A DNA stretch of 64,000 nt from Actinomycetota bacterium (GTDB lineage Bacteria > Actinomycetota > Actinomycetes > Mycobacteriales > Micromonosporaceae): contig VAWN01000028.1 in assembly GCA_005885555.1 (NCBI GenBank), forward strand, positions 38,519 through 102,518, in the 5' to 3' direction. Made by a program: the position numbers and the translations under genes. How positions within the stretch are numbered: position 1 is the stretch's first letter; every line of letters starts with the position of its first letter. Shown one piece after another: positions 1-64,000 of this stretch. The notes beneath the pieces were generated by a model. That model was not told where the DNA came from. It did no database searches and saw only the letters and a program-made list of their open reading frames with translations.

Positions 1-48
1 TTCTATCGGCTTGAAGGCGAAGACCTGCGGCGGATGGCCCAGCGCTGA
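1..48 (+). CDS. 3' end of a gene entering from the left (possibly an ArsR-type regulator)
   Basis: Only the last 15 codons are inside the window; the frame reads FYRLEGEDLRRMAQR and stops at TGA 46-48. The 'YRL-x-x-x-DL' wording resembles the C-terminal wing/helix end of winged-helix ArsR regulators, but 15 residues cannot establish a family. The reading frame is the only one consistent with a gene ending here. Confidence 0.35.
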   Translation, partial: FYRLEGEDLRRMAQR

Positions 49-254
49 CACGCACTCGCTGTTCGCTACCACCAGCCTGTTGGCTGGCGATTTCCTCGCC
101 GTCGGCGAACCCCTTTCGAAGCTTCGACGACTCCCGGCACGCTTTCCAGTAGCACAGAACGCCGGTTGGGTCACGTGCTGGCCCGGCCGGTGTGACCTGG
201 CTATGCGCGTGGCACGGTGGTCGTGTCGCTGGGTTGGGGGTGGGTGGGTTGGCG

Positions 255-875
255 GTGGCGGTGACCCGGGCGGAGTTCGGGGATGTGACGCGGTTGGCGC
301 GAGTGGTCGCGTCGGCGGTGTTCGACGTACGGGTGTCGGCGTTTCTGATGCCGGATGAAGACGATCGGCGGCGGGTGTCGGCGGAGGTGGCCCGGATGCT
401 GTATGTGTATCCGGCGCTGTCGGCCGGAGCATTGTGGTGCACGGCGGATCGGCTGGCGGTGGCCGGGTGGCTGCGGGTCAACCCCGACCGGCCGGTGCCG
501 GCCGCCGCGCAGGAAGCGACGGAGTTGCGGCGGCTGGTGGGCCGCTGGTTTCCGCGGTTCGAGCGGCTGGCGGAGATGCTCGCCGAGGCGCACGCCACGG
601 TGGCGGATGTGCCGCACGACCGGTTGACGGTGTTGGCGGTGCACCCGGACCGGCAGCGCCGCGGCGTCGGCTCCGCGTTGCTGGCCGCGCATCACGCGTA
701 TCTGGATGGGATCGGCCGGCCGGCGTATCTGGACGCGGCCGGCCCGGAGCTGGTCGGCTTCTACGCCCGGTTCGGCTATGTGGAGGTCGGGGACCCGGTG
801 CGGCTGCCCAACCGGGCCACACTGCACCCGATGTGGCGCACCCCCACCCCCACCGGCGAGGAGCAGAACCGATGA
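255..875 (+). CDS. GNAT family N-acetyltransferase
   Basis: A GCN5-related acetyltransferase that would transfer an acetyl group from acetyl-CoA to an unidentified amine. The diagnostic acetyl-CoA loop is clear near the middle-to-end: LTVLAVHPDRQRRGVGSALL (Q/R-x-x-G-x-G/A), followed by the usual C-terminal strand GFYARFGYVEVGD. The first third is a divergent helical region without recognisable substrate residues. The start is uncertain: GTG codons at 240, 255 and 261 all precede the conserved part, and 255 was chosen as a compromise. The stop overlaps the next ATG as ATGA, so it is probably translated as the first gene of a three-gene unit. Confidence 0.8.
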   Translation: MAVTRAEFGDVTRLARVVASAVFDVRVSAFLMPDEDDRRRVSAEVARMLYVYPALSAGALWCTADRLAVAGWLRVNPDRPVPAAAQEATELRRLVGRWFPRFERLAEMLAEAHATVADVPHDRLTVLAVHPDRQRRGVGSALLAAHHAYLDGIGRPAYLDAAGPELVGFYARFGYVEVGDPVRLPNRATLHPMWRTPTPTGEEQNR

Positions 876-985
876 GCGCCGAGCACAGTCCACGCGTGCC
901 GGGGGATGGCCGGCTGACCATCGCCAGACCGGCCGACCCGGCCGGCGGTGGCGTGCCGTTGACGCAGGTTGGGCCGCAGCCATGA
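872..985 (+). CDS. 37-residue hypothetical protein, translationally coupled
   Basis: Opens with ATG overlapping the acetyltransferase stop (ATGA at 872-875) and closes with TGA overlapping the next ATG (ATGA at 982-985). The product is polar and proline/glycine rich (MSAEHSPRVPGDGRLTIARP and onward), with no signal peptide or membrane segment. The double four-base overlap is the main evidence that it is a real gene. It could be a small accessory peptide or simply a coupling ORF; no family is recognised. Confidence 0.45.
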   Translation: MSAEHSPRVPGDGRLTIARPADPAGGGVPLTQVGPQP

Positions 986-1335
986 CTGGGGATGGTGGAG
1001 CGAGCGGGCCGGAGCCCGGCGGCGGGTTCGTCTGCTGTGTCGAGTTCGTCGGCCGGTCGTGCTGCGGCCCGGACACTGCGTTGACCGTCGGCGCGCTGCG
1101 CGGCTGCTGGGCGGACCTCGACGAGGGAACGCCGGTCCTGGTGGCGCACAACGGATCCCAGGCCAACTGGGTACAACACGCCAACATCCTCACCACCCCG
1201 GGCGGGTTGGTGGTGGCGAGGTTGTATGCGCCGTTCGCGAAACAGGCGCAGCCGGCGCCGGGTACCCGCTGGTCGCCGGCAGCCGTGATCGGCAACAGCG
1301 GGCCGTGGCGTCCCGGCTGCAACCCCTGCTGGTGA
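982..1335 (+). CDS. 117-residue cysteine-containing hypothetical protein
   Basis: Third member of the ATGA-coupled set. The protein has two cysteine pairs near the start (FVCCVEFVGRSCCGPD) and ends PGCNPCW, with a middle 'PVLVAHNGSQANWVQHANIL' segment. There is no signal peptide. The Cys pairs could bind metal or form disulfides, but no known motif spacing fits. Upstream coupling to a GNAT acetyltransferase suggests a joint function; the function is unknown. No gene follows on this strand before the convergent gene that ends at 1405. Confidence 0.55.
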   Translation: MTGDGGASGPEPGGGFVCCVEFVGRSCCGPDTALTVGALRGCWADLDEGTPVLVAHNGSQANWVQHANILTTPGGLVVARLYAPFAKQAQPAPGTRWSPAAVIGNSGPWRPGCNPCW

Positions 1336-1404
1336 CCATCCGCCGCCTGGCTCCTCAGGGAAGTTCGTGTGACGCCGAAGTCGCGGCCGTGTGTCGCTGC
1401 TGAC

Positions 1405-2997
1405 TCACCGCGTACCGCTGACTCCCGATTCACGGCGTCCGTCGAGGCGTGACAGCAGCAGGCGCAGTACCTCGGCCGGCGCCTGCGCGGGAACGGGCGG
1501 CCCGGCGGTGGCGGCCAGCACCTGCGGTCCGCGCCGTACCCGCGCCCAGCCGGGGCCGGCGGACACCCCGTCGCCGGTCAGTACCGTCCAGGCCAGCGGC
1601 GTATGCGATAACCCGGCTCCCTCGTCACGAAGCTCGATCCGCAGCAGCTCGGTACCGTCCACTGTGGACAGATAGGTGACCGTCAGGACGGTGGCGACCG
1701 ACCTGACCGGCCGGCCCAGCAACCGACCGACCTCGTCGTCGCACACCATGCCGCCGACCGACATTGCCAGCTGGAAACCGAAGCCCTCCTCGGCGGCGGC
1801 CCGCACCGGAATCCGGCCACGGTGCAGTACCGCCATCCCGCACCGGCCGCCGCGCCGCCGGCTCAGCAGTACCGTGTCGCCCGGGTGCACGTCGAACTTG
1901 CGCGCAGACTCCACCAGCCACGGACGCGCGGTGTCGCTGGCCCCGTCGTCGACGGCGACGCACAGGTCGTTCGCCCAGACCACCTCGCCGACCAGTTCCG
2001 CCGGCCGGCCGACGTTGAGCAGGCCGGCGACCGGCAGGTACACCAGCGGCAGCGCCAGCATCACCGGCCCGATCGCCAGCGCGGCCCGGCCTGCGCCCAC
2101 GTGCGACGCGATGACTATCCAGGCCACGATGAGGCCGACCTCGCCGAGCCCCACGACGATCTGGGCCAGCGAGACCGGGCCACCGATCGCGGCCAGCCGA
2201 CGTCCCGGTACCCGCACCCGGCGCAGCCGGCCGCCGTAGCCCGACCAGGCGTACCCGCCGTGCTGCAGACCGAGGTCGATGACTCCGGTGACCGACGTGA
2301 CGCCCAGCGCCGCGCCGTAGGCCAGGTACCGGTCCCACACCTCGACCGCGGCCGGTGGCAGTTCGGCGAACGTCGGAAAGCCGCGCAGCCAGTCCCGCAC
2401 CCCGAGCCAGTGCGCCGCGTGCTCGCGCCCGACGTCGCTGAGTCGCCACCGCCCGAGCAGCCGGACCGACGCCCGTACCGCATGCACGATCAGCACGACC
2501 ACGCCGAAGGTCATGAACGCGAGGCCCAGACCGGCAGCCTTGCGCAGCGACCGCTCGCCCTCGCCATCCAGCCCGACCGCGAGCACGATCAGCGCGGCGG
2601 TGAGCAGCAGCGGGTACAGGAACGCCGAGGCCAGCAGGAACACCGCGCCGACCAGGCCGACGGACCGGTCCAGCAGGCCCTCGTGCCGCGAGCCACGACG
2701 ACGCGGCCGATCGCGGTCCGCGGCGCGCGGCACGCTGCTCCACGCCTCCCGCGCCACGGCCTCCTGGAAATCGGCCCACCAGGCCCGCGCCTGCGCGCGG
2801 TCGGCGAAGGCCAACGCACCCACCGGTACCGGCCCGTCGGCCGCGCGCTCGACAACCCGCCGCAGCACCAGCTGTTCGTACCGGGTCAGCCCGGCCGCAT
2901 CCGCCTGCCGTACCACGACGGCGGTCTGTTGCTGATAGCCGTCGGCCGACCACACCTCCAACACGCCAACAGCAGCAGCACGAACCCGGTCACCCAC
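1405..2997 (-). CDS. DUF2207-like (YciQ-type) predicted membrane protein
   Basis: A 530-residue integral membrane protein of unknown role. After a cytoplasmic N-terminus containing a YEQLVLRRVVER helix there are two closely spaced hydrophobic segments (about residues 120-175), then the block WRLSDVGREHAAHWLGVRDWLRGFPTF...VWDRYLAYGAALGVT, which is the hallmark of the C-terminal domain of DUF2207/YciQ proteins. Another hydrophobic pair lies around residues 280-325, followed by a soluble C-terminal domain. The usual extracytoplasmic N-terminal beta domain of the family is missing. A GTG start is used; a hydrophobic stretch (FVLLLLACW) sits just upstream in another frame, so a 5' frameshift is possible. 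Confidence 0.65.
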   Translation of the reverse strand: MGDRVRAAAVGVLEVWSADGYQQQTAVVVRQADAAGLTRYEQLVLRRVVERAADGPVPVGALAFADRAQARAWWADFQEAVAREAWSSVPRAADRDRPRRRGSRHEGLLDRSVGLVGAVFLLASAFLYPLLLTAALIVLAVGLDGEGERSLRKAAGLGLAFMTFGVVVLIVHAVRASVRLLGRWRLSDVGREHAAHWLGVRDWLRGFPTFAELPPAAVEVWDRYLAYGAALGVTSVTGVIDLGLQHGGYAWSGYGGRLRRVRVPGRRLAAIGGPVSLAQIVVGLGEVGLIVAWIVIASHVGAGRAALAIGPVMLALPLVYLPVAGLLNVGRPAELVGEVVWANDLCVAVDDGASDTARPWLVESARKFDVHPGDTVLLSRRRGGRCGMAVLHRGRIPVRAAAEEGFGFQLAMSVGGMVCDDEVGRLLGRPVRSVATVLTVTYLSTVDGTELLRIELRDEGAGLSHTPLAWTVLTGDGVSAGPGWARVRRGPQVLAATAGPPVPAQAPAEVLRLLLSRLDGRRESGVSGTR

Positions 2998-3046
2998 CCA
3001 GGGTCGGCGCTGCCGTACCCGTTCCGTCCTCGTTCCGTCCTCCCCC

Positions 3047-6000
3047 TCAACCCGACTTGAGGGTCACGTCGTCGACGAGCAGGTCGCTTCCTGCGGGCTG
3101 GTTGGTCTCGTAGACGTTGAGGTCCAATGTGGACCCGGGGCTCACCACGGTGTAGGACAGTGTCACCTGCTGCCAGTCGCCGGTCGGGTTCACCGTCGTG
3201 GTACCGGTGTTGACCAGCGTCGCGCCGTTGTACTCGCGGATGCGCAGCTTGATCTGCCCGCCGACCGCGCCGGTGTTGACCCATGCCGTCGCGGTGTAGG
3301 TACCGGCGACGCTGCGGGCAACCCAGTTCGGGCTGTCGTTGAGCGTGCACGTCTGCGCCGACCCGAGCGGGTTGTTCAGGTCCGCGGCCCAGCCCTCGTT
3401 GTGCCCGCCGGCGACCCGGGTGAGGTTGCAGCCGGCCAGCGGCGCCCAACCGGACAGGTCGGTCTCGAAGGTCGAGTTGGTGACCAGGTTCCCGGCGAGC
3501 CCGGCGGACACCTGTACCGCGGTGGTCGACGTCAGGCCGGCGGTGTCGGTCACCGAGACCGCGAGCGCGTAGGTGCCGGGTCCGGCGTATGTGTGGCCCG
3601 CGGTGGGGGCGGACTGCGGCCCGGCACCGGTACCGTCGCCGAAGTCGAAGCTGTAGCTGGCGATGCCGGTACCGTCGGTGTCGCTGGACGCGCCGGCGTT
3701 CGCGGTGACCGACAGCGGGCTGGTACCCGACATCGGGGTCACCTGCAGCGCCGCATCCGGGCTGCGGTCGGTGGTACCGGCCGGCGCCTCGTACGCGCCC
3801 CGGTCATCGAACCCGTTGAACCCGTTGGCCACGGCCGGATCGTCGTACCGCGCGACACCCACGACGTCGGTCGGCTGTTCACCGGAGACGGTCGAGTCGG
3901 CCGAGTCGATCGCGGGGGAGCCGGCGGTGAGCGTGAACCCGCCGGTGTCCGGGCTCGCCCAGCGCGGGTCGGCGAGGGTGCCCCGCGACTCCTGCCCGGT
4001 CGCCGCGGCGAACGCCGACAGGGAGCCGTAGTTGGTGGTGCCCCAGACGTAGTAGGCGCCCGGCGCGTGCAGGTACACCAGGTTGGCGTTGACGACCGCA
4101 CCGCTCTGCGAGGCCGCGTCGACCCGGATGTCGCCCACCGACCGGGGACTGTTCAACCCGTTGTCCACGCTGATGTTGTTCTCCACCAGGCCACCGGTCG
4201 AGCCGCCCTCCAGGTTGATGCCCGCGGTCGTGTTGCGGTACACCGAGTTGCTGATGATGCGCTCGTTGGCGGCCTGGTAGTCGTCGATGCCGTGGTCGCC
4301 GTTGCGGTAGCTGACGTTGTTGGCCACCAGGCTGCCGTCGCTGCCGGTGTAGAGCTGGATGCCCGAGTCCTCATTGTCGTGCACCACGTTGCCGCGCACC
4401 GTGTTCCCGCCGCTGCGCAGGTCGATGCCGGGCGCAGCGCGGGTGTACTGGCGGGCGTTGGCGTACGCGGTGTTGCCGACGATCTGGTTGCCGGTCGCGC
4501 CCTGCGCGAGGTAGATGCCCGAGTCGGTGTTGTGGTCGGCGGTGTTGCCGCTGATCGTCGAGTTGGTGGTACCGACGACCTTGAAGCCCTTGGCGAAGCC
4601 GGTCGAGGTCGGTTGCCCGCAGCCGGTGACCCGCAGCCCGGACAGTGTCACGTTGCTGCCGCCGGTGACGTAGACCCCGTCGCTGACCGCGCCGCTGACG
4701 GTCAGCCCGGACACCGTGACGTTACTGCGGTTGGGCAGATAGATGCCGTGCGTCTGGGTCGCCGTACCGGTGACCGTCGGGCTGGCACCGGCGAGCGCGG
4801 TCACCGTCACCGGCGCGGTCGCGGTACCGGACGGTGGGCTGACCTGCTCGGCGTAGGTGCCGTTGCCGATGTACAGCGTCTGGCCGGGCAGCAGCCGCGA
4901 GGTGCCTTTGGCGATGGTGCAGTACGGCGTGGCCACGTCGCCCGGTCCGGTGTCCGCGCACTGCGCGTTGGTCTTGTCGACGTAGAAGGCGGTCACCGGC
5001 GGCGGCGCCGGCGGGGTACCGATGGTGTACTCGTCGATGATGCTGCCCGGCGCGCAGGTGATGTCGTCGCGGCTGGCCGCGTCGTCGCACACGGCCTGGA
5101 TCCGCATGCCGGTCGCGTCCACGTCGACCCGCAGGTGCGCCAGGTGCAACGCGCGGAATGCGGTGTTGGGATCGGTGCTGCCCCACGGCGTCTCCTCCGA
5201 CGCCGGGGTACCGACGGTCACGTGGGTCACCCCGTCGATCGGCTGGAACCGCTCGTAGTCGTGCGAGTGCCCGTTGATGTTGAGCACGTACTTGCTGTAC
5301 GTGGTGCCGAGCCCGTTGAGGATGCCGGCCAGCGTGGCGTCGCCGGGGTGGAAGCCGGTCGAGTACGCTGGCCGGTGCCCGTAGGTGACGATGTAGTTGA
5401 CGCCGGGGTCGCTCTGCGCAGCGGACATCAGGTCGCTGGCGTGCGCCTGCCAGTCCGGCCAGGTCGCCGACGTGTACGGCTCCGGGTACGCGATGAACCG
5501 CACGCCGCCCGCGTCGAACCAGCCCCAGTCGTTGCCGCCGTCGGAGATCGCCGGGGAGCCCGGTGACTGCGCGGCGTTGGGGAACAGCAGCCGGCCCTTG
5601 TAGTTGCGCAGGTCGTCGGCGGCCGGGCTCTCCCACTCGTGGTTGCCCCAGGCCGGCAGGTACGCCGCGCTGGTGCTGAACGTCATGACGTCGTTGAAGT
5701 GCTGGTCCACCACGGCCTGGGTGACCCCGGTGGCGTTGGCGTAGGTGAGGTCGCCGTCCATCAGCACGAACGACGGCTGGTCGCTGGCGATTGCGGAGAA
5801 CGTGTCGGCGAGGTGGCTGAAGTGGGTCGTGTCGCCGATGTCGCCGATCGCGTCGAACCGGAAGTCACCGGTCGGCGGGGTGTGGAAGGTGTGGTCCGCG
5901 CCGCCGCCGATCGAGTAGTGGTAGGTGGTACCGGCGGCCAGCCCGGCGAGCTGCGCCTGCCAGAACGGGCCGGGCGAGGAGGTCGGCGTCCAGGCCGGCG

Positions 6001-6217
6001 CGGTACCGGTCGCCGTCGAGCCGTACGCGGTGCTCAGCCCGTACTGCACGTCCTGCGCGGTACCGCGCCAGTCCAGCGTCACCGATGTCGGGCCGGCGAA
6101 CGTGTAGTGCACCTCGTCGACCGGTACGTCGGCGAAGCTGGGCGCGATCCGGATGAACGCACTCCACAGCACCAGCGCGAAACCGAACACGACGACAGCG
6201 ATGGCCCGGCGCGACAT
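3047..6217 (-). CDS. Secreted multidomain protein: purple-acid-phosphatase-like metallophosphoesterase, parallel beta-helix, PKD, carbohydrate-binding domain
   Basis: A 1056-residue exported enzyme. The start at 6217 is preferred because GGAGG lies six bases upstream. Order of parts: signal peptide (about 1-29), an Fn3-like purple acid phosphatase N-domain (to about 115), a calcineurin-like metallophosphoesterase (about 117-390) with all metal motifs visible (FDAIGDIGDT, GDLTYAN, GNHEWE, GHRPAYS, GHSHDYERF), a NosD/pectate-lyase-like right-handed beta-helix (about 415-770, many 'N-x-V/I-x-x-N' turns), a PKD domain (about 820-905, FDFGDGTG) and a C-terminal CBM-like jelly roll (NLVTNSTFETDLSGW onward). 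The catalytic half probably removes phosphate from an extracellular substrate while the rest binds polysaccharide; the substrate is unknown. The combination is unusual. Confidence 0.85.
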   Translation of the reverse strand: MSRRAIAVVVFGFALVLWSAFIRIAPSFADVPVDEVHYTFAGPTSVTLDWRGTAQDVQYGLSTAYGSTATGTAPAWTPTSSPGPFWQAQLAGLAAGTTYHYSIGGGADHTFHTPPTGDFRFDAIGDIGDTTHFSHLADTFSAIASDQPSFVLMDGDLTYANATGVTQAVVDQHFNDVMTFSTSAAYLPAWGNHEWESPAADDLRNYKGRLLFPNAAQSPGSPAISDGGNDWGWFDAGGVRFIAYPEPYTSATWPDWQAHASDLMSAAQSDPGVNYIVTYGHRPAYSTGFHPGDATLAGILNGLGTTYSKYVLNINGHSHDYERFQPIDGVTHVTVGTPASEETPWGSTDPNTAFRALHLAHLRVDVDATGMRIQAVCDDAASRDDITCAPGSIIDEYTIGTPPAPPPVTAFYVDKTNAQCADTGPGDVATPYCTIAKGTSRLLPGQTLYIGNGTYAEQVSPPSGTATAPVTVTALAGASPTVTGTATQTHGIYLPNRSNVTVSGLTVSGAVSDGVYVTGGSNVTLSGLRVTGCGQPTSTGFAKGFKVVGTTNSTISGNTADHNTDSGIYLAQGATGNQIVGNTAYANARQYTRAAPGIDLRSGGNTVRGNVVHDNEDSGIQLYTGSDGSLVANNVSYRNGDHGIDDYQAANERIISNSVYRNTTAGINLEGGSTGGLVENNISVDNGLNSPRSVGDIRVDAASQSGAVVNANLVYLHAPGAYYVWGTTNYGSLSAFAAATGQESRGTLADPRWASPDTGGFTLTAGSPAIDSADSTVSGEQPTDVVGVARYDDPAVANGFNGFDDRGAYEAPAGTTDRSPDAALQVTPMSGTSPLSVTANAGASSDTDGTGIASYSFDFGDGTGAGPQSAPTAGHTYAGPGTYALAVSVTDTAGLTSTTAVQVSAGLAGNLVTNSTFETDLSGWAPLAGCNLTRVAGGHNEGWAADLNNPLGSAQTCTLNDSPNWVARSVAGTYTATAWVNTGAVGGQIKLRIREYNGATLVNTGTTTVNPTGDWQQVTLSYTVVSPGSTLDLNVYETNQPAGSDLLVDDVTLKSG

Positions 6218-6449
6218 TTGCGGCCTCCATGTGTGCACATTGTGAACACAACGCTAGGAAGCCGCTCCGGGCGCAGCATCCCACGTAATGCGCAGACCGG
6301 CCTACGTCACTGACCGAACCGACCGGCCGATACCCGAAATTCCTCTACCCATGGGGGCGCGACGCCGAAACCGCAGGTATCGCCAACTTCGCCCCCGCCT
6401 CTGCCGGAGGGCTCGACGGCGGCGGTACACGTGACTGGTCTTGTCGTCA

Positions 6450-8045
6450 ATGGCTGGCCGGGGGGCCGGCCTCGCCGTGGTACCGCGGTCCGCGTGGGCC
6501 GCGGACCCGCCCGCCCGGCCAGCACCCGGGCGGATCGACCTGAACGGTGTGTCGTCCGGTGCCCGGACCTGGTTCCTGGGCCTGCAGTCCGGACCGGTCC
6601 GGCCGGATGCCGCGCGGCGGCTGGCGTTCGGCGGCAACGTCGACGCGAACGACCCGCAGGCCGACCTCGCCGCCGGGCAGAGCGAGACCGCCATCGCGGC
6701 ATCGGGCCGCACCGTCGTCGCCGCCTGGAACGACGCCTCCGGGCTGCTGGTCGCGCCGACCACCGACGTGCGCGCCTCGCTCACCGGCGTGGGGCTGTCC
6801 ACCAACGGCGCGCGCAGTTTCCGCGACCTGATCGGGCTGCGCAACGACAACGCGAACCAGCAGTGGTTCGGCGACCCGACCGTCGTGGCGATCGACGCGC
6901 ACCACTTCGCGATCGGCAGCCTCTACCTGCCGTCGGTCAACCCGGACTGCACGGCGGGCCCGGCGCGGTTCGAGGTCGCCGTCGAGATCCTGACGGTCGG
7001 CTCGACGGGTACCGCCACTCTCGGGCTGCCGGTGGTCGTCGCGGACGGCGGCGACCTCTGCCCGTTGATCGGCAACCCGCCCGGCCCGCCCGCACCGGAC
7101 CTGGCGTTCCTGGACAAGGAGTGGCTGTCCTACAACAGCCACAGCCGGGTACTGGCCATGTCGTACGCGCGGCTGTTCTTCGGCTTCGGCGGGCAGAGCG
7201 GCGCCGGCCAGGTGGAGGTCGCCCGGGCGATGGTACCGGCCGATCCCGCCACGCTGAGCGCCTCGTCCTTCCAGTCGCCGGCGGTCGTCTGGCCGGAGGA
7301 GAAGGTCGACGCCAACACCGGTGCCTACGTGTCCGTGGCCGACAACGGCGACGCGTACGTGGCCTGGGAGCGCAACATCACGTCCAACCTGCGCGACGGT
7401 GACCCGTACGTCTACATCCACGTGGCGCGGGTACCGGCCGGGCAGAGCACACCCGACGTCGGCGGCCCCGCGGATCCGCACGTGGTCACCACCGGGCAGG
7501 TCAACAGCAGCCCGGCCGGTGGCGTGAAGTCCCTCGGCAACGTGGCCATCGCCGGGTACAGCCGCGGCCTCGGCCAGGACTTCCCGCGCATCGCCGTGGA
7601 CGCCCCGCTCGGGAAGGTGGTCGTCGGGTGGAACGACGCCAGCGCCCATCCGCTCGGCGACATCTGGCTGCGTGGCCTGCCGATGGACCTGCGCATCACC
7701 GGACCGATCGCGAAGGTGAACGACGACAACTCGTTCGCGCTGCACTTCCTGCCGGCGGTCAGCGTGCGGTCGGACGGGTCGATCGCGACGTCCTGGTACG
7801 ACCGGCGGATCGGCGGCCCGAACTCGGTCGACACCGAGTACTTCGGCGAAACCCGGGCCACGCCCACCGGTTCCGGCCACGACTTCCGCATCACCACCGG
7901 GCCGACCAACTGGAACAGCACGTCGTCGTTCATCAACCCGAACTTCGGCGACTACACCGACAACGCGTCGACCGGTACGACGACGTACTACACGTGGAGC
8001 GACGGGCGGATCGGGGTACCGCAGCCGTTCGTCGACCGGGGTTGA
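6450..8045 (+). CDS. Secreted sialidase-like (BNR-type) beta-propeller protein
   Basis: About 530 residues built from repeated propeller blades of the type 'V-x-x-W-x-D' (VAAWNDASG, YVAWERNITS, VVGWNDASAH, ATSWYDRRIG, YYTWSDGRIG), as in exo-sialidase/BNR-repeat proteins. The N-terminus is short and only weakly hydrophobic (AGLAVVPRSAWAADPP), ending in an AxA-like cleavage site, so export is likely but the start (TTG 6441 or ATG 6450) is uncertain. No catalytic Arg triad or Asp-box could be confirmed, so enzymatic activity is not claimed. It is divergent from the large secreted phosphoesterase and may share an extracellular degradative role. Confidence 0.65.
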   Translation: MAGRGAGLAVVPRSAWAADPPARPAPGRIDLNGVSSGARTWFLGLQSGPVRPDAARRLAFGGNVDANDPQADLAAGQSETAIAASGRTVVAAWNDASGLLVAPTTDVRASLTGVGLSTNGARSFRDLIGLRNDNANQQWFGDPTVVAIDAHHFAIGSLYLPSVNPDCTAGPARFEVAVEILTVGSTGTATLGLPVVVADGGDLCPLIGNPPGPPAPDLAFLDKEWLSYNSHSRVLAMSYARLFFGFGGQSGAGQVEVARAMVPADPATLSASSFQSPAVVWPEEKVDANTGAYVSVADNGDAYVAWERNITSNLRDGDPYVYIHVARVPAGQSTPDVGGPADPHVVTTGQVNSSPAGGVKSLGNVAIAGYSRGLGQDFPRIAVDAPLGKVVVGWNDASAHPLGDIWLRGLPMDLRITGPIAKVNDDNSFALHFLPAVSVRSDGSIATSWYDRRIGGPNSVDTEYFGETRATPTGSGHDFRITTGPTNWNSTSSFINPNFGDYTDNASTGTTTYYTWSDGRIGVPQPFVDRG

Positions 8046-8117
8046 TCAGCGCCGAGGAACTCCCCAGCACGGCCGGAACTGCCTGAACCCGACGGACGGG
8101 CTGCCTAGACTGGCGCG

Positions 8118-9158
8118 ATGGGGCAGCGCATCGCGACGACGATCTCGCCCGCCGGAACGCGGATCGGGTACGCGGTGACGGGATCGGGGCCGCCGCTGGT
8201 ATACGTGTCCGGCTGGCTCGGCCACCTCGAACTCAGCTGGGCGTTGCCGGCCGAACGGGCCTACTACGAAGCGCTCGCCGACGGTCGCACGCTGATCCGG
8301 TACGACAAGCCTGGCTGCGGCCTGTCTGAGCGGACCTCGCCCGAAGCGCCCCGGCCCGGGCCGTACTCGATCGATCAGGAACTCGACGCGCTACGGGCGG
8401 TGATCACCGCGACCGGGGTGAAACGCTTCGACCTGATGGGCGCATCGCTCGGGGCCGCGGTCGCGGCGACCTGGGCCGCGCAGCAGCCGGCGACGGTGTC
8501 CCGGCTGGTGCTCTACGGCGGCTGGGTCTACGGTCCGGACCTCGCCGCGGCGCAGATCCAGCGGCACGTGCTGGGCTTGGTGGAACAGCACTGGGGGCTC
8601 GCGACCGACCTGCTCACCGACGTCTTCGCACCGGACGCCGACGCCGCGACCCGGGCGGCGTTCGCCCGGTACCAGCGGGACGCGGCCAGCGCGCAGACGG
8701 CCTGCGCGATGCTGGAGTTGGCGTACCGGGTGGACGTCCGCGACATCCTCCCGCAGATCAGCGCACCGACGCTGGCGGTACACCGGGACCGGGACCGGGC
8801 CGCCCCGATCGGTCAGGGTCGGCGGCTGGCCGACGGTATCCCGCAGGCGCGGTTCGAGGCGATCCCAGGCCGATCCCACCTGCCCTACGTCGGTGACGCC
8901 CAGCCGCTGACCCGCGCGATCCGCCGATTCCTGGGCCTGCCCGCACGCCACCGGGGTGCGGCGCCGACGCTGACGGCCCGGCAGCGCGAGGTGGCGGCAC
9001 TGATCGCCGAGGGGTGCACGAACCGGCAGATCGGCGAGCGCCTCGGCATCGCCGAACGATCCGCCGAAGCCCACGTCGAGCGGATCCGGTACCGGATGGA
9101 CTTCCGGTCGCGGGCGCAGATCGCCGCCTGGTACGTGGCGACCGGCGGCCCGAACTGA
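8118..9158 (+). CDS. Alpha/beta-hydrolase fused to a LuxR-type DNA-binding domain
   Basis: Residues 1-270 form an alpha/beta-hydrolase: oxyanion region YVSGWLG, nucleophile elbow FDLMGASLGAA (Ser in G-x-S-x-G), late acid in the 'TLAVHRDRDRAAPI' strand and the final His in IPGRSHLPYVGD. Residues 285-346 are a GerE/LuxR helix-turn-helix (LTARQREVAALIAEGCTNRQIGERLGIAERSAEAHVERI). Such fusions are thought to be transcription regulators whose hydrolase domain senses a small ester or acyl ligand. There is no signal peptide. It lies just downstream of the propeller gene and upstream of mddA, either of which could be a target (inference). Confidence 0.85.
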   Translation: MGQRIATTISPAGTRIGYAVTGSGPPLVYVSGWLGHLELSWALPAERAYYEALADGRTLIRYDKPGCGLSERTSPEAPRPGPYSIDQELDALRAVITATGVKRFDLMGASLGAAVAATWAAQQPATVSRLVLYGGWVYGPDLAAAQIQRHVLGLVEQHWGLATDLLTDVFAPDADAATRAAFARYQRDAASAQTACAMLELAYRVDVRDILPQISAPTLAVHRDRDRAAPIGQGRRLADGIPQARFEAIPGRSHLPYVGDAQPLTRAIRRFLGLPARHRGAAPTLTARQREVAALIAEGCTNRQIGERLGIAERSAEAHVERIRYRMDFRSRAQIAAWYVATGGPN

Positions 9159-9207
9159 GGTATTTCCCGGCCTGCCCCGGGGCGTACGGCGCCGCGACGA
9201 TAGCCAG

Positions 9208-9996
9208 GTGAGTTCCACACCGAGCATCACTTCACGCCTGGCCGTCCTCGGATACGCCGTGATCGCGTACGGCGCCTTCCTGCTCAGCGTCGGCTGGGCG
9301 ATCGGGTTCCTGGCCGACCGGGGCGCACCGACCTCCATCGACGGGGCCGCCACCAGACCAGCCTGGGTGGCACTGGTCATCGACGCGGCACTGTTGCTGG
9401 CCTTCGCCGTGCAGCATTCGGTGATGGCCCGCGCCGGGGTCAAGCGGCGCCTGATCCGGCTGATCCCGGCGCCGGCCGAACGCGCCACCTTCGTCCTGAC
9501 CGCAAGCCTGCTGCTGTTCGCCCTGTTCGGGTGGTGGCAGCCGGTGTCGGCGGTGATGTGGCACGTAGGCCCGCCATGGTCGGCGGCGATGTGGATGGTC
9601 CAGGCGGTCGGCTGGGTCATCGTCGCCTGGTCCACGTTCATGGTCGATCACACTGACTTCCTGGGCGTGAAGCAGGCGTACCGGCACCTACGCCGGCTGG
9701 GTTACCGCCCGCCGGATTTCACGCGGCGCTGGCTGTACGCCTGGTGCCGCCATCCGATGATGCTCGGCCTGGTGATCGCATTCTGGGTCACCCCGCGCAT
9801 GACGATCGGGCACCTGTTCTTCGCCGCGGCCGCGACGGCGTACATCGCGGTCGGTATCCGTTTCGAGGAACGTGATCTGCGGGCCCAGTTCGGCGCCGAA
9901 TATCGGGAGTACGCCAGCCGGGTCCCCGCCCTCATGCCGGCCCCGCGCAGCCTACCCAGGCCGGGCCGCCCCACAACCGAAGAGAGGACGACATGA
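9208..9996 (+). CDS. mddA: Methanethiol S-methyltransferase (MddA-type)
   Basis: A 262-residue membrane methyltransferase of the MddA branch of the isoprenylcysteine carboxyl methyltransferase superfamily, which methylates methanethiol to dimethyl sulfide using S-adenosylmethionine. The SAM-binding C-terminal half carries the diagnostic WLYAWCRHPMMLGLVIAFW and EERDLRAQFGAEYREY blocks (RHP and E-E-R-D). Four to five hydrophobic segments are evident (about 12-32, 52-72, 95-112, 125-145, 180-225). Start is GTG. The stop overlaps the ATG of the following small secreted protein (ATGA), implying co-translation. A related ICMT-family protein of other specificity cannot be excluded. Confidence 0.75.
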   Translation: MSSTPSITSRLAVLGYAVIAYGAFLLSVGWAIGFLADRGAPTSIDGAATRPAWVALVIDAALLLAFAVQHSVMARAGVKRRLIRLIPAPAERATFVLTASLLLFALFGWWQPVSAVMWHVGPPWSAAMWMVQAVGWVIVAWSTFMVDHTDFLGVKQAYRHLRRLGYRPPDFTRRWLYAWCRHPMMLGLVIAFWVTPRMTIGHLFFAAAATAYIAVGIRFEERDLRAQFGAEYREYASRVPALMPAPRSLPRPGRPTTEERTT

Positions 9997-10328
9997 TGAG
10001 GAAAATCGCCGCACGCACCATGCTCATAGCGGCCCTGGTCGGACTGACGTCTACGGCATTCGCCGCGTCATCCGCCGCCGCCGCGCCGCAATCGACGAAC
10101 CGGTGCCAGATCCTCCACGAGCTGTACCAGCAGGGCGGGTCCATGCACGCGCACGTCGAGGACCCCTGTGAACAGCGGTCGCTCAGTCTCGACGTCTACC
10201 GCAACGGCGTCGTGTTCGCTGAGATCAGTGGCGGCTTCGCGGTCTCGTGGGACTACGACTGCGTCTGTTCCGATCTGACCACCTGGCGCACGAACTGGGG
10301 CGACGAGATCATCGCCAACTGCGCCTGA
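9993..10328 (+). CDS. Small secreted cysteine-containing protein coupled to mddA
   Basis: A 111-residue protein with a clear signal peptide (MMRKIAARTMLIAALVGLTS followed by an A-rich AxA site near residue 31). The mature part of about 80 residues has five cysteines (in RCQIL, PCEQR, DCVCSD and the C-terminal NCA) and aromatic residues (VSWDYDCVCSDLTTWRTNW), suggesting a disulfide-stabilised fold. No homologous family is recognised. It starts inside the stop of the MddA gene, so stoichiometric expression is likely, and a strong hairpin follows 65 bases after the stop. Confidence 0.7.
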   Translation: MMRKIAARTMLIAALVGLTSTAFAASSAAAAPQSTNRCQILHELYQQGGSMHAHVEDPCEQRSLSLDVYRNGVVFAEISGGFAVSWDYDCVCSDLTTWRTNWGDEIIANCA

Positions 10329-10393
10329 CGGCAGTCACGGAGTGTCCGACGCACCGAATGGCGCAGCCGCCCGGCGGGCAAGCGGGCGTACGT

Positions 10394-10432
10394 GAACGCG
10401 GGGTCCGGGTCACCGACCCGGACCCCGCGTTC
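10394..10432. terminator. Strong bidirectional stem-loop terminator
   Basis: A perfect 17-bp stem (GAACGCGGGGTCCGGGT pairing with ACCCGGACCCCGCGTTC) with a 5-base loop CACCG lies between the convergent mddA-side operon and the minus-strand remnant ending at 10441. There is no long T tract, as is usual in GC-rich actinomycetes. Confidence 0.85.
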
Positions 10433-10440
10433 GTGCGCCG

Positions 10441-10925
10441 TCAGTAGAACGTCGCGGCGAAGTACCCGCTGACATCGAAGCTGACGGTCACCGTCGTGGA
10501 ACTGTTGTTGTAGAAGGACTCCGGTACCACGCCGTTGAGCCCCTGCAGCACCTCGGCGACGATCCCGGTGGCCACCGACTGCCCGGACACCAAGTGGGTC
10601 TGGTACGTGTCCGACGCGGCTTCCCCGGTGCTGGCGAACACCACGAGATCCCCGGCACCTGTCGTGCCCTGGACCGTCACGGTACCGGTGATCGCCCCGG
10701 TGAACTGCGACACGTTGCCGATACCGGCGGTGAGGTCGAACGTGGCGGTGCTGTGTGCCGCGAGTGGCTGGTGGTCGACGTTGCGCACCGGGTCGACGGG
10801 TACGAACGTCTCGGGTGCGTTGGTGGCGAAGTACTCAGGCGACGTCGACGACCACGTCGGCCGGCGCGTCGACCTTCCCGTCGGCGCCGACGGGCACCAC
10901 GACGAGGTTGGACGCCGCCCGCCCC
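10441..10925 (-). pseudogene. Remnant of a secreted beta-rich repeat protein (amidase/cell-wall-associated 'VPVDPVR' type)
   Basis: The minus strand carries NLVVVPVGADGKVDAPADVV in one frame (about 10840-10920), then shifts near 10840 into a second frame reading EYFATNAPETFVPVDPVRNV and continuing to FDVSGYFAATFY at the stop. In intact proteins of this type, found after N-acetylmuramoyl-L-alanine amidase and other secreted modules of actinomycetes, these blocks are contiguous in the order NLVVVPVG...VDVVADVQGYF...FVPVDPVR. The frame change plus absence of any upstream domain or signal peptide indicates a decayed C-terminal fragment. Confidence 0.6.
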
Positions 10926-10929
10926 GCGG

Positions 10930-11070
10930 CCGCCGCCGCCGAACCGGCTGGAGGTGGTCGGCGGTTCCGCCAGCCACGGCGTCTCGCTGCTCGAACCGGC
11001 CGTCGAGCCGAAGGCCGCGCAGCTGTCCGCGCTGGTGCCCGGGTTCGTCCGGGACCACACGGCGGCGTAG
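10930..11070 (+). pseudogene. C-terminal remnant of an unidentified plus-strand gene
   Basis: The plus-strand frame ending at TAG 11068-11070 reads NRLEVVGGSASHGVSLLEPA and on to LVPGFVRDHTAA, with protein-like composition, while upstream of about 10930 the same frame turns into antisense of the neighbouring remnant. It therefore looks like the tail of a gene whose front was deleted. The family is not recognised. Confidence 0.35.
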
Positions 11071-11091
11071 CGCGGCTCATAATGATCAGCC

Positions 11092-12333
11092 ATGACGGCT
11101 GACACGGGGACGCGTGGTGTCTGCCCCCGGTGCCGGCACCCGCTGGTGTCGGAGCCACGCACGCTGGCGTGGTGCCCGGACTGCGAATGGAAGCTGGCCG
11201 CGTACGACCCGTTGCGGATGGCGTCGGACTGGGGCTGGCGGCCGCTCGACCGGTTGCTGCACCGGCTGGCGTACCGGCTCGACGCGCGCAGCTTCCGCCG
11301 CCTGGCCGGCCGGCCGCCGGGCCGGTCGGGCAACCTCGCCGGCCGGGTGCTCCTGCTGGCGGTGTCGGTACCGTTTCTGCTCGCCGCACCGGCGTGCCTG
11401 GTGCTCGGCGGGTACCTGTTCGTGGCCGGGCTGGGCCTGGCACCCGTGCTCGGTGTCCTGCTGGTGCTGTTCGCGGTGCTGATCCGTCCCCGGGCGCCGC
11501 GGCTTCCCCGCCGGTTCCGGCTCGTCGACCCGGCCCGGGCGCCCGCCTTCGTCGGGCTCGTCGAGCAGGTCGCGGCCGCGTGCGCGGCGCCGGTACCGCA
11601 GCTGATCGCCGTGGACGCCTCGCTCAACGCGGCCAGCATGCTGGTCGGGGTGCGCCGGCGCCGGGTACTCGCGATCGGCCTGCCGTTGTGGGCGGCGCTG
11701 CCACCCGGGCAGCGGGTCGCCCTGCTGGCCCACGAACTCGGCCACTTCGTCAACCACGACTCCCGCCGCGGCCTGCTGACCGGACCGGCCTTCACGACCC
11801 TGGCCCGGCTGGTCGACGTCCTGCAGTCGGTGGCGCGCCGCGGCGGTTACCTGTTCACGCTGCCGTACCTGGTGCTCGGTTGGCTGTTCTGGCTCGGGTA
11901 CGTGCTGCTGCTCGTCACCGGGCTGCGCGACGGGCAGCGGGCCGAGTACTTCGCCGACGACATCGCCGCCGACGTCGCCGGGTCGGCGGCGGCCGCCGAC
12001 CTGTTCGACACGCTCGCCGTGCTCGAACCCGTCACGCGTACCGTCCGGGACGGCGGGCGCGACCGGGCCAGCGTCGCGACGTGGCGGGATGCCGCGCGGT
12101 ACGTCCGCCGCGACCTCGCGGAGCGGATGGAGATCTCGCGCCAGCGGTCGATCCGCGAGGAGGCGTCACTGCTCGCCTCGCATCCGCCGGCCGGGTTGCG
12201 CTCGCGCATGGCACGATCGAGGCCGCACCGGGAACCCCGGGTCACCCTGACCGACGCCCTGGCCGGGCAGATCGACGCCGAGCTCGCGCCGTGGTACCGG
12301 CAGCTCGACGAGGCCGGCGGAGGCTGGCTTTAG
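11092..12333 (+). CDS. M48-family membrane metallopeptidase with N-terminal zinc ribbon
   Basis: A 413-residue HtpX/Ste24-like zinc protease. The N-terminus has a zinc ribbon (CPRC...CPDC, residues about 11-32), then two hydrophobic segments (about 83-105 and 108-130), and the catalytic domain with the zinc motif HELGHF at residues 214-219 and the third ligand Glu in AEYFADDIAAD near residue 285. Another hydrophobic pair (about 255-285) interrupts the domain, placing the active site at the cytoplasmic face as in HtpX. Likely role: quality control or processing of membrane proteins. Start ATG at 11092 follows a short intergenic stretch; the gene is monocistronic, converging on the minus-strand gene ending at 12380. 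Confidence 0.85.
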   Translation: MTADTGTRGVCPRCRHPLVSEPRTLAWCPDCEWKLAAYDPLRMASDWGWRPLDRLLHRLAYRLDARSFRRLAGRPPGRSGNLAGRVLLLAVSVPFLLAAPACLVLGGYLFVAGLGLAPVLGVLLVLFAVLIRPRAPRLPRRFRLVDPARAPAFVGLVEQVAAACAAPVPQLIAVDASLNAASMLVGVRRRRVLAIGLPLWAALPPGQRVALLAHELGHFVNHDSRRGLLTGPAFTTLARLVDVLQSVARRGGYLFTLPYLVLGWLFWLGYVLLLVTGLRDGQRAEYFADDIAADVAGSAAAADLFDTLAVLEPVTRTVRDGGRDRASVATWRDAARYVRRDLAERMEISRQRSIREEASLLASHPPAGLRSRMARSRPHREPRVTLTDALAGQIDAELAPWYRQLDEAGGGWL

Positions 12334-12379
12334 CCGCGCCGGCTGGCGTGGCGGTCCAGGCGTCGTCGAACCTCGTCGA

Positions 12380-13000
12380 CTAGCTCAGCGCCGCCTGGGC
12401 CTCCCAGGTGAACGTCACCGTGGCGCTGGCGTTCTGCGCCCGGTTGTCGTCGACGACGTGCACGGTGAACCGGTACCCCTCCGACTGGGTGGCCCCGGTC
12501 GGAGCCCAGGTACCGGCACCGTGCGCGAAGTTGCTGTGGGTGGCCGCGAAGTCGGCCACGGTACCGTGCCAGATGGTCGACGACGGGGTGAACCCGGCGC
12601 AGGACGGGCCCGACCCGGCCGACGCGCTGCCCTGCTCGACGGTGAGGTCGACGTACCGGCCCAGGGTTCCGGTCAGCGCCCCGGGCCCGACGTACAGCCG
12701 GACGGCGGCCGCGACCGTGCCGCGGTAGTTCACCGTGATGCAACCGGTGGCCGGGTCGTCGGGTCGCACGTTCACCGACGGGACGAACAGCGCGGTGCCG
12801 GCCGCGTTGTCGGTGAGCTCGACCGCTCCGGTCGACCACGAGTTGCCCGGGTTCTCGGCGCTGTACTGCAACGTCGCCCGCGAGGTCTGCCAGACGATGC
12901 CGGCGGCGAGCAGGAAACCGACGGTGAGCGCGGCGACCACCGCGGCGACGGTACGCCGCCGCGGCGCGACGGTAGGCCGCCGCGGCGCTACGGCGCTCAT
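12380..13000 (-). CDS. TasA/camelysin-like SipW-dependent secreted protein
   Basis: A 206-residue exported protein. A basic N-terminus precedes one hydrophobic segment (about 20-38) and then TSRATLQYSAENPGNSWSTG, the pattern seen just after the SipW-type cleavage site in TasA/camelysin proteins, followed by an all-beta domain ending VTFTWEAQAALS. It shares fold and spacing with the products at 14628-15665 and 16370-16969. The ATG overlaps the stop of the diguanylate cyclase gene (ATGA), so the two are co-translated. Expected role: cell-surface or fibre subunit processed by the adjacent signal peptidases. Confidence 0.75.
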   Translation of the reverse strand: MSAVAPRRPTVAPRRRTVAAVVAALTVGFLLAAGIVWQTSRATLQYSAENPGNSWSTGAVELTDNAAGTALFVPSVNVRPDDPATGCITVNYRGTVAAAVRLYVGPGALTGTLGRYVDLTVEQGSASAGSGPSCAGFTPSSTIWHGTVADFAATHSNFAHGAGTWAPTGATQSEGYRFTVHVVDDNRAQNASATVTFTWEAQAALS

Positions 13001-14631
13001 GCGGCCACCCCGGCGTCGACCGGCGGCAGGTCGGGTTCGGCCGCGGGGGATCCGGCCAGCACGATCCGGTCGCGGCCGGACTCCTTGGCGCGGTACAGCG
13101 CCGCGTCGGCGGCCTTGATCACCTCGACGGGGGTGGCGCCGTGGCCCGGGTACACGCCGACGCCGATGCTGGCCGTCACGGGTACCGGGCCGTCGGCGCT
13201 GCGGATCGACTGGTGGACGCGCGCCGCGACGCCGACGGCGACCTCCTCGTCCGCCCCGTCGACGATCACCGCGAACTCCTCGCCGCCGTACCGCGCGGCC
13301 AGGTCGCCCTCCCGGCAGCTCTGCGCGATGGACCGGGCGGCGGTCCGCAGTACCTGGTCGCCGACGAGGTGACCGTGGTTGTCGTTGAGCCGCTTGAAGT
13401 GATCGAGGTCGATCATGATGAGCGCGAAGCCGGTACCGCCCGCCGCCGCCCGGTCGAACGCCGCCGCGAGCGCCGCGTCGAACCGGCCGCGGTTGGCCAG
13501 CCGGGTCAGCCCGTCCCGGTCGGCGGCCGCCCGGATCCGGTCCACCAGCAGGGCCCGGCCGATGGCCAGCGAACCGTGCAGGGTCGCCTGTTCGAGGGTG
13601 GTCACCATGCGCCGCTCGACCCGCCGGGACCGGTACCGGCCGCCCCGCCCGTGCTCGACGACCAGCGCGCCGGTCGCCTGGTCGAGACCGAACGGTACGA
13701 CGACGAGGTTGCGCGCGCCGGGCAGCAGCTCGGCCAGCCAGGCGTCGCCGGCGGCCGGTTCGAGCCGGGCGGTCAACGTGGTGGTACCCGAACCGATCGC
13801 GCGCGCCAGCACTCCGCTGCCGACCGCCTCGGCGTGCAGGCGCACCGGGCGGCCGCCACCGGTCGGCTCGACCACGACGGCGTGCCCCGGTGCGGCCGGC
13901 TCGTCCCCGTCCGGTGCCGGCGCGACGACCACGACCGCCCGGTGCGCGAGCAGCTCGTCGCGCGGGAACCGGGCCAGCTGCTCGGACACCGTGGCCGGGC
14001 TGTGCCCGTCGGTCAGCGTGACCCCGAAGCGGCGCAGCACCTCGCTGTCGTACCGGCGGCGGCGCAGCTCCCGTTCGTTGACCGCGGCGAAGCCGGCGGT
14101 GGCCAGCACGCTGACCCACAGCACGGTCAGGTACAGCAGCAGGCGGCTCAGCGTGGTGGAGGGCATCGGGCCGGCGTCGAGCACCCGCGCGTCGATCGCC
14201 TCGACCACGATGAGCGCGAGCAGCGAGTACCACATCGCCAGCTTCGTTCCGGTGCGGAACGAGGCGAGCAGGGTCACCGCGACCTCGTGCAGCACGATGA
14301 GGTACCCGACCGGGCCGTCCAGCCCGCCGAGCAGGTACCACGCGCCGATCAGCAGCACACCGTCGCCGAGCAGGCCGACGGTCAGCGCGACGACGGCCCC
14401 CTTCGGGCCGCTGCCGGTACCCGTGCGGCGCGTCCAGTACGGCAGTGTGGCCAGTGCGGTACCGGCGAGCCAGCCGGCACCCGCCCAGAGCAGAGCCGGT
14501 ACGTGCGTGTGCCCGGTGGCCCGCCAGAGCGCGAAGAGCATGCCGACGAACAGCGCCCGGCAGCCGAGCATCCAGCCGATCCGCTCGGCCAGGGGGACCA
14601 GCTCGCCGGCCGTGCCGGCGCGCGCGGTCAC
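12997..14631 (-). CDS. Membrane GGDEF diguanylate cyclase
   Basis: A 544-residue protein: about six hydrophobic segments in residues 10-200, a GAF-like soluble region (about 230-370), and a C-terminal GGDEF domain with the active-site RYGGEEFAVIVDG and upstream Mg-binding FALIMIDLDHFKRLNDNHGH. The product would be cyclic di-GMP from two GTP. An RxxD inhibitory site (REGD) lies exactly five residues before GGEEF, so product inhibition is expected. GTG start overlaps the stop of the upstream substrate protein (GTGA), and its own stop overlaps the next ATG. Placement inside a SipW/TasA-like operon suggests that c-di-GMP signalling is tied to surface-structure assembly (inference). Confidence 0.9.
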   Translation of the reverse strand: MTARAGTAGELVPLAERIGWMLGCRALFVGMLFALWRATGHTHVPALLWAGAGWLAGTALATLPYWTRRTGTGSGPKGAVVALTVGLLGDGVLLIGAWYLLGGLDGPVGYLIVLHEVAVTLLASFRTGTKLAMWYSLLALIVVEAIDARVLDAGPMPSTTLSRLLLYLTVLWVSVLATAGFAAVNERELRRRRYDSEVLRRFGVTLTDGHSPATVSEQLARFPRDELLAHRAVVVVAPAPDGDEPAAPGHAVVVEPTGGGRPVRLHAEAVGSGVLARAIGSGTTTLTARLEPAAGDAWLAELLPGARNLVVVPFGLDQATGALVVEHGRGGRYRSRRVERRMVTTLEQATLHGSLAIGRALLVDRIRAAADRDGLTRLANRGRFDAALAAAFDRAAAGGTGFALIMIDLDHFKRLNDNHGHLVGDQVLRTAARSIAQSCREGDLAARYGGEEFAVIVDGADEEVAVGVAARVHQSIRSADGPVPVTASIGVGVYPGHGATPVEVIKAADAALYRAKESGRDRIVLAGSPAAEPDLPPVDAGVAA

Positions 14632-15665
14632 GGCTTCTCCCCGACGGGCGGGTCGGCGGTGCCGGGCTCGAAGGTCAGGTACGGCACCGGCCACATCGGC
14701 GCCAGGGCCAGCTTCGGGTCGCCGCGGTCGAGATAGCGCTGGCCGGCGAGGAACCCGAGCAGGATGACCAGGAACACCGCCGGTATCTGGCCGCGTCTGG
14801 CCACCCGGGTGCCGACCGCGGCGGTGTCGTGCAGCGCGTGCTGCACGGTCTGGGTGAGCGCGGCGATCGGGCCGGCCGGGTGGCCGGCGGATCCGCCGGG
14901 TCGGGCCGGCGCCGGTGCGCCCCGGCTGCCGCGCGGCTTCGGGGACCCGCCGGTGGCCGGTGCCGTGGCGGGCGCCGATGACGGGCTCGCTGCCGGCGGT
15001 GAGGGGCTCGCCGCAGGCGGCGGTGGGAGGCTCATTGCGGGCGGCGGCGGGTTCGCGGCGGGCGGCGGCGGGCTCGCTGCCTGCGGCGGCGGGCTCGGCG
15101 GGTGCGTCGGCGGGGGGCTCGGATCCTCGACGAAGAGCCAACGGAAGGTGGCCGTGGCCGACTGCCGTTCGGCGGCGTCCGGCAGCACCGTCACGGTTAT
15201 CCGGTAGGTGCGGGTACCGTCGCCGTCGGGTGCCCAGCCGGCCGGTACCCCGACCGTGTCGCCGGTACCCGCGCCGAGGCCGGCCAGGTCGCCGGTGTAG
15301 ACGGGGGCACCGGTGAACCCGGCGCAACTGGCGAAGCCGCCCCCGGTACCCACGGCGACGGCGACGGACAGGCTCGGCGCGAGCGGCCCGGCCAGGTCGG
15401 CGACCGCGAGCCTGACCAGGCCCGCGCCCGCCGGACCGGCGTAGCGCACCTGCAGGCACCGGGTGACGGTGGCGCCGGGGGCCAGGTCGTGCGCGGCGAA
15501 CAGCGCCGCGCCGCCGTCGTCGGCGGTCAGCCGCACCGACGCCAGCACGTCGGCGGCCGGGGCCGCCCGGCGGCCGTTGCCGACCACGGACAGCCCGAGC
15601 AGCAGCACGCTGCCGCAGACGAGCATGGCGAGCATGCCCGGCCCGCTCCTGCCGACCGCGACCAT
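14628..15665 (-). CDS. SipW-dependent-type surface protein with Pro-rich linker and C-terminal membrane anchor
   Basis: A 345-residue protein. One N-terminal hydrophobic segment (GMLAMLVCGSVLLLGLSVVG) precedes a TasA/camelysin-like beta domain (about 35-170, ending ATATFRWLFVED). Then comes a roughly 80-residue linker made of PPP, PSPPAASP and similar repeats, a membrane helix near residue 300 (IPAVFLVILLGFLAG) and a short charged tail. This architecture suits a membrane-tethered minor subunit or anchor for a fibre formed by the simpler homologues nearby. The start follows GGGAGG by about ten bases. It is the first gene of a three-gene minus-strand operon, divergent from a signal peptidase gene. 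Confidence 0.7.
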   Translation of the reverse strand: MVAVGRSGPGMLAMLVCGSVLLLGLSVVGNGRRAAPAADVLASVRLTADDGGAALFAAHDLAPGATVTRCLQVRYAGPAGAGLVRLAVADLAGPLAPSLSVAVAVGTGGGFASCAGFTGAPVYTGDLAGLGAGTGDTVGVPAGWAPDGDGTRTYRITVTVLPDAAERQSATATFRWLFVEDPSPPPTHPPSPPPQAASPPPPAANPPPPAMSLPPPPAASPSPPAASPSSAPATAPATGGSPKPRGSRGAPAPARPGGSAGHPAGPIAALTQTVQHALHDTAAVGTRVARRGQIPAVFLVILLGFLAGQRYLDRGDPKLALAPMWPVPYLTFEPGTADPPVGEKP

Positions 15666-15738
15666 GGCGTTTGTGCCTCCCGTCCGCCGGTGTCCTGCCC
15701 GTACCATCGGTGCCGCGCGCCCCGCACTGAGGAGAGCG

Positions 15739-16308
15739 TTGCCCTCAACTTCCGCGGCACCCGTCCGAACTGACACCGTGGCCACCAACGCGACCGCCGT
15801 CCGGCGGGTACTGCGGTCGGTCCGCGCCGTGGTGCTGGCCGGACTCGCCGCCCTGGCGGTGTTCTCGGTCGCGCCGGCCGCGTTCGGCTGGGTGCCCACG
15901 ATGGTGACGACCGGGTCGATGGTGCCCGCGGTGCACCCGGGCGACGTCGTGGTCACCGCGCCGCTGCGCGCCACTGACGCGCCGACCCTGCCGATCGGCT
16001 CGATCGTCCTGGCCGAGGACCCGGCCCGGCCCGCAACCCTGCTGCTGCACCGGGTGGTGGGCCGCAACCCGAACGGGACACTGGTCACCAAAGGGGACGC
16101 CAACGCCGCGCCGGACACCGCCGCGATGCCGCCGGGCAACCTGCGCGGGCTGGCCCGCTTCACCGTGCCGGCGGTGGGGGTACCGCTGTTGAAGGCGCGC
16201 GCCGGCGATCCGGTACCGGCGGCCGCGGCCGTGGTGCTGATGGTGGCCCTGGTACTGGCCGGCGGCCGGCGCCCCCGCGCCCGGCACCGGGAAAAGTTCT
16301 CAGCCTGA
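15739..16308 (+). CDS. SipW-type (ER/archaeal-like) signal peptidase I
   Basis: An S26B-family signal peptidase of about 189 residues that would cleave SipW-dependent precursors at the outer face of the membrane. The nucleophile is in MVTTGSMVPAVHPGD, and the general base is His in LLLHRVVGRNPNGTLVTKGD, i.e. the Ser-His arrangement of SipW rather than Ser-Lys of LepB. Hydrophobic segments flank the domain (about 25-50 and 160-178). A TTG start at 15739 was chosen because GGAGAG precedes it by about five bases; GTG 15778 is an alternative. It is divergent from the substrate/cyclase operon and upstream of another substrate. Confidence 0.85.
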   Translation: MPSTSAAPVRTDTVATNATAVRRVLRSVRAVVLAGLAALAVFSVAPAAFGWVPTMVTTGSMVPAVHPGDVVVTAPLRATDAPTLPIGSIVLAEDPARPATLLLHRVVGRNPNGTLVTKGDANAAPDTAAMPPGNLRGLARFTVPAVGVPLLKARAGDPVPAAAAVVLMVALVLAGGRRPRARHREKFSA

Positions 16309-16369
16309 CCGCCCGGCCGCCGATGTGTGCACCGACTGAACCCTGAACAACGAAGGAGGCGGGCGCGCC

Positions 16370-16969
16370 ATGAGGACGCCGTCTAAGCGCATGCGGTTGG
16401 CATTACTGCTCGCCGCGATTCCGATCGGCCTGCTGGGCAGTGGCCTGTTCGTGTGGCAGGCCTCGTACTCGGCCTTCTCCGACACCACCACCAACGGTGC
16501 GAACTCGTGGTCGGCGGGTACCGTCACGATCTCCAGCGCGCCGGGTACCGCGATGTTCACCGCCAGCGGCCTGAAGCCCGGCGACAACGGTACCGCCTGC
16601 ATCAAGGTGACCTACACCGGCAGCCTGAACTCGGTCGTGAAGCTGTACCTGAAGAACGCCGACCTGACCGGCACGGGCCTGGCCACCTACCTGACCTTCC
16701 AGGTCAACGAGGGCACCGGCAACAACGCCAACTGCTCCGACTTCGCCCAGTCGGCCAACGACTACAACGCGGTCGGCATGGGCGACACCACGAAGACGCT
16801 GTCCGGGTTCAACACCACGGCGCACGACTACTCCACCGGGCTCAGCTCGTGGAGCGCCACCACCGGCGGAACCAAGACCTACGAGTTCATCTGGCAGCTC
16901 CAGGACAACAACAGCGCCGCGGGCCTGACCGCGGGTGCCACGTTCACCTGGGAAGCGGACAACAGCTGA
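16370..16969 (+). CDS. TasA/camelysin-like SipW-dependent secreted protein
   Basis: A 199-residue precursor with the clearest family signature of the three: signal segment (ALLLAAIPIGLLGSGLFVWQ), then ASYSAFSDTTTNGANSWSAG, a classical SipW-dependent cleavage neighbourhood, and a beta-sandwich ending TAGATFTWEADNS. Two cysteines (TACIKV, NANCSD) could form a disulfide. GGAGG lies ten bases before the ATG. It sits between two SipW-type signal peptidases, 61 bases after one and 11 bases before the other, so it is very likely their substrate and the major surface subunit of this locus (inference). Confidence 0.85.
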   Translation: MRTPSKRMRLALLLAAIPIGLLGSGLFVWQASYSAFSDTTTNGANSWSAGTVTISSAPGTAMFTASGLKPGDNGTACIKVTYTGSLNSVVKLYLKNADLTGTGLATYLTFQVNEGTGNNANCSDFAQSANDYNAVGMGDTTKTLSGFNTTAHDYSTGLSSWSATTGGTKTYEFIWQLQDNNSAAGLTAGATFTWEADNS

Positions 16970-16980
16970 GTGGTGCAGGG

Positions 16981-17517
16981 ATGACCGGACTCGCCTGGGT
17001 CATCACCGTCGCCAGGGCGGCCGCGGGGGCAACCGCGACCGCCCTGGCGGGCATGCTGTTCTGGGCCGTGGTACCGCTGGCGACCGGCTGGCACGCCGAC
17101 GTGATCCTGTCCGGCTCGATGACCCCGCACATCGCCCCCGGCGACCTGGTCGTGGTCGCGCCGGGGACCGTGGGCATCCGGCCGGGACAGGTCATCGAGT
17201 TCACCGATCCGGCGAACCCGCGCCGGCAGCTGGTGCACCGGGTCGTGGCGCGCAACGCGGACGGTACCCTGACCACCCGCGGCGACGCCAACCGCGGGCC
17301 GGACAGCACCCCGGTACCGCTCGCGGACGTGCACGGCCTGGCGCGGCTGCGGGTACCGTGGCTGGGCCTGCCCGCCTACTGGCTGCGGGAGCACGTGCGG
17401 CCGTCACCGACGACGCTGGTGGTGCTCCTGTCCTGGCTGCTGGCCGTTCTTCCGTACCGCCTGCGGGAACCGGTTGCGCGGCGGGCTACCGGCCGCCACC
17501 GGGCGGTGCCGGGGTAG
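16981..17517 (+). CDS. Second SipW-type signal peptidase I
   Basis: A 178-residue S26B signal peptidase. Catalytic serine region ILSGSMTPHIAPGDLVVV and base region RRQLVHRVVARNADGTLTTR are both intact. A transmembrane helix at about residues 12-36 precedes the catalytic domain and another hydrophobic helix follows (about 140-156). It shares the same architecture as the product at 15739-16308 but is clearly divergent in sequence, so it is an old duplicate or separately acquired copy, perhaps dedicated to a different substrate. It starts 11 bases after the adjacent TasA-like gene, indicating one transcript. Confidence 0.85.
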   Translation: MTGLAWVITVARAAAGATATALAGMLFWAVVPLATGWHADVILSGSMTPHIAPGDLVVVAPGTVGIRPGQVIEFTDPANPRRQLVHRVVARNADGTLTTRGDANRGPDSTPVPLADVHGLARLRVPWLGLPAYWLREHVRPSPTTLVVLLSWLLAVLPYRLREPVARRATGRHRAVPG

Positions 17518-17531
17518 CCCCGGTGCGGTGC

Positions 17532-18017
17532 TCAGCTCACCGCTCGCTGCACGAGCTCGCCGATCCTCGCTTCGTCCGCGCGGGTCAACTTCGTCAGCGC
17601 GTAGGAGGTCGGCCACATGGCACCCTCGTCGAGGTTCGCCTCGTCGCTGAAGCCGAGCGTCGCGTACCGCGTCTTGAACTTCTGCGCGCTCTGGAAGAAG
17701 CAGACGACCTTGCCGTCCTTGGCGTATGCCGGCATCCCGTACCAGAGTCGCGGCGCGAGGTCCGGCGCGCTGGCTTTGATGACGGCGTGCAGCCGCTCGG
17801 CCATGGCACGATCCGCGTCCGGCAGTTCGGCGATCTTCGCGAGGACCTCGCTCTCCACGTTTGCCTTGTCCGCGCGCGAGCCACGGCGCCCGGACGCCTT
17901 CAGTTCCGTGGCGCGGTCCTTCATCGCGGCTCGTTCGTCGGCCGTGAATCCGTCGTAGGACCTGTCGGTCGCGGCGGTGCTCTTGGCGGGCTTCTGCTTG
18001 TCCTTCATGGCCCTCAT
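17532..18017 (-). CDS. DUF1801 family protein (YdhG-like)
   Basis: About 161 residues. The C-terminal two-thirds match the DUF1801 fold: [40 protein letters not shown] and [20 protein letters not shown]. The N-terminus is Lys/Ala rich and charged. Members are small cytosolic proteins, some annotated as iron chaperone-like or YdhG; no biochemical role is secure. ATG 18017 overlaps the stop of a decayed DNA-ligase frame as ATGA, and ATG 18008 is an alternative start nine bases downstream. Confidence 0.75.
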
Positions 18018-18290
18018 GCTAGGGAACCGGCCGGGCCGGTGCGCGGGGACCGCGCAGTGCGGTACATGGCGAGAGGCTCGTCGCTCGTGGTCGCGTCCTC
18101 GGTTGTCTTGTCGTCCCGCCAGCGTCCGGTGAAACGGGGGAAGCGCAGCGCCAGCCCGGCGTCGTCGGGGAGCCGGCCGCGTCCGGCGGCGGAGTTCGGC
18201 GACGGGGGTGATCTCCGCGGCGAGCACCTAGTACCGGTGCGGTAGTCACGCTTGAGCTTTGTCCACAGCCAGCCGCGGGCGCCGGCCTGT
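18014..18290 (-). pseudogene. Decayed C-terminal part of an ATP-dependent DNA ligase
   Basis: Three short, recognisable ligase pieces occur in order on the minus strand but in different frames: [14 protein letters not shown] (about 18246-18288, resembling ligase motif V), [12 protein letters not shown] (about 18195-18230), and [20 protein letters not shown] followed by DATTSDE (stop at 18014-18016). In intact actinobacterial ligases these are separated by a longer OB-fold segment and are continuous, so internal deletion plus frameshift is inferred. The last frame ends ATGA into the DUF1801 gene, showing that the two genes were once coupled. Confidence 0.6.
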
Positions 18291-18316
18291 CGCCGACGCA
18301 GGGTCCCGCGGTGCCG

Positions 18317-18520
18317 CTAGGGCAGGGTGGGCGGCGGGTTGGGGCCGGTGAGGATCGCCCAGTACATGCCCAACAGCCAGACCGCGAGCGCCGTCCACGC
18401 CACCAGACCCACGGCGTGGTACCGCAGCGTGTGCGCCATCAGTGCCCGGGGCCCGGGCGGTAGACCGGCGGCGCAGAACGGGCAGTCGATCGAGGCTTCT
18501 CGCTTCGTCACGGGCTCCAT
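18317..18520 (-). CDS. Small membrane protein with zinc-finger-like N-terminus
   Basis: A 67-residue ORF. The N-terminal half contains C-x2-C (DCPFCAAGL) followed by ALMAHTLRYH (H-x4-H), a spacing compatible with a C2H2-like zinc site. The C-terminal half is one hydrophobic helix (VGLVAWTALAVWLLGMYWAIL) ending GPNPPPTLP. No family is recognised. GTG at 18511 is an alternative start. The layout, Zn finger then TM helix, recalls membrane-tethered anti-sigma or scaffold peptides but nothing nearby proves this. Confidence 0.5.
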   Translation of the reverse strand: MEPVTKREASIDCPFCAAGLPPGPRALMAHTLRYHAVGLVAWTALAVWLLGMYWAILTGPNPPPTLP

Positions 18521-18845
18521 ACTCCGCGTGGCCGGACAACGCGCCCATCGGGCACGCGGGCGACCCCGATCGGGCGACTGCCGACAAGTCCGACGAGACC
18601 GTGGACGCGAGTGCCCCTGCAGCGGGTCAGTGGTCACGCTCGTAGGGAGTTGCCCCGCTCCACGGCACCCACCATGGCTCGTCGACCGCAGAGCGCGCAA
18701 ATAGAACGCGCCTGTCACGCTCGTCGTCGCCGAAGACACCGCAACCACCCACCGCCGCAGGAAGATCGGGGGATCGGCGCTCAGGAGCGCGGCGCCCCGG
18801 CCGATGAGGTACCGGTGGACCTTGTCGGCTGAGAGGCAGCGGAAG
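18521..18845. other. Intergenic stretch without a convincing gene
   Basis: No ORF here has protein-like composition on either strand. An upstream ATG at 18804 could extend the GGDEF-EAL gene by 14 codons. Promoter elements for that gene presumably lie here but none is clear by eye. Confidence 0.4.
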
Positions 18846-21164
18846 ATGGGCGAGGGTACCGTGCCGGCCCCGCCCGGCCGGGGCAGGATCAGCCGGGCCA
18901 CCTGGGGCTCGGTCCTCCTCACCTGCGTTGCGGCGGCCTGGTTCGCGGCCAACTTCGACCACCCCCGCGGCCCCGTGGTACTGCTCTGGCTGGCCGCGCC
19001 GCTGTCCGTCGTGATCCCGGCCGGTACCTGCTGGCGGGCGTACCGGGCCGGCTGGCTGCCGGTACCGACCCGGCGCTTCTGGCGGCACCTGGGTACCGCC
19101 GCGGTCCTGGTCGGCATCGGCTCCGTGGCGGCCACCCACGACGCGCTCAGCGGTGTCGCCGGCCCCGCACACCATCTCGGACCGGTCGCCCTCGTCGCCT
19201 ACGCCGGCGCGATGGTCGTCATCCTCTGGGGCCTGTACCGCCTGCCCACCGGCGTCTCCGGCCGTGGCGAACGGCTGCGCCTGGGCCTGGACGCGGCCAC
19301 GGTGGTGCTGGCCACCGCGGTGTTCCTGTGGCACTTCCAGACCCGGACGCTGCTCGCCCAGGGGGCCGACGACCCGTCGTCGGTCGTCGGTTCGTGGATC
19401 GAGATCGTGCTCGCGCTGGTGTCGGTGTTCGCGGTCGCCAAGGTGGTGCTGTCCGGCGACGCCTTCGTGGACAAGCGCTCCCTGCAGTGGCTGGCGGTCG
19501 GCCTCATCGGGGGCAGCCTCGGCTCGCTCCCGCAGTCGCTGCTCGTGGACCGGCCCTGGCTCATCTGCTCGCAGGTCACCATTCCGGCCGTGATGATCTG
19601 CGCGACCGTGGCGAGCGTCCGGCAGCGCCGCGCCCGGACCGTCGACGACGGCCGGCGCCCGGCGCACCGCCGGTTCAGCGTGCTGCCGTACGCGGCGGTC
19701 GTGGCGGTGGACGCGCTGCTGCTGTCGGCGACCTGGTCCGGCCGGGGCGACGACCAGCGGGTCATCGTGGTCGGTGCGGTGGTGCTGACCGCGCTCGTCG
19801 CGGTACGGCAGGTGACCGCGTTCCAGGAGAACGGCCGGCTGCTGGCCCGGCTCGACCACGGCGCCACCCACGACGCGTTGACCCAGCTGCCCAACCGGGC
19901 GCTGTTCGGTGACCGGTTGCGGCGCGCGGTGACCACGTGCGACGCGCACCGCAAGGTCAGCGTCGCGCTGATCGACCTGGACGACTTCAAGGCGGTCAAC
20001 GACACGCTCGGCCACCGGGCCGGCGACGCGCTCCTCGTCGCGGTGGCGCAGCGGCTGGCCGGGTGCGTCCGGGCGCGGGACACCGTCGGGCGCCTCGGCG
20101 GGGACGAGTTCATCGTCGTCCTCGACGACATCGATCCCGCCGGCGCCGACCTCGCCGTGGAGCGCATGCTCGCCGCACTCACCACGCCGGTCGTCGCCGA
20201 CGGGCACGAACTGCTCGTGCGGGCCAGCATCGGCGTCGCCGACGGCGGTACCGGTGACGACGCCGACGAGCTGCTGCGCCGCGCCGACATCGCGATGTAC
20301 GCGGCCAAGAACGACGGTGGCGGCGGGTTCGCCCGGTACCGCCCGGACCTCGGCGGCGCCGGCCGGCCCGCACCGCTGGGCGCCGAGCTGCGCCAGGCCA
20401 TCGCGGACGGCCAGTTCTTCCTCGTGTACCAGCCGATCGTCGCCCTCGACGGGCAGCACATCACCGGCGTCGAGGCGCTGGTGCGCTGGGCCCACCCGGC
20501 CCGGGGCACCGTCCCGCCCGACGAGTTCATCCCGGTGGCCGAGCGCACCGGGCTGATCGTCCCGTTAGGACAGTGGGTGCTGCGCGAGGCGTGCCGACAG
20601 TTCGTCCGGTGGTCGGTGCTGCACGGCGCGCGGGCGCCCGAGGTGCTCAACGTGAACGTCTCCGGCCGCCAGCTGCGCGAGCCGCAGTTCCTCGACGACG
20701 TCGCCGCGGCGCTCGCCGACACCGGCATCGCCGCGCACCGGCTCGTCCTGGAGATCACCGAGACGGCGGCGGTCGGCCCCGGTACCGCGGTGGCCAATCT
20801 GGCGGCGCTGCGCCAGCTCGGCGTGCGCATCGCCCTGGACGACTTCGGTACCGGCGTCTCCGCGCTCAGCCTCCTGCAGACCTGCCCGGTCGACGAGCTC
20901 AAGCTCGACCGCTCCTTCACCCAGACCGACCCGGCCACCGAGCACACCCCGATCGCGGCCGCGGTCATCCACCTCGCGCAGGCCCTCGGGCTGCACGTCG
21001 TCGCGGAAGGCGTGGAGACCGCGCAGCAGGCGCAGCGGTTGCGGACACTGGGGTACCGGGCCGCGCAGGGCTACTACTTCGCCCGCCCGATGCCGCCCGC
21101 CGACCTCGACGACCTGCTCGCCGGCGGTACCCGCACCGACGAGCCGGTCCGGGCGCCCGCCTGA
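18846..21164 (+). CDS. Bifunctional GGDEF-EAL membrane protein (c-di-GMP synthesis/hydrolysis)
   Basis: About 772 residues. The first 300 contain eight or so hydrophobic segments (MASE-like sensor region). The GGDEF domain follows (VALIDLDDFKAVNDTLGHRA; active site GRLGGDEFIVVLDD) with an RxxD I-site (RARD) five residues before it. The EAL phosphodiesterase domain has intact EALVRWAHPARG, LEITETAAV, LDDFGTGVSALSLL, KLDRSF and VAEGVETAQQ motifs. Both activities therefore look possible, a common arrangement in actinomycete RmdA/RmdB-like regulators. The start is uncertain (ATG 18846, or 18804 giving 786 residues). Its nearness to the SipW/TasA/GGDEF operon suggests shared c-di-GMP control. Confidence 0.9.
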   Translation: MGEGTVPAPPGRGRISRATWGSVLLTCVAAAWFAANFDHPRGPVVLLWLAAPLSVVIPAGTCWRAYRAGWLPVPTRRFWRHLGTAAVLVGIGSVAATHDALSGVAGPAHHLGPVALVAYAGAMVVILWGLYRLPTGVSGRGERLRLGLDAATVVLATAVFLWHFQTRTLLAQGADDPSSVVGSWIEIVLALVSVFAVAKVVLSGDAFVDKRSLQWLAVGLIGGSLGSLPQSLLVDRPWLICSQVTIPAVMICATVASVRQRRARTVDDGRRPAHRRFSVLPYAAVVAVDALLLSATWSGRGDDQRVIVVGAVVLTALVAVRQVTAFQENGRLLARLDHGATHDALTQLPNRALFGDRLRRAVTTCDAHRKVSVALIDLDDFKAVNDTLGHRAGDALLVAVAQRLAGCVRARDTVGRLGGDEFIVVLDDIDPAGADLAVERMLAALTTPVVADGHELLVRASIGVADGGTGDDADELLRRADIAMYAAKNDGGGGFARYRPDLGGAGRPAPLGAELRQAIADGQFFLVYQPIVALDGQHITGVEALVRWAHPARGTVPPDEFIPVAERTGLIVPLGQWVLREACRQFVRWSVLHGARAPEVLNVNVSGRQLREPQFLDDVAAALADTGIAAHRLVLEITETAAVGPGTAVANLAALRQLGVRIALDDFGTGVSALSLLQTCPVDELKLDRSFTQTDPATEHTPIAAAVIHLAQALGLHVVAEGVETAQQAQRLRTLGYRAAQGYYFARPMPPADLDDLLAGGTRTDEPVRAPA

Positions 21165-21204
21165 CGGGGCGGCCGGGCGGGACCGTCCGGCGTAGCCTGT
21201 CGTG

Positions 21205-22065
21205 GTGCCCGAGCCGGAGCCGCTCGACGGGGGTCGCGGCCGTCGCTCCCCGGTCGTCGTGTCGATGCTGGCCATCGTGGTGTTACTGGGCGCCGTGGCA
21301 CTGGTCGCGTCGCTGGTGCGGCACCGTGCGGTACCGGCGGAAGCCGAGCCGTCGGCGTCCGCGTCGACCTCCGCCGCCCCGGTACCGACGACGGCACCGG
21401 CCGGGCCGTGGCGCGTGGTGCGGGTGGGCGACCGGGTGACGATGGCGACCTCGTTCACCGACCCGGGCACCAACGACACGCACCGCTGCGACTTCGCCTG
21501 GGACGACGGCACCACGACGTCCGGACCGGCCCAGGGCGACGCCTGCCGGGCCACGCACGCATACCCCGCCGCCGGCATGTACACCGTCACGTCCACCGTC
21601 ACCGACGACGACGGCGGCGTGGGTAGGGCGCCCGGGGTCCTCGTGGTCGTGTACGACCCGGCTGCCGGCCCGGTCCGGGGCAGCGGCCGGCTGGGGCCAG
21701 GTGGCGCCGGCGCGTTCGACTTCGTCGCCGGGTACCCGCGGCGGTCGGCCACCGGGCCGGACGGTGTGCTGACCTTCGCGCTGCCGCCCGCGGTCAACCT
21801 GGACCTGCACGACCATCAGCGCCTCGACTGGCTCGTCGTCACGCCGGCCGGCCGGTTCGCCGTCAAGGGGACCGCGCGCGGCTCCGCCGGTCACGAGGTC
21901 GGCTTCGTGCTCTACGGGTACCGGCCGGACCGGCTGCGGATCGTCGTCTGGGACGGTGCGGCACCCGAGGCGGGACCGGTGCGCTACGACAGCCGTCCGG
22001 GTACCTCCTTCGATCTCGACGCGGCCGACCCCGCGCCCGTCGAGGCGGGAACGATCGCGGCATAG
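21205..22065 (+). CDS. Membrane-anchored PKD-domain protein
   Basis: About 286 residues: a basic N-terminus, one transmembrane helix (VVVSMLAIVVLLGAVALVAS, about residues 17-36), an Ala/Ser/Pro linker and a PKD-like domain (about 75-150) with DFAWDDGTT and YTVTSTVTDDDGG strands. The C-terminal 130 residues form another beta-rich domain (LDWLVVTPAGRFAVKGTARG, VGFVLYGYRPDRLRIVVWDG) of unknown family. The orientation predicted from the charges is N-in, domains outside. Possible adhesive or structural role at the surface. It begins 40 bases after the GGDEF-EAL gene and may be co-transcribed. Confidence 0.65.
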   Translation: MPEPEPLDGGRGRRSPVVVSMLAIVVLLGAVALVASLVRHRAVPAEAEPSASASTSAAPVPTTAPAGPWRVVRVGDRVTMATSFTDPGTNDTHRCDFAWDDGTTTSGPAQGDACRATHAYPAAGMYTVTSTVTDDDGGVGRAPGVLVVVYDPAAGPVRGSGRLGPGGAGAFDFVAGYPRRSATGPDGVLTFALPPAVNLDLHDHQRLDWLVVTPAGRFAVKGTARGSAGHEVGFVLYGYRPDRLRIVVWDGAAPEAGPVRYDSRPGTSFDLDAADPAPVEAGTIAA

Positions 22066-22147
22066 GTGTCGCGTGACGGGGCGTTGACCCCGGCGAGATC
22101 TGCGTGCATAGTCAGATCAATCGATCCTTATCAAAGTGTTGAGTGAC

Positions 22148-22171
22148 CTCCGGGACAACGTTGTCGCGGAG
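22148..22171. promoter_or_regulatory. 24-bp palindrome, putative operator upstream of the HEYAE protein gene
   Basis: CTCCGGGACAAC followed by GTTGTCGCGGAG pairs as two 12-bp arms with a single mismatch and no spacer, centred on AACGTT. It is flanked by the direct repeats GAGTGACCT and GAGTGATCT and lies 24 bases before the GTG start at 22196. As it overlaps the likely 5' leader, it could be a repressor site or an RNA hairpin. Confidence 0.5.
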
Positions 22172-22195
22172 AGTGATCTGACAAGGAGGAATCGC

Positions 22196-23143
22196 GTGGC
22201 TCTCCGTCCAGCGCTCGTCGGCGTCATCGCCGCACTGGCCGCCTTCGGTACCGTGCCTCTCGCGCAGGCCGCCGTCGGTTCCGGCCCGGCACCCCAGCAG
22301 CAGGCCGCCGAACCGGAACGGCACGGCGTGAAGCCGATCCATCCGGCCCTGGCGGCGCAGGCGGCCAGTGGCAACACCCTGAAGGTCGGCTCCAGTGCCA
22401 GCACCGGCGTGGTGTCCCCGCAGCCCAAGGTGTTCCTCGTCTTCTGGGGCTCCCAGTGGTCCAAGGACCCGGCCGGCGCGGCGACCGGCCTGCAGAACCT
22501 CTTCAAGGGCCTGTTCGGCAGCAAGGACAACTGGGGCACCATCATGAACCAGTACTGCGAAGGGGTGGCGAAGGGCACGACGACCTGCGGGCCGGCCGGC
22601 ATCCACATCAAGCACCCGACGGCCAGCCCGCTGGCCGGGGTCTGGTTCGACAAGAGTGCCGCGGCGCCGGGTAAGGCCACCGCGAGCCAGATCGGCAGGG
22701 AAGCGGTCAAGGCGGCGCAGCACTTCGGCAACACGACGCAGGCGCCGAACCTCAACGCGCAGTACGTCATCGCCTCGCCGACGGGTACCCATCCGGACGG
22801 CTTCAACACCCCCGGCGGTGGCTTCTGCGCCTGGCACAGCTCGACCGGCTCGACCGTCGGCACCGTGGCGTTCACCAACCTGCCCTACGTGCCGGACCTC
22901 GGCACGGGCGGCTGCACGACGCTGAGCAACGCGCGCCCGCTGGACGGCTACGAGTCCACCGAGACGCACGAGTACGCCGAGACGCTCACCGACTTCTTCC
23001 CGGCCAGGGGATGGAACGGCGGCGGCGGCGAGATCGGCGACGCATGCGTGAACCAGGACCGCCGGATCACGCTGACCACCGGTACCTTCGACGTCCAGGG
23101 CCTGTGGTCCAACGACCTGAACAAGTGCACGACGAAGGAGTAG
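22196..23143 (+). CDS. Secreted protein with HEYAE motif (EXORDIUM/peptidase-like)
   Basis: A 315-residue exported protein; GTG start with AAGGAGG six bases upstream. Signal peptide about 1-25 (LVGVIAALAAFGTVPLAQAA). The mature part has a strand VFLVFWGSQW, two internal Cys pairs, and the late block YESTETHEYAETLTDFFPAR followed by GGGEIGDACVN. The H-E-x-x-E plus E-I-G-D-x-C pattern is typical of a group of secreted actinobacterial and plant EXORDIUM-like proteins, some described as putative metallopeptidases, so zinc binding by HEYAE is plausible but unproved. The preceding 24-bp palindrome suggests specific regulation. Confidence 0.6.
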   Translation: MALRPALVGVIAALAAFGTVPLAQAAVGSGPAPQQQAAEPERHGVKPIHPALAAQAASGNTLKVGSSASTGVVSPQPKVFLVFWGSQWSKDPAGAATGLQNLFKGLFGSKDNWGTIMNQYCEGVAKGTTTCGPAGIHIKHPTASPLAGVWFDKSAAAPGKATASQIGREAVKAAQHFGNTTQAPNLNAQYVIASPTGTHPDGFNTPGGGFCAWHSSTGSTVGTVAFTNLPYVPDLGTGGCTTLSNARPLDGYESTETHEYAETLTDFFPARGWNGGGGEIGDACVNQDRRITLTTGTFDVQGLWSNDLNKCTTKE

Positions 23144-23212
23144 CGCGTCGCGGTGCGGCCGGGCTCCCGCCCGGCCGCACCGGTTGACCTCCGGCCGGAA
23201 GAGGTGGTTTGG

Positions 23213-25636
23213 ATGCGTTCCCGTCGGATTACCGCCGTCTGTCTCGGCGCCGCGTTGCTGGGGTGGGGGATGGTCGCCCCGCCCGTGCCGGCGGCGGCCG
23301 CGGACTCCGCGATCACCATCGACGGTACCGGTCCGGGCCGCACCTTCGACGGCGTCGGCGCGATCAGCGGCGGCGGGGGTACCTCCCGGCTGCTGCCGGA
23401 CTACCCGCAGCCGCAACGCGACCAGATCCTGGACTACCTGTTCAAGCCGAACTACGGCGCCGGCCTGCAGATCCTCAAGGTGGAGATCGGCAGCGACGTG
23501 AACAGCACCAACGGTGCGGAGGCCAGCCACGAGCGCACCCCGACCGACCGCGACTACCAGCGCGGCTACGAATGGTGGTTGATGGAGCAGGCCAAGGCGC
23601 GCAACCCCGGCATCGTGCTGTCCGGCCTGGAGTGGGGCGCGCCCGGCTGGTTCAACGGCGGCGTCGGCGGGGCGGACGGGTTCTACTCCACCGACAACAT
23701 CGACTACCTGGTCAACTGGATCAGCCACGCCCGGTCCGACCACGGCCTGGCCATCGACTACGTCGGCGGCTGGAACGAGGCCAGCCCGGTCAGCCCGTAC
23801 TCGGCGCACAAGGACTGGTTCGAGAGCCTCAAGAGCGCGCTGGTCGCGCACGGGCTGCCGACCAAGCTCGTCGCCTACGACAACTTCGGTGAACAGTTCG
23901 ACATCGGCAACGACATGGCCGCCGATCCGGCGCTGCGCGCCGCCGTCGACGTGATGGGCGTCCACTACCCGTGCGGCGGGGACGGCGCCCCGGCGATCAG
24001 CTGCTTCACCCCGGCCACGCTGCAGTCGGTCGGCAAGCCGATCTGGGCCAGCGAACACGGCTCGCAGAACTTCGACCTGGGCGCGCCGCAACTGGCCCGC
24101 GCGCTCAACCGCGACTACATCGACGGCCGGATGACCGCGATGATCGACTGGAACGCGGTCACGTCGTGGTACGAGTCGCTGCCCGACTGGGGCGAGTCGC
24201 TGATGCGCGCCGACCAGCCATGGTCCGGCTGGTACCAGGTCGGCCGCAGCATCTGGGTGATCGCGCACACCACGCAGTTCGCCAAGCCCGGCTGGCGGTA
24301 CCTCGACGGTGCCAGCGGGTACCTCGGCGGCGCCCGCGCCAACGGCAGCTTCGTGACGCTGCGCGCGCCGGCCGGTGGTGACTACAGCACCATCGTGGAA
24401 ACCGTCGACGCCACGGCACCGCAGAGCGCCACGTTCACCGTGACCGGCGGGCTGTCCACCGGACCGGTACACGTCTGGGCCACCAACCTGCGCTCGGCCG
24501 ACCCGGCACAGCAGTTCGCGCACGTCGCCGACGTCACCCCGACCGGTGGCAGCTTCACCATGCAGTTCCAGCCCGGCTTCGTGTACAGCCTCACGACCAC
24601 GACCGGGCAGGCGAAGGGCACCGCCAGCTCACCGCCGCCGGGGGCGCTCGCCCTGCCGTACCAGGACAGCTTCGACAGCTACCCGGCGGACCGGCTGGCC
24701 CGGTACGTCTCCGCCGTGCAGGGCGCCTTCGAGACCGCGCCGTGCACCGGCCGCACCGGCATGTGCCTGCGCCAGCAGATCAGCCAGCAGCCGATCCCGT
24801 GGCCGCTCGGTTCGTCGACCCGGCCGATGGCGGTGGTCGGCGATCCACGTTGGACGAGCGACGCGGTCGCCGTTGACGCCATGCTCGAACAGGCCGGTTC
24901 GGTCGACGTCGTCGGCCGGTTGCAGGCGCAGCAGCAGTTCGGCGGCGGCGCGCAGGGGTACCACCTGCGGGCCAGCAGCGCCGGACCGTGGAGCCTGTTC
25001 AAGGAGGACGTCGCCGGCAACGACACCACGCTCGCCAGCGGAACGCTCCCGCTCGGCACCGGCACCTGGCACCGGATTGCCTTGACACTGAACGGAACCC
25101 GCATCACCGCGACCATCGACGGCCGGCGGGTGGCCAGCGTCCAGGACGGCACCTACCGGTCCGGCAACGCCGCGCTGATGGTCAGCAAGTGGGTCAACGC
25201 GCAGTTCGACAACCTGTCCATCACGCCGGTCGGCCATCCGGCGGTGGTGCGCTTCGTCGACGACGCGGACAGCGACTTCGTCTACACCGGCGCCGGCTGG
25301 CAGCACTGCAACAGCTGCGGCTCGGACCTGTTCCACGGCGGCAACTCGTGGGACCCGGTCGCCGGCGACTTCGCGACGGTGACGTTCACCGGCCGGCAGG
25401 TCACCCTGTTCGGCGTGCGCGATCCGGGGCACGGCATCGGCGCGGTGTCGATCGACGGCGGGCCGGAGACGCTGGTGGACTTCTTCGCGCCGTACCGCGC
25501 CGGCACCCAGCCGTTGTGGACCAGCCCGATGCTCAGGTCCGGCGTGCACACGTTGCGGCTGCGGGTCACCGGTGAGATGAACGACTCCAGCGGCGGCACC
25601 TTCGTGGTACCCGACAAGCTCGACATCCTGCCCTGA
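23213..25636 (+). CDS. Secreted galactocerebrosidase-like glycoside hydrolase (GH59)
   Basis: An 807-residue exported enzyme resembling animal GALC. After the signal peptide (about 1-30) the catalytic barrel starts with the family hallmark FDGVGAISGGGGTSRLLPDY, LDYLFKPNYGAGLQILKVEI and GYEWWLMEQAKARNP. The acid/base Glu is in YVGGWNEASP and the probable nucleophile Glu in KPIWASEHGS. A central beta region and a lectin/LamG-like domain (about 480-675) follow, and the last 130 residues form another carbohydrate-binding-like domain (FTGRQVTLFGVRDPGHGI). Expected activity: removal of beta-galactose from galactolipid or glycan; the natural substrate is unknown. GAGGTGG precedes the ATG. It converges with the monooxygenase gene with only three bases between stops. 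Confidence 0.85.
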   Translation: MRSRRITAVCLGAALLGWGMVAPPVPAAAADSAITIDGTGPGRTFDGVGAISGGGGTSRLLPDYPQPQRDQILDYLFKPNYGAGLQILKVEIGSDVNSTNGAEASHERTPTDRDYQRGYEWWLMEQAKARNPGIVLSGLEWGAPGWFNGGVGGADGFYSTDNIDYLVNWISHARSDHGLAIDYVGGWNEASPVSPYSAHKDWFESLKSALVAHGLPTKLVAYDNFGEQFDIGNDMAADPALRAAVDVMGVHYPCGGDGAPAISCFTPATLQSVGKPIWASEHGSQNFDLGAPQLARALNRDYIDGRMTAMIDWNAVTSWYESLPDWGESLMRADQPWSGWYQVGRSIWVIAHTTQFAKPGWRYLDGASGYLGGARANGSFVTLRAPAGGDYSTIVETVDATAPQSATFTVTGGLSTGPVHVWATNLRSADPAQQFAHVADVTPTGGSFTMQFQPGFVYSLTTTTGQAKGTASSPPPGALALPYQDSFDSYPADRLARYVSAVQGAFETAPCTGRTGMCLRQQISQQPIPWPLGSSTRPMAVVGDPRWTSDAVAVDAMLEQAGSVDVVGRLQAQQQFGGGAQGYHLRASSAGPWSLFKEDVAGNDTTLASGTLPLGTGTWHRIALTLNGTRITATIDGRRVASVQDGTYRSGNAALMVSKWVNAQFDNLSITPVGHPAVVRFVDDADSDFVYTGAGWQHCNSCGSDLFHGGNSWDPVAGDFATVTFTGRQVTLFGVRDPGHGIGAVSIDGGPETLVDFFAPYRAGTQPLWTSPMLRSGVHTLRLRVTGEMNDSSGGTFVVPDKLDILP

Positions 25637-25639
25637 CAC

Positions 25640-27097
25640 TCACGCCCGGCGGAGCCGGGAGAACCGCAGGGTACCGTCCTCGATCGCGCCGTACCGCAGC
25701 TTCACCAGGTCGTGCGCGTAGCTCATGCCGAGCCGCCACGGCTTGCGGGAGCCGGCCTTGGGCAGCTCGTCCAGCGACCGCAGCACGTACCCGGCCTGGA
25801 AGTCCAGCAGCGGCCGCGACGCGACGGTCGGATCGTCGTTGGTCGGCACGCACTGGTCGTACCCGTGCGCGTCCAGGTAGCGCAGCAGCCGCACCACGTA
25901 CCCGCTGACGAGGTCGGCCTTGAGCGTCCACGACGCGTTGGTGTACCCGATGGTGAACGCGAAGTTGGGTACGCCGCTGAGCATCATTCCCTTGTACGCC
26001 ATGGTCTGCGGCAGGCTCACCGGGCGGCCGTCGACGGCCAGTTCGATGCCGCCGATGGCCAGCAGCCGCAACCCGGTGGCGGTGACGACGATGTCCGCGT
26101 CGAGGTGCGCGCCGGACTCCAGGCGCAGTCCGGTACCGGTGAACCGCGCGATCCGGTCGGTCACCATCGACGCCCGGCCGGCACTGATCGCGGTGAACAG
26201 GTCGCCGTCGGGTACCAGGCACAGCCGCTGGTCCCATGGCTGGTACCGCGGCTGGAAATGCGTGTCGACGGCGTACCCGTCGGGCAGTTGGCGGATCGCG
26301 GCCCGGCGCAGCAACGACCGCACCATCCGCGGCCGGCGCCGGCTCAACTGGTACAGCAGCGTGCTGATGGTGATGTTCTTCCACCGCACGATCGGGTACG
26401 CGCGGCGGGCGCCGAGCATGCGCCGCAACCCGTTGGCGACCGGGTCCTCGGCCGGCACGGACAGGACGTACGTGGGGGAGCGTTGCAGCATCGTCACGTG
26501 CGCCGCCCGGTCGGCGAGCGCCGGCACCAGCGTCACGGCCGTCGCGCCGCTGCCGATGACGACGACCCGCTTCCCGGTGTGGTCGAGGTCCTCCGGCCAC
26601 CGTTGCGGATGCACGACCGTGCCCTGGAACCGTTCGATACCGACGAACTCCGGCTCGTGGCCGGTGTCGTAGCGGTAGTACCCGGTGCAGGCGTAGAGGA
26701 AGCCGGCGGTCAGCGTGACCGCTGCGCCGTCGTGGACGGCGTGCACGGTCCAGCGAGCGTCCACAGTGGACCATTGCGCGCCGGTCACCTTGTGCCCGAA
26801 GCGGATCCGCTTGTCGATGCCCGCGTCCGCGGCGGTGTCGCGGATATACCGCAGGATCGCCGGCCCGTCCGCGATCGCCTTCGCCTGCGTCCACGGGCGG
26901 AACCGGTACCCGAGGGTGTGCATGTCCGAGTCCGACCGCACGCCGGGGTAGCGGAACAGGTCCCACGTGCCGCCGATCGTGTCGCGCGCTTCGAGGATCG
27001 CGTAGCTGCGGTCGGGGAACGCGGACTGGATGTGGTGTGCCGCACCGATTCCGGACAGGCCGGCGCCGATGATGAGGACATCGACGTGTTCGGTCAT
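25640..27097 (-). CDS. EthA/MymA-like Baeyer-Villiger flavin monooxygenase
   Basis: A 485-residue FAD/NADPH monooxygenase that inserts oxygen next to a ketone (Baeyer-Villiger) or oxidises sulfur. FAD-binding motif DVLIIGAGLSGIGAAHHIQS at the N-terminus, NADP motif VVVIGSGATAVTLVPAL, and the type I BVMO fingerprint FQGTVVHPQRW (F-x-G-x3-H-x3-W) are all intact. Long blocks (GTWDLFRYPGVRSDSDMHTL, MAYKGMMLSGVPN, YTNASWTLKADLV, YVLRSLDELPKAGSR) closely follow mycobacterial EthA. It is the last gene of an operon with a P450 and an SDR; its ATG overlaps the SDR stop (ATGA). The set could oxidise a lipid or terpenoid alcohol to ketone and then ester. Confidence 0.9.
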   Translation of the reverse strand: MTEHVDVLIIGAGLSGIGAAHHIQSAFPDRSYAILEARDTIGGTWDLFRYPGVRSDSDMHTLGYRFRPWTQAKAIADGPAILRYIRDTAADAGIDKRIRFGHKVTGAQWSTVDARWTVHAVHDGAAVTLTAGFLYACTGYYRYDTGHEPEFVGIERFQGTVVHPQRWPEDLDHTGKRVVVIGSGATAVTLVPALADRAAHVTMLQRSPTYVLSVPAEDPVANGLRRMLGARRAYPIVRWKNITISTLLYQLSRRRPRMVRSLLRRAAIRQLPDGYAVDTHFQPRYQPWDQRLCLVPDGDLFTAISAGRASMVTDRIARFTGTGLRLESGAHLDADIVVTATGLRLLAIGGIELAVDGRPVSLPQTMAYKGMMLSGVPNFAFTIGYTNASWTLKADLVSGYVVRLLRYLDAHGYDQCVPTNDDPTVASRPLLDFQAGYVLRSLDELPKAGSRKPWRLGMSYAHDLVKLRYGAIEDGTLRFSRLRRA

Positions 27098-27921
27098 GAC
27101 CGCCGCCGTCGCATCAGCCGGCCGAGCACGGCGTAGTAGTGCGTCGGCGTGATGCGGGCGAGCGCGTCGAACAGGTACGCGTCGGGTCCGACGAGGATGC
27201 GTGCCCGGCCGCGCTCGACGCCGCGCACGATGATCTGCGCCGCCCGGTCGGGCGTGGTCATCGTCGCGGCCTCGAACTGCGCCGCCAGCTGCTCCTTGGT
27301 GCGGCCGAGGCCCTGCGGATCCGACCGGATGCGGGCGTTGCGCGCGATGTTCGTGGTGACCCCGCCGGGATGCACGGTCACCGCGCGGACCCCGGTGCCG
27401 CGCAACTCCTGGCGCAGCGCCTCGGTGAAGCCGCGGACGGCGAACTTCGCCGCGCAGTACGCGCTCTGGTACGGCACCCCGAGCAACCCGTACACGCTGG
27501 AGGTGTTGACGATCGCGCCGGCGTCCTGCTCGACGAGGATCGGCAGGAACGCGCGGGTTCCGTTCACCACGCCGTGGAAGTTGGTGTCGAACAGCCAGTC
27601 GTCGTCCTCGGGTACCGCGGAAAGGACGGTGGCGGTGACCGCGACGCCGGCGTTGTTGAACACCGCGGCCAGCGGTGCCGGCAGCCACCCGCGGACCTCG
27701 GCGGCGAACCGCGCCTGGTCGGCCGCGTCGCGCACGTCGAGGACCCGGGTGAGCACGGGACCCGCCAGCGACGCCGCGGTGTCCTTGAGCCCGGCCTCGT
27801 CCACGTCGGCGATGGCCACCGGCGAGCCCAGGCCGGACAGCCGCCGGGCGAGGCTGCGGCCCATGCCGGACGCCGCGCCGGTGATGACGACCGGCCGCCC
27901 GCTGATCGGAAATCGCGTCAT
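27094..27921 (-). CDS. Short-chain dehydrogenase/reductase
   Basis: A 275-residue classical SDR. Cofactor motif VVITGAASGMGRSLARRL (TGxxxGxG), NNAG motif (AVFNNAGVAV), catalytic Ser in VNTSSVYGLLGV and Tyr/Lys in YQSAYCAAK, with a typical PGGVTTNIARN end segment. Asp in IADVDEAGL suggests NAD preference. ATG overlaps the upstream P450 stop and its own stop overlaps the monooxygenase ATG, so the three genes form one tightly coupled unit. A likely role is oxidation of the alcohol formed by the P450, preparing the ketone for the BVMO (inference). Confidence 0.9.
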   Translation of the reverse strand: MTRFPISGRPVVITGAASGMGRSLARRLSGLGSPVAIADVDEAGLKDTAASLAGPVLTRVLDVRDAADQARFAAEVRGWLPAPLAAVFNNAGVAVTATVLSAVPEDDDWLFDTNFHGVVNGTRAFLPILVEQDAGAIVNTSSVYGLLGVPYQSAYCAAKFAVRGFTEALRQELRGTGVRAVTVHPGGVTTNIARNARIRSDPQGLGRTKEQLAAQFEAATMTTPDRAAQIIVRGVERGRARILVGPDAYLFDALARITPTHYYAVLGRLMRRRRS

Positions 27922-29225
27922 GCTGCCGCTCCGCGGTCGAGGACGACGGCGCGGCCGCCGCGCCGCGGGGCGTTGGCGACGCCGCGCGAGTGCCACCGCT
28001 CGCCGGGTTCATCCGTCGGTACCAGCGTGAGGTCGCGCAACATGGTGCGCAGCACCACGTTCAGCTCCATGGTGGCGAACGCCGCGCCGAGGCAGCGCCG
28101 GGTGCCGCCGCCGAACGGGATCCACTGGTACAGGTCCGGCCGGGTGTCGAGGAAGCGGGTCGGGTCGAAGGCCTGCGCGTTCGGGTACACCGACTCGTTG
28201 TCGTGCATGAGCTTGATGCTGACCAGGATCGCGTACCCCTTCGGCAGGGTCCACCGTCCTAAGTGGAACGTGTCGGTCCGGACCTGCCGCCCCACCATGT
28301 CGATGACCGGACGGGTGCGCTGCACTTCGAGGATCGCCGCCTCGCGCAGCGCGCTGCCCCCGGCGTCCACCTCCTCGACGAGCGCGCGCAGCACGGCGGG
28401 GTGGCGGCGCAGCCGCTCGACGGCCCAGGCGAGCGTGGTCGCCGTCGTCTCGTGCCCGGCGGCGAGCAGCGTGAGCAGCTGGTCGGCGATCTCGCCGTGG
28501 CCCAGCGGGGAACCGTCGTCGTACCGGCATTGCAGCAGCAGCGCGAGGATGTCGTCGCGCTCGTCGAGGTGCGCGTCCGCGGCCGCCCTGTCGATGAGCC
28601 GCTCGACGATCGAGTCGTACTCGCGGCGCATCGCCCGGAACCGCCCCCACAGGCTCCACCGCCCGAGGTCGACCTCGGGCAGGGGCAGCACCGCCAGCCG
28701 CGAGCCGAGCTTGATCGCCCGGGGCAGCAGGTCGCGCAGCGCCGCGAGCTGCGCGCCCTCGGCGCCGAACACCGCGCGCAGGATGATGTTGAGGGTGATC
28801 CTGGTCATCGACGGCAGGGTCGGGAAGCTGCGGCCACGCGGCCAGGACGCCAGCTCGCGTACCGTCTCCTCCTCGACGATCCGCTCGTACACCGACAGCC
28901 GCCGGCCGTGGAAGGGCGGGATCAGCAGCCGGCGCTGCGCGTTGTGTTCCTTGCCGCGCAAGGCGAACAGCGAGCCCGGACCGAGCATCCGGCCGAGGTT
29001 GCGGTCGAGGTTGTCCACCACCTCGGCCGGGGTGCGGAACAGCTGCCGTACCTCGGCCGGGTCGCTGATGACCATCGCCCGGCCGAAGATCGGCACGTTC
29101 ACCGTGAAGGCGTCGCCGTACTTCTCGCGCATCTGCCGGACCCCGCGGTTGGGCCGGCTGAGCGCATAGGCGGCCTGGATGGCGCGGTAGGCCGTGGGAC
29201 CTGGCGGAAGCGTGACGGAAGTCAT
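27918..29225 (-). CDS. Cytochrome P450 (CYP138-like group)
   Basis: A 435-residue soluble P450. Heme-binding loop FGGGTRRCLGAAFA with the axial Cys, I-helix LLAAGHETTATTLAW, and the E-x-x-R pair in AAILEVQRTRPV. The N-terminus LPPGPTAYRAIQAAYALSRP resembles mycobacterial CYP135/138-type enzymes. GGAGG lies seven bases before the ATG. It is first in the P450-SDR-BVMO operon and is divergent, across two palindromes, from a TetR regulator; the substrate is probably a hydrophobic molecule that also acts as the TetR ligand or its precursor (inference). No ferredoxin gene is nearby. Confidence 0.9.
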   Translation of the reverse strand: MTSVTLPPGPTAYRAIQAAYALSRPNRGVRQMREKYGDAFTVNVPIFGRAMVISDPAEVRQLFRTPAEVVDNLDRNLGRMLGPGSLFALRGKEHNAQRRLLIPPFHGRRLSVYERIVEEETVRELASWPRGRSFPTLPSMTRITLNIILRAVFGAEGAQLAALRDLLPRAIKLGSRLAVLPLPEVDLGRWSLWGRFRAMRREYDSIVERLIDRAAADAHLDERDDILALLLQCRYDDGSPLGHGEIADQLLTLLAAGHETTATTLAWAVERLRRHPAVLRALVEEVDAGGSALREAAILEVQRTRPVIDMVGRQVRTDTFHLGRWTLPKGYAILVSIKLMHDNESVYPNAQAFDPTRFLDTRPDLYQWIPFGGGTRRCLGAAFATMELNVVLRTMLRDLTLVPTDEPGERWHSRGVANAPRRGGRAVVLDRGAAA

Positions 29226-29241
29226 CGAGATCCTCCAGTCT

Positions 29242-29282
29242 GGTACGCGAGCGTACCAACGCCCACGGTACGCTCGCGTACC
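29242..29282. promoter_or_regulatory. Twin palindromic TetR operator
   Basis: GGTACGCGAGCGTACC (29242-29257) and GGTACGCTCGCGTACC (29267-29282) are exact reverse complements, each palindromic except for the two central bases, with centres 25 bp apart. They fill the 57-bp gap between the divergent P450 operon and TetR gene, the second ending directly before the TetR ATG. Binding there would block both promoters, and the TetR mRNA may be leaderless or nearly so. Confidence 0.75.
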
Positions 29283-29885
29283 ATGGAGCGCCAGCGGTTG
29301 CTCGACGGGCTCGCCGAGTCGATTGCGGCCGACGGCTACCGGAGCACGACGGTCGCCGACATCGTGCGCCGCGCGCATACCTCCCGCCGGACGTTCTATG
29401 CATACTTCTCGGACAAGGAAGCCTGCTTCGTCGCGCTGCTCACCGAGTCCAACAGGGAGATGATCCGCCAGATCACCGCGGCCGTGGACCAGGACGCGCC
29501 GTGGACGCGCCAGGTGCGGCAGGCGGTCGAGGCGTGGATCGCCTGTGCGGAGTCCGCGCCGGCCATCACGCTGAGCTGGATCCGGGACGTGCCGTCACTC
29601 GGTACCGCGACCCGCCGGGTACAACGCCAGATGATGGAGCCGTTCGTGGCGATGATCCAGGCGCTGTCCGACACCGAGGTGTGGCGCGCCGTCCGGTCCG
29701 GGCCGGTGTCCCGGCAGCTGGCCATCATGCTGCTCGGCGGCCTGCGCGAGCTGACCGCCACCACGGTCGAGGACGGTGGTCGGGTCAGCGACATCACCGA
29801 GCTCGCGGTCCAGGCGTGCACCACCCTGCTGGGCAGCGTCCGGGACGGCGAGACCTTGGACGCGGGTACCCCCAGCCGGGGGTAG
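29283..29885 (+). CDS. TetR family transcriptional regulator
   Basis: A 200-residue TetR. The N-terminal helix-turn-helix is standard: STTVADIVRRAHTSRRTFYA YFSDKEACF in residues about 20-50. The remaining helical domain would bind a ligand and dimerise; WIRDVPSLGTATRRV is a typical middle region of regulators controlling lipid or xenobiotic oxidation genes. It is divergent from the P450-SDR-BVMO operon, mirroring the EthR-EthA arrangement of mycobacteria. The ATG abuts the second palindrome, so autoregulation is very likely. No Shine-Dalgarno is visible because the operator occupies that position. Confidence 0.9.
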   Translation: MERQRLLDGLAESIAADGYRSTTVADIVRRAHTSRRTFYAYFSDKEACFVALLTESNREMIRQITAAVDQDAPWTRQVRQAVEAWIACAESAPAITLSWIRDVPSLGTATRRVQRQMMEPFVAMIQALSDTEVWRAVRSGPVSRQLAIMLLGGLRELTATTVEDGGRVSDITELAVQACTTLLGSVRDGETLDAGTPSRG

Positions 29886-29908
29886 CCGCGTCCAAGATCC
29901 CGGCCGGG

Positions 29909-30760
29909 TCACCGGGGTGGCCGGGCGGTGCGCTTGCGGGCCGCGGTCTTCTTGCGCGGCGGTGCCTGCTTCGTGGCCGGGGCACCGCGCGCCGCGCGGG
30001 CCCGCTCCACCGACGCGCGCAGCGCGGCCATCAGGTCGACCGCCGCCGGCTGCGGACCCTCGCCCTCCAGCTGCATCACCTTGCGCCCGGCCAGCTTCGC
30101 CTCGATGACCTCCTGCAGCGCGGCGCGGTAGTGGTCGGCGTACTGCTCCGGCCGGAAGTCGGCCGCCATCGACTCGACCAGCGACTCGGCCATCGCCAGC
30201 TCCGCCGGCCGCGCGTCGACGTCCACGTCGAGGAAGGCGAAGTCCGGCCGGCGCACCTCGTCGGGCCACAGCACCGTGTTGAGCAGCAGCACCTGGTCGC
30301 GTACCCGCAACGTGGCCAGCTGCTCCCGCTGGCGCAGCGCCACCTTCACGATCGCGACCCGGTCGGTCCGGGTCAGCGCCTCGCGCAGGAGCACGTAGGG
30401 CTTCATCGCCCGGCCCTCGGGCTCCAGGTAGTACGCCCGGGTGTACAGGATCGGGTCGATCTGCCCGGCCGGCACGAACTCCAACACCTCGATGGCGCGG
30501 CTGGACGGCAGCGGCAGGTCGGCGAAGTCCTCGTCGGTGAGCACCACCATCTCGCCGCCGCCGAGGTCGTACCCCTTGGCGATGTCGTCGTACCCGACCT
30601 CCTCGCCGCAGATCATGCAGGTGCGCCGGTACCGGATCCGGCCACCGTCCTTCGCGTGGATCTGGTGGAACCGGATGCCCTTCTCCTCGGTGGCGGCGTA
30701 GAGCTTCACCCCGATCGACACCAGTCCGAAGGAGACCGTTCCCTTCCACATCGCCCTCAC
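29909..30760 (-). CDS. ku: Non-homologous end-joining protein Ku
   Basis: A 283-residue bacterial Ku, the homodimeric ring that binds double-strand DNA ends and recruits a ligase. Hallmarks: MWKGTVSFGLVSIGVKLYAA, FHQIHAKDGGRI, CMICGEEV, and the beta-barrel/bridge region YYLEPEGRAMKPYVLLREAL. A Lys/Arg-rich C-terminal tail (KKTAARKRTARPPR) would extend DNA contacts. GTG 30760 is chosen as start because family members begin M-R-x-[IM]-WKG. It is divergent, 53 bp apart, from a small protein gene and a PIN/ligase-like fusion, consistent with a shared NHEJ locus. Confidence 0.95.
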   Translation of the reverse strand: MRAMWKGTVSFGLVSIGVKLYAATEEKGIRFHQIHAKDGGRIRYRRTCMICGEEVGYDDIAKGYDLGGGEMVVLTDEDFADLPLPSSRAIEVLEFVPAGQIDPILYTRAYYLEPEGRAMKPYVLLREALTRTDRVAIVKVALRQREQLATLRVRDQVLLLNTVLWPDEVRRPDFAFLDVDVDARPAELAMAESLVESMAADFRPEQYADHYRAALQEVIEAKLAGRKVMQLEGEGPQPAAVDLMAALRASVERARAARGAPATKQAPPRKKTAARKRTARPPR

Positions 30761-30813
30761 GCTGACCCCCTTCACCGCACGCGTGCAGCGGCCTCGATGA
30801 CTAGAATGACCAC

Positions 30814-31014
30814 GTGGCCGCCGATGGTGCACCCGCAGATGCCCCGCAGTACCCCACGGCCACCGATCCCGCGCTCGATGACGTGCTGCGCGCGGCCGGG
30901 TTCGAGGTGACCGAGGCGGGCCGGCAACGCTGGCGGCGCCAGCTCGACGCGCCGATCCCCGCGGCGGCGCTGGCGCAGGCGCGACGGATGCTCGACCGGG
31001 GCCGCGCGGCGTGA
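30814..31014 (+). CDS. 66-residue protein, VapB-like small partner
   Basis: A short acidic N-terminus is followed by a helical segment [20 protein letters not shown] and [11 protein letters not shown]. Its wording ([20 protein letters not shown]) recalls small antitoxin-like proteins that precede PIN toxins in actinomycetes, though no DNA-binding fold is evident. GTG start; its stop overlaps the start of the downstream PIN-like/ligase gene (GTGA), so the two are translated together. Placed divergently from ku. The antitoxin idea is inference from context and size. Confidence 0.55.
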
Positions 31015-32549
31015 GCGAGATCGCCGTCGTCTACGACGGCTCCGCGCTGCTGGCATACGCGCATGGCCAGATCGGCGCCGCCGAGCTGATCTCCGAGATC
31101 AACGCCGAGGGCCGCCACGTCGGGGTACCGTCGACCTGCCTCGCCGGTGCGCTGGCCGTGCTGACCGACGAGTGGGACGTCACCCAGCTCATGCGGCTGG
31201 TACAGACGAAGACGATGGTCATCCTGCCGCTCGGCGGCGCCGACGACGGTGGCGACGACGGTGGCGACGACGGCGCGGCGGCGGAGAGGCTGCGCCAGGT
31301 CGGCGAGTTCACCCGCCTCGCGCACGGCGACCTGACCGTCGGCCACGCGGTCGCCGCGGCCCTGGCGCACGAGGCGTACTACGTCACCGCAAACCCCAGG
31401 CGCGCCGCGGACGCGCTACCGCCGAGCTGGCCGGTGCTGGACCTGACGCCGGTCGCGCTGGCCAGCGACCGGGTCGGCCTGACCTTGGCCCCGACGGTCG
31501 CAGCCACCCCGCCGGCTGAGCCACCCGCCACGCCGCCGGCTGAGCCACCCGCCACGCCGCCGGCCGGGACCGATCGGGCCGATGCGACCACGGACATGCC
31601 GGCCCTCGTCAAGCCCATGCTCGCCACCGCCGGCCCGCTGCCGGACGCGGGCGACTGGGGGTACGAGTTCTTCTGGGACGGGGTGCGCGCGATCGCCTAC
31701 GTCGACGGCGACACGGTACGGGTACTGGACCGCACCAACGCCGACGTCACCCGGACCTACCCGGAGCTGGCGGCGCTCGGCACCGCGCTCGCCGGCCACC
31801 GCGCGGTGCTCGACGGCGAGATCGTGGCGCTCGGCCGCAACGGGGTACCCAGCCTGGCCGCGCTGCAGCAGCGCACCCGCTCGCCGGTACCGGGTGACTC
31901 GCCGGTGCGGTTCTACCTGTTCGACCTGCTGCACCTCGACGGCACCGACCTGATGCCGCTGCCGTACGCGGGACGGCGCGACGCGTTGCAGCGGCTGCAG
32001 CTGCGCGGCGACACGGTCGAGGTACCGCCGTACTGGACCGGCGACGCCGGCCCCGCCCTGCTCGAAGCGGCCCGGGAACTGGGTCTGGAAGGCGTCGTCG
32101 CCAAGCAGGTCGGTTCGCCGTACCAGCCGGGCCGGCGGTCACCGGCCTGGGTCAAGGTGCCGCTCACCAGCACCGCAGAGGTCGTCATCGCCGGGTACCG
32201 GCCGGGTGGCGGGCGCCGCTCGGGGACGGTCGGCGCACTGCTGCTCGGCATGTCCGACGCGGCCGGCCGGCTGACCTTCGTCGGGCAGGTCAGCAACGGG
32301 TTCACCGATACGCAGCTGCGGGAGCTGCGCGACCGCCTGGAACCGTTGCGGCGCCCGGCCGCGCCGTTCGCCCAACCGGTACCGCGCCAGCAGGCCCGCG
32401 ACGCGCACTGGGTCCGCCCGGAACTCGTCGCCGAGGTGGCGTTCCGTTCGTGGACCCCGGACCGCCGGCTGCGCCGCCCGACCTGGCAGGGACTGCGCGA
32501 CGATCTCGACCCGGCCGGGGTACGGCTGCCGTCAGAGCTGGCTCCGTGA
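31011..32549 (+). CDS. PIN-like domain fused to LigD-type ATP-dependent DNA ligase domain lacking the nucleophilic lysine
   Basis: A 512-residue fusion. Residues 1-145 look like a PIN fold ([14 protein letters not shown], then [20 protein letters not shown] and VTANPRR), but of the expected acidic residues only Asp9 is clear. A Pro/Ala/Glu repeat linker (about 164-187) joins it to a ligase adenylation and OB domain. The ligase motif I, normally E-x-K-W-D-G, reads [10 protein letters not shown], with Phe221 (TTC) in place of the lysine that forms the ligase-AMP intermediate. Motif III (VLDGEIVAL) and IV ([13 protein letters not shown]) are kept; motif V reads AWVKVPL rather than WVKVK. The product is therefore probably not an active ligase. 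Its end overlaps the convergent kinase gene by 18 bp. Confidence 0.85.
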
Positions 32550-34178
32550 CGCCGGCCGGGGCGGCTGGAACCCGTCGACGATCGCGGTGTAGTCGGCGAC
32601 GCCCGCCGGCCACGCGGCCTCGGGTACCCGCCACTGGATCAGGTAGGTGTGGCCGCCGAGGACGAGACCCCGTTCGATGCCGTGCATGGCACCGGCCGGC
32701 CCGGTGAACGTGTACTCCCACTCGGTGGCCGCGTCGTCGGGCAGCGCCTCGATCCGCAGGCGGTGGTAGTCGCGCAGGTTGGCCCGCGCCTCCTCGCGTG
32801 TCATGGCGACCACCGGGTCGGGGGCGAGCCGGTCCCAGCTGCGCGCGCGCAGGGTACCCGGGCCGGACGGCTCGGTGAACAGCACCGCCTTCGGTCCTTC
32901 GGGCAGCGCCTTCCAGCCGACGGGTACCGGTACCACGAAGCCGCTCGGGTCGTACCACCAGGTGAGGCCGGCCGGCAGGGGCTGGCCCAAGGGCGGGGCG
33001 AGGTTCGGGCCGGCGAGGTCGGCGGTACCGACGTCGGCTGCCGGTGGGGCCGCGGCGCTGCGGGACGCGGCCGGCGCGCGGTGCAACTGGGTCGCGACCG
33101 CGACGCCGGCGGGTGCCAGGAGGGCGGTCGCGGCGACCGCTGCCACCGCCCACCGCGGCCACCGCGACCGGGGTGCGCGCAGCGCGGCCGGCGGGACGAC
33201 CACGACGGCGGTCCGCGGCTCGGCCTGGCCGCCCGCGCCGGGCGGCGGGGGCACCTGGACGATCGGGGTGTTGTCCGCGGCGGCCGCGGGGTCGGCCTTG
33301 AGCGGTACCCGCTCGCGCAGCTTCCGGGACAGCGGCCCTGCCCGCGGCGCCTGCGGCTCCAGGACGGCGACCTGGCGCAGCCGCCGTTCGGCCTCGGTCG
33401 ACGTAAGCCGCGCCGCCGGGTTCTTCCGGAGCAGGCCGGTGAGCACCGGCTTGAGCGCGGTCGCCCGGTGCAGGCGGTCGGGCTGCTCGGTCGCGACGGC
33501 GATCAGCGTCGCGCCGACCGTCGGCCGGTCGAACGGCGACCGCCCCTCGGCCGCGGTGTACAGGGTCGCGCCCAGCGACCACAGGTCCGACTCCGGCGTG
33601 CAGATGCCCTTCTGGATCCGTTCCGGCGCCATGTACTGCGGCGAACCGAGGATAAGTCCGGTCTTGGTGATCGCGCCGTCGGTGTCGTCGAGGACGGCCG
33701 AGCCGAAGTCGGTCAGGACCACCCGGCCGTCGTCGGCGATCAGCACGTTGCCGGGCTTGACGTCACGGTGCAGGACGCCGGCCCGGTTGGCGGCCGCCAG
33801 CGCGGACAGCATCGCCAGGCCGATCCGGGCGACCCGCGGTGCCGGCAGCGGACCGTGCTCGCTGACCATCTGCAGCAGCGAGAGCGCGTGGACGTACTCC
33901 ATCACGATCCACGGCTGCTCGTCGCTGTTGATCACGTCGTAGATGCGCACGATGTTCGGATGGCTCAGGCGGGCGGCGGCGCGCGCCTCGCGCAACGTCC
34001 GCTGGCGCAGCTCCTGCCGCTCGTCGTCGGCCAGGCCGAACGGCAGGACGATCTGCTTGACCGCCACCTCGCGGCGCAGCACCTCGTCGTACGAGAGCCA
34101 CACCCGGCCCATGCCGCCGGTGCCCACGGCGCTGCCGAGCCGGTAGCGCCCGGCCACCCGCACTCCAGCAACGGTCAT
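32532..34178 (-). CDS. Transmembrane serine/threonine protein kinase
   Basis: A 548-residue Hanks-type kinase. Gly-rich loop [14 protein letters not shown], Lys41 in VAVKQIV, catalytic [16 protein letters not shown] in [10 protein letters not shown], and APE in QYMAPERI are intact, so it should be active. The kinase domain ends near residue 270; after a juxtamembrane linker a transmembrane helix (about 340-365) leads to an extracytoplasmic domain with [20 protein letters not shown] and [12 protein letters not shown], of the type often found in actinobacterial kinases and secreted lipoproteins. No PASTA repeats. GAGGTGG lies four bases before the ATG. Substrates are unknown; no phosphatase is adjacent. 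Confidence 0.9.
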
Positions 34179-34231
34179 GCAGCCACCTCGCTGCGCGATG
34201 TGCCTCCCCGACCCTCAGCATAGTTCGCCCG

Positions 34232-35194
34232 CTAGCGCAGCCGAAGCGCGCTTCCGATCAGCAGGAGCGCGGCGGCGACGAGCACCGCCACCCAGACCGC
34301 CACCGTCAGCCAGCCACCGCCGGATCCGCGGTCGGGTGGCGCGTCCGCCGCGGGGATCACGACATCCGTCGCCATCGCCACCTGCGGGAGATCGACCCGC
34401 ACGGACGCCCGCGCCGGCAGTTGCGCCGGCGCCGGGAAGGTGACCAGGTACCGGTCCCGCAGCGTCGTCGCCACCTGGTCGAACGCCGGTACCGTGGCGG
34501 CGCCGGCCGGCGCCAGGAACCCGCCGGTCGGACGGGTGGCGTCCGTCCAGTACCGGGTGGCGGCCGCCGTGCTCACCACGACCAGCAGGACGTGTTCGCG
34601 GGCCAGGCGCGCGGCGAGGTCGCCGCTGGCCACGTCGCCCGCGTCGGCGGCGCCGGTGTACAGGATCACCACGCGCGGGGCCGCGGGCGTGGCGGCCAGC
34701 TCCCGTACCGCCAGCGCCAGCGCGTCCGACGTGTCGCGGGCACCGTGCGGCTGCACGCCGCTCAGCGCCCGGACGATGTCCACCGGCCCGTCCGGCGACC
34801 TGGCCAGCACGGCGGGCGGGGTCGTGTCGGCCACGACGGCGGTACGGGCTCCGGCCGGCGCGTCGAGCACGAAGCGGGCCGCGCCGCTGAGCCAGGACGC
34901 CAACCCGGCGCCGCCGGCCTGCGACACGTCCACGACGACGGACGCGGCGAGCTGGTCGGACATCACCGGCACGAACATCGCCGGCTGGCGCGTGCCGGCC
35001 ACGTCCACCGAGACGGCCTCGGGCGGCAACGGCCGGGTACCCCCGGCGATGTCGACGACCAGCGAAACCTGCCGGTCGGCCACGGGCAGGACGGTGACGC
35101 CGGGCAGCGGCACCGTGGTCGGCCCGGCGGGCACGAGCGCGAGCAGCACCCCGAGGGCGCGCAGCCTAGGACGGGACCGCGTAGACGATGACAT
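34232..35194 (-). CDS. Membrane-anchored VWA-like domain protein
   Basis: A 320-residue protein with a signal sequence (about 10-28), a von Willebrand A-like core, and a C-terminal transmembrane helix (WLTVAVWVAVLVAAALLLIG) followed by a short basic tail. The MIDAS-like strand reads AASVVVDVSQAGGAGLASWL, where DxSxG is only partly kept (DVSQA), so metal binding is doubtful. PRVVILYTGAADAG is a second Rossmann strand. Its start lies within the sortase gene, overlapping by 29 bases, which ties it to the sortase and the helical-repeat protein. It has no LPXTG motif. A surface adhesion or scaffold role is possible. Confidence 0.65.
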   Translation of the reverse strand: MSSSTRSRPRLRALGVLLALVPAGPTTVPLPGVTVLPVADRQVSLVVDIAGGTRPLPPEAVSVDVAGTRQPAMFVPVMSDQLAASVVVDVSQAGGAGLASWLSGAARFVLDAPAGARTAVVADTTPPAVLARSPDGPVDIVRALSGVQPHGARDTSDALALAVRELAATPAAPRVVILYTGAADAGDVASGDLAARLAREHVLLVVVSTAAATRYWTDATRPTGGFLAPAGAATVPAFDQVATTLRDRYLVTFPAPAQLPARASVRVDLPQVAMATDVVIPAADAPPDRGSGGGWLTVAVWVAVLVAAALLLIGSALRLR

Positions 35195-35774
35195 TGTCCC
35201 GGTAGCTTCCGGCGCGGTGGTCGAAGGTGCCCCCGCAGGTCACCAGCTGCAGCGACGGTTGCAGGGTCGGCGAGTACACCAGGTCGGTGGGGAAGCTCGT
35301 CTTCGGCACCTTGACGACGCGGACGACCCGGAAGCTGCCGGTCGTACCGTCCACGCGGTCGACGTACACGACGGCGCCCGGCGACAGCTCCTCCACCCGG
35401 AAGAAGACCCCCGGGCCGCGGACCGAGTCGACGTGCCCGAGCAGTACCGCCGGCCCGGGCTGTCCCGGCCGGGGACCCTGGGCGTACCAGCCGGCGACGT
35501 TCGGGCTGTCCGGTACCGCGACGGTGCCGTCCGGCCGCCGGCCCAGCCGCTGCAGCGCGGTGTCCACCTGTACCGCGGGGATCCGCAGCCGGGCAGGTTC
35601 GGCGACCAGGTCGAAGGTGCGCACCGAGCGGAACCCGTCGACCGGCGCCGCGCCGCCTGGCGGGGCGGGTACCGTGACCGCGCGATGCGCCGGCCGGGCC
35701 GCCGCCGAGCCCGCGGGTACGGTCGCCACCAGCACCGCGAGCGTGGCGAGCAGTACCCGACCGGCAACGGCCAT
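35166..35774 (-). CDS. Class F sortase
   Basis: A 202-residue exported sortase-like transpeptidase. Signal segment about 1-25. Catalytic residues: His in AVLLGHVDSVRGPG, Cys in LQLVTCGGTF, and Arg in GSYRDNVIVYAVP. RLRIPAVQVDTALQRLG is the usual class E/F entry strand. Class F sortases in actinomycetes are poorly characterised and are often encoded beside their presumed substrates, but neither neighbour has an obvious LPXTG-type signal. It starts three bases after the upstream gene stop, so the trio is one operon. Confidence 0.85.
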   Translation of the reverse strand: MAVAGRVLLATLAVLVATVPAGSAAARPAHRAVTVPAPPGGAAPVDGFRSVRTFDLVAEPARLRIPAVQVDTALQRLGRRPDGTVAVPDSPNVAGWYAQGPRPGQPGPAVLLGHVDSVRGPGVFFRVEELSPGAVVYVDRVDGTTGSFRVVRVVKVPKTSFPTDLVYSPTLQPSLQLVTCGGTFDHRAGSYRDNVIVYAVPS

Positions 35775-35777
35775 GCG

Positions 35778-37067
35778 TCAGCGTTCCCCGACCACGCCGG
35801 CCATGCCACCGAGCCCGGTCTGCGGGCTACCGGAGGGCAGCCGGGCGGCGACGGTGGCGCCGAACGCGTCGGCGAACTGGCCGGCGACGTCGAACATCTG
35901 CGCATAGGTCTGGTGCGCCATGTCATGGGCCTGCTGGTACTGCTTTGCGGCGTACGCGTCGGTCTGGTGCAGCAGCATCTGATCATGCGCCAGCAGCGCC
36001 TTGGCCAGGCCCGTCGCGTCCAGCCGCCGCTCGGTGGCGGTCTGCAGGAAGGTGGCGAACCGGTTCTCGAAGATGCCGAGCTTCGCGACGGCGGCGTCGC
36101 GGCCCTCGCCGTTGCGGGACAGCACGGCCGCGGTGTACGCCATGATCTGATCGATGTGGTCGGCCCACAGGGACTGGAAGCTCGCCGCGGCGGCCGGCCC
36201 GAACAGGCTGGCGACCGCGCCGGCCAGGTCGCGGGTGTTGCCGTTCACCGCATCCGCCGCCGCGGTGAAGTCGGGGCCGTTGACCACGCCGGCGCGGGTC
36301 GCGTCGACGATCAGCACGACGTGCTCGGCGAGCAGCCGGCCCAGCTCGGAATGCAGCCGCCAGACCGGGGCGTCCAGCGCGGCCGCCTGGCCCGGCGGCA
36401 CCAGCGCGGCCGCGATGTCCCGGCCCATCGCGTACGTGTGCGCGTACCCCTCCCGGGAGATCCGGTCCGCGGTCGCGTAGTCGTGGCCTGCGTACGCGTC
36501 GGCCTGCTGCAGCAGGTGGTTGACATGCATCAGTACCGCGGCCTGCGCCACGTCGCGGTTCAGCCGGCCCTGCGAGGCGTCGGCGAAGAAGCCGGCCAGG
36601 TCGCGTTCGAAGCCGACCAGGGTCACCCGGGCACCGGAGCGCACGCCCTCGTCGGCGCCGGCCAGCCCGCTGGCGTAGGTGAACAGCGCGGTGACATGCA
36701 GCTGCCACAACGACTTGAACCGGTCGGCCGCCGCGGGCCCGAAGTTCGACGAGATCAGGTCGGTCATCGCGTCGGTGTTCTGACCCAGCGCGGCGTTGGC
36801 CGTCTGGGCGAAGTCCTGCTCGCCCCGGATCCGGCCGCGCATCAGGTCAGCCGCCAGTACCGAGTGCTCGCCGAGCAACGATTCCAGCCGCAGCGCCAGA
36901 TCGGGCGGCGGGAGCGGGGCGGCCACTGCGTTTCCGGCAGCCACTGCGTTTCCGGCCGGCGGGAGCCGGACCGCGGAGCCGGGCGCCTGCACCGGTCTCG
37001 CGGCCACCGATGATCCGGCGACGAGGAGGACCATTCCGGCCACGCACAAGCCCGTCCACGTTTTCAT
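35778..37067 (-). CDS. Secreted two-repeat helical protein
   Basis: A 429-residue exported protein (signal peptide about 1-23). Two helical repeats of about 165 residues follow, each with the order E-H (LLGEHSVLAADL / LLAEHVVLIVDA), D-F-x-x-A-A/T (EQDFAQTANAAL / GPDFTAAADAVN), FGPAAADRFKSLWQLHV / FGPAAAASFQSLWADHI and a late Y-x-x-A-H-x-x-x-Y-x-x-M block. The regularly placed His and Glu residues could bind metal. Similar repeats occur in firmicute secreted proteins sometimes annotated with copper amine oxidase-like domains, but the function is unknown. It heads an operon with the class F sortase. A short tandem repeat (NAVAAGNAVAA) sits before the first repeat. Confidence 0.7.
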   Translation of the reverse strand: MKTWTGLCVAGMVLLVAGSSVAARPVQAPGSAVRLPPAGNAVAAGNAVAAPLPPPDLALRLESLLGEHSVLAADLMRGRIRGEQDFAQTANAALGQNTDAMTDLISSNFGPAAADRFKSLWQLHVTALFTYASGLAGADEGVRSGARVTLVGFERDLAGFFADASQGRLNRDVAQAAVLMHVNHLLQQADAYAGHDYATADRISREGYAHTYAMGRDIAAALVPPGQAAALDAPVWRLHSELGRLLAEHVVLIVDATRAGVVNGPDFTAAADAVNGNTRDLAGAVASLFGPAAAASFQSLWADHIDQIMAYTAAVLSRNGEGRDAAVAKLGIFENRFATFLQTATERRLDATGLAKALLAHDQMLLHQTDAYAAKQYQQAHDMAHQTYAQMFDVAGQFADAFGATVAARLPSGSPQTGLGGMAGVVGER

Positions 37068-37220
37068 CGCGCCACCAGTACCTGGTTGTCGACGTGTCCA
37101 CAGGGACTCTACGCCGGGGGCCGGAGGCCCTGCTACGGTCGGCCGCATAGTCCGAAGGGCGCGATGCCGGGTCCGTCACGGGCTGGCCCCGCGTCGCCCC
37201 TGAGATCAGGGAGCGTGCAC

Positions 37221-38762
37221 ATGGGCATGTCACAGCTCAGGATGGGCAGGGTACGCGCGGCGGTGTGCGGGGTGATCCTCGTGGTCGGCGGGATCTCGGT
37301 ACCCTCGCTCGCCGGCTCCGCCACCGCGGCACCACCCATGGCGGCAGACGGTGGCCGGGACGGTCGCCAGCACGACGTGATCGCCAACCTGTTCGAGTGG
37401 AACTGGCCCTCGGTGGCCGACGAGTGCGTGCACGCGCTCGGCCCCGCCGGGTACGGCGGCGTGCAGGTCGCCCCGCCGCAGGACTCCCTGATGCGCACCC
37501 AGGCCGTGGACCCGCCGGTGCTGCATCCGTGGTGGGAGGTGTACCAGCCGGTGGACTACCAGCTGACCAGCCGGATGGGTACCGAGGCGCAGTTCCGCGC
37601 CATGGTCGCCACCTGCCGCGCCGCCGGCGTGAAGGTGTACGTCGACGCCGTCATCAACCACATGACCGGCCAGGGCGAGGTGTCCTACGGCGGCGTGCAC
37701 TACACGCACTTCGCCTACCCGGACTACGGGGTCGCCGACTTCCACCACGCACCCGCCGACTGCCCGACCGCCGGCGGGATCGACGACTTCAACAACTTCC
37801 TGCAGGTGACCAAGTGCGAGCTGCTCGGCCTCGCCGACCTGCGGACCGAGTCCGACCACGTCCGCGCGACCATCGCCGGGTACCTCAACAAGCTCATCGA
37901 CATGGGCGTGTCCGGCTTCCGGGTCGACGCGGCAAAGCACATCGGCGAGGTCGACCTCGCGGGCCTGGAGGCGTTGCTGCACCGTACCCTCGACGGCACC
38001 CGCCCGTTCCTCGCCCTGGAGGTGTTCCCGGGTGGGCCGGGCAAGCTGGCGCCGGCCGCGTTCGAGGGCGTCGGCAGCCTGCTGGGGTTCGACTTCGCGT
38101 ACCAGGTGCACGACGCGTTCAAGAGCTATCCGCCCAATGCCACCGGCAACATCACCGACCTCGCGGTCTTCGGTGAGGCGGCCGGGCTGCTGCCGGCCGA
38201 CCGCACGCTGGTGTTCGTCGAGAACCACGACACCGAGCGCAACGGTTCCACGCTGAGCTACAAGGACGGCGCGACCAACATCCTCGCGACCGAGTTCATG
38301 CTCGCCCGCGGGTACGGCCGGCCGCAGGTGTACTCCAGCTTCACGTTCACCGGCAACGACGACTCGCCGCCCAGCGACGCGGGCGGGTTCATCACCAACA
38401 CCGTGTGCGGTGCGGCGTGGACCTGCCTGGACCGGGTCACCGGTGTGGCGAACATGGTCGGCTGGCACAACACCGTCGGTGGCGCACAGCTGGCCAACTG
38501 GTTCGACGACGGGGTCAACCTGATCGCGTTCAGCCGGGGCAACCGGGGCTGGATCGCGCTGAACAACCACGCCGACGCGCAGACCGTGACCGTGCAGACG
38601 GGGCTGCGGCGCGGTACCTACTGCGACGTCATCCACGGCACCGTCCACAATGGAGCGTGCTCGGGGCCGACGGTGGTTGTTGACGCACATGGCCGGGCGA
38701 CCGTCACGGTACCCGGTAAGGACGCGGTCGCCATCGACGTCGACAGCCTGGTTAGGGGGTAG
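37221..38762 (+). CDS. Secreted alpha-amylase (GH13)
   Basis: A 513-residue exported endo-amylase that cleaves alpha-1,4-glucan. After the signal peptide (about 1-36) the four GH13 regions are all present: DAVINHM (I), GFRVDAAKHIG with the nucleophile Asp (II), FLALEVFPGG with the acid/base Glu (III) and FVENHDTER (IV). The start VIANLFEWNWPSVADECVHA and the C-terminal beta domain ending DAVAIDVDSLVRG are those of Streptomyces-type amylases. AGGGAG precedes ATG 37221 by seven bases. No starch-binding domain follows. Confidence 0.9.
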   Translation: MGMSQLRMGRVRAAVCGVILVVGGISVPSLAGSATAAPPMAADGGRDGRQHDVIANLFEWNWPSVADECVHALGPAGYGGVQVAPPQDSLMRTQAVDPPVLHPWWEVYQPVDYQLTSRMGTEAQFRAMVATCRAAGVKVYVDAVINHMTGQGEVSYGGVHYTHFAYPDYGVADFHHAPADCPTAGGIDDFNNFLQVTKCELLGLADLRTESDHVRATIAGYLNKLIDMGVSGFRVDAAKHIGEVDLAGLEALLHRTLDGTRPFLALEVFPGGPGKLAPAAFEGVGSLLGFDFAYQVHDAFKSYPPNATGNITDLAVFGEAAGLLPADRTLVFVENHDTERNGSTLSYKDGATNILATEFMLARGYGRPQVYSSFTFTGNDDSPPSDAGGFITNTVCGAAWTCLDRVTGVANMVGWHNTVGGAQLANWFDDGVNLIAFSRGNRGWIALNNHADAQTVTVQTGLRRGTYCDVIHGTVHNGACSGPTVVVDAHGRATVTVPGKDAVAIDVDSLVRG

Positions 38763-38765
38763 CCG

Positions 38766-39113
38766 TCACGCCAGTGTCGCCGCGAGCCGGGCGATCGCGG
38801 TGGTGAATGCGTGGGCCGGCGGGGTGCCGTACCCGATGACGAGGGCGGGCGCCCCGTCCGGCTCACGCGGACCGAAGCTGCGCAGGCCCTGCAGCGCGAG
38901 CCCGCGCTGGGCCGCGCGGGCCACCGTGTCGTCCTCGTCGTACCCGGCCGGCAGCTCCAGTACCGCGTGCATGCCGGCCGCGAGCCCGCGTACCCGCACG
39001 TGCGGCGCCCGGTCCCGCAGCAGCGCGACGAGCCGGTCGCGCCGCCGCCGGTACCGCAGCCGGCAGTGCCGCACGTGCCGGTCGTACCCGCCGGCAGAGG
39101 GCCAATCCGCGCC
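38766..39113 (-). pseudogene. C-terminal remnant of a MocR/PdxR-type PLP-dependent regulator
   Basis: The minus frame reads GGYDRHVRHCRLRYRRRRDR, ELPAGYDEDDTVARAAQRGL and ALVIGYGTPPAHAFTTAIAR before its stop, which is the terminal fifth of a GntR-aminotransferase (MocR) regulator. The DNA-binding domain and most of the aminotransferase domain are missing; the frame meets the divergent AhpD-like gene at about 39113. MocR regulators commonly sit opposite such genes, so this appears to be what is left after a deletion of the regulator's front. Confidence 0.7.
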
Positions 39114-39125
39114 TAGGGTTGATTC

Positions 39126-39605
39126 ATGACGACCACCGAAGGCACCGTCCGGCTCGACTTCGACGCGCACGCCGCCACCTTCGCCAAGGCGATGGCGCAC
39201 CTCGACCACGCCGCCACGAAGGAACTGGACCGGGTGGAGTTCGACCACCGGCTGCGCGAGCTGGTCCGCATCCGGGCGTCACAGCTCAACGGCTGCGCGT
39301 ACTGCATCGACATGCACACCAAGGATGCCCGCGCGGTCGGCGAGACCGAGCAACGCATCTACGCGCTGCCGGCCTGGCGGGAGACGCCGTTCTTCACCGG
39401 TCGGGAACGGGCGGCGCTCGCGTTCACCGAGGCGGTCACGCTGATGGCCGGCGACCACGTGCCCGACGCGGCATACGACGCGGTCGCCGGGGAGTTCAGC
39501 CCCGACGAGGTCGCCGCACTGGTCGGCCTGATCGTGGTCATCAACGCGTGGAACGCCATCGGCGTGAGCACCCGCACCTGGGTACCCGGCTCCTACCAGC
39601 CCTGA
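39126..39605 (+). CDS. Carboxymuconolactone decarboxylase/AhpD-like protein
   Basis: A 159-residue all-helical protein with the AhpD-type redox motif LNGCAYCIDMHTKDAR (C-x2-C-x3-H) preceded by a conserved Glu in LRELVRIRASQ. Such proteins act as peroxidase partners or unknown thiol-dependent enzymes, likely as trimers in the cytosol. Downstream WNAIGVSTRTW matches the family C-terminus. The divergent regulator at 38766-39113 is truncated, so control of this gene may be lost or constitutive. Start ATG 39126 is close to the breakpoint of that remnant. Confidence 0.9.
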   Translation: MTTTEGTVRLDFDAHAATFAKAMAHLDHAATKELDRVEFDHRLRELVRIRASQLNGCAYCIDMHTKDARAVGETEQRIYALPAWRETPFFTGRERAALAFTEAVTLMAGDHVPDAAYDAVAGEFSPDEVAALVGLIVVINAWNAIGVSTRTWVPGSYQP

Positions 39606-39684
39606 CGCCGACCGGTGCGGTGGCTCAGGGACCACCGCACACCGCGGCCTGGGTCGACGACCTGTCGGCGCGGTTTACTGAACC

Positions 39685-40929
39685 ATGGCCGTGACGCTTG
39701 CCGTGCTGGGTACCGGTTCCCGGGGCGTGACGTTCGCCGGGTTCGCCGAGCGGTACCCGGACCGGGCGCGCGTGGTGGCCGTGGCCGATCCCCGGACCGG
39801 GCGCCGCGACATGCTGGCCGACCGGCTCGGGGTCGCGCCCGACCGCAGGTTCGCCGACTGGCGCGAGCTGGCGGCCGGGGAACGGCTCGCCGATGCGGTG
39901 GTGGTCACCACGCCCGACCGCGAGCACGTCGAACCCGCGTGCCGGTTGGCCCGCCTGGGATACCACATCCTGCTGGAGAAGCCGATCGCGCCGACCCGGG
40001 CCGGCTGTGTCGAGGTGATCGACGCGGTGGACCGGGCCGGGGTGATCCTCGCGGTCTGCCATGTGCTGCGGTACACGGCCTACACCGACGTGGTGAAGCG
40101 GACCGTCGACGAGGGTCGGCTGGGCCGGCTGGTCGGTGTCGACCAGGTGGAGCCGGTGGGCTGGTGGCACTTCGCCCATTCATACGTGCGCGGCAACTGG
40201 CGCCGGGCGGACCGGTCGGGACCCAGCGTGCTCACCAAGTGCTGCCACGACTTCGACTGGCTGCGGTACATCGTGGGCCGGCCCGCGGTCTGCGTGTCGA
40301 GCACCGGCGGGCTGCACCACTTCACGGCGGCGAACCGGCCGGCGGGGGCCGCCGACCGTTGCCTGGACTGCGCGGTGGAGGCGGACTGCCCGTACTCGGC
40401 CGTCCGGCAGTACCTGGGGTACCTCGGCGACGCCGGGCGGGAACGGTGGCCGCTGTCGGTGGTCACGACCGACCTGACCGAGCGCGGCGTACGGCAGGCG
40501 TTGCGGGAGGGACCGTACGGCCGCTGCGTCTACGCCTGCGACAACGACGTGGCCGACCATCAGGTGGTGACGATCGAGTTCGCGGGTGGCGTGACCGCCA
40601 CGTTGACGATGAGCGCGTTCACGCCGTTCGCCCGGCGCCGTACCCGCATCATGGGTACCCACGGCTGCCTCGACGGTGACGGCGCGACGCTGACCCTGAC
40701 CGACTTCCGCACCGGCCGCGTCGAGTCGCTCGACCCGGCCGGCGGGGCGGATGCCGGTGGCGGCCACGACGGCGGGGACTTCGGTGTCATCGGCGCGTTC
40801 GTCGACGCGGTCGCGACCGGCGACGCGTCGCTGATCCGCTCCGGGCCGCACGAGTCGCTGGAGAGCCATCTGATGGCCTTCGCCGCCGAGCAGAGCCGGG
40901 CGACCGGTGCCGCGGTGCGGCTACGGTGA
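39685..40929 (+). CDS. Gfo/Idh/MocA family oxidoreductase with Cys-rich insert
   Basis: A 414-residue NAD(P)-dependent sugar or cyclitol dehydrogenase-like enzyme. N-terminal Rossmann motif LAVLGTGSRGVTFAGFAERY, EKP motif (ILLEKPIAPTRAG), and the C-terminal half with VRGNWRRADRSGPSVLTKCC HDFD. A cysteine-rich insert (CLDCAVEADCPYS and later RCVYACDND) is typical of one subgroup and may bind zinc. The substrate is unknown; no transporter or sugar kinase is adjacent. The gene is separated from its neighbours by short gaps and may stand alone. Confidence 0.85.
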   Translation: MAVTLAVLGTGSRGVTFAGFAERYPDRARVVAVADPRTGRRDMLADRLGVAPDRRFADWRELAAGERLADAVVVTTPDREHVEPACRLARLGYHILLEKPIAPTRAGCVEVIDAVDRAGVILAVCHVLRYTAYTDVVKRTVDEGRLGRLVGVDQVEPVGWWHFAHSYVRGNWRRADRSGPSVLTKCCHDFDWLRYIVGRPAVCVSSTGGLHHFTAANRPAGAADRCLDCAVEADCPYSAVRQYLGYLGDAGRERWPLSVVTTDLTERGVRQALREGPYGRCVYACDNDVADHQVVTIEFAGGVTATLTMSAFTPFARRRTRIMGTHGCLDGDGATLTLTDFRTGRVESLDPAGGADAGGGHDGGDFGVIGAFVDAVATGDASLIRSGPHESLESHLMAFAAEQSRATGAAVRLR

Positions 40930-40978
40930 CGGAGCTACCGCGGGACGGGTACGAGCAGATCGGCTTCCGGCCCGGAAG

Positions 40979-41425
40979 CTACCCGGCGCCGGTGGGCTGG
41001 TCGCGCATGGCCCGGATGACGGCGACGATGTCCTGGTGGTTCAGGTACGCGACGATCCGCCAGCGCCCGTCCTCCTGGCGCAGCAGGTAGTCCGCGGACA
41101 GGGTCAGCGTGCGGTCCGCCGGGGCGTCCGGACCGAACCGCACGCGCCATGTCGTGTGGGCCAGCGTGTGCATGTCGTCGAGTACCGTCTCGGACAGCTC
41201 CGTCAGCGCCGTACCGGTGGCGCCGATCGACCCGAAGAGCCGCTCGCGACCCGGCAGCGCGCTGGTGAACACCTCCCGGGTCACCGGCCCGACGCTCGTC
41301 GGGCTGAGGTTGAGGAACACGTCGCCGAACATCGCGCCCAGCGCGGCGACGTCGAGTGCCTGGCTGGCCCGCGCGAACCCGTCGAAGAACGCGCGCACGC
41401 TGTCCCGTACCGGCTGGTGTGACAC
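40979..41425 (-). CDS. SnoaL-like/DUF4440 family protein
   Basis: A 148-residue NTF2-fold protein. Motifs: an N-terminal helix pair (VRAFFDGFARASQALDVAAL GAMFG), a central beta-sheet and the terminal strand QEDGRWRIVAYLNHQD typical of DUF4440/SnoaL-like members. Start GTG. Function unknown; such proteins may be ketosteroid isomerase-like or binding proteins. It is separated from the ArsR gene by two gene remnants, so it may once have been the last gene of the ArsR-SRPBCC set. Confidence 0.75.
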   Translation of the reverse strand: MSHQPVRDSVRAFFDGFARASQALDVAALGAMFGDVFLNLSPTSVGPVTREVFTSALPGRERLFGSIGATGTALTELSETVLDDMHTLAHTTWRVRFGPDAPADRTLTLSADYLLRQEDGRWRIVAYLNHQDIVAVIRAMRDQPTGAG

Positions 41426-41466
41426 GGCCGTGCTCCTTCCGTGACGACGGATCGGTCACCGTTGGT

Positions 41467-41547
41467 CATCGCCTCCCGCTCCGCCGGCGTCATGTCGAGG
41501 TGGAACGTCGGCCGGGGGTTGTCGGTCCTTACGAAGAAGTACCCGGC
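41467..41547 (-). pseudogene. YciI-like N-terminal remnant
   Basis: The frame reads GYFFVRTDNPRPTFHLDMTP followed by AEREAM, the opening block of YCII-related proteins (…VRxxxPRPTFxxDMTxxER…), and then loses similarity. No complete gene remains. Confidence 0.45.
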
Positions 41548-41549
41548 GC

Positions 41550-41666
41550 CTGTTTCCCTTCGGCGGCCGCGACATGGTGCGCGCGAACGTGTCGAAGGTG
41601 TGGGCGAGGTCGCTGCGTACCACGGTGGCCTGCCGGACCGGCGCGCGGCGCAACACCAGTGCCCAC
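41550..41666 (-). pseudogene. 5' remnant of an SRPBCC/AHSA1-type gene
   Basis: An ATG at 41666 overlaps the 3' end of the ArsR region and opens MWALVLRRAPVRQATVVRSD LAHTFDTFARTM, the first strand of SRPBCC (AHSA1-like) proteins that usually follow such ArsR regulators. The frame continues only as non-homologous sequence into the YciI-like remnant, so most of the gene is deleted. Confidence 0.5.
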
Positions 41667-41681
41667 ATCTCCGCCGGCCGG

Positions 41682-42191
41682 TCATCCGGCGGCTTCCCGT
41701 TCGTCGTCAACGATTCCACGCTCCGCCTCGACGAGCTGCCGGGCGGCGTCCAGCGATGCGGCCCACAGGTGGTCCAGCAGCTGCCGGAGCCCGGCCAGGC
41801 CCTCCGGCCGGGCACGGTACAGCCGGCGGGTGCCGTCGCGCCGCTCGGTCAGCAACCCGGCGTTCTTCAGCACGGTCAGGTGCTGGCTGACCGCGGTACG
41901 GGTCACCTCGAACGCCGCGGCGATCTGGCCGGCCGGCAGCTCCTGGTGTGCGACGAGACGCAGGATGGCGCGCCGGCGCGGCTCGGCGAGGGCCCGCAGC
42001 GCCTCGTCGGTGGCCGGGTCGGTGCCGCCGTCCCACGCCCCGCCCGGGGCGGGCGGCCGGCTCGATCCGCCCGGGGCGGGCAGCTGGCTCGATCCGCCCG
42101 GGGCGGGCGGCCTGCTCAGGCCCACGGCCCGACCGGGTTCCCGCCGGCCTCGGCCGGGGTGCTGGTCGACGAACGCGACCGGTCGTCCCAT
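41682..42191 (-). CDS. ArsR-family regulator with tandem-repeat N-terminal extension
   Basis: A 169-residue winged-helix regulator: LRALAEPRRRAILRLVAHQE, GQIAAAFEVTRTAVSQHLTV LKNAGLLTERRDGTRRLYRA, as in ArsR proteins paired with SRPBCC genes. No metal-site Cys is present. The first 50 residues are a low-complexity extension encoded by three 27-bp repeats (PPAPGGS units), which is not part of the family and could mean that the true start is further downstream. The partner SRPBCC gene directly downstream is a remnant, so the regulator may have lost its target or act elsewhere. Confidence 0.8.
   Translation of the reverse strand: MGRPVAFVDQHPGRGRREPGRAVGLSRPPAPGGSSQLPAPGGSSRPPAPGGAWDGGTDPATDEALRALAEPRRRAILRLVAHQELPAGQIAAAFEVTRTAVSQHLTVLKNAGLLTERRDGTRRLYRARPEGLAGLRQLLDHLWAASLDAARQLVEAERGIVDDEREAAG
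42041..42121. repeat. Three 27-bp tandem repeats within the ArsR gene
   Basis: The unit beginning CGCCCGGGGCGGGCGGCCGG (27 bp, CTCGATC at its end) occurs three times at 42041, 42068 and 42095 with few substitutions. Each unit encodes nine residues of the ArsR N-terminal extension, so copy-number changes would stay in frame. Confidence 0.8.
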
Positions 42192-42206
42192 GGTGTCTCT
42201 ACCTTT

Positions 42207-42230
42207 CGTTAGTGGTGACGAACGTTAGTG
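42207..42230. promoter_or_regulatory. Direct repeats upstream of the ArsR gene, putative operator
   Basis: CGTTAGTG occurs at 42207-42214 and again at 42223-42230, 16 bp apart (CACTAACG on the ArsR coding strand), beginning 16 bases before the ArsR ATG. The spacing and position fit an autoregulatory site shared with the divergent GH15 gene. Confidence 0.45.
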
Positions 42231-42304
42231 AAGACTGACGATGATGTCAACGGCCACGACTGGAAACCCTGGTGTAAGGAGCGCCGAGCGACGACGATCG
42301 GGGT

Positions 42305-44236
42305 ATGGACGAGATGACGTCCGACCAGTACACCTCGATGCCGCGACCGGCGACCGGCCGCAGCCCGTTCCCGCCCATCGCGGACTTCGCGTTCCTGTCC
42401 GACTGCGAGACCAACTGCCTCATCGCGCCCAGCGGCGCGGTGGAGTGGATGTGCCTGCCCCGGCCGGACGCACCGAGCGTCTTCACGGCGCTGCTCGACC
42501 GCGGCGCGGGCGCGTTCCGCATCGGCCCGTACGACGAGATGGTGCCGGCGGCCCGGCGCTACCTGCCGGGCAGCCTGATGCTGGAGACCACGTGGCAGAC
42601 CCGCACCGGCTGGCTCCTCGTGCGCGATGCGCTGTGCATGGGGCCGTGGCACAACGTCGACGAGCGGTCCCGCACCCATCGCCGCTCGCCCACCGACTTC
42701 GACGCCGAACACTGCCTGCTGCGCATGGTCAAGTGCGTCAGCGGCGCCGTCGACGTCTCGATGACCTGCGAGCCGGTGTTCGACTACGGGCGGGTCGAGC
42801 CGACCTGGCGGTACGAGGGCGCCGGGTACGGGGAGGTGGTCGCGACCGCCGAGGACATCAGCCTGCGGCTGACCACCGACATGCGACCCGGCATCGAAGG
42901 TCGGGGACTCAACGCCCGCACCCGGATGGTCGAGGGCGAAACCCACTACGTGGCGCTGGCCTGGTCGCCCCTGCCGCCGCCGAGGACGCCGAGCGAGGCG
43001 ACCGAGCGGATGCGCCGTACCTCCGAGTACTGGCGCCAGTGGATCACGCTGGGCGACTTCCCCGACCACCCCTGGCGCAGCTACCTGCAACGCAGCGCGC
43101 TCACCCTCAAGGGCCTCACCTACGCGCCGACCGGGGCGCTGCTCGCCGCGGCCACCACGTCGCTGCCCGAGACGCCGCACGGCGAACGCAACTGGGACTA
43201 CCGGTACGCCTGGGTGCGCGACTCCACGTTCGCCCTGTGGGGGCTGTACACGCTCGGCTTCGACCGGGAGGCCAACGACTTCTTCTACTTCATCAGCGAC
43301 GCCTGCCGCGACGGACACGAGCTGCAGGTCATGTACGGCGTCGGCGGCGAGCGGGAACTCGACGAGCAGTCGCTGCCGCACCTGGCCGGCTACGAGAACG
43401 CGGTACCGGTACGCGTCGGCAACGCGGCCTACAAGCAGAAGCAGCACGACGTGTGGGGCGCCGTGCTCGACTCGGTGTACCTGCACGCCCGGTCCCGGGC
43501 GCAGCTGCCCGAGTCGCTCTGGCCGGTGCTCAAGCGCCAGGTCGACTACGCCGCCCAGCACTGGGAGGAGCCGGACCGGGGCATCTGGGAGGTACGCGGC
43601 GAGCCGCAGCACTTCGTGTCCAGCAAGTTGATGTGCTGGGTGGCCCTGGATCGGGGCGCCAAGCTCGCCCGGATGTACGACGAGCCGGAGTACGCCGCGA
43701 AGTGGCAGACCCTCGCCGACCAGATCCACGCCGAGATCTGCACCACCGGCGTCGACGAGCGGGGCGTGTTCGTCCAGCGCTACGGCGCCCAGGCGCTGGA
43801 CGCCTCGCTGCTGCTGATGCCGCTGATGCGGTTCCTGCCGCCGGACGACCCGCGGGTACGGGCGACGGTGCTCGCGATCGCCGACGAGCTGACCGTTGAC
43901 GGGCTGGTGCTGCGGTACCGGGTCGAGGAGACCGACGACGGCCTCGCCGGCGAGGAGGGCACCTTCACGATCTGCTCCTTCTGGCTGGTCTCCGCGCTGG
44001 TCGAGATCGGCGAGCTGGACCAGGCCCGCAAGCTGTGCGAGCGGCTGCTCGCCTACGCCAGCCCGCTGGAGCTGTACGCCGAGGAGATCGACACGTACAG
44101 CGGCCGGCACCTGGGCAACTTCCCGCAGGCGTTCACCCACCTGGCGCTCATCAACGCGGTGATGCACGTGATCCAGGCCGAGCAGAACTCCGCGGTGGGT
44201 AGCTTCGCCCCGGCCAACCAGCCCGCGCGCGGCTGA
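42305..44236 (+). CDS. GH15 family glycoside hydrolase (trehalase/glucoamylase-like)
   Basis: A 643-residue cytosolic GH15 enzyme, most like the actinobacterial alpha,alpha-trehalase/glucoamylase-like branch. N-terminal beta-sandwich (PIADFAFLSDCETNCLIAPS), then the (alpha/alpha)6 barrel with GERNWDYRYAWVRDSTFALW, the general-acid region DRGIWEVRGEPQHFVSSKLM CWVALDRG and the general-base region YAEEIDTYSGRHLGNFPQAF THLALINA. It lacks a signal peptide. Likely role: hydrolysis of intracellular trehalose or malto-oligosaccharide. It is divergent from an ArsR-type regulator across about 110 bp. Confidence 0.85.
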   Translation: MDEMTSDQYTSMPRPATGRSPFPPIADFAFLSDCETNCLIAPSGAVEWMCLPRPDAPSVFTALLDRGAGAFRIGPYDEMVPAARRYLPGSLMLETTWQTRTGWLLVRDALCMGPWHNVDERSRTHRRSPTDFDAEHCLLRMVKCVSGAVDVSMTCEPVFDYGRVEPTWRYEGAGYGEVVATAEDISLRLTTDMRPGIEGRGLNARTRMVEGETHYVALAWSPLPPPRTPSEATERMRRTSEYWRQWITLGDFPDHPWRSYLQRSALTLKGLTYAPTGALLAAATTSLPETPHGERNWDYRYAWVRDSTFALWGLYTLGFDREANDFFYFISDACRDGHELQVMYGVGGERELDEQSLPHLAGYENAVPVRVGNAAYKQKQHDVWGAVLDSVYLHARSRAQLPESLWPVLKRQVDYAAQHWEEPDRGIWEVRGEPQHFVSSKLMCWVALDRGAKLARMYDEPEYAAKWQTLADQIHAEICTTGVDERGVFVQRYGAQALDASLLLMPLMRFLPPDDPRVRATVLAIADELTVDGLVLRYRVEETDDGLAGEEGTFTICSFWLVSALVEIGELDQARKLCERLLAYASPLELYAEEIDTYSGRHLGNFPQAFTHLALINAVMHVIQAEQNSAVGSFAPANQPARG

Positions 44237-44258
44237 CCGGCCCGCGCGCGGCTGACCG
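44221..44258. repeat. 19-bp tandem duplication over a stop codon
   Basis: GCCCGCGCGCGGCTGACCG occurs twice in direct contact (44221-44239, 44240-44258). The first copy contains the GH15 stop codon, the second repeats it, so it looks like a recent local duplication. Confidence 0.7.
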
Positions 44259-44351
44259 GCCCGGCCGCCCGGGTCGGATGGCCCTGCCACGGCGCGCCCC
44301 GCCGGTCCTGAAATGGAGCCCGGCGGAGGGTCGTCGGCGGAGGGAGTCGTC

Positions 44352-44813
44352 ATGGAGACCGTGCGCGACATGTTGTCGGGCCAGCCTTTCCTGTCCGGCA
44401 TGAGCTCGGCGCAACTGGACAACCTGGCGCGCTGGTCGCGGATGACCAGCTTCCCGACCGGTGCCCGGATCTTCGAGGAGGGCCAGCGGGCCGACCGGTT
44501 CTGGCTCGTCCGCGAGGGGCGGGTGGATCTGCAGACCCAGATACCGGGCCGCGGCGGCGTGGTGCTGGACAGCCTCGGCCGCGGCGCGGTGCTCGGCTGG
44601 TCCTGGCTGTTCCCGCCGTACCGCTGGCACTTCTCCGCCAGTGCCGGTGAGGTCACTTCGGCGATCGAGTTCGACGCGGCGGCGGTACGGGAACAGTGCC
44701 AGCGCGAGCCGGCGCTCGGTTTCCAGCTCGCGATCCGGTTCACCGAGGTGGTCGTCGACCGGCTGCAGTCCACCCGGCTGCGGCTGGTGGACATGTACGC
44801 CCGGCAGCCGTGA
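44352..44813 (+). CDS. Cyclic nucleotide-binding (CRP-type sensor) domain protein
   Basis: About 153 residues consisting of a single cNMP-binding beta-roll: FLSGMSSAQLDNLARWSRMT, GARIFEEGQRADRFWLVREG and GRGAVLGWSWLFPPYRWHFS. A DNA-binding domain is absent, so it is a stand-alone sensor. The phosphate-binding cassette is degenerate (GAVLGWSWLFPPYR instead of GE-x-[AS]-L...R-[TS]A), so cAMP binding is uncertain. ATG 44352 follows GGAGGGAG by about seven bases. Its partner is unknown. Confidence 0.8.
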   Translation: METVRDMLSGQPFLSGMSSAQLDNLARWSRMTSFPTGARIFEEGQRADRFWLVREGRVDLQTQIPGRGGVVLDSLGRGAVLGWSWLFPPYRWHFSASAGEVTSAIEFDAAAVREQCQREPALGFQLAIRFTEVVVDRLQSTRLRLVDMYARQP

Positions 44814-44817
44814 CCGC

Positions 44818-45789
44818 TCAGATCGTGATGACGACCTTGCCGGCGGCGTGGCCCTCCTCCAGGTACCGGACGGCGTCGGGTACCTCGGCCAGCGGGTAGG
44901 TCCGGTCGATCACCGCAGTGACCCTGCCCGCCACCAGAAGCTCGCTCAGCACGGCGAGGTCGTCGCGCTTCGGGCGGGCCAGCATCGGGCGCAGCGACTG
45001 GCTCACGAACGCGGAGGTCGCGAGCATCTTCGCGATGCCGGTCAACGGCGCGATCCAGTTGCCGTCGTCCGGGGCGCCGACGCTGACGAGCACGCCTTTC
45101 GGCGCGAGTACCCGCCGGATCTCGGACAGCGTCCGGTTGCCGACCGTGTCGATGACCACGTCGTAGGGCCGGTCGGTGCGGGTGAAGTCCTCCCGGGTGT
45201 AGTCGACGACCCGGTCGGCGCCGATCGACCCGACCAGCGCCACCTTCCCGGGGCTGCACACCCCGGTCACCTCCGCACCGAACGCCCGGGCGATCTGCAC
45301 CGCGAAGGTACCGACACCGCCGCCCGCGCCGTTGACCAGAACCCGGTGTCCCGCCTTGACATGCGCGCTGTCCCGCAACGCCTGCAGCGCGGTGAAACCC
45401 GCCACCGGTACCGCGGCCGCCTGCTCGAACGTCAGGTTGGCCGGCTTGGCCAGCACCGCGGCCTTCGGCCCGAAGGTGACGTACTCGGCGAAGGTACCGG
45501 CGCACTGGCCGAACACCTCGTCGCCCGGCGAGAACCCGGTGACGTCGCGGCCGACCGCCTCGACGTGCCCGGCCAGGTCGACGCCGAGCCCGGTGCGCCG
45601 CGGCCGGGTCAGGCCGCCGGCGAGGCGCACCAGGTACGGCGTGCCGCGCAGGAAGTGGAAGTCCAGCGGGTTGACCGACGCCGCCCGCACCCGGACAAGT
45701 ACCTCGCCGTCACCGACCGCCGGCATGCCGACGTCCTGAAGCTCCAGGACGTCCGGTGAGCCGTACCGCTGGTACCTGATCGCCTTCAT
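44818..45789 (-). CDS. NADPH:quinone reductase-like MDR-family oxidoreductase
   Basis: A 323-residue zinc-independent medium-chain dehydrogenase. GroES-like N-terminus (MKAIRYQRYGSPDVLELQDV), then the nucleotide-binding motif VLVNGAGGGVGTFAVQIARA, and PYDVVIDTVGN followed by VLAPKGVLVSVG. There are no zinc-ligand cysteines in the catalytic loop. Typical substrates are quinones or alpha,beta-unsaturated ketones. It stands alone between the cNMP-binding gene and the phosphoesterase pseudogene and converges on the former. Confidence 0.9.
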   Translation of the reverse strand: MKAIRYQRYGSPDVLELQDVGMPAVGDGEVLVRVRAASVNPLDFHFLRGTPYLVRLAGGLTRPRRTGLGVDLAGHVEAVGRDVTGFSPGDEVFGQCAGTFAEYVTFGPKAAVLAKPANLTFEQAAAVPVAGFTALQALRDSAHVKAGHRVLVNGAGGGVGTFAVQIARAFGAEVTGVCSPGKVALVGSIGADRVVDYTREDFTRTDRPYDVVIDTVGNRTLSEIRRVLAPKGVLVSVGAPDDGNWIAPLTGIAKMLATSAFVSQSLRPMLARPKRDDLAVLSELLVAGRVTAVIDRTYPLAEVPDAVRYLEEGHAAGKVVITI

Positions 45790-45915
45790 ACCCGCCAGGG
45801 TAGGGACGCCCGCAAGGCGACCGGCCCTGTTCAGCTCGATGTCCACCCCGGTTCGTCGCGGGTGCCTAGCGTCCGGTTCGGTAGCCATCGACCTGAATTC
45901 ATGGGGAGGATCAGC

Positions 45916-47781
45916 ATGCCGGGACGGAGAGCAGTGGTGCGTGGCCTGCTCGCGGCGGGCTGCGTTGTGGTGGTCGCCGGTGGCGTGGCGGCGGCCAGCC
46001 CCGGACTGTTGCGGGCGGGACCCCGCCCCGACGGGACCGCGGTGATTCCGATCGGGTACCGGGTGACCCCGGCCGGGGCGCAGAGCCGCCTGGGTGACCT
46101 GCCGCTGACGGTACGGGCGTTCCCGGACGGCAAGGCGGCCCTGGTGGTCAACGCCGGCCAGGGACAGCAGTCGGTGCAGGTCGTCGACCCGGGTACCGGT
46201 GGGGTACTGCAGACGATCGGGTACCCGGCGCCGCAGGCACTGTTCGTCGGCGCGGCGTTCAGCCCGGACGGTACCCGGGCGTATGTCAGCGCCGGCGGCA
46301 ACAACAAGATCCGCACCTACAGCGTGTCCGGCGACCGGCTGACCGAGACCGCCCCGATCGCATTGCCGACCACCAACCCGGCCGGGGTACCGGTGAACCT
46401 GTACCCGGCCGACCTCGCGCCGACCCCGGACGGCCGGCGCCTCGTCGTGGCCGACCAGGTAGCCGACGCCGCCACGGTCGTCGACGTCGTCACCGGAGCC
46501 AGCCGGACCGTCGCGGTCGGGCACGCGCCGTACGGCATCGCGGTCAGCGCCGACGGCCGGTCGGCCTACGTCACGAACCAGGGCGCCGCAACGGTTTCCG
46601 TGCTCGACATCACCGGCACCGCGCCGGTGGTACGGGCGACGGTCCCGGTCGGTACCCATCCCAACCGCATCGTCGCCGACGCGCGGCGGCACCTGGCCTA
46701 CGTCGCCGACGGTGATGCCGACACGGTCAGCGTCATCGACACCTCGACCGACGCGGTCGTCCGTACCATCGCGCTGTCCCCCTACGCGGGCGCGCAGGTC
46801 GGCTCCAACCCGGACGCGCTGGCGCTGGACCGCGACGGGAACACCTTGTACGTGGCCAACTCCGGCAACAACGACGTCGCGGTCGTCGACGCCGGCCCGG
46901 GACGCATCCGGGGGCTGATCCCGACCGCGTGGTACCCCAGTTCGCTGGCGATGATGGTCGGCACGCTGTCGCGGATCAGCCTGCCGGTACCCGAGGACCA
47001 GCTGCGGGCGTGGACCCGGCAGGTCAACGGCAACGACGGCTTCGACCGCCGCGACGACCGCGAGGCGGCTGCCGCGTCGAGCATCGTGCCGCGCCGGCTC
47101 GGTGAGCACTCGCCGATCCAGCACGTCATCTACATCGTCAAGGAGAACCGCACCTTCGACCAGGAGTTCGGCAGCCTCGGCCGGGGCGCCGGCGACGCGA
47201 GCGGCTGGAACTGGGTGGTGGCCGGGAACTCCAACAACTACACCGAGCAGACCTGGGTGGCCAACTACTCCGGCCGCAACCACGGGTACCCGTCGGAGAG
47301 CAACGACCCGGCCATCGCGCCGCAGAGGCCCGACGACGCATACATCTGGCAGCGGCTGGCGCGCAGCCACGTCCCACGCCGGTACCACGCCGGGCGCGCC
47401 GACGCCGCGGGCCTACGTCGCCGACAACGACTGGGCGCTCGGGCAGCTCGTCGACGCGGTGTCGCATTCGAGGTACTGGAAGTCGACGGCGATCTTCGTC
47501 ACCGAGGACGACGCGCAGAACGGTCCCGACCACATCGACGCGCACCGGACCCTGGCGCTGGCGATCAGCCCGTACACCCAGACCGGGCGGGTCGACTCGA
47601 CCTTCTACAGCACCGACTCGATGCTGCACACCATCGAGCTGCTCTCGGGACTGCGGCCGCTCACCCAGTTCGACGCCTTCGCCACGCCGATGATCGGCTA
47701 CCGCAGCACCACATCTGGCCGGTCGCGCCCGCGGCGCCCGCCGCGCCCGCCGGCAAGCCGGCCGGTGGCGACGACGACTGA
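45916..47781 (+). pseudogene. Secreted YncE-like propeller plus phosphoesterase protein, broken by internal deletion
   Basis: ATG 45916 has GGGGAGG six bases upstream and a signal segment (RGLLAAGCVVVVAGGVAAAS). A seven-blade YncE-like propeller (PDGTRAYVSAGGNNKIRTYS, ADGRSAYVTNQGAATVSVLD) runs to about 46920, followed by a phosphoesterase-family domain (HVIYIVKENRTFDQEFGSLG). Near 47380 the frame fails: the rest of the domain (PRAYVADNDWALGQLVDAVS, AIFVTEDDAQNGPDHIDAHR) is in another frame and roughly 100 residues that normally lie between are absent. Near 47710 a third frame holds the tail PVAPAAPAAPAGKPAGGDDD. A functional phosphoesterase is therefore unlikely. Confidence 0.8.
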
Positions 47782-47795
47782 CTGCACCGCAGGCG

Positions 47796-47825
47796 GGGTG
47801 GCTGGCCGGTCCCGGCCAGCCACCC
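47796..47825. terminator. Stem-loop terminator after the phosphoesterase pseudogene
   Basis: A perfect 13-bp stem (GGGTGGCTGGCCG with CGGCCAGCCACCC) and a 4-base loop GTCC, beginning 15 bases after the stop. It is followed by a 200-bp stretch (47826-48026) with short frames of uncertain status before the sigma factor gene. Confidence 0.8.
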
Positions 47826-48026
47826 GTCGTTGTACGGTCCCCGCATGACCGACCTGTTCGACGCCGGGCCGATGCGGCCGCCGCCGATGGCGAGGACGGG
47901 CCGCCGCTCACCGCGGACCACCGGCGGATGATCGTGGTCGCGGCGCTGCCGTAGAAGCAACCTTTCGCCGGCGTGCACGCGTCATGGCAGGCACACCGGT
48001 GGGAGAGGGGACTGACGTGACGCAGA

Positions 48027-48566
48027 GTGGCAGTGGCTGACCCGATGGGAGATTCGGAGAGTTTCACCTCGTTCGCCAGGGATCGCACGCATGCGCTCCT
48101 GCGTTCGGCCTACCTCCTCACCGGCGACCAGCACCTCGCCGAAGATCTGGTGCAGGCCAGCCTGGCGCGCACGTACGTGGCCTGGCGCCGGCTCGACGAC
48201 CAGGGCAACGCGGAGGCGTACACCCGCAAGGTGATGTACCGCCTGCAGGTCTCCTGGTGGCGGCGGCGCAGGGTGCGCGAGTCGGTCACCGCCGACCTGC
48301 CCGAGCCGCGCCACCCGGGGTACGACCCGACCGAGGCGGCCGATGTCCGGCTCACCCTCCGTGCCGCGCTGGCGAAGCTGCCGCCCCGGCAGCGCGCGGT
48401 ACTGGTGCTGCGGTTCTTCGAGGACCACACCGAAGCGCAAGCGGCGGACCTTCTCGACGTGACCGTCGGCACCATCAAGTCCCAGACGGCCAAGGCTCTC
48501 GCGCGGCTGCGCGCCGTCGCGCCCGAGCTGGCCAACCCACACGCTCAGGAAAGGAACCTGCAATGA
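48027..48566 (+). CDS. ECF RNA polymerase sigma factor (SigE-like family)
   Basis: A 179-residue sigma-70 family factor with region 2 (LLRSAYLLTGDQHLAEDLVQ ASLARTYVAWRRL, WWRRRRVRES) and region 4 (LPPRQRAVLVLRFFEDHTEA QAADLLDVTVGTIKSQTAKA) as in the SigE-like actinobacterial ECF group. The start is uncertain, GTG 48027 or ATG 48045, with no obvious Shine-Dalgarno for either. The stop overlaps the ATG of the next membrane protein, the usual arrangement of an ECF factor with its cognate regulator. Confidence 0.9.
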   Translation: MAVADPMGDSESFTSFARDRTHALLRSAYLLTGDQHLAEDLVQASLARTYVAWRRLDDQGNAEAYTRKVMYRLQVSWWRRRRVRESVTADLPEPRHPGYDPTEAADVRLTLRAALAKLPPRQRAVLVLRFFEDHTEAQAADLLDVTVGTIKSQTAKALARLRAVAPELANPHAQERNLQ

Positions 48567-49720
48567 GTCCGCCCGCGTATGAGGAACTGCGCGAAGCCAT
48601 GACCGGTCTGGCCGACACGGTCACCCCGGTCGACCTGCAGGACCGCGCCGTGCGCACGTCCCGGCGGTTGCGCCGGTGGCGGGTCACCGCATCGGTTGCG
48701 GCCGTGCTGGTGGTGGTTGGCGGGGGTACCGCGACGGCAACGCAACTGTTGTCCACCTCGACCGGGATCCCGCAGGCGGCCGGCTCCGGCTCCGGCTCGG
48801 CCGGCTGCGCGCCGGCCACCGCGCCGGTCGATCCGGCCCCCAGCCCGTTCTACGGTCCGACCGAGAAGGTGCCGGCGCCGAACACCGGACCGCTGTTCTA
48901 TCTCGCTGCCAGCGGTACTTCGACGGCGCTGGTGTCGTGGACCCCCGGGAAGGGCAAGCCGGAGCTGCGCCGCCCCCTGCCGCTCGACGCACTGGACAAC
49001 GCGAACGTCTCGCCGGACGGCAAGTGGGTCAGCTGGGTCACCACCGACGGCGCGCTGCACCTCGGCGCGGTCGGCGACGGCAAGAACGACCGGGTGCTGC
49101 GCAGCGGCGTCGACGGCCGGCTGCTCGAACCGGTCTGGTCCCACGACTCGACCCGCCTGCTGGTCCGCGAGGCGTCCGGCGGCCGGGTCGGTACCCTCGA
49201 CGTCGCCACCGGTACCTTCACCCCGCTGCCGGCGAGCCTCACCGGCGCCCGGCACGCGGTGTGGGCGGCCGACGGCACCGCGATCGCGTTCATCGCGTCC
49301 GACGGCGGGATCGTGGTGGCCAAACCGGACGGTACCGGACAGCGGCGCATCCCCGCCGCCGCCGACTACCTCAAGGAGGGCCGGAAGGTCGCCAGCCTGC
49401 AGAGCATGTCGGGCACGGCCGACGGCGACAGCACGCTGAACCTGTTCGTCACCGCGCCGCATCAGGAGCCCAACGGCTGCCGCTCGCTGGTCAGCAACAC
49501 CACGATCCGGACCAGCAACGGCATGCAGGGTGAGGACGAGGCACAGGCCGGTGGCCGGTACCGGGAGTACCAGGCGGCCTTCCGCGGGCAGCACTTCTCC
49601 CACGTGGACCGGGACATGGGCGGCGCGCGCTCGGTCGCGCTGATCGGCGGCAACGGCGAGTTCCTCGGCAGCATCGACGAACCCGACCAGCTGCGCGGGT
49701 ACCTGCTGCTGAACGGCTGA
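48563..49720 (+). CDS. Membrane-anchored WD40/TolB-like propeller protein, probable sigma-factor partner
   Basis: A 385-residue protein: a cytoplasmic N-terminus of about 40 residues (LREAMTGLADTVTPVDLQDR), one transmembrane helix (VTASVAAVLVVVGGGTATAT) and an outside beta-propeller-like domain (NANVSPDGKWVSWVTTDGAL, LEPVWSHDSTRLLVREASGG, HAVWAADGTAIAFIASDGG). Coupling to the sigma factor (ATGA) and the topology suit an anti-sigma or sensor, though the conserved zinc anti-sigma motif is absent. AAGGAA precedes the ATG. Confidence 0.75.
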   Translation: MSPPAYEELREAMTGLADTVTPVDLQDRAVRTSRRLRRWRVTASVAAVLVVVGGGTATATQLLSTSTGIPQAAGSGSGSAGCAPATAPVDPAPSPFYGPTEKVPAPNTGPLFYLAASGTSTALVSWTPGKGKPELRRPLPLDALDNANVSPDGKWVSWVTTDGALHLGAVGDGKNDRVLRSGVDGRLLEPVWSHDSTRLLVREASGGRVGTLDVATGTFTPLPASLTGARHAVWAADGTAIAFIASDGGIVVAKPDGTGQRRIPAAADYLKEGRKVASLQSMSGTADGDSTLNLFVTAPHQEPNGCRSLVSNTTIRTSNGMQGEDEAQAGGRYREYQAAFRGQHFSHVDRDMGGARSVALIGGNGEFLGSIDEPDQLRGYLLLNG

Positions 49721-49736
49721 AGCACCACGAACCGCA

Positions 49737-49767
49737 CAGGGGCGGTCCCGCAGTGGGGCCGCCCCTG
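49737..49767. terminator. Stem-loop terminator after the sigma operon
   Basis: CAGGGGCGG pairs with CCGCCCCTG around TCCCGCAGTGGGG, giving a 9-bp GC stem (extendable inside) between the stop at 49720 and the convergent small gene ending at 49774. Confidence 0.75.
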
Positions 49768-49773
49768 GCGCCG

Positions 49774-49866
49774 TCAGCGACGGCGCTTGCGGCGCGAGAT
49801 GCTGATGATTCCCGCGACCACGAGCAGGATCGGCAGGATAAGCCCCCACATCAGCCAGCCGTTCAT
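49774..49866 (-). CDS. 30-residue single-pass membrane peptide
   Basis: The frame gives MNGWLMWGLILPILLVVAGI followed by ISISRRKRRR: one hydrophobic helix and a strongly basic C-terminal tail, a typical composition of genuine small membrane proteins. It is too short for family assignment. No clear ribosome-binding site (GGCTGGGACAC upstream). Confidence 0.45.
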   Translation of the reverse strand: MNGWLMWGLILPILLVVAGIISISRRKRRR

Positions 49867-50098
49867 GTGTCCCAGCCTCAACCGCCGGCCGGGCCCCCGG
49901 ATCATCCCGGCCGGATGAATGCCCACCGCCCGGTCACGTCCGAGGACCGTCCCGGTCCGGATCAGGGCGCGCCGAGATATCGATCTAGGGCTATGCTGTT
50001 GCCACGCCGCGGCACCTGGCGTACGTCGTGATACGTCACCAGATCCGAGGTGGTCACCGAACACGCATACGGGGAGCGGGTTCTCATGCGGGTACTAC

Positions 50099-50737
50099 AT
50101 GATCCGAGTTGACATTCTCGACAGCAGTCCGATCTTCACGCGCGGACTGGAGCAGATCCTGACGGCCGAAGGCATCCGGGTGATGGGTACCCGGACGTCA
50201 CCCGCGCAGGAGTGGGCGTGGTTCGTCGACGTCCTGATCGTCGACCTGGACGCGCTCGACGAGTCGCGGGCGGTCGGGTATGTGGCCGAGATGGCCAAGG
50301 TACACGAGGTGGTCATTCTCGCCGACGACGTCCGGGCCACCGACACGGCCGCACTGATCCGGGCCGGCGCGTCCGGCGTGCTGAGCAAACGCGGGTCGCC
50401 GGCCGCGCTGGTGGACTCGATCCGCGCGGTTGCCGCGGGGGCTACCGTGACGTGCCAACCGGTACCGGACGAGGACGCCGAGGAACGCGCGCCCGACCAG
50501 ACCCGCAACTGCCTGTCCGCGCGGGAGGAGCAGGTGCTGCGCCAGATCTCCCGCGGTCTGACGCACGGCCAGGTCGCCCGCCGGCTGGGGATCAGCCCGC
50601 ACACGGTGGACACCTACGTCAAGCGGATCAGGTCCAAGCTCGGGGTCGGCAACAAGGCGGAGCTGACCCGGGCCGCGGTGCTGCGCGGCATGACCTCCCC
50701 GGCCGCCGCCGGCTCACCCGACGACCGGGCCGGGTAA
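50099..50737 (+). CDS. LuxR/NarL-type regulator with degenerate receiver domain
   Basis: A 212-residue response-regulator-like protein. The N-terminal receiver fold is present (RVDILDSSPIFTRGLEQILT, DVLIVDLDALDE, SGVLSKRGSPAALVDS), but the acidic pair at the end of strand 1 is only D-S and the phospho-acceptor Asp sits in IVDLD, so phosphorylation is doubtful. The C-terminal GerE helix-turn-helix (LSAREEQVLRQISRGLTHGQ VARRLGISPHTVDTYVKRIR) is complete. No histidine kinase gene is nearby, so it is probably an orphan. The start is ATG 50099; about 230 bases upstream have no gene. Confidence 0.85.
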   Translation: MIRVDILDSSPIFTRGLEQILTAEGIRVMGTRTSPAQEWAWFVDVLIVDLDALDESRAVGYVAEMAKVHEVVILADDVRATDTAALIRAGASGVLSKRGSPAALVDSIRAVAAGATVTCQPVPDEDAEERAPDQTRNCLSAREEQVLRQISRGLTHGQVARRLGISPHTVDTYVKRIRSKLGVGNKAELTRAAVLRGMTSPAAAGSPDDRAG

Positions 50738-50797
50738 CCGGACGCCGCCCCGGCGGTACGGTGGCGTCGGACCGGTGAGCGTGATCGGGGGTACGAG

Positions 50798-51157
50798 GTG
50801 GCAGGCGGTGCGGCGCACGGCGCCGGGAACGAGGACCTGTCCGCTGAGGTGCTGCAGACCGCGGCCGCGACGTTCGGCATGCTGGCGGCCACCGTCCGGC
50901 TGCACATCGTGTGGTTGCTGGCCCACGGCGAACGCGACGTGACGTCGTTGGCCGAGGAGGTGGGCACCACCGTGCAGGTGGTCAGCCAACACCTGGCGAA
51001 GCTGCGCCTGGCCGGCCTGGTGCACGCCCGGCGGGAGGGCCGCCGGCAGGTGTACCTCGTCAACGATCCGCACCTCGTCGCCGTCGTCTGGGAGATGGTG
51101 GCGCACCTGCGCGGCCCGTCCCGGCGGGCCGGGGTACGGCATGGCACCGGCCGCTGA
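50798..51157 (+). CDS. ArsR/SmtB-type metal-responsive repressor
   Basis: A 119-residue winged-helix protein: LQTAAATFGMLAATVRLHIV, SLAEEVGTTVQVVSQHLAKL RLAGLVHARREGRRQVYLVN. The last helix contains D-x-H-x10-H (NDPHLVAVVWEMVAHL), resembling the alpha-5 metal site of CzrA/NmtR-type sensors, though the fourth ligand is not evident. It overlaps the following P-type ATPase gene by 17 bases, so it probably controls it. A divalent transition metal is the likely signal, which is notable because the pump looks Mg-type. Confidence 0.85.
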   Translation: MAGGAAHGAGNEDLSAEVLQTAAATFGMLAATVRLHIVWLLAHGERDVTSLAEEVGTTVQVVSQHLAKLRLAGLVHARREGRRQVYLVNDPHLVAVVWEMVAHLRGPSRRAGVRHGTGR

Positions 51158-54100
51158 GCCGGCCACCGCTGCGGCGCACGAGGCGACACCGGCGCCGGTA
51201 CCGCAGCGGTTCGCGCGGTTGCGGGACCTTGCCGCGATGGCGCCGTTGCAGGTGCTGCGGGAGCTCGGCTCGTCACTGCACGGCCTGGACGAGGGCGAGG
51301 CGCAGCGGCGGCTGGCCACCCGCGGGGAGAACGTGCTGCTGGCCGCGCCGCCGCGCGGGTACCTCGCGCGGGCGCTGGCCGACCCGTTCGTGGTGGTACT
51401 GCTGCTGGTGGGCGTGGTGTCCGCGGTCAGCGGCGACCCGGCCACGGTGACGGTCGTCGCGGTACTGGCGTCGGTCGCCTGCGGGTTGCGGGTCAGCCAG
51501 GAGTACCGGGCGGGTCGTGCCGCGGCGGCCCTGCGCGGCCTGGCCGCGACGACCACGACGGTGCTGCGCCGCGCCGCTCCCGCAGTCCCGGCGATCGCCC
51601 GGGAACTGCCCACCGACCAGCTCGTCCCGGGCGACGTGATCCAGCTCGCCGGCGGCGACGCGGTACCGGCCGACGTCCGGCTGCTGCGCTCGACCGGCCT
51701 GACCGTCAGCCAGGCGCTGCTGACCGGCGAGTCACTACCGGTCGCCAAACACGCCACGCTGACCGACACCGGATCCCTCGCGGACACCGCACCGGTCGAC
51801 CACCCGCGGCTGTGCCTGCGCGGCGCGACCGTGGTCGGCGGGCGGGCCACCGGCGTGGTCGTGGCCACCGGTACCGACACCTACTTCGCGGCGGGCGACC
51901 ACGACCTGCCGAGCCGGCGCGGCCGCAGTGCGTTCGACCGCGGCGTGACGGCCGTCTCCTGGACGCTCATCCGGCTCATGCTCGCCGCGGTGCCGCTGGT
52001 GCTGCTGCTGACCGGGTTCACCCGGGACACCTGGGTGCAGGCCGGCCTGTTCGCGGCCGCCGCTGCGGTCGGCCTGGTACCCGGGATGCTGCCGGTGGTC
52101 ACCACCACCGCGCTGATCCGCGCGCATGCGGTACTGCGCGGCCGGGGTGTCGTCGCCAAACGGCTGCCGGCGATCCACAACCTCGGCGCGATGGACGTGT
52201 TGTGCATCGACAAGACCGGTACCCTCACGCTGGACCGGCTGAGCGTCACCTGCTACCTCGACCCGCTGGGCCGGCCCGACCCGCAGCCGTTGCGCCACGC
52301 GTACCTCGCCGCCCGGTTCGGCATCGAACACACCGACCCACCGGTGCCCGACGCCGTCGACGAGGCGCTGCTGCACCGGGCCGGGCAGCTCGACCTCGCC
52401 GGTGACGACGGGCTGAGCGGGATCGACGCGCTGCCGTTGGACGCGAGCCGCCGGCGCACCACCGTCGCGCTGCGCCAGGCCGGGCGGTGGGGACAGGAAC
52501 TGCTCATCACCAAGGGTGCGGCCGAGGACGTGCTGGACTGCTGCGCGCGTGCCCGCATCGGCGGCCGGGACGTCGCGCTCGATGCCGGGCAGCGGCACCG
52601 GTTGCGGCGCCTGGCCGACCGGCTGCACGCCGACGGTACCCGGGTCCCCGCGGTCGCCGTCCGCACCCGGCCGGTCCGGGGACGCCGGCTGCGTCCCGCC
52701 GACGAGGCCGGGCTGACCCTGCTCGGGTACGTCGGCCTGCTCGACGAGGCCAAGCCGAGCGCGGCGGGGACACTGGCCGCGCTGGGCCGCCGTACCACCG
52801 TTTTCGCCCGCGTCGACGCCGGGCAGAAGGCCCGCATCGTCGCGGCGTTGAAGGCGGCCGGGCACACCGTCGGGTACCTCGGCGACGGCGTCAACGACGT
52901 ACCGGCCCTGCACGCCGCCGACGTGGGCGCCTGCGTCGAAGGCGCGGCCGAGATCGCCCAGGAGTTCAGCGACGTGGTACTCGTCGGCAAGGACCTGGCG
53001 ATCCTGGCCGGCGCGGTCAGCACCGCGCGGCACGCGTTCGGCAACATCGTCAAGTACGTGAAAATCACCGTCTCGGCCAACGTCGGCAACGTGTGCGCGG
53101 CGCTGGCGGCGAGTGCGACGCTGCCGTTCCTGCCGATGCTGCCGATGCAGATTCTGGTGCAGAACCTGCTGTTCGACGTCTCGCAGCTGTCGCTGGCCTT
53201 CGACCGCACCGATCCGGACCGGCGCCCGCGTACCTTCGACACCCGGGACCTGAGCCGCTTCGTGCTCTGCTTCGGCGCCGTCAACGCACTGGCGGACCTG
53301 GCGACCTTCGCGGCGTTGCGGCACACCGCCGGGGCGGCGTTGAGCCCGGCGGCGCAGGCGCTTTTCCACACCGGCTGGTTCGTGGAGAACCTGTTGACGC
53401 AGGCGGTCGCGGTACACCTGTTGCGCAGCCGGACCCGGTCGTGGGCCGCTCGCCCGGTGCTGCTTACCACCGCCGGCATCGTGCTGTTCACCGCGGGCCT
53501 GGTGGTCGGCCCGGCCGCCGGGTCGCCGGGCCTGCACGCCTTACCCGCGGCCTACCGCGTCTGGCTCGGGTTCTTCCGGTTGTCCTTGGCCGCCTGCAGG
53601 TTGCTGATCAGGTCGTGCAGCGGCTTGGTACCGCCGCCGATCGCCAGTCCGGTCACCAGGATGTCGAGCGCGTGCCGGATGCCGGCGGCGTTCAGCGTGC
53701 CCGCCCAGGTACCGTCCGCCGAGAGTCCGTCGGACTGCAGTCCGATGACGTGCATGAGGTACAGCCCGAGCGTGGCGCTCAGCAGCAGGCCGATACCGGT
53801 GGCCAGCGCCCAGTACGCGACGGCCTTGTCGGCGCGCCGCTGGTCCAGTTCGGCCTGTGCCGCGGCGGCCAGCTTGACCGCGGCCCTGCGGCACACCGAC
53901 GGAGCCTCGTCCGGCGACACCTTCAACACGTCGGCGAGCGCCTGCCGCATGGTCCCCGCGTCGCGCCCGCCGGCGTCGACGGCGGCTTCCACCGCCTTCT
54001 TCAACCGCTCGTGCGCGGTGGCCACGCCGTCGGCGGCGGCGTTGCGCCGCAACGCACCACGGCCCGCCGGTTGGTCCTTGGCCTTGCCCTGCAGGTCATC

Positions 54101-54269
54101 GGCCGCCCGCCAGGCCTCGACCAGATCGGTGAGCGTGGCGGGCAGCGCCTCGTCGGAGGTGCCCTCCAGGTTCACCGCGCACGCCACGTTGGCATTGCGC
54201 TGCTGGGAATGCCGCTTGGTGCTGAAGAAGAACGACGACACCGGTTCGAGCAGCCGCTCCACGCCCTGA
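51141..54269 (+). CDS. MgtA-like P-type ATPase with antisense C-terminal extension
   Basis: A P-type ATPase of the magnesium-translocating (MgtA) branch. Motifs: LVPGDVIQLAGGDAVPADVR, LLTGESLPVAKH, phosphorylated Asp357 in CIDKTGTLTLDRL, KGAAEDVLDCC and GYLGDGVNDVPALHAADVG. The end of the pump domain is the MgtA-type LPFLPMLPMQILVQNLLFDV SQLSLAFDRTDPD and PRTFDTRDLSRFVLCFGAVN. Family similarity stops at about residue 805 (LHALPAAYRVWLG), losing roughly the last 20-25 residues. The frame then runs 240 codons antisense through the next gene to 54269, a tail with no protein-like character. The pump may be intact enough to work or may be a decaying gene. Confidence 0.75.
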   Translation: MAPAAEPATAAAHEATPAPVPQRFARLRDLAAMAPLQVLRELGSSLHGLDEGEAQRRLATRGENVLLAAPPRGYLARALADPFVVVLLLVGVVSAVSGDPATVTVVAVLASVACGLRVSQEYRAGRAAAALRGLAATTTTVLRRAAPAVPAIARELPTDQLVPGDVIQLAGGDAVPADVRLLRSTGLTVSQALLTGESLPVAKHATLTDTGSLADTAPVDHPRLCLRGATVVGGRATGVVVATGTDTYFAAGDHDLPSRRGRSAFDRGVTAVSWTLIRLMLAAVPLVLLLTGFTRDTWVQAGLFAAAAAVGLVPGMLPVVTTTALIRAHAVLRGRGVVAKRLPAIHNLGAMDVLCIDKTGTLTLDRLSVTCYLDPLGRPDPQPLRHAYLAARFGIEHTDPPVPDAVDEALLHRAGQLDLAGDDGLSGIDALPLDASRRRTTVALRQAGRWGQELLITKGAAEDVLDCCARARIGGRDVALDAGQRHRLRRLADRLHADGTRVPAVAVRTRPVRGRRLRPADEAGLTLLGYVGLLDEAKPSAAGTLAALGRRTTVFARVDAGQKARIVAALKAAGHTVGYLGDGVNDVPALHAADVGACVEGAAEIAQEFSDVVLVGKDLAILAGAVSTARHAFGNIVKYVKITVSANVGNVCAALAASATLPFLPMLPMQILVQNLLFDVSQLSLAFDRTDPDRRPRTFDTRDLSRFVLCFGAVNALADLATFAALRHTAGAALSPAAQALFHTGWFVENLLTQAVAVHLLRSRTRSWAARPVLLTTAGIVLFTAGLVVGPAAGSPGLHALPAAYRVWLGFFRLSLAACRLLIRSCSGLVPPPIASPVTRMSSACRMPAAFSVPAQVPSAESPSDCSPMTCMRYSPSVALSSRPIPVASAQYATALSARRWSSSACAAAASLTAALRHTDGASSGDTFNTSASACRMVPASRPPASTAASTAFFNRSCAVATPSAAALRRNAPRPAGWSLALPCRSSAARQASTRSVSVAGSASSEVPSRFTAHATLALRCWECRLVLKKNDDTGSSSRSTP

Positions 54270-54499
54270 GCGACCGCGAACAGCATCCCGAACAGGCTGA
54301 TCCCGGCCGGAATCACCAGCGTCGTCGGCCTGAACCTCGCGTTGACGAACACGCTGAGCAGCCAGACGAGGATCAGGGCGGCGAAGCTCGCCACCACGAC
54401 CTGCCAACGCGGTGTGGTACCCGTCGTGTCGGACGCAGCCGCGTTGACGCCGGGCTCCGCGCCGTCGCGGCCGGGACTCTCCACCTGTACCAGTGCCAT
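53552..54499 (-). CDS. Membrane protein of the CHAT/subtilase locus
   Basis: A 315-residue protein with three to four transmembrane helices: about 33-52 (VVVASFAALILVWLLSVFVN), 60-80, and a pair near 225-245 and 270-285. Between the two groups is a roughly 120-residue charged helical region (EALPATLTDLVEAWRAADDL, DEAPSVCRRAAVKLAAAAQA ELDQRRADKAVAYW) that probably lies in the cytoplasm. The first about 30 residues are acidic/polar. No family is recognised. It is the last gene of the sigma/subtilase operon and its end overlaps the MgtA-like tail on the other strand. Confidence 0.7.
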   Translation of the reverse strand: MALVQVESPGRDGAEPGVNAAASDTTGTTPRWQVVVASFAALILVWLLSVFVNARFRPTTLVIPAGISLFGMLFAVAQGVERLLEPVSSFFFSTKRHSQQRNANVACAVNLEGTSDEALPATLTDLVEAWRAADDLQGKAKDQPAGRGALRRNAAADGVATAHERLKKAVEAAVDAGGRDAGTMRQALADVLKVSPDEAPSVCRRAAVKLAAAAQAELDQRRADKAVAYWALATGIGLLLSATLGLYLMHVIGLQSDGLSADGTWAGTLNAAGIRHALDILVTGLAIGGGTKPLHDLISNLQAAKDNRKNPSQTR

Positions 54500-54583
54500 C
54501 TGTCACGTTCCTCCGGCAGCAGCGTGGACTTGTTGCAGGAGAAGACGAACGGGCAGCGGGCGGTGATACAGCGGCGGCGGTCG

Positions 54584-55036
54584 CTACACGGACACCCAGT
54601 CGGTGAGCACCCGGATGCCGGTCGAGGTCTCGCAGTACAGCCGGAAGGGTGCCAACGGTCCGGACAGCACACTGAAGCGGCCGAGGTCGTCGACCGGTAC
54701 CGTGGCCAGCAGCCGGGTGCGGGTACGGAGCTGTACCGTGCCGGACTGCGGGGGTACGAACTGACCCAGCAGGCCCTCCGGTCCGATGTCCACCTCGATC
54801 GTGAGGCTCGGCGCCTCGAAGCTCAGCGCGCGTACCGCCGTGGACCCGCCGCCGCGCGCGCCGACCGCTTCCAGATCGTCGGCCGAGTCCGCCGACAACA
54901 CGGCGAGTTCGGCGTCGATGGTGCGCCACGTGTACGCGTCCTTCGCGGCCGAGACCATCGGCTGCGGAACGTCTTCCCGCAGCGCCGCACCGAGTTCGGT
55001 CAGCAGGAGATCGTCGTCGAACAACCACTCAGCCAT
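54584..55036 (-). CDS. Soluble protein coupled to the ECF sigma factor
   Basis: A 150-residue protein: an acidic N-terminal segment (MAEWLFDDDLLLTELGAALR) and helix YTWRTIDAELAVLSADSADD, then a beta-rich half (ALSFEAPSLTIEVDIGPEGL, TVQLRTRTRLLATVPVDDLG, PLAPFRLYCETSTGIRVLTD). Its start overlaps the sigma factor stop by eight bases (ATGGCTGA). Such partners of ECF factors in CHAT/subtilase loci are common in actinomycetes and probably regulate the sigma factor, although no anti-sigma zinc motif is visible. Confidence 0.7.
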   Translation of the reverse strand: MAEWLFDDDLLLTELGAALREDVPQPMVSAAKDAYTWRTIDAELAVLSADSADDLEAVGARGGGSTAVRALSFEAPSLTIEVDIGPEGLLGQFVPPQSGTVQLRTRTRLLATVPVDDLGRFSVLSGPLAPFRLYCETSTGIRVLTDWVSV

Positions 55037-55658
55037 CGGTTCCTCCCGACGGGCCGTCGCCGGCGGTGGCCGGCTCGGCGTCGAGTCGCGATACCGCGGT
55101 GCCCAGCGCCGCCAGCGCGGGCATCCGGCGCAGTCGCGCCAGGCAGCGTGCCCGACTGGGGCCGATACTACCGATCGGAATGCCCATCACTTTGCCGATC
55201 TCCTCGTAGGGGGTGGGGGGATCGTGGGTCAGCAGCCGCAACAGGTGCCGGCACTTCTCCGGTAACTGCGCGAACGCGTGGCGCAGGGCGGCGCGGCGTT
55301 CGGCCCGCAGCAGGTGCACGTCGATGTCCTCGGCGTCGATCGCGTCCGGCGCGGCCAGGTCCGCAGGTAGCGCGTCCCGGCCGCGCCGGCTCTCCTGCTT
55401 CACGACGTCGAGGCACTCGTGCCGGGTCGTGGTGGCGAGCCAGCCCGGCAGCGCCTCGCTGTTGCGCAGTCTCGGCAGATGCTCCACCAGGTGCAGCCAG
55501 ACGGTCTGGCTGACGTCGTACCGGTCGGCATCGCTGAGCCGGAACCGCCGGCAGATGGCGAAGACCAGACCGGCGTACCGGTCGACGATCGCGTCCCACG
55601 CGGCGCGTTCGCCGTTGCGCGCGCCGTCGACCAGTTCACCCAGTGGCCTGTCGTCCAT
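55029..55658 (-). CDS. ECF sigma factor
   Basis: A 209-residue sigma-70 family factor: region 2 (AAWDAIVDRYAGLVFAICRR FRLSDADRYDVSQTVWLHLV EHLPRLR) and region 4 (LPEKCRHLLRLLTHDPPTPY EEIGKVMGIPIGSIGPSRAR CLARLRR). Belongs to the actinobacterial group with the W-L-x-T-T-x-R-H-E-C motif (LPGWLATTTRHECLDVVKQE). It is the second gene of a four-gene minus-strand operon, 24 bases after the subtilase stop, and is expected to drive this locus in response to an unknown signal. Confidence 0.9.
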   Translation of the reverse strand: MDDRPLGELVDGARNGERAAWDAIVDRYAGLVFAICRRFRLSDADRYDVSQTVWLHLVEHLPRLRNSEALPGWLATTTRHECLDVVKQESRRGRDALPADLAAPDAIDAEDIDVHLLRAERRAALRHAFAQLPEKCRHLLRLLTHDPPTPYEEIGKVMGIPIGSIGPSRARCLARLRRMPALAALGTAVSRLDAEPATAGDGPSGGTDG

Positions 55659-55682
55659 CGGTCACCGATCCACGAATTGTCG

Positions 55683-56828
55683 TCAACGGGGCGGGAGCAG
55701 GCTGTGCAGCGCCTCTGCGGGACCGCCGTCACGCCGGATCCCGGCCGCCAGGGTTCCGCTCACCCGGGCCGCCGCGAACGACGTACCGCTCCAGGTGGCG
55801 AAGCCACCGAACGGCCCGATCGGCGAGTCGTCCGGCCTTTCCGGTACCCGGGCCTTGTCGGGAAGGTAGGTACTGACCACGTCCTTGCCGGGCGCCATCG
55901 TGTCGACCCACGGCTGCGTCAGGTCCGGGCTCCACGGTTGCCGCACGCCGCTGTCGTCCGTGGCGCCGACCGCGACGACTCTCTCGAACGCGGCCGGCCA
56001 TACCGGCTTGTTCCAGTCCTTCGTCTTGCCGTGGTTGCCGGCCGCGGCGACCACGACCACCCGGGGATCGAGCCTGCCGATCGCGGTGCTGAGCACCAGC
56101 GGCGGCTTGTTGTCGTCGGTGAAGCAGCCGAAGGACAGGTTGAGCACGTCCAGGCCGGAGTCGGCGAAGAGCACCAGTTCCTTGGCCACGTTCCAGCTGT
56201 CGCCTTGCGCGTCCCGGTCGAGCACCTGGCGAACCTCCAGCGTCGCTTCCGGTGCCTGCCGCAGGATGAGGCCGGCCACGAAGGTGGCGTGTCCGAGCGC
56301 GTAGTGCGGTTCGTCGCCCGGGTCCTCGTACAGCGCCGACTGTGCGGCGAGGTACGTGCCGGCGTACCACGGATGCGTGTACAGCGCCGTGTCGGCGATC
56401 CCCACCCGCACGCCGCGGCCCGCCCCGGGCCCCCGCTGCGGGAGGTCTTCCTTGGCCTGCATCGGCGGCAGTTCCCCACCGCCACCGATGTTGTGGCTGC
56501 CGATCACCGGCAGGACCGCACGGTTCTTGCCGATCGACGGTACCCAGCCGGAGTACCGGTCTTCGAAGTAGCTGTACAGGAGGTTCAGCACGCCGTCGAG
56601 CTTCGGCCTGTCGACCAGGTCCTGCTGGTTCCGCCACTGTTCGGCGGCGGCACCCACCTGGTCGGGATCCAGCTTGAGAAGGGTGAGCCCCAGCTCGGGG
56701 GAGTCATCGCTGCCGGTGGGGATGACTCCATAGTCACCAAGTTTGTCCAATACCTGACCCAGGTGCGGCGTCGCCACCACGAGTTGGTCTTCGTCCGCCT
56801 GTTTGCCCTGGTCGGCGCTGTCGGTCAT
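55683..56828 (-). CDS. S8 subtilisin-like serine protease, intracellular
   Basis: A 381-residue subtilase with the complete triad: Asp in VRVGIADTALYTHPWY, His in HYALGHATFVAGLILR, Ser in FATWSGTSFAAARVSG; the oxyanion Asn is in VVVAAAGNHGKTKDW. There is no signal peptide or membrane segment, so it should stay in the cytosol. The first 120 residues (LVVATPHLGQVLDKLGDYGV and a helix LKLDPDQVGAAAEQWRNQQD) are typical of subtilases coded next to CHAT and sigma genes. Possible role: intracellular proteolysis of a target or activation cleavage together with the divergent CHAT protease. Heads the operon. Confidence 0.9.
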   Translation of the reverse strand: MTDSADQGKQADEDQLVVATPHLGQVLDKLGDYGVIPTGSDDSPELGLTLLKLDPDQVGAAAEQWRNQQDLVDRPKLDGVLNLLYSYFEDRYSGWVPSIGKNRAVLPVIGSHNIGGGGELPPMQAKEDLPQRGPGAGRGVRVGIADTALYTHPWYAGTYLAAQSALYEDPGDEPHYALGHATFVAGLILRQAPEATLEVRQVLDRDAQGDSWNVAKELVLFADSGLDVLNLSFGCFTDDNKPPLVLSTAIGRLDPRVVVVAAAGNHGKTKDWNKPVWPAAFERVVAVGATDDSGVRQPWSPDLTQPWVDTMAPGKDVVSTYLPDKARVPERPDDSPIGPFGGFATWSGTSFAAARVSGTLAAGIRRDGGPAEALHSLLPPR

Positions 56829-56854
56829 CAGTCGCTCCTCTCGGTGCCCGGGGA

Positions 56855-56880
56855 GCTGTGTTCCTCTGGCTTAACACAGC
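56855..56880. promoter_or_regulatory. Inverted repeat between the subtilase and CHAT genes
   Basis: GCTGTGTT (56855-56862) and AACACAGC (56873-56880) form perfect 8-bp arms with a 10-base spacer, 27 bases from the subtilase start. It lies in the only promoter region shared by the divergent halves of the locus, so it is a candidate regulatory site or sigma-dependent promoter. Confidence 0.45.
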
Positions 56881-56976
56881 CCGGACAAACTTGGAAGACT
56901 GCCGGCCGGTGGCCGTGATACACCAATTTCTTGGCAACACCTCACCACGATCCTCGATCAGCGACGGAGGCCTCGG

Positions 56977-59643
56977 GTGGACGGGTGCCAGGTAGGTGAG
57001 GACGCGGTCCTCGCGCTGAAGCTTGTCGACGTTGATCCCCGGCGTGCCTGGAAGCAGGCCTGGGAGCTGATGTCCCGCAGCCGCCTGGACCGCGACCACG
57101 CGACCGCCTCGGTGGCCGCCCGCGCCGCGGGCCTCGCCGCGCTGCACATGACCAACCTCGACACGGCGGTGGAGCTGCTCACGCAGGCCGTGGCCAGCGC
57201 CCGGCGCACGCATTCGGCGCGGCTGGTGAGCGAGGCGCTGATGAGCCTGGCCTTCATCCTGATGCGGCGCGGCAACACCCGGCGCGCGCTGCGGACCATC
57301 GACGCCGCACTCACCGACCTGACCGGTGTCGACCGGGCGCGGGTACTCGCCCAGCGCGGCGCGATCAGGCAACAGCTCGGACACCTCGACGAGGCACTGG
57401 CCGACTACCGCGCCGCCATGCCGACGCTGCGCCGCGAGCAGGACTGGACGTGGGTGCAGCGGGTGCACTCCAACCGCAGCGTGCTGTACATCTACCGGTC
57501 GCAGCTCGGGCCGGCCGCGGTCGAGCTGCAGTCGGCCGAGGCGGTCTGCCGCCGGTACGGGCTGCACCTGCAGCTCGCCTTCGTCTACGACAATCTGGCG
57601 TTCCTGCATGTCCGGCGGGGCGACGTGCCGGCCGCGCTGCACTGGCTGGACGCGGCCGAACAGGGCCACACGTCGCTGGGCGCGCAGGCGGGTGCGGTAC
57701 TGCTGGATCGCAGCGAGCTGCTCATGTCGGTGGGCCTGGTGGCCGAGGCGCGGGCGACCGCGGTACGTGCCGTCGAGGAGTTCACCCGGCTGCGGCGGCA
57801 GATCCTGTTGCCGCAGGCGCAGCTGCTCGTGGCCGAGACGGCGCTGCTCGACGGCGACGCGACCGCCGCGCGCACCGCAGCCGAGGCCGCGATCCGCGCG
57901 TTCCGGGCGCAGCAGCGGCCCGAATGGGTCGCGCTGGCACGGTACACGGCGCTGCGCTGCCGGCTGCGCGATGCGTGCGGCGAGCCGGTGACGGTACCCG
58001 ATCTCGCGCGCGCCGCCACCGCACTCGACTCGGTCGGGTGGACCGTTCCGGCGATGGACGCCCGGCTGGTCGCCGCCCGGCTCGCGCTGGAACAGGGCGA
58101 TGCGCGACGCGCCGAGAGCCTGCTGCGCCGCACCGGTGCGGTACGTCGGCGTGGACCGGTCGAGCTGCGCGCCCGCGCCTGGCACGCGGAAGCGTTGCGC
58201 CGCCTCGCGCAGGGCAGCCGCCGGTCGGCGGCGACGGCGCTGCACGCGGGTATCCGGGTTCTTGAGGACTACCAGGCCACCCTGCCGGCGGCCGACGTGC
58301 GCAGCACCGTGTCCGGCCACCGGGCCGACCTGGTCGAGCTGGGACTGCGCCTGGCGCTGCGCAGCGGCCGGCCGCGGCGGGTACTGGTGTGGGCCGAACG
58401 CGGCCGCGCGACGGCACTGCTCATGCAGCCGCTACGGCCGCCCGACGATCCGGTGCTGGCGCAGCTTCTCGTCGAGCTGCGCGCCGCCGTCGCGCAGATC
58501 GAGGCGGCCCGGACCGCCGGGCGCACACCGGACGGTCTGATCAGCCGGCAGTCGGGCCTGGAACGGGCCATCCGCGACCACGTCCGTGCCCTGCCGGGCG
58601 CCACGGTGACCGCCCGGCGCCCGACCGCGGACGAGATCGGCAGCGCGCTCGGCGACGCGGTACTGGTCGAGTACGTGGAGCACCGGGACGCGTTGTTCGC
58701 GGTCACGATCGCCGGATCCCGCGTCCGGTTGACGCCGCTGCGGCCGACGGCCGGGGTGCACGCGCTGCTCTCGCACGTGCCCTTCGCGCTGCGCCGGCTG
58801 GCCCGGCGCAATCCGGGCCGGCCGGCGGACGCCCGCGCCGGCGCCGCGATGCAACTGCTCGACGACGCCGGTACCCGGTTGGACGACCTTCTGCTGCAAC
58901 CGTTGCGGCAGCAGATCGACGGGCGACCGATGGTGATCGTGCCGACCGGCCCGCTCCAGTCGATCCTCTGGGGCGGCCTGCCCTCGTGTGCCGGACGGCC
59001 GGTGAGCGTGGCTCCTTCGGCGGCGCTGTGGTACCAGGCCGCCACCGCCGATGCCCGGCCCGGACACGTCGTCGTGGCGGCCGGACCGGAGCTGCCCGAG
59101 GCGCCGGTGGAGGCGGCCGCGGTGGCCGCGCTGTACCCCGGTGCGCGGCTGCTCACCGGAGCGGGCGCGACGGTCGGCGCGGTGAAGGCGGCGCTGGGCG
59201 ACTGCAGCGTGGCACACGTGGCGGCGCACGGCCGGTTCCGTTCGGACAACCCGCTGTTCTCCTCGCTGCGCCTGGTCGACGGTCCGCTGACCGTCTACGA
59301 CCTCGACTCGCTGCCACGCGCGCCGGCCGTGGTGGTACTGGCGGCGTGCGACGGCGGTACCTCGCTGGTCTCCGCCGGTGACGAACTGCTGGGCCTGGCC
59401 GCCGGGTTCCTCGCGCACGGGGCGACCGCGCTGGTGGGTCCGCTCGGACCGGTGTGCGACGGGGCGATGGCCGACCTGATGATCGAGCTGCACAAGGAAC
59501 TGCGCGCCGGTACCCCACCGGCGACCGCCCTCGCCCGGGTACAGGATGCGGTGTCGCAGGGACCGCCGGCGATGCGCGCGGCCGCCGCGAGCCTGGTGTG
59601 TCTCGGCGCCGGGCACGCCGCGGTACCGGTCAGAGCAGCTTGA
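56977..59643 (+). CDS. TPR-CHAT domain protease-like protein
   Basis: An 888-residue protein. Residues about 20-490 are tetratricopeptide-like helical pairs (RALRTIDAALTDLTGVDRAR, LGHLDEALADYRAAMPTLRR, GDVPAALHWLDAAEQGHTSL). The C-terminal CHAT domain (about 600-885), a caspase-like cysteine protease fold, has its His in SVAHVAAHGRFRSDNPLFSS and the Cys in VVVLAACDGGTSLVSAG, with the usual start MVIVPTGPLQSILWGGLPS. GTG start with ACGGAGG six bases upstream. It is divergent from the subtilase/ECF sigma operon. The TPR part is expected to sense or bind a partner and the CHAT part to cleave a protein; target unknown. Confidence 0.95.
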   Translation: MDGCQVGEDAVLALKLVDVDPRRAWKQAWELMSRSRLDRDHATASVAARAAGLAALHMTNLDTAVELLTQAVASARRTHSARLVSEALMSLAFILMRRGNTRRALRTIDAALTDLTGVDRARVLAQRGAIRQQLGHLDEALADYRAAMPTLRREQDWTWVQRVHSNRSVLYIYRSQLGPAAVELQSAEAVCRRYGLHLQLAFVYDNLAFLHVRRGDVPAALHWLDAAEQGHTSLGAQAGAVLLDRSELLMSVGLVAEARATAVRAVEEFTRLRRQILLPQAQLLVAETALLDGDATAARTAAEAAIRAFRAQQRPEWVALARYTALRCRLRDACGEPVTVPDLARAATALDSVGWTVPAMDARLVAARLALEQGDARRAESLLRRTGAVRRRGPVELRARAWHAEALRRLAQGSRRSAATALHAGIRVLEDYQATLPAADVRSTVSGHRADLVELGLRLALRSGRPRRVLVWAERGRATALLMQPLRPPDDPVLAQLLVELRAAVAQIEAARTAGRTPDGLISRQSGLERAIRDHVRALPGATVTARRPTADEIGSALGDAVLVEYVEHRDALFAVTIAGSRVRLTPLRPTAGVHALLSHVPFALRRLARRNPGRPADARAGAAMQLLDDAGTRLDDLLLQPLRQQIDGRPMVIVPTGPLQSILWGGLPSCAGRPVSVAPSAALWYQAATADARPGHVVVAAGPELPEAPVEAAAVAALYPGARLLTGAGATVGAVKAALGDCSVAHVAAHGRFRSDNPLFSSLRLVDGPLTVYDLDSLPRAPAVVVLAACDGGTSLVSAGDELLGLAAGFLAHGATALVGPLGPVCDGAMADLMIELHKELRAGTPPATALARVQDAVSQGPPAMRAAAASLVCLGAGHAAVPVRAA

Positions 59644-59870
59644 TAGCGTGTCGGCGCCGTACCGTTCGCGGTTGCCTGATCGAGCGAGCGATTCCGGATC
59701 GGCACGGGTTTCGCGGACCGCGGCGGCTTTCGGCCCACCCGCCCATCCGGCACCCGGTGCATCCGCCGATCCGTTCGTGTTGATTCCGTTTTGTTTCCTC
59801 GACGTGGTCTGTGCCGGATCGCTAGCCTCGACCGGAATCCGGCTGTACCGCGTAACGGAGGCGATCGCGC

Positions 59871-61601
59871 ATGGTCTCGCCGCACTGTCACCGTTCGCCG
59901 GACGATCTGGGCCGGCGGGGCCTTGCCCGGCTGGAGCGGTACAACACCGACGGGGACGCCGAAGCGCTCGCCGACGGGTTGGCTCTGATGACCGAGGCGG
60001 TCGCCGCGGCACCCGTGCATCCGCAACGCATGCGATGGTGGTACGGGCTGGGATCGGCGTACGAGAGCCGGGCCGACGAGCTCGGTTCGATCGACGACTA
60101 CGACCGCGCGATCGGGTGGTACGCGCGGATCCATGCGCAGCTGGCGCCGACCGATCCGGACCGCACCTTCATCGCGCTCGCGTTGACCGGCGCGCACTGG
60201 AGCCGGTTCTGGCTGTTGCGCTACGGCGGCGCCGGGGAACCGGAGGACTGCGCCGCGCTGGTCGAGGAGCTGCTCGCCGCGATCGCTCGGTACCCGGTCG
60301 GCGACTGGGATGTGGAGGCGGCCGCGTTCGTGCGGATGATCCAGGGACTGGCGTGGGAGGAGCGGTACCAGGCCGGTAGCGATCCCGCCGACCTCGACCG
60401 CGGCATCGTGCTGCTGGCCGGTGCCGTGCCCGTGCTGCCCGACGACACACCGTGGCTCGCCGTCGCCGCGTTCACCCTCGCGACCGCGTACTGGGACAGC
60501 TACGGCCGCACCGGGGTACCGCGGGAGCTGAACCTCGCCATCGCGATGGACGCGCGCGCGATGGAGCTTTCCGCCGAGGAGGACCCCACGTGGCTGTCCG
60601 CGCACGAGCACGAGGCGCTGTGCCTGGCGACCCGGTGGCGCCGCGACGGCGTCCGCGGCGATCTGGACCGGGCGATCGCGTCGTGGCGCGTGGCGCTGTC
60701 CCGGGCCGAGGACGCCTGGTCGGCGGGGCTGGGCGGCGAGCTGATCCGCGAGCGTGCCGAACTGGACGCGGATCCGGTCGCCGCGGGCGAGGCGGTGCGC
60801 CTTCTCGAATACGCGGTGCGCGCCGCGGGGGAGGGCGCCACCGGTGCCGGGTACCGGTTGGAACTCGGCCGGGCGCACCGTACACAGTGGACGGTCGGCG
60901 GTACGGGCGGCGGCCTGGAGGCGGCCGAGCGGTGCTTCACCGAGGTGCTGGCGTCGGGGCTGCCCGATCACGAGCCGGTCGTCGACGCCGCGCTACGGGA
61001 GCTGGCGCAGCTGGCCCAGCGGTACCACGACCGTGGCGTGCTGGCCCTCGCCGCGGCGGCGACCGACGGCGATGCCAAGGGTTTGTCGGACCTGGCCGCG
61101 GCGGCCCGGATCAGCGCCACGGTCCTCGCGCGCACCGGTGCCGACGATCCGCGGCGGGTACCGCTGCTGCTGCTGTCGGTCCTCGCGCGCTGGGCCCGCT
61201 TCGCGCACACCGGCGATGCGGGCGGGTTGCCCGTGCTCGACCGGTTGACCGCGGAACTCGTTGCGGCGCAACCGGTTGCGGGAGAGCTGCGGGACGCGGC
61301 GGTGCTGCTGCGCGGTGCGCTGCTCGCCGCACTCGTCACCCGGGACCGGTCCGCGGCGACGCCGGAACGGACCGCCGAACTGCGCGCGGCGCTGCACACC
61401 CTCGGCACCCTGGGCGGCGCCGACCGGACGGTACCCGACTGGGTCCACCACCTGTTCCCGATCGACCAGGGGTTCATCGCCATGGACCGGTTGCGCGACC
61501 AGTTCGGCGAGTTAGCCGATGCCGACCCGGACGGCGCCCAGCGGACGGTCACGATGACCATCGGTGAGCTGATGGCGCAGGCCGGGCGAGCCGGGACGTG
61601 A
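59871..61601 (+). CDS. TPR-like helical repeat protein without CHAT domain
   Basis: A 576-residue helical protein with repeats of the kind normally found in front of CHAT domains in actinomycetes: GDAEALADGLALMTEAVAAA, LGSIDDYDRAIGWYARIHAQ, DPADLDRGIVLLAGAVPVLP, GVPRELNLAIAMDARAMELS. No His/Cys CHAT motifs follow; it ends GELMAQAGRAGT. CGGAGG precedes the ATG by about nine bases. The 227-bp upstream gap (59644-59870) contains an A/T-rich stretch around 59775 suited to a promoter. It may act as a partner or sensor for the adjacent TPR-CHAT protein, and is followed by a CRP-family regulator three bases downstream. Confidence 0.8.
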   Translation: MVSPHCHRSPDDLGRRGLARLERYNTDGDAEALADGLALMTEAVAAAPVHPQRMRWWYGLGSAYESRADELGSIDDYDRAIGWYARIHAQLAPTDPDRTFIALALTGAHWSRFWLLRYGGAGEPEDCAALVEELLAAIARYPVGDWDVEAAAFVRMIQGLAWEERYQAGSDPADLDRGIVLLAGAVPVLPDDTPWLAVAAFTLATAYWDSYGRTGVPRELNLAIAMDARAMELSAEEDPTWLSAHEHEALCLATRWRRDGVRGDLDRAIASWRVALSRAEDAWSAGLGGELIRERAELDADPVAAGEAVRLLEYAVRAAGEGATGAGYRLELGRAHRTQWTVGGTGGGLEAAERCFTEVLASGLPDHEPVVDAALRELAQLAQRYHDRGVLALAAAATDGDAKGLSDLAAAARISATVLARTGADDPRRVPLLLLSVLARWARFAHTGDAGGLPVLDRLTAELVAAQPVAGELRDAAVLLRGALLAALVTRDRSAATPERTAELRAALHTLGTLGGADRTVPDWVHHLFPIDQGFIAMDRLRDQFGELADADPDGAQRTVTMTIGELMAQAGRAGT

Positions 61602-61604
61602 CGG

Positions 61605-62318
61605 ATGGAGCCGCCGCTGCCGCCACGGTGGGCACCGGGCAGCTTCCTCGCCCGGCTGTCTCCGGAGCAGGTGGCCGAGTTGCTCCAGACCGGTGTGCGC
61701 CACCACTTCGAACCGGGGCGCCCGCTGCTGTGGGAAGGCGATCCGAGCACGCACGTCGAGATACTCGTCCGCGGGTTTGTGAAGATCACCATTCTGGTCG
61801 ACGGGATCGAGGTGCTCGTCGGCATCCGGGTGTCCGGTGACCTCATCGGCGAGATGGCCGGGTTGAGCCAGAAACCCCGCAGCGCGACCGCGACGGCGTG
61901 CGGCCGGGTCACCTCGGTGGTCCTCACCCAGGCGAACTTCCACCGGTTCCTGCACCGGTACCCGGAAGCGGCGCTCAGCATGGCGGCGGCGGTGGGGGAG
62001 CGGCTGCGCTGGGCGACCGAGCGGCAGACCGAGTTCGCCGCGTTCCCCGCGGAGATCCGCCTCGCCCGGGTACTGGTCGACATCGCCTGGAGTTGCGGCC
62101 AGCCGACCGAGGAGGGCCTGACCATCGCGGTCGCGCTGAGCCAGCCGGAACTGGCCACGATGATCGGCGCCTCCGAGGCCACCGTGCAGAAGGTGCTGCG
62201 CGAGCTGCGCGAGAACGGCATCATCCGCACCGGGTACCGGCGCATCACGGTGGTCGATCTCCCGGCGCTGCGCTCGCTGGGCGAGGGCAGTGACCAGTGG
62301 CGGACACTCACCGGCTGA
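61605..62318 (+). CDS. CRP/FNR-family transcriptional regulator
   Basis: A 237-residue regulator: N-terminal cNMP-type beta-roll (HHFEPGRPLLWEGDPSTHVE ILVRGFVKITI, VSGDLIGEMAGLSQKPRSAT) and a C-terminal winged helix (VALSQPELATMIGASEATVQ KVLRELRENGIIRTGYRRIT). The phosphate-binding cassette GEMAGLSQKPRSATATA is reasonably complete, so cAMP or a similar ligand is possible. Begins three bases after the TPR protein stop, so it should be on the same transcript. Confidence 0.9.
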   Translation: MEPPLPPRWAPGSFLARLSPEQVAELLQTGVRHHFEPGRPLLWEGDPSTHVEILVRGFVKITILVDGIEVLVGIRVSGDLIGEMAGLSQKPRSATATACGRVTSVVLTQANFHRFLHRYPEAALSMAAAVGERLRWATERQTEFAAFPAEIRLARVLVDIAWSCGQPTEEGLTIAVALSQPELATMIGASEATVQKVLRELRENGIIRTGYRRITVVDLPALRSLGEGSDQWRTLTG

Positions 62319-62393
62319 TCCCCTACTACGAGGCGATCCAACCCGGTGAATCCGCGCACCATCGGCGTACCGAAGTAAGGGGGAAGGAACCCG

Positions 62394-62636
62394 ATGGTAT
62401 TCGCAATGACCATGGTGGGACCGCAGGCGGACGAACCCGGCTGGGCCGACCTGTCCGAGACCCAGCGCAGGATCGCCCGGCTGGCCGGCGAGGCGCTGAC
62501 CAACCAGCAGATCGCCCGCCGGCTCTGCCTGTCTCCGCACACCGTCAACTACCACCTCCGCCAGATCTACCGGAAGCTGGGCATCAACTCACGGGTACAG
62601 CTGGCCCGGCTGGTCAACCGGCGGCTGTCCGACTGA
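62394..62636 (+). CDS. Stand-alone LuxR/GerE DNA-binding protein
   Basis: An 80-residue protein that is almost nothing but a GerE helix-turn-helix (LSETQRRIARLAGEALTNQQ IARRLCLSPHTVNYHLRQIY RKLGINSRVQLARLV). A sensor domain is absent, so activity must depend on expression level or a partner. GGGGGAAGGAACC precedes the ATG. Its last 48 bp overlap the 3' end of the convergent isochorismatase gene. Confidence 0.85.
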   Translation: MVFAMTMVGPQADEPGWADLSETQRRIARLAGEALTNQQIARRLCLSPHTVNYHLRQIYRKLGINSRVQLARLVNRRLSD

Positions 62637-63275
62637 TCCGGTGGCCAGCGTCGCGAGCAACTGTGCGGTCGTCAGCGCGACGGCACACGTGCGCGCGGCG
62701 TACGCCAGCGCCATCCGGTGGTCCGCCGCGGTGAAGTCGGCGACCGCGTCGGCGACGAGGAACGGTTCGATGTCACGGCTGAACGCGTCGGCTGCCGTCA
62801 TGAGGCAGCCGACGTGTGCGTACACGCCGCAGACGAGCAACTGGTCGCGGCCGTGCGCGCGCAGTACGCCGGCCAGCGGGCTGCGGTGGAAGGCGCTGTA
62901 CCGGGACCTCGCCACCACCGTGTCCGCCGGCCCGGGACGGAGCGGCGCGACGATGTCCCGGTCGTGTTCGTCGCCGGCCATGCCGGGTCCCCAGAAGTCG
63001 GCCACCAGCCCGCGCTCGCGGGGGCTGAGCCGGCCGGGCTGCACGGTGTACACGACCGGGATACGCAGATCCCTTGCGACGCGGCGGATCCGGCCGATGT
63101 TGGCGAGCAGCTCGACCACCGGTGAGGCGGCGGCCGGGTACCGGTCCACGAAGTACCGCTGCATGTCATGGATCAGCAGGGCGGCGCGTTCCGGATCGGG
63201 CCGCCAGCGCGGTACCGCGGGCGGCAGCTCGGGTGCGGTCGGCATCGGGTACGCGCGGATGCGGGGAATGCCCAT
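62589..63275 (-). CDS. Isochorismatase (EntB/DhbB N-terminal-type, no carrier domain)
   Basis: A 228-residue enzyme converting isochorismate to 2,3-dihydro-2,3-dihydroxybenzoate and pyruvate, the second step of catecholate siderophore or dihydroxybenzoate synthesis. Motifs: AALLIHDMQRYFVDRYP (catalytic Asp) and LLVCGVYAHVGCLMTAADAF SRDIEPFLVADAVADF, strongly EntB-like. The catalytic Lys of the usual TKWRYSAF motif is Arg here (VARSRYSAFHRSPL). The aryl carrier domain found in EntB is lacking, so it would be supplied separately. Followed (upstream in transcription) by the dehydrogenase at the window edge. Confidence 0.85.
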   Translation of the reverse strand: MGIPRIRAYPMPTAPELPPAVPRWRPDPERAALLIHDMQRYFVDRYPAAASPVVELLANIGRIRRVARDLRIPVVYTVQPGRLSPRERGLVADFWGPGMAGDEHDRDIVAPLRPGPADTVVARSRYSAFHRSPLAGVLRAHGRDQLLVCGVYAHVGCLMTAADAFSRDIEPFLVADAVADFTAADHRMALAYAARTCAVALTTAQLLATLATGSVGQPPVDQPGQLYP

Positions 63276-63302
63276 CGTGCCCTCCGTTCGCTCGTCCGGC
63301 GG

Positions 63303-64000
63303 TCAGTCGCGCAGGGCCGCACCGCCGTCCACGTACAACTGCTGCATCGTGATGTGCCGCGCCTGCTCGGAGGCGAGGAACACCACCGCGTCGGCCACGT
63401 CGCACGGGTGGGCGAGCCGACCCAGCGGGATGCCCACCTTGTACCGCGACAGCGAACCTTCGACGACGGCGGCCGCGTCGGCGTCGCAGGCCCACATCGA
63501 GCGCTGCATCGGGGTGTCCGTCGAGCCGGGCGCCACCACGTTGCAGCGGATGCCGAACCCGGCCAGCTCCAGGCCGAGGCAGCGGACGAAGTGCGCGACC
63601 GCCGCCTTCGACGCCGCGTACGCCGCCATGTCCATCCGGGGTACCCCGGCGGCGTTGGACCCGACCGTCACGATCACCCCGGAGCGGCGCGCCACCATGC
63701 GACCGGCCACCGCCCGGCAGCAGTGCACGACGCCGTGCAGGTTCACCGCGAAGACCTCGTGCCAGTCGGCCGTGGTCGACCCGGTGAACGGACCGGTGCG
63801 CAGGATTCCGGCGACGGTGACGAGAATGCGGACCGGGCCGAGCTCGTCCTCGATCCGCGTGACGGCGGCGTCGACGGCCGCCGCGTCCCGCACGTCGACG
63901 CGGTACCCGTGACCGACGCCCTCGGGCAGTTCCGCCGCGACCTTCTCGACACCGGACCCGTCCACGTCGAGCGCGGCGACGATCGCGCCGTGCGCGGCGA
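63303..64000 (-). CDS. 2,3-dihydro-2,3-dihydroxybenzoate dehydrogenase, cut by window edge
   Basis: The C-terminal 232 codons of an SDR; the N-terminal cofactor loop lies beyond base 64000. Visible: ALDVD (NAD-binding Asp after strand 2), VRILVTVAGILRTGPFTGST, VTVGSNAAGVPRMDMAAYAA SKAAVAHFVRCLG (catalytic Ser, Tyr and Lys) and NVVAPGSTDTPMQRSMW, the block characteristic of EntA/DhbA. It forms 2,3-dihydroxybenzoate with NAD reduction. 27 bases separate its stop from the isochorismatase start, consistent with one siderophore operon that continues to the right. Confidence 0.85.
   Translation of the reverse strand, partial: AAHGAIVAALDVDGSGVEKVAAELPEGVGHGYRVDVRDAAAVDAAVTRIEDELGPVRILVTVAGILRTGPFTGSTTADWHEVFAVNLHGVVHCCRAVAGRMVARRSGVIVTVGSNAAGVPRMDMAAYAASKAAVAHFVRCLGLELAGFGIRCNVVAPGSTDTPMQRSMWACDADAAAVVEGSLSRYKVGIPLGRLAHPCDVADAVVFLASEQARHITMQQLYVDGGAALRD

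Follow-up and report, generated by a model that had tools for sequence, protein, structure and literature searches.

The analysed window, a stretch of 64,000 nucleotides from the genome of a soil bacterium of the Micromonosporaceae, carries a gene pair whose second member joins a VapC-like PIN domain to a LigD-type DNA ligase in which phenylalanine occupies the place of the catalytic motif I lysine, and whose first member resembles the tail of an antitoxin. The components are known (VapBC fold, LigD ligase) and the domain architecture is new; no PIN–ligase fusion with a stripped antitoxin was found described in the open-licence papers that were searched. Tentatively, we favor the explanation that a ligase domain dead for self-adenylation persists as a module for DNA binding or scaffolding, mounted on a dock derived from a VapBC system. 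The features of the locus are as follows:

30814..31014, plus strand: 66-aa partner resembling an antitoxin tail (sequence and ORF analysis)
31011..32549, plus strand: 512-aa PIN–ligase fusion with GTG start (ORF)
31011..31014, plus strand: GTGA in which the stop of the partner and the start of the fusion overlap (sequence and relatives)
31011..31454, plus strand: PIN-like (VapC-fold) domain, fusion residues 1–148 (AlphaFold2, Foldseek, VIA-align, alignment)
31232..31284, plus strand: low-complexity Gly/Asp insertion (GGDDGGDDG) inside the PIN domain (tandem repeats, alignments)
31455..31600, plus strand: linker with Pro/Ala/Thr/Glu repeats (tandem repeats, comparison with Asanoa)
31602..32546, plus strand: LigD-type ATP-dependent ligase lacking the lysine of motif I, with nucleotidyltransferase and OB domain (TIGR02779, PF01068, PF04679)
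31671..31673, plus strand: TTC codon of Phe221 (relatives: AAG or AAA, the catalytic lysine)
29909..30760, minus strand: ku, divergent neighbor, a second ku copy being present in the genome (TIGR02772, E 1.6e-94)

Both ORFs of the pair are real and coupled through the GTGA overlap, and the VapBC-like character that a sequence-only reading had ascribed to them was borne out by a VapC-fold product with a small coupled partner upstream. ORF coordinates and family matches likewise confirmed that ku is divergent, with a gap of 53 bp. The reading frame of the fusion gene is intact and strongly biased, with a third-position G+C of 0.91–0.94, and its linker harbors a repeat of a 24-bp unit in 2.6 copies (31503–31564). 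No consensus promoter or terminator was detected in the region 30600–31100, and PADLOC reported no known defence system.

The identification of the C-terminal half as a LigD-type ligase held up, as it matches TIGR02779 with 261.3 bits (E 1.1e-77; cut-off 227.75) together with the Pfam domains DNA_ligase_A_M (PF01068) and DNA_ligase_A_C (PF04679, E 4e-29); its solved relatives are 1vs0 and 6nhz, both from Mycobacterium tuberculosis LigD. It resembles the LigD-type NHEJ ligases (TIGR02779; 1vs0) in its nucleotidyltransferase and OB domains, motifs III–V, the length of about 320 residues and, in this genome, a nearby ku gene, but differs from them by the phenylalanine in motif I, the N-terminal PIN domain and the lack of a polymerase or phosphoesterase domain. 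The nucleophile of motif I (K-x-D-G) is absent, F221 being located within EFFWDG, and the other catalytic motifs are kept, namely DGE (III), EGVVAK (IV) and W-V-K/WVK (V), along with the C-terminal OB domain. At the codon level the window reads GAG TTC TTC TGG, whereas all close relatives read GAG TTC AAG/AAA TGG, which confirms that Phe221 replaces the lysine by a codon that matches AAG at none of its three bases. The ligase half contains three lysines in all (201, 365, and 382), none of which adjoins motif I. The second lysine of motif V is literally missing, as had been pointed out; as a sign of decay this change was rejected, since this lysine is absent from most of the Lys-bearing relatives as well (WVKVPL, WIKTPL). 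One might suspect that codon 221 was misread or misassembled and that the true gene has the lysine, given a draft assembly of 197 contigs and a phenylalanine seen in one genome only. However, three adjacent bases differ, the frame is intact, no homopolymer is involved and the flanks have diverged normally, and we consider the chance of such an error to be very small.

A hydrophobic residue at the same position is also found in the M. tuberculosis LigD ligase domain 6nhz, where methionine stands in for the lysine (EGMWDG), which we take to be a laboratory substitution. As 6nhz is folded with this methionine, the LigD ligase domain tolerates a hydrophobic residue at the motif I lysine; the residue of the window differs in that it is natural, a phenylalanine, and part of a PIN fusion. 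Without the motif I lysine, formation of ligase-AMP is not expected from established ligase chemistry, and other ligases in which this lysine is mutated can join nicks that are already adenylated. It could be that the window protein is an enzyme of step 3 only, which forms no ligase-AMP but seals ends pre-adenylated by other ligases and in this way clears abortive intermediates, and the retention of motifs III, IV, and V would fit this. The motif I lysine, however, also helps to reorient the 5′ phosphate and AMP (PMC6698739), which phenylalanine cannot do, and we judge such an activity decidedly improbable.

For the N-terminal half, no match was obtained in Pfam or NCBIfam, where its relatives alone reach PIN, weakly, nor in a PDB sequence search with the PIN profile, and a class-wide search with this profile gave almost nothing beyond Micromonosporaceae. 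The earlier assignment as a PIN-like domain was confirmed by fold prediction, which places VapC proteins as top structures. The AlphaFold2 model (13-sequence alignment) reached a pLDDT of 88.9 and has its strands and helices arranged in the sequence typical of a PIN domain; the best Foldseek structure was 4chg_A (VapBC15, E 9e-5), and VIA-align yielded 5x3t_B (VapBC) with a Z of 13.1 across 124 residues. VapC proteins share the acids D, E, D, and D/N, whereby D/N is normal at the fourth position (PMC7180214). In the alignment, the window protein keeps D9 and presents G46, H112, and N128 at the second, third, and fourth position, respectively. The suggestion that most acidic metal ligands are gone is correct for the second and third acids. 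As gene-specific decay, however, it was rejected, since the same two acids are replaced in all close stand-alone relatives. A more distant PIN subfamily retains E or D at the second acidic position. The Gly/Asp insertion does not occur in relatives.

Sequence comparison places the window pair in a widespread two-gene cassette. Stand-alone relatives of the PIN protein occur in many Micromonospora and in other genera, nearly always with a coupled partner upstream and a 4-base overlap. These partners have about 83 aa, and their N-terminus resembles a ribbon-helix-helix (RHH) DNA-binding domain (KRSVSLPDDVAEWLD...NVSAAITAAVRAQ), with matching predicted helices and weak Foldseek matches to NikR and ParD2, though without HMM support; a PDB sequence search with the RHH segment gave no match. 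The 66-aa partner of the window has no Pfam or NCBIfam match. Over its last ~45 residues it corresponds to the C-terminal half of the 83-aa partners (tblastn and ORF analysis, more than 20 pairs), and over the C-terminal 40 residues the identity between the window and the stand-alone pairs amounts to 52–75%, which exceeds the conservation of the PIN protein. Since the RHH-like part is missing from the partner in all three genomes with a fusion (the window's and two of the Asanoa clade), the ligase fusion and the loss of the partner's likely regulatory part go hand in hand. For the widespread Micromonosporaceae pair itself, consisting of the 83-aa RHH-like and the PIN-like protein (L068-L074, L076-L079, around position 6000), no Pfam or NCBIfam family was obtained above cut-off; in its PIN-like protein, the third acidic position is taken by histidine or in some cases by glutamine.

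In comparison to VapBC systems (VapBC15 of M. tuberculosis, 4chg; VapBC, 5x3t), the window pair is alike in the PIN fold, the short upstream partner, the 4-base overlap and the partner tail, and the partner N-terminus of its stand-alone relatives looks RHH-like. It differs by G46/H112, by a partner without the putative DNA-binding half and by the fused ligase, and any toxin role is putative. The VapC fold and the tightly coupled antitoxin-tail partner would suit a toxin–antitoxin module whose dead ligase serves to target nucleic acids, guiding the PIN domain to nicked DNA or RNA that it then cleaves. We regard this as improbable, considering that throughout the family two of the four acids typical of PIN domains are replaced, that the partner is devoid of its presumed autoregulatory domain and that the Asanoa versions keep an apparently active ligase.

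A fusion-type PIN domain was detected in 3 of the 355 Micromonosporaceae genomes, these being the window's and two from the Asanoa clade, so that uniqueness of the fusion had to be rejected. In a genus search, two of six Asanoa genomes carried it, and a scan of genome contigs recovered Asanoa iriomotensis for one fusion and otherwise stand-alone pairs only. No fusion homologue was found in one other genome of the window's genus (77% complete), nor on plasmids, where no record covered 80% of the query. The Asanoa fusions (NZ_BONC01000010, L066/L075, and G100, L067) show 69–70% identity to the window fusion and have the fusion and the truncated partner in common with it; in contrast to the window, they have the lysine, no nearby ku and a shorter linker. 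Their motif I reads YEFKWDG and FEFKWDG, respectively. Lys-bearing orthologues, named at first reading as a finding that would refute it, therefore exist, and loss of the lysine, known from a single genome, does not belong to the architecture as such. The ligase tree groups the three fusions in a clade with 100/100 support, the sisters of which are stand-alone Micromonospora ligases, all with lysine. As the lysine is present in both Asanoa fusions and in all sister ligases, it can be deduced from these sequences that the fusion arose with an active-looking ligase and that the lysine was lost on the branch of the window. The A. iriomotensis copy carries deletions of its own next to motif I (GRH--NLT). 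In-frame low-complexity expansions at 31232–31284 (Gly/Asp) and 31503–31564 (Pro/Ala/Glu) are present in the window protein and not in the Asanoa fusions.

The substitution pattern indicates that the ligase half is under purifying selection. Among 46 columns that are invariant in 40 Lys-bearing relatives, the window protein has altered two (K221F and F282L) and kept 44. Pairwise dN/dS between the window and the Asanoa fusions amounts to 0.32–0.41 over both halves, with 0.32–0.38 for the PIN half and about 0.40 for the ligase half, which resembles Lys-bearing pairs at equal distance, but these values are averaged over the whole long branch with a large dS and cannot date the lysine loss. Relative-rate tests gave nearly equal counts on both sides (29 v 27, 30 v 29 and similar) and thus no sign of acceleration. 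To turn AAG into TTC, three single-base substitutions are needed, or else a single multi-base event in which the adjacent TTC was copied. Under the stepwise route, the lysine would have been missing for some time while the gene and its other motifs remained intact. Taken together, the constraint and the codon change favor, without proving it, a retained non-catalytic function. On the other side, the low-complexity expansions in the PIN domain and the linker suggest some relaxation. A serious rival explanation is that a redundant copy was recently inactivated, whereby the nucleophile was lost by chance, the protein has no function and the motifs are intact because too little time has passed. 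It accounts for most of the facts nearly as well as a scaffold does: the lysine is lost in one genome only, the fusion is patchy (3/355 family genomes, 2/6 Asanoa), other Lys-bearing ligases are present in the genome, the window protein has acquired its expansions, and the A. iriomotensis copy has deletions beside motif I. The intact frame with its third-position G+C bias, the lack of rate acceleration, the 44 preserved columns and the three-base codon change speak against it, and we consider such a loss possible, albeit somewhat unlikely. The step-3-only and toxin-targeting explanations are less likely than either recent loss or a scaffold.

With regard to end joining, the genome has two ku genes, and the second copy (G000:C64) is 74% identical to the ku gene of the window. 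Besides, it encodes the Lys-bearing LigD-type ligases L002 and L003. The second ku gene (L105) lies about 2.3 kb from L003 (G000:C64:134437-138523), and the same arrangement of ku with a Lys-bearing ligase is also present in six Asanoa genomes; this locus is probably the main NHEJ locus. Within the E limit used, no close copy of the window ku was found in 251 family genomes, and no ku was located beside the Asanoa fusions within the fetched 10–11 kb, so that a conserved linkage of ku and the fusion is unsupported. As ku neighbors the fusion in this genome only, the adjacency is weak evidence for a dedicated NHEJ factor. In Streptomyces, it is usual for ku and ligase genes to be multiple and variable, and they add to the resistance against damage there (PMC5124664). 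For the fusion, a structural or regulatory role, as proposed at first reading, would still be plausible. When human DNA ligase IV is deprived of its lysine, it continues to support, in a structural manner, the end joining carried out by other ligases (PMC9638927, PMC10858965), and the proposal for the window shares with this inactive enzyme (K273A) the idea of a nucleophile-less ligase as a structural end-joining factor. The human variant, however, is engineered, acts with XRCC4 and BRCT domains and has no PIN domain, so that this is an analogy only.

Apart from the fusion, a second lysine-less ligase-like protein is encoded in both analyzed genomes of the genus, L007 (G000:C187:192070-192588) and L099 (G043:C520). 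By eye, it has a LigD phosphoesterase-like domain, and this precedes a truncated nucleotidyltransferase without OB domain, in which motif I is replaced by FELWWPGERA or YELEWPGVRA and DGE by DGVVV. Moreover, the palindrome GGTACC occurs 179 times in the window, compared to 16 expected from dinucleotide shuffles. Other contigs of the same genome (G000) have 2.5 sites per kb and the second genome of the genus (G043) has 1.7, as against 0.1–0.2 per kb in the Asanoa and Micromonospora loci. It thus looks like a genus-specific highly iterated palindrome, reminiscent of the cyanobacterial HIP1.

For the explanation that we tentatively favor, a scaffolding ligase domain on a VapBC-derived dock, the following course can be given. 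The ancestor was a two-gene VapBC-type cassette of Micromonosporaceae, consisting of an antitoxin and a PIN protein. In a rare lineage a Pro-rich linker came to connect the PIN protein with a LigD-type ligase that was active at first. The partner lost its putative DNA-binding half, leaving the presumed PIN-binding tail alone. In the window's genome the ligase then lost the adenylate-accepting lysine and retained the rest of its fold. The sequences and the predicted fold document this ancestry, the architecture, the lysine loss and a constraint averaged over the branch; binding, scaffolding and a link to Ku are inferred. By analogy to VapBC, the partner tail would cap the PIN domain, and the missing acids suggest that the latter serves as a docking or dimerization module and not as a nuclease. 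The ligase half might bind at nicks or at DNA ends and perhaps hold ATP, with no self-adenylation taking place, and the fusion might act as a scaffold or regulator together with the adjacent Ku and the other Lys-bearing ligases of the genome. A more far-reaching version, which we hold to be rather improbable, is that of a natural pseudo-ligase, in which a toxin–antitoxin-derived PIN domain and antitoxin tail were recruited as a regulatory dock for an NHEJ ligase that in one lineage turned into a purely structural factor of end joining and cooperates with the second Ku encoded next to it, as a bacterial parallel to scaffolding by inactive Lig4.

The evidence for the lysine loss comes from a single genome, which tempers the interest of the finding. 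Overall, a PIN–ligase fusion with a stripped antitoxin unites two systems that are normally apart. The Lys-bearing fusions of Asanoa and the Lys-less fusion of the window constitute a natural pair for comparison with respect to a non-catalytic ligase function in bacterial end joining, and they also bear on the recycling of VapBC folds as docking modules once the nuclease center is gone.

Follow-up and report, generated by a model that had tools for sequence, protein, structure and literature searches.

What does a locus do that sets two different proteases beside an ECF sigma factor? We address this question for the window, a 64,000-nucleotide stretch of actinobacterial DNA, in which a preliminary description had joined the genes between positions 53552 and 61601 into one stress-triggered proteolytic cascade or conflict/cell-death system. 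A proteolytic cascade under the sigma factor remains the best reading, and three features overlooked in that description reshape it: a 150-residue protein, here named 'small', as the likely partner of the CHAT protease, the non-membership of two of the genes, and a promoter motif.

Organization of the locus

All genes were found where the preliminary description had placed them (Table 1), and its readings of the single products were confirmed. The subtilase (PF00082, E 1.5e-23) carries an intact triad, and no signal peptide is visible in the window copy; the 888-residue TPR protein ends in an intact CHAT domain; the multi-TM protein shows its hydrophobic stretches; and the divergent genes for a CHAT-less TPR protein and a CRP protein exist. 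The ECF sigma factor matches TIGR02937 above the cut-off (E 7.8e-20, 71.1 bits against 42.9), with relatives among the solved ECF structures, and the stop of its gene is overlapped by the start of 'small'.

Table 1 Features of the locus, in window coordinates
Feature	Position	Strand	Basis or remark
TPR-CHAT protease, 888 aa	56977..59643	+	PF12770 E 2e-33; H751/C791 dyad
Subtilase, 381 aa, mycosin-like S8 domain 137-361	55683..56828	-	PF00082; operon gene 1
ECF sigma factor, 209 aa, regions 2 and 4	55029..55658	-	TIGR02937; gene context as in ECF54
'small', 150 aa, proposed anti-sigma factor and protease substrate	54584..55036	-	AF2 model, PF13620, L064 fusion
R61 codon of 'small', predicted protease cut site (R61, then S/G/A)	54854..54856	-	R in 117/117
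ECF-like promoter motif GTATCA-N16-GTC	56897..56921	-	93 nt upstream of subtilase start
Second motif copy GTATCA-N17-GTC, between 'small' and membrane-protein gene	54544..54569	-	70 nt upstream of the latter's start
Membrane protein, 315 aa, proposed sigma-controlled cargo	53552..54499	-	Three hydrophobic stretches
TPR-like protein without CHAT	59871-61601	+	No Pfam match
CRP gene	61605-62318		Just past 61601, the end of the locus as first delimited

Four genes recur as one module

Of 112 non-redundant loci from actinobacteria, 89 contain the subtilase, the ECF sigma factor, 'small' and the TPR-CHAT protease together, with an order and orientation that vary between loci, and the window's own genome holds three paralogous cassettes. 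The linkage of these genes is far above chance. Among 119 sampled genomes, 'small' occurs in 13, CHAT in 14 and both in 13 (Fisher p 1.8e-16), and 'small' was never found without CHAT, unlinked cases included: in genomes G176 and G144 the sigma-small pair lies far from the subtilase-CHAT pair, or on a different contig, and the co-occurrence holds. Seven of the 112 loci have 'small' without a neighbouring sigma gene, and all seven genomes with such a sigma-less cassette copy have another copy with sigma; a nearby subtilase gene is missing from lineages L049 and L052-L054. As judged from sequence conservation, the four genes form one module, and the CHAT, subtilase and sigma genes are one functional unit. 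The possibility that they are chance neighbours is close to nil: we found no point in its favour, and the recurrence, the three copies in one genome and the co-occurrence of unlinked genes already refute it. Lack of linkage between the CHAT gene and the subtilase and sigma genes in relatives had been named in advance as an argument against a common system; this linkage is conserved across Actinomycetota, so the argument falls away.

The single system first proposed holds for the CHAT, subtilase and sigma genes and does not extend to the whole region, since neither the CHAT-less TPR gene nor the CRP gene recurs beside other cassettes. No other extra gene recurs there, and those next to the module in the window look like members of other families. 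Some cassette copies adjoin housekeeping-type genes, menD-like and cytochrome-c-biogenesis-like (named by eye). A phage- or plasmid-borne origin was considered and rejected: the module was found neither in viral contigs nor in phages, and its match in a plasmid collection is an 11.85-Mb record, evidently chromosomal.

Both proteases have invariant catalytic residues

In the homologues compared, the catalytic residues of both proteases are invariant. The TPR-CHAT protein is modelled as a TPR-like helical superhelix followed by a separase/Csx29-like protease region (AF2, pLDDT 88.6). The closest structures are Csx29 chains (Z 29-33) and separase (Z 28 over 326 residues); DdvA is matched as well (Z 22-23) and is also reached by a profile match (E 3.9e-8); against the Csx29 family profile NF041237, the protein scores 18 bits, under the cut-off of 300. 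The His-Cys dyad, H751 and C791, is invariant in 27/27 and 38/38 sequences and, together with the PF12770 match, identifies a CHAT protease of clan CD. A separase-like S1 aspartate was also sought; the candidate D828 is Asp in only 33/38 and 20/27 sequences and was therefore left out as evidence.

The subtilase residues D146, H180, N265 and S350 are present and invariant in 27/27 homologues. The protein matches the mycosin model TIGR03921 with an E-value of 1.5e-27 but stays under its cut-off. Some homologues have Tat-like signal sequences, which makes the position of the subtilase in the pathway uncertain.

'small' carries a single invariant arginine

The model of 'small' (AF2, pLDDT 86.8) consists of two N-terminal helices, a flexible linker and a C-terminal Ig/CarboxypepD_reg-like beta sandwich. 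The window protein itself has no Pfam match; PF13620 is matched in 16 of 45 homologues, and no anti-sigma domain of Pfam or NCBIfam, such as would mark a class I (zinc-binding or RseA-like) anti-sigma factor, was matched in these 45. Sequence searches found no relative in the PDB, Csx30 included, and structure comparison, which mainly covered residues 68-150, gave common Ig-like folds with Z of at most 8.9 over 71 residues, at or near noise. The B. subtilis intracellular proteinase inhibitor stood among these tied noise-level matches and is not taken as evidence of kinship; weak matches of one homologue to Shiga-toxin models (E 0.006) were likewise taken as noise.

The only invariant residue of 'small' is R61, which lies in the flexible linker. 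It is followed by Ser, Gly or Ala in 107 of 117 homologues (91%), as against 290 of 1285 for other arginines (p 1.5e-51). This strong signature suggests that the R61 site is where a separase/Csx29-like CHAT protease would cut. In one locus, L064, 'small' is naturally fused to the sigma factor, which, like the overlap of the two genes in the window, speaks for contact between the proteins. We propose 'small' as a soluble candidate anti-sigma factor. The earlier statement that no partner is present beside the CHAT protease is probably wrong, because the 150-residue 'small' is its likely substrate.

The module operon and variable cargo share a promoter motif

Many lineages have an ECF-like promoter motif, TGTATCA-N16/17-CTC, ahead of the subtilase-sigma-small operon. 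Its GTATCA element occurs on the subtilase strand in 33 of 77 spacers between subtilase and CHAT genes (1.1 expected) and in none on the other strand. The remaining 44 spacers lack it, among them many from one Lentzea/Saccharothrix group, in which promoter recognition must therefore differ, and in the window's genome only one of the three cassettes has the motif in this spacer. G144, with its unlinked genes, has it before both the sigma gene and the subtilase. A genome-wide search of 16 genomes with the strict motif yielded 17 sites, spread over 12 of them, against one match in the reversed control, and the sites followed up were the cassettes and their cargo. Targets of sigma beyond these were also sought in the window's genome, but the relaxed pattern proved too noisy to name any (34 sites against 16 in the reversed control).

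Although most adjacent genes are without the motif, it precedes 21 of 266 of them, compared with 3 of 770 genes at least three away (p 2e-10), and the motif positions that were not imposed by the search agree. The motif-bearing cargo varies by lineage: haem peroxidases, a patatin, a contractile injection system, whose operon bears the motif in Catellatospora-type loci, and others; in the window, it is the membrane protein. By this motif, the non-conserved cargo next to the module appears to be preceded by the same promoter as the module operon, and the module's sigma factor would be the one that uses it. The membrane protein, previously taken for a component of the system, was rejected as a conserved core member, as no homologue was found beside other cassettes; it looks like variable cargo with its own sigma-type promoter. 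Related genomes frequently encode the family to which its C-terminal ~100 residues belong, with a GTKPLHDLI motif.

Proposed mechanism

We propose, with slightly better than even confidence, that the module is a sigma-factor switch that is gated by a protease, works independently of CRISPR and has an interchangeable output. In the resting state, 'small' would keep the ECF sigma factor from acting, its N-terminal helical half probably being the part responsible. A signal presumably read by the TPR superhelix would activate the CHAT protease, which, as the sequence signature suggests, would cut 'small' after R61 in the linker and free the sigma factor. The freed sigma factor would transcribe the subtilase-sigma-small operon, from the promoter recognized by sequence comparison, in a positive feedback, and would also switch on the adjacent lineage-specific cargo gene or operon marked by the motif. 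The subtilase would be a second, sigma-induced protease, probably for fragment clearance or as an output, which a few lineages do without. The fuller claim, which combines Craspase-like logic outside CRISPR, a soluble anti-sigma factor cut at R61, a swappable effector slot and a general stress/death platform in actinobacteria, is more tentative and falls somewhat short of an even chance. The module ranks as a strong candidate trigger of stress or death responses, and a widespread one. This agrees with the stress/death part of the first interpretation, with which the injection-system association in some relatives is compatible; its conflict or phage-defence part found no direct support in the comparison with PADLOC systems, viral contigs and phages.

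Alternative readings

The ECF54 group is reportedly treated by Huang 2015 and Casas-Pastor 2021. A literature search for CHAT with subtilase and sigma as such gave no match, and ECF54 came up in a review, whose section 3.3 describes for this group in actinobacteria a neighbourhood of subtilase, CHAT and a 'carboxypeptidase' domain protein (PMC8999054). The same three partners stand in our loci, with CarboxypepD_reg in those 16/45 'small' homologues, and by this context the window's sigma factor would belong to ECF54. That section proposes, from genome context, proteolytic control without an anti-sigma factor (PMC8999054), so that the proteases would degrade sigma directly and the third protein would be a carboxypeptidase. 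Both proteases are indeed usually near the sigma gene; however, 'small' matches a CarboxypepD_reg beta sandwich, which is not a peptidase, the conserved cut-like signature sits in 'small', which is once fused to sigma, and 'small' tracks CHAT even without sigma beside it. We regard the published view as unlikely. The fusion is equally compatible with 'small' assisting sigma as a positive cofactor or adaptor, or with R61 being a binding residue, proteolysis then ending the response, and the retention of 'small' in cassettes without sigma also favours this. Nevertheless, an arginine that alone is invariant within an otherwise variable, flexible linker and that precedes Ser, Gly or Ala fits a cut site better than a binding surface, and the known precedent, Csx30, is an inhibitor, which leaves the cofactor role distinctly improbable.

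It is also rather unlikely that the subtilase, instead of CHAT, cuts 'small' at R61, with CHAT acting elsewhere, for example on cargo. The subtilase often heads the sigma operon, and Arg-cutting S8 enzymes, the kexins, exist; but R61 is retained in the lineages without a nearby subtilase gene, which points to CHAT as the cutter, and CHAT accompanies 'small' in every sampled genome that has 'small'. Moreover, proteases of the separase fold, matched here, are known for Arg at P1, separase itself cutting after Arg. The same architecture could also be dedicated to phage defence by abortive infection, a reading that overlaps with the sigma-factor switch and differs in the trigger. In favour of such a role are the variable cargo, the caspase-like nature of the protease and the precedent set by Csx29, Csx30 and sigma in CRISPR immunity; we nonetheless consider it a poor prospect: no PADLOC system was matched, the matches being confined to a generic subtilase model, weak BovA matches on CHAT and cNMP/HTH on the CRP protein; the module is absent from viral contigs and phages, the lone plasmid-collection match looking chromosomal; and some copies lie beside the housekeeping-type genes named above.

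Relation to known systems

If the protease-gated switch is correct, control of ECF54, so far an unexplained observation from genome context, is narrowed to one residue, one protease and one promoter. Caspase/separase-type proteases would then be transcription switches in actinobacteria outside CRISPR, which would bear on the origin of the protease-sigma logic known from CRISPR, and contractile injection systems would have a possible control route in some relatives. With the promoter motif, effectors can also be searched for through their promoters.

The type III-E CASP system resembles the module in combining a TPR-CHAT protease with an ECF sigma factor and a partner protein; in Craspase, this partner, Csx30, is cleaved within a flexible loop, and the cleavage is believed to release sigma (PMC10028731). 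Csx30 is cut at residues 427-429, and no single residue was found essential. Csx29 has the same protease fold as the TPR-CHAT protein (the Z-scores given above), at a sequence identity of only 11-14%, whereas 'small' has no sequence relation to Csx30. The actinobacterial module adds a subtilase, and no recurrent Cas7-11 or other CRISPR gene was noticed beside the cassettes. DdvA (PDB 8rot, 8rw5) likewise connects a TPR-CHAT architecture with an ECF sigma factor; this CHAT protein, however, spans the membrane and is the anti-sigma factor itself, whereas the module's TPR-CHAT protein has no called membrane segment and a separate 'small' is the candidate anti-sigma factor. Separase shares the helical repeats and the caspase-like protease fold but differs in substrate and setting, and no functional relation is implied. 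In Streptomyces, cytoplasmic contractile injection systems mediate stress-linked cell death, and control by sigma or CHAT does not figure in the excerpts of the published account (PMC12237407, PMC10066040); here, the injection system is one of several cargos. For ECF54 itself, one of our loci, L091, comes from Geodermatophilus, the genus of the review's example, and the review's ECF54 section mentions neither a cut site nor a fusion of sigma with 'small', and neither a promoter motif nor variable cargo (PMC8999054). The gene neighbourhood and the idea of protease control are thus already in the literature, as that section shows, and what is new here is 'small' as a candidate anti-sigma factor with a cut-site Arg, the ECF-like promoter, and the occurrence of the same promoter before variable cargo.

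Conservation of a four-gene cassette

The preliminary description likened this locus, with two proteases under one sigma factor, to a stress-triggered proteolytic cascade or a conflict/cell-death system, and included the TPR-like gene and then the CRP gene that lie 3' of the TPR-CHAT gene. All the genes that it named are present, with the features given there. The subtilase catalytic residues D146/H180/S350 and N265 are intact and invariant in 27 of 27 subtilases, as is the CHAT dyad H751/C791 in 38 of 38 CHAT proteins.

The supposed linkage of the subtilase, sigma and CHAT genes is kept in relatives. Together with 'small', the gene for a protein of about 150 residues beside the ECF sigma factor, they form a cassette found complete in 89 of 112 non-redundant loci, which share descent and are thus not fully independent; eight others have the subtilase and 'small' without a separate sigma gene, eight have sigma and 'small' without the subtilase, and the rest are broken off at contig ends. 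Genes in the fetched loci were called with a simple codon-usage caller. A TPR-CHAT relative is present in 43 of 61 relatives' genomes, where cassette neighbourhoods hold the same four genes in varying order and orientation, and three of the six CHAT matches in the window's genome lie in cassettes with subtilase, sigma factor and 'small'. Scanned for TPR-CHAT relatives, 84,980 species genomes yielded 527 stretches encoding one, the best 80 of which are from Actinomycetota, including Acidimicrobiia and Nitriliruptorales/Egibacteraceae. Of 119 sampled Actinomycetota genomes, 14 carry this type of CHAT, and 13 of these also have 'small', which no other genome of the sample has (Fisher p 1.8e-16). 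In two genomes, G176 and G144, the sigma-small pair is unlinked from the subtilase-CHAT pair, yet both are present; the tie is thus functional and goes beyond neighbourhood.

No relatives of the CHAT-less TPR protein, the CRP protein or the membrane protein were found beside other cassettes; the first two therefore drop out of the system, and the membrane protein is not a shared component. Its C-terminal part is a member of a small-membrane-protein family with a GTKPLHDLI motif (cf. loci L236-L249), frequent in related genomes. A P-type cation ATPase frame (51141-54269, plus strand) stays open beyond the likely gene end and runs antisense through the membrane-protein gene. In Herbidospora mongoliensis (the L093 genome), two cassettes (L258/L264) face each other with adjacent, convergent 'small' genes. 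At L058, L059, L061 and L063, the N-termini of the subtilase homologues resemble Tat signals (SRRRLL...), so that export of the enzyme is possible in one group.

Features of the window and motif-bearing cargo of homologous loci (L-numbers)
Feature	Position	Strand	Remarks
Subtilase	window 55683-56828	minus	first in transcription order
ECF sigma factor	window 55029-55658	minus	second
'Small', 150 aa	window 54584-55036	minus	third; start overlaps sigma stop
Membrane protein	window 53552-54499	minus	fourth; cargo motif 54544-54569
Core motif	window 56897-56921		before subtilase
TPR-CHAT protease, 888 aa	window 56977-59643		divergent from subtilase, 148 bp between them
Haem peroxidases (PF03098)			cargo; Nonomuraea, Acrocarpospora
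Patatin (PF01734)			cargo
Cyclase			cargo
Secreted proteins			cargo
DUF6345 protein, secreted-looking	L059:10917-12797	plus	motif-bearing cargo
Contractile injection system operon			cargo; Catellatospora and other members of the window's family; sheath, tube, hub, wedge, baseplate genes
Contractile injection system operon	L060:11283-19000; L160, L162, L062, L057		downstream of CHAT gene; motif 35-74 nt before first gene

The protease and its predicted substrate

For the AlphaFold2 model of the TPR-CHAT protease (pLDDT 88.6, pTM 0.83), the structural matches are to chains of Csx29 (Z 29-33), to separase (Z 28, spanning 326 residues of the protease part) and to DdvA, a transmembrane anti-sigma factor (Z 22-23); two of the three are connected with sigma control. 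Separase cleaves after Arg. Model confidence is lowest in loop 793-801, just past C791, which would suit, as weak evidence, an active site ordered only on activation.

No Pfam family exists for the 'small' protein itself. The weak match to CarboxypepD_reg in 16 of 45 homologues, a β-sandwich and not a peptidase, is probably behind the 'carboxypeptidase' label of published descriptions. Its model (pLDDT 86.8) has a pair of helices at the N-terminus, joined by a linker of lower certainty to a C-terminal sandwich that is predicted well. The sole invariant position among 117 aligned homologues is R61, which lies in the linker among poorly conserved neighbours and is directly followed by Ser, Gly or Ala in 107 of 117 sequences, versus 290 of 1285 for all other Arg (p 1.5e-51, overstated because the sequences are related). 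This is the sequence pattern that cleavage by an Arg-specific protease would predict. Because lineages that lack the subtilase retain R61, CHAT is the likelier cutter. In one locus (L064:10596-11456, minus strand), a degenerate ECF sigma factor and 'small' occur naturally fused in a single protein of 286 residues, which argues for physical contact between the two.

A promoter motif shared by cassettes and cargo

The motif GTATCA was spotted by eye in the spacers and counted afterwards. Of 77 subtilase|CHAT spacers, 33 contain it on the subtilase strand (shuffles: 1.1 expected, maximum 6) and none on the other strand, with CTC[T/C][G/T] 16 or 17 bases downstream. The promoter is not universal, since 44 of the 77 spacers lack GTATCA, and in the window's own genome only one of the three cassettes has it in this spacer. 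In Lentzea/Saccharothrix spacers (e.g. L112, L120, L130), GTATCA is replaced by another conserved stretch, GATCAAGCTACCACA, possibly another promoter specificity. In G144, the GTATCA motif stands before the subtilase and again before the unlinked sigma gene, and in G101 before a 'small' gene without an adjoining sigma gene.

Greater independence from this inspection by eye is given by a whole-genome scan and a cargo test. In 16 whole genomes of 5-14 Mb, the strict pattern TGTATCA-N16/17-CTCYRT hit 17 sites, spread over 12 of the genomes (reversed control, 1 hit); those traced further all lie in cassettes or their cargo. The motif precedes 21 of 266 immediate cassette neighbours versus 3 of 770 genes at least three away (p 2e-10; among immediate neighbours, reversed 0, complemented 1), and core and cargo sites also agree at bases that this pattern left free. 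Most cargos are unrelated to one another; Streptomyces contractile injection systems of the kind tabulated mediate stress-linked cell death (PMC12237407). At L077, the gene next after 'small', 26 nt 3' of it, encodes a 344-residue protein that is patatin-like by eye.

Seven cassette copies (L093, L098, L100, L102, L104-L106) have lost sigma and kept subtilase, 'small' and CHAT; all seven genomes carry further copies with sigma, which can therefore act in trans there.

Proposed mechanism and comparison with known systems

Sequence comparison establishes the module, its co-occurrence, the invariant arginine, the promoter and the positions of the latter at cargo. In the pathway that we propose, 'small' would inhibit sigma, the TPR part would sense a signal, CHAT would cut 'small' at R61 and sigma would transcribe from the GTATCA-type promoter; the subtilase would presumably also have a role.

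A review (PMC8999054) describes conserved carboxypeptidase, subtilase and CHAT proteins near ECF54 sigma factors, with control proposed as proteolytic without an anti-sigma factor; to that extent, the core neighbourhood is not new. To this, the present analysis adds the assignment of 'small' as candidate anti-sigma factor and protease substrate, its predicted cut site, its fusion to sigma, the promoter and the cargo slot, part of which may be in the primary ECF54 papers. The module lies outside type III-E CRISPR: its Csx29 family score is 18 against a cut-off of 300, no Cas partner recurs among the genes next to the cassettes compared, and 'small' and Csx30 are not related in sequence. Type III-E CRISPR is still the closest working precedent: there, Csx29 cleaves Csx30, which inhibits an ECF sigma factor (PMC10028731), and by analogy the module may operate in a similar way.
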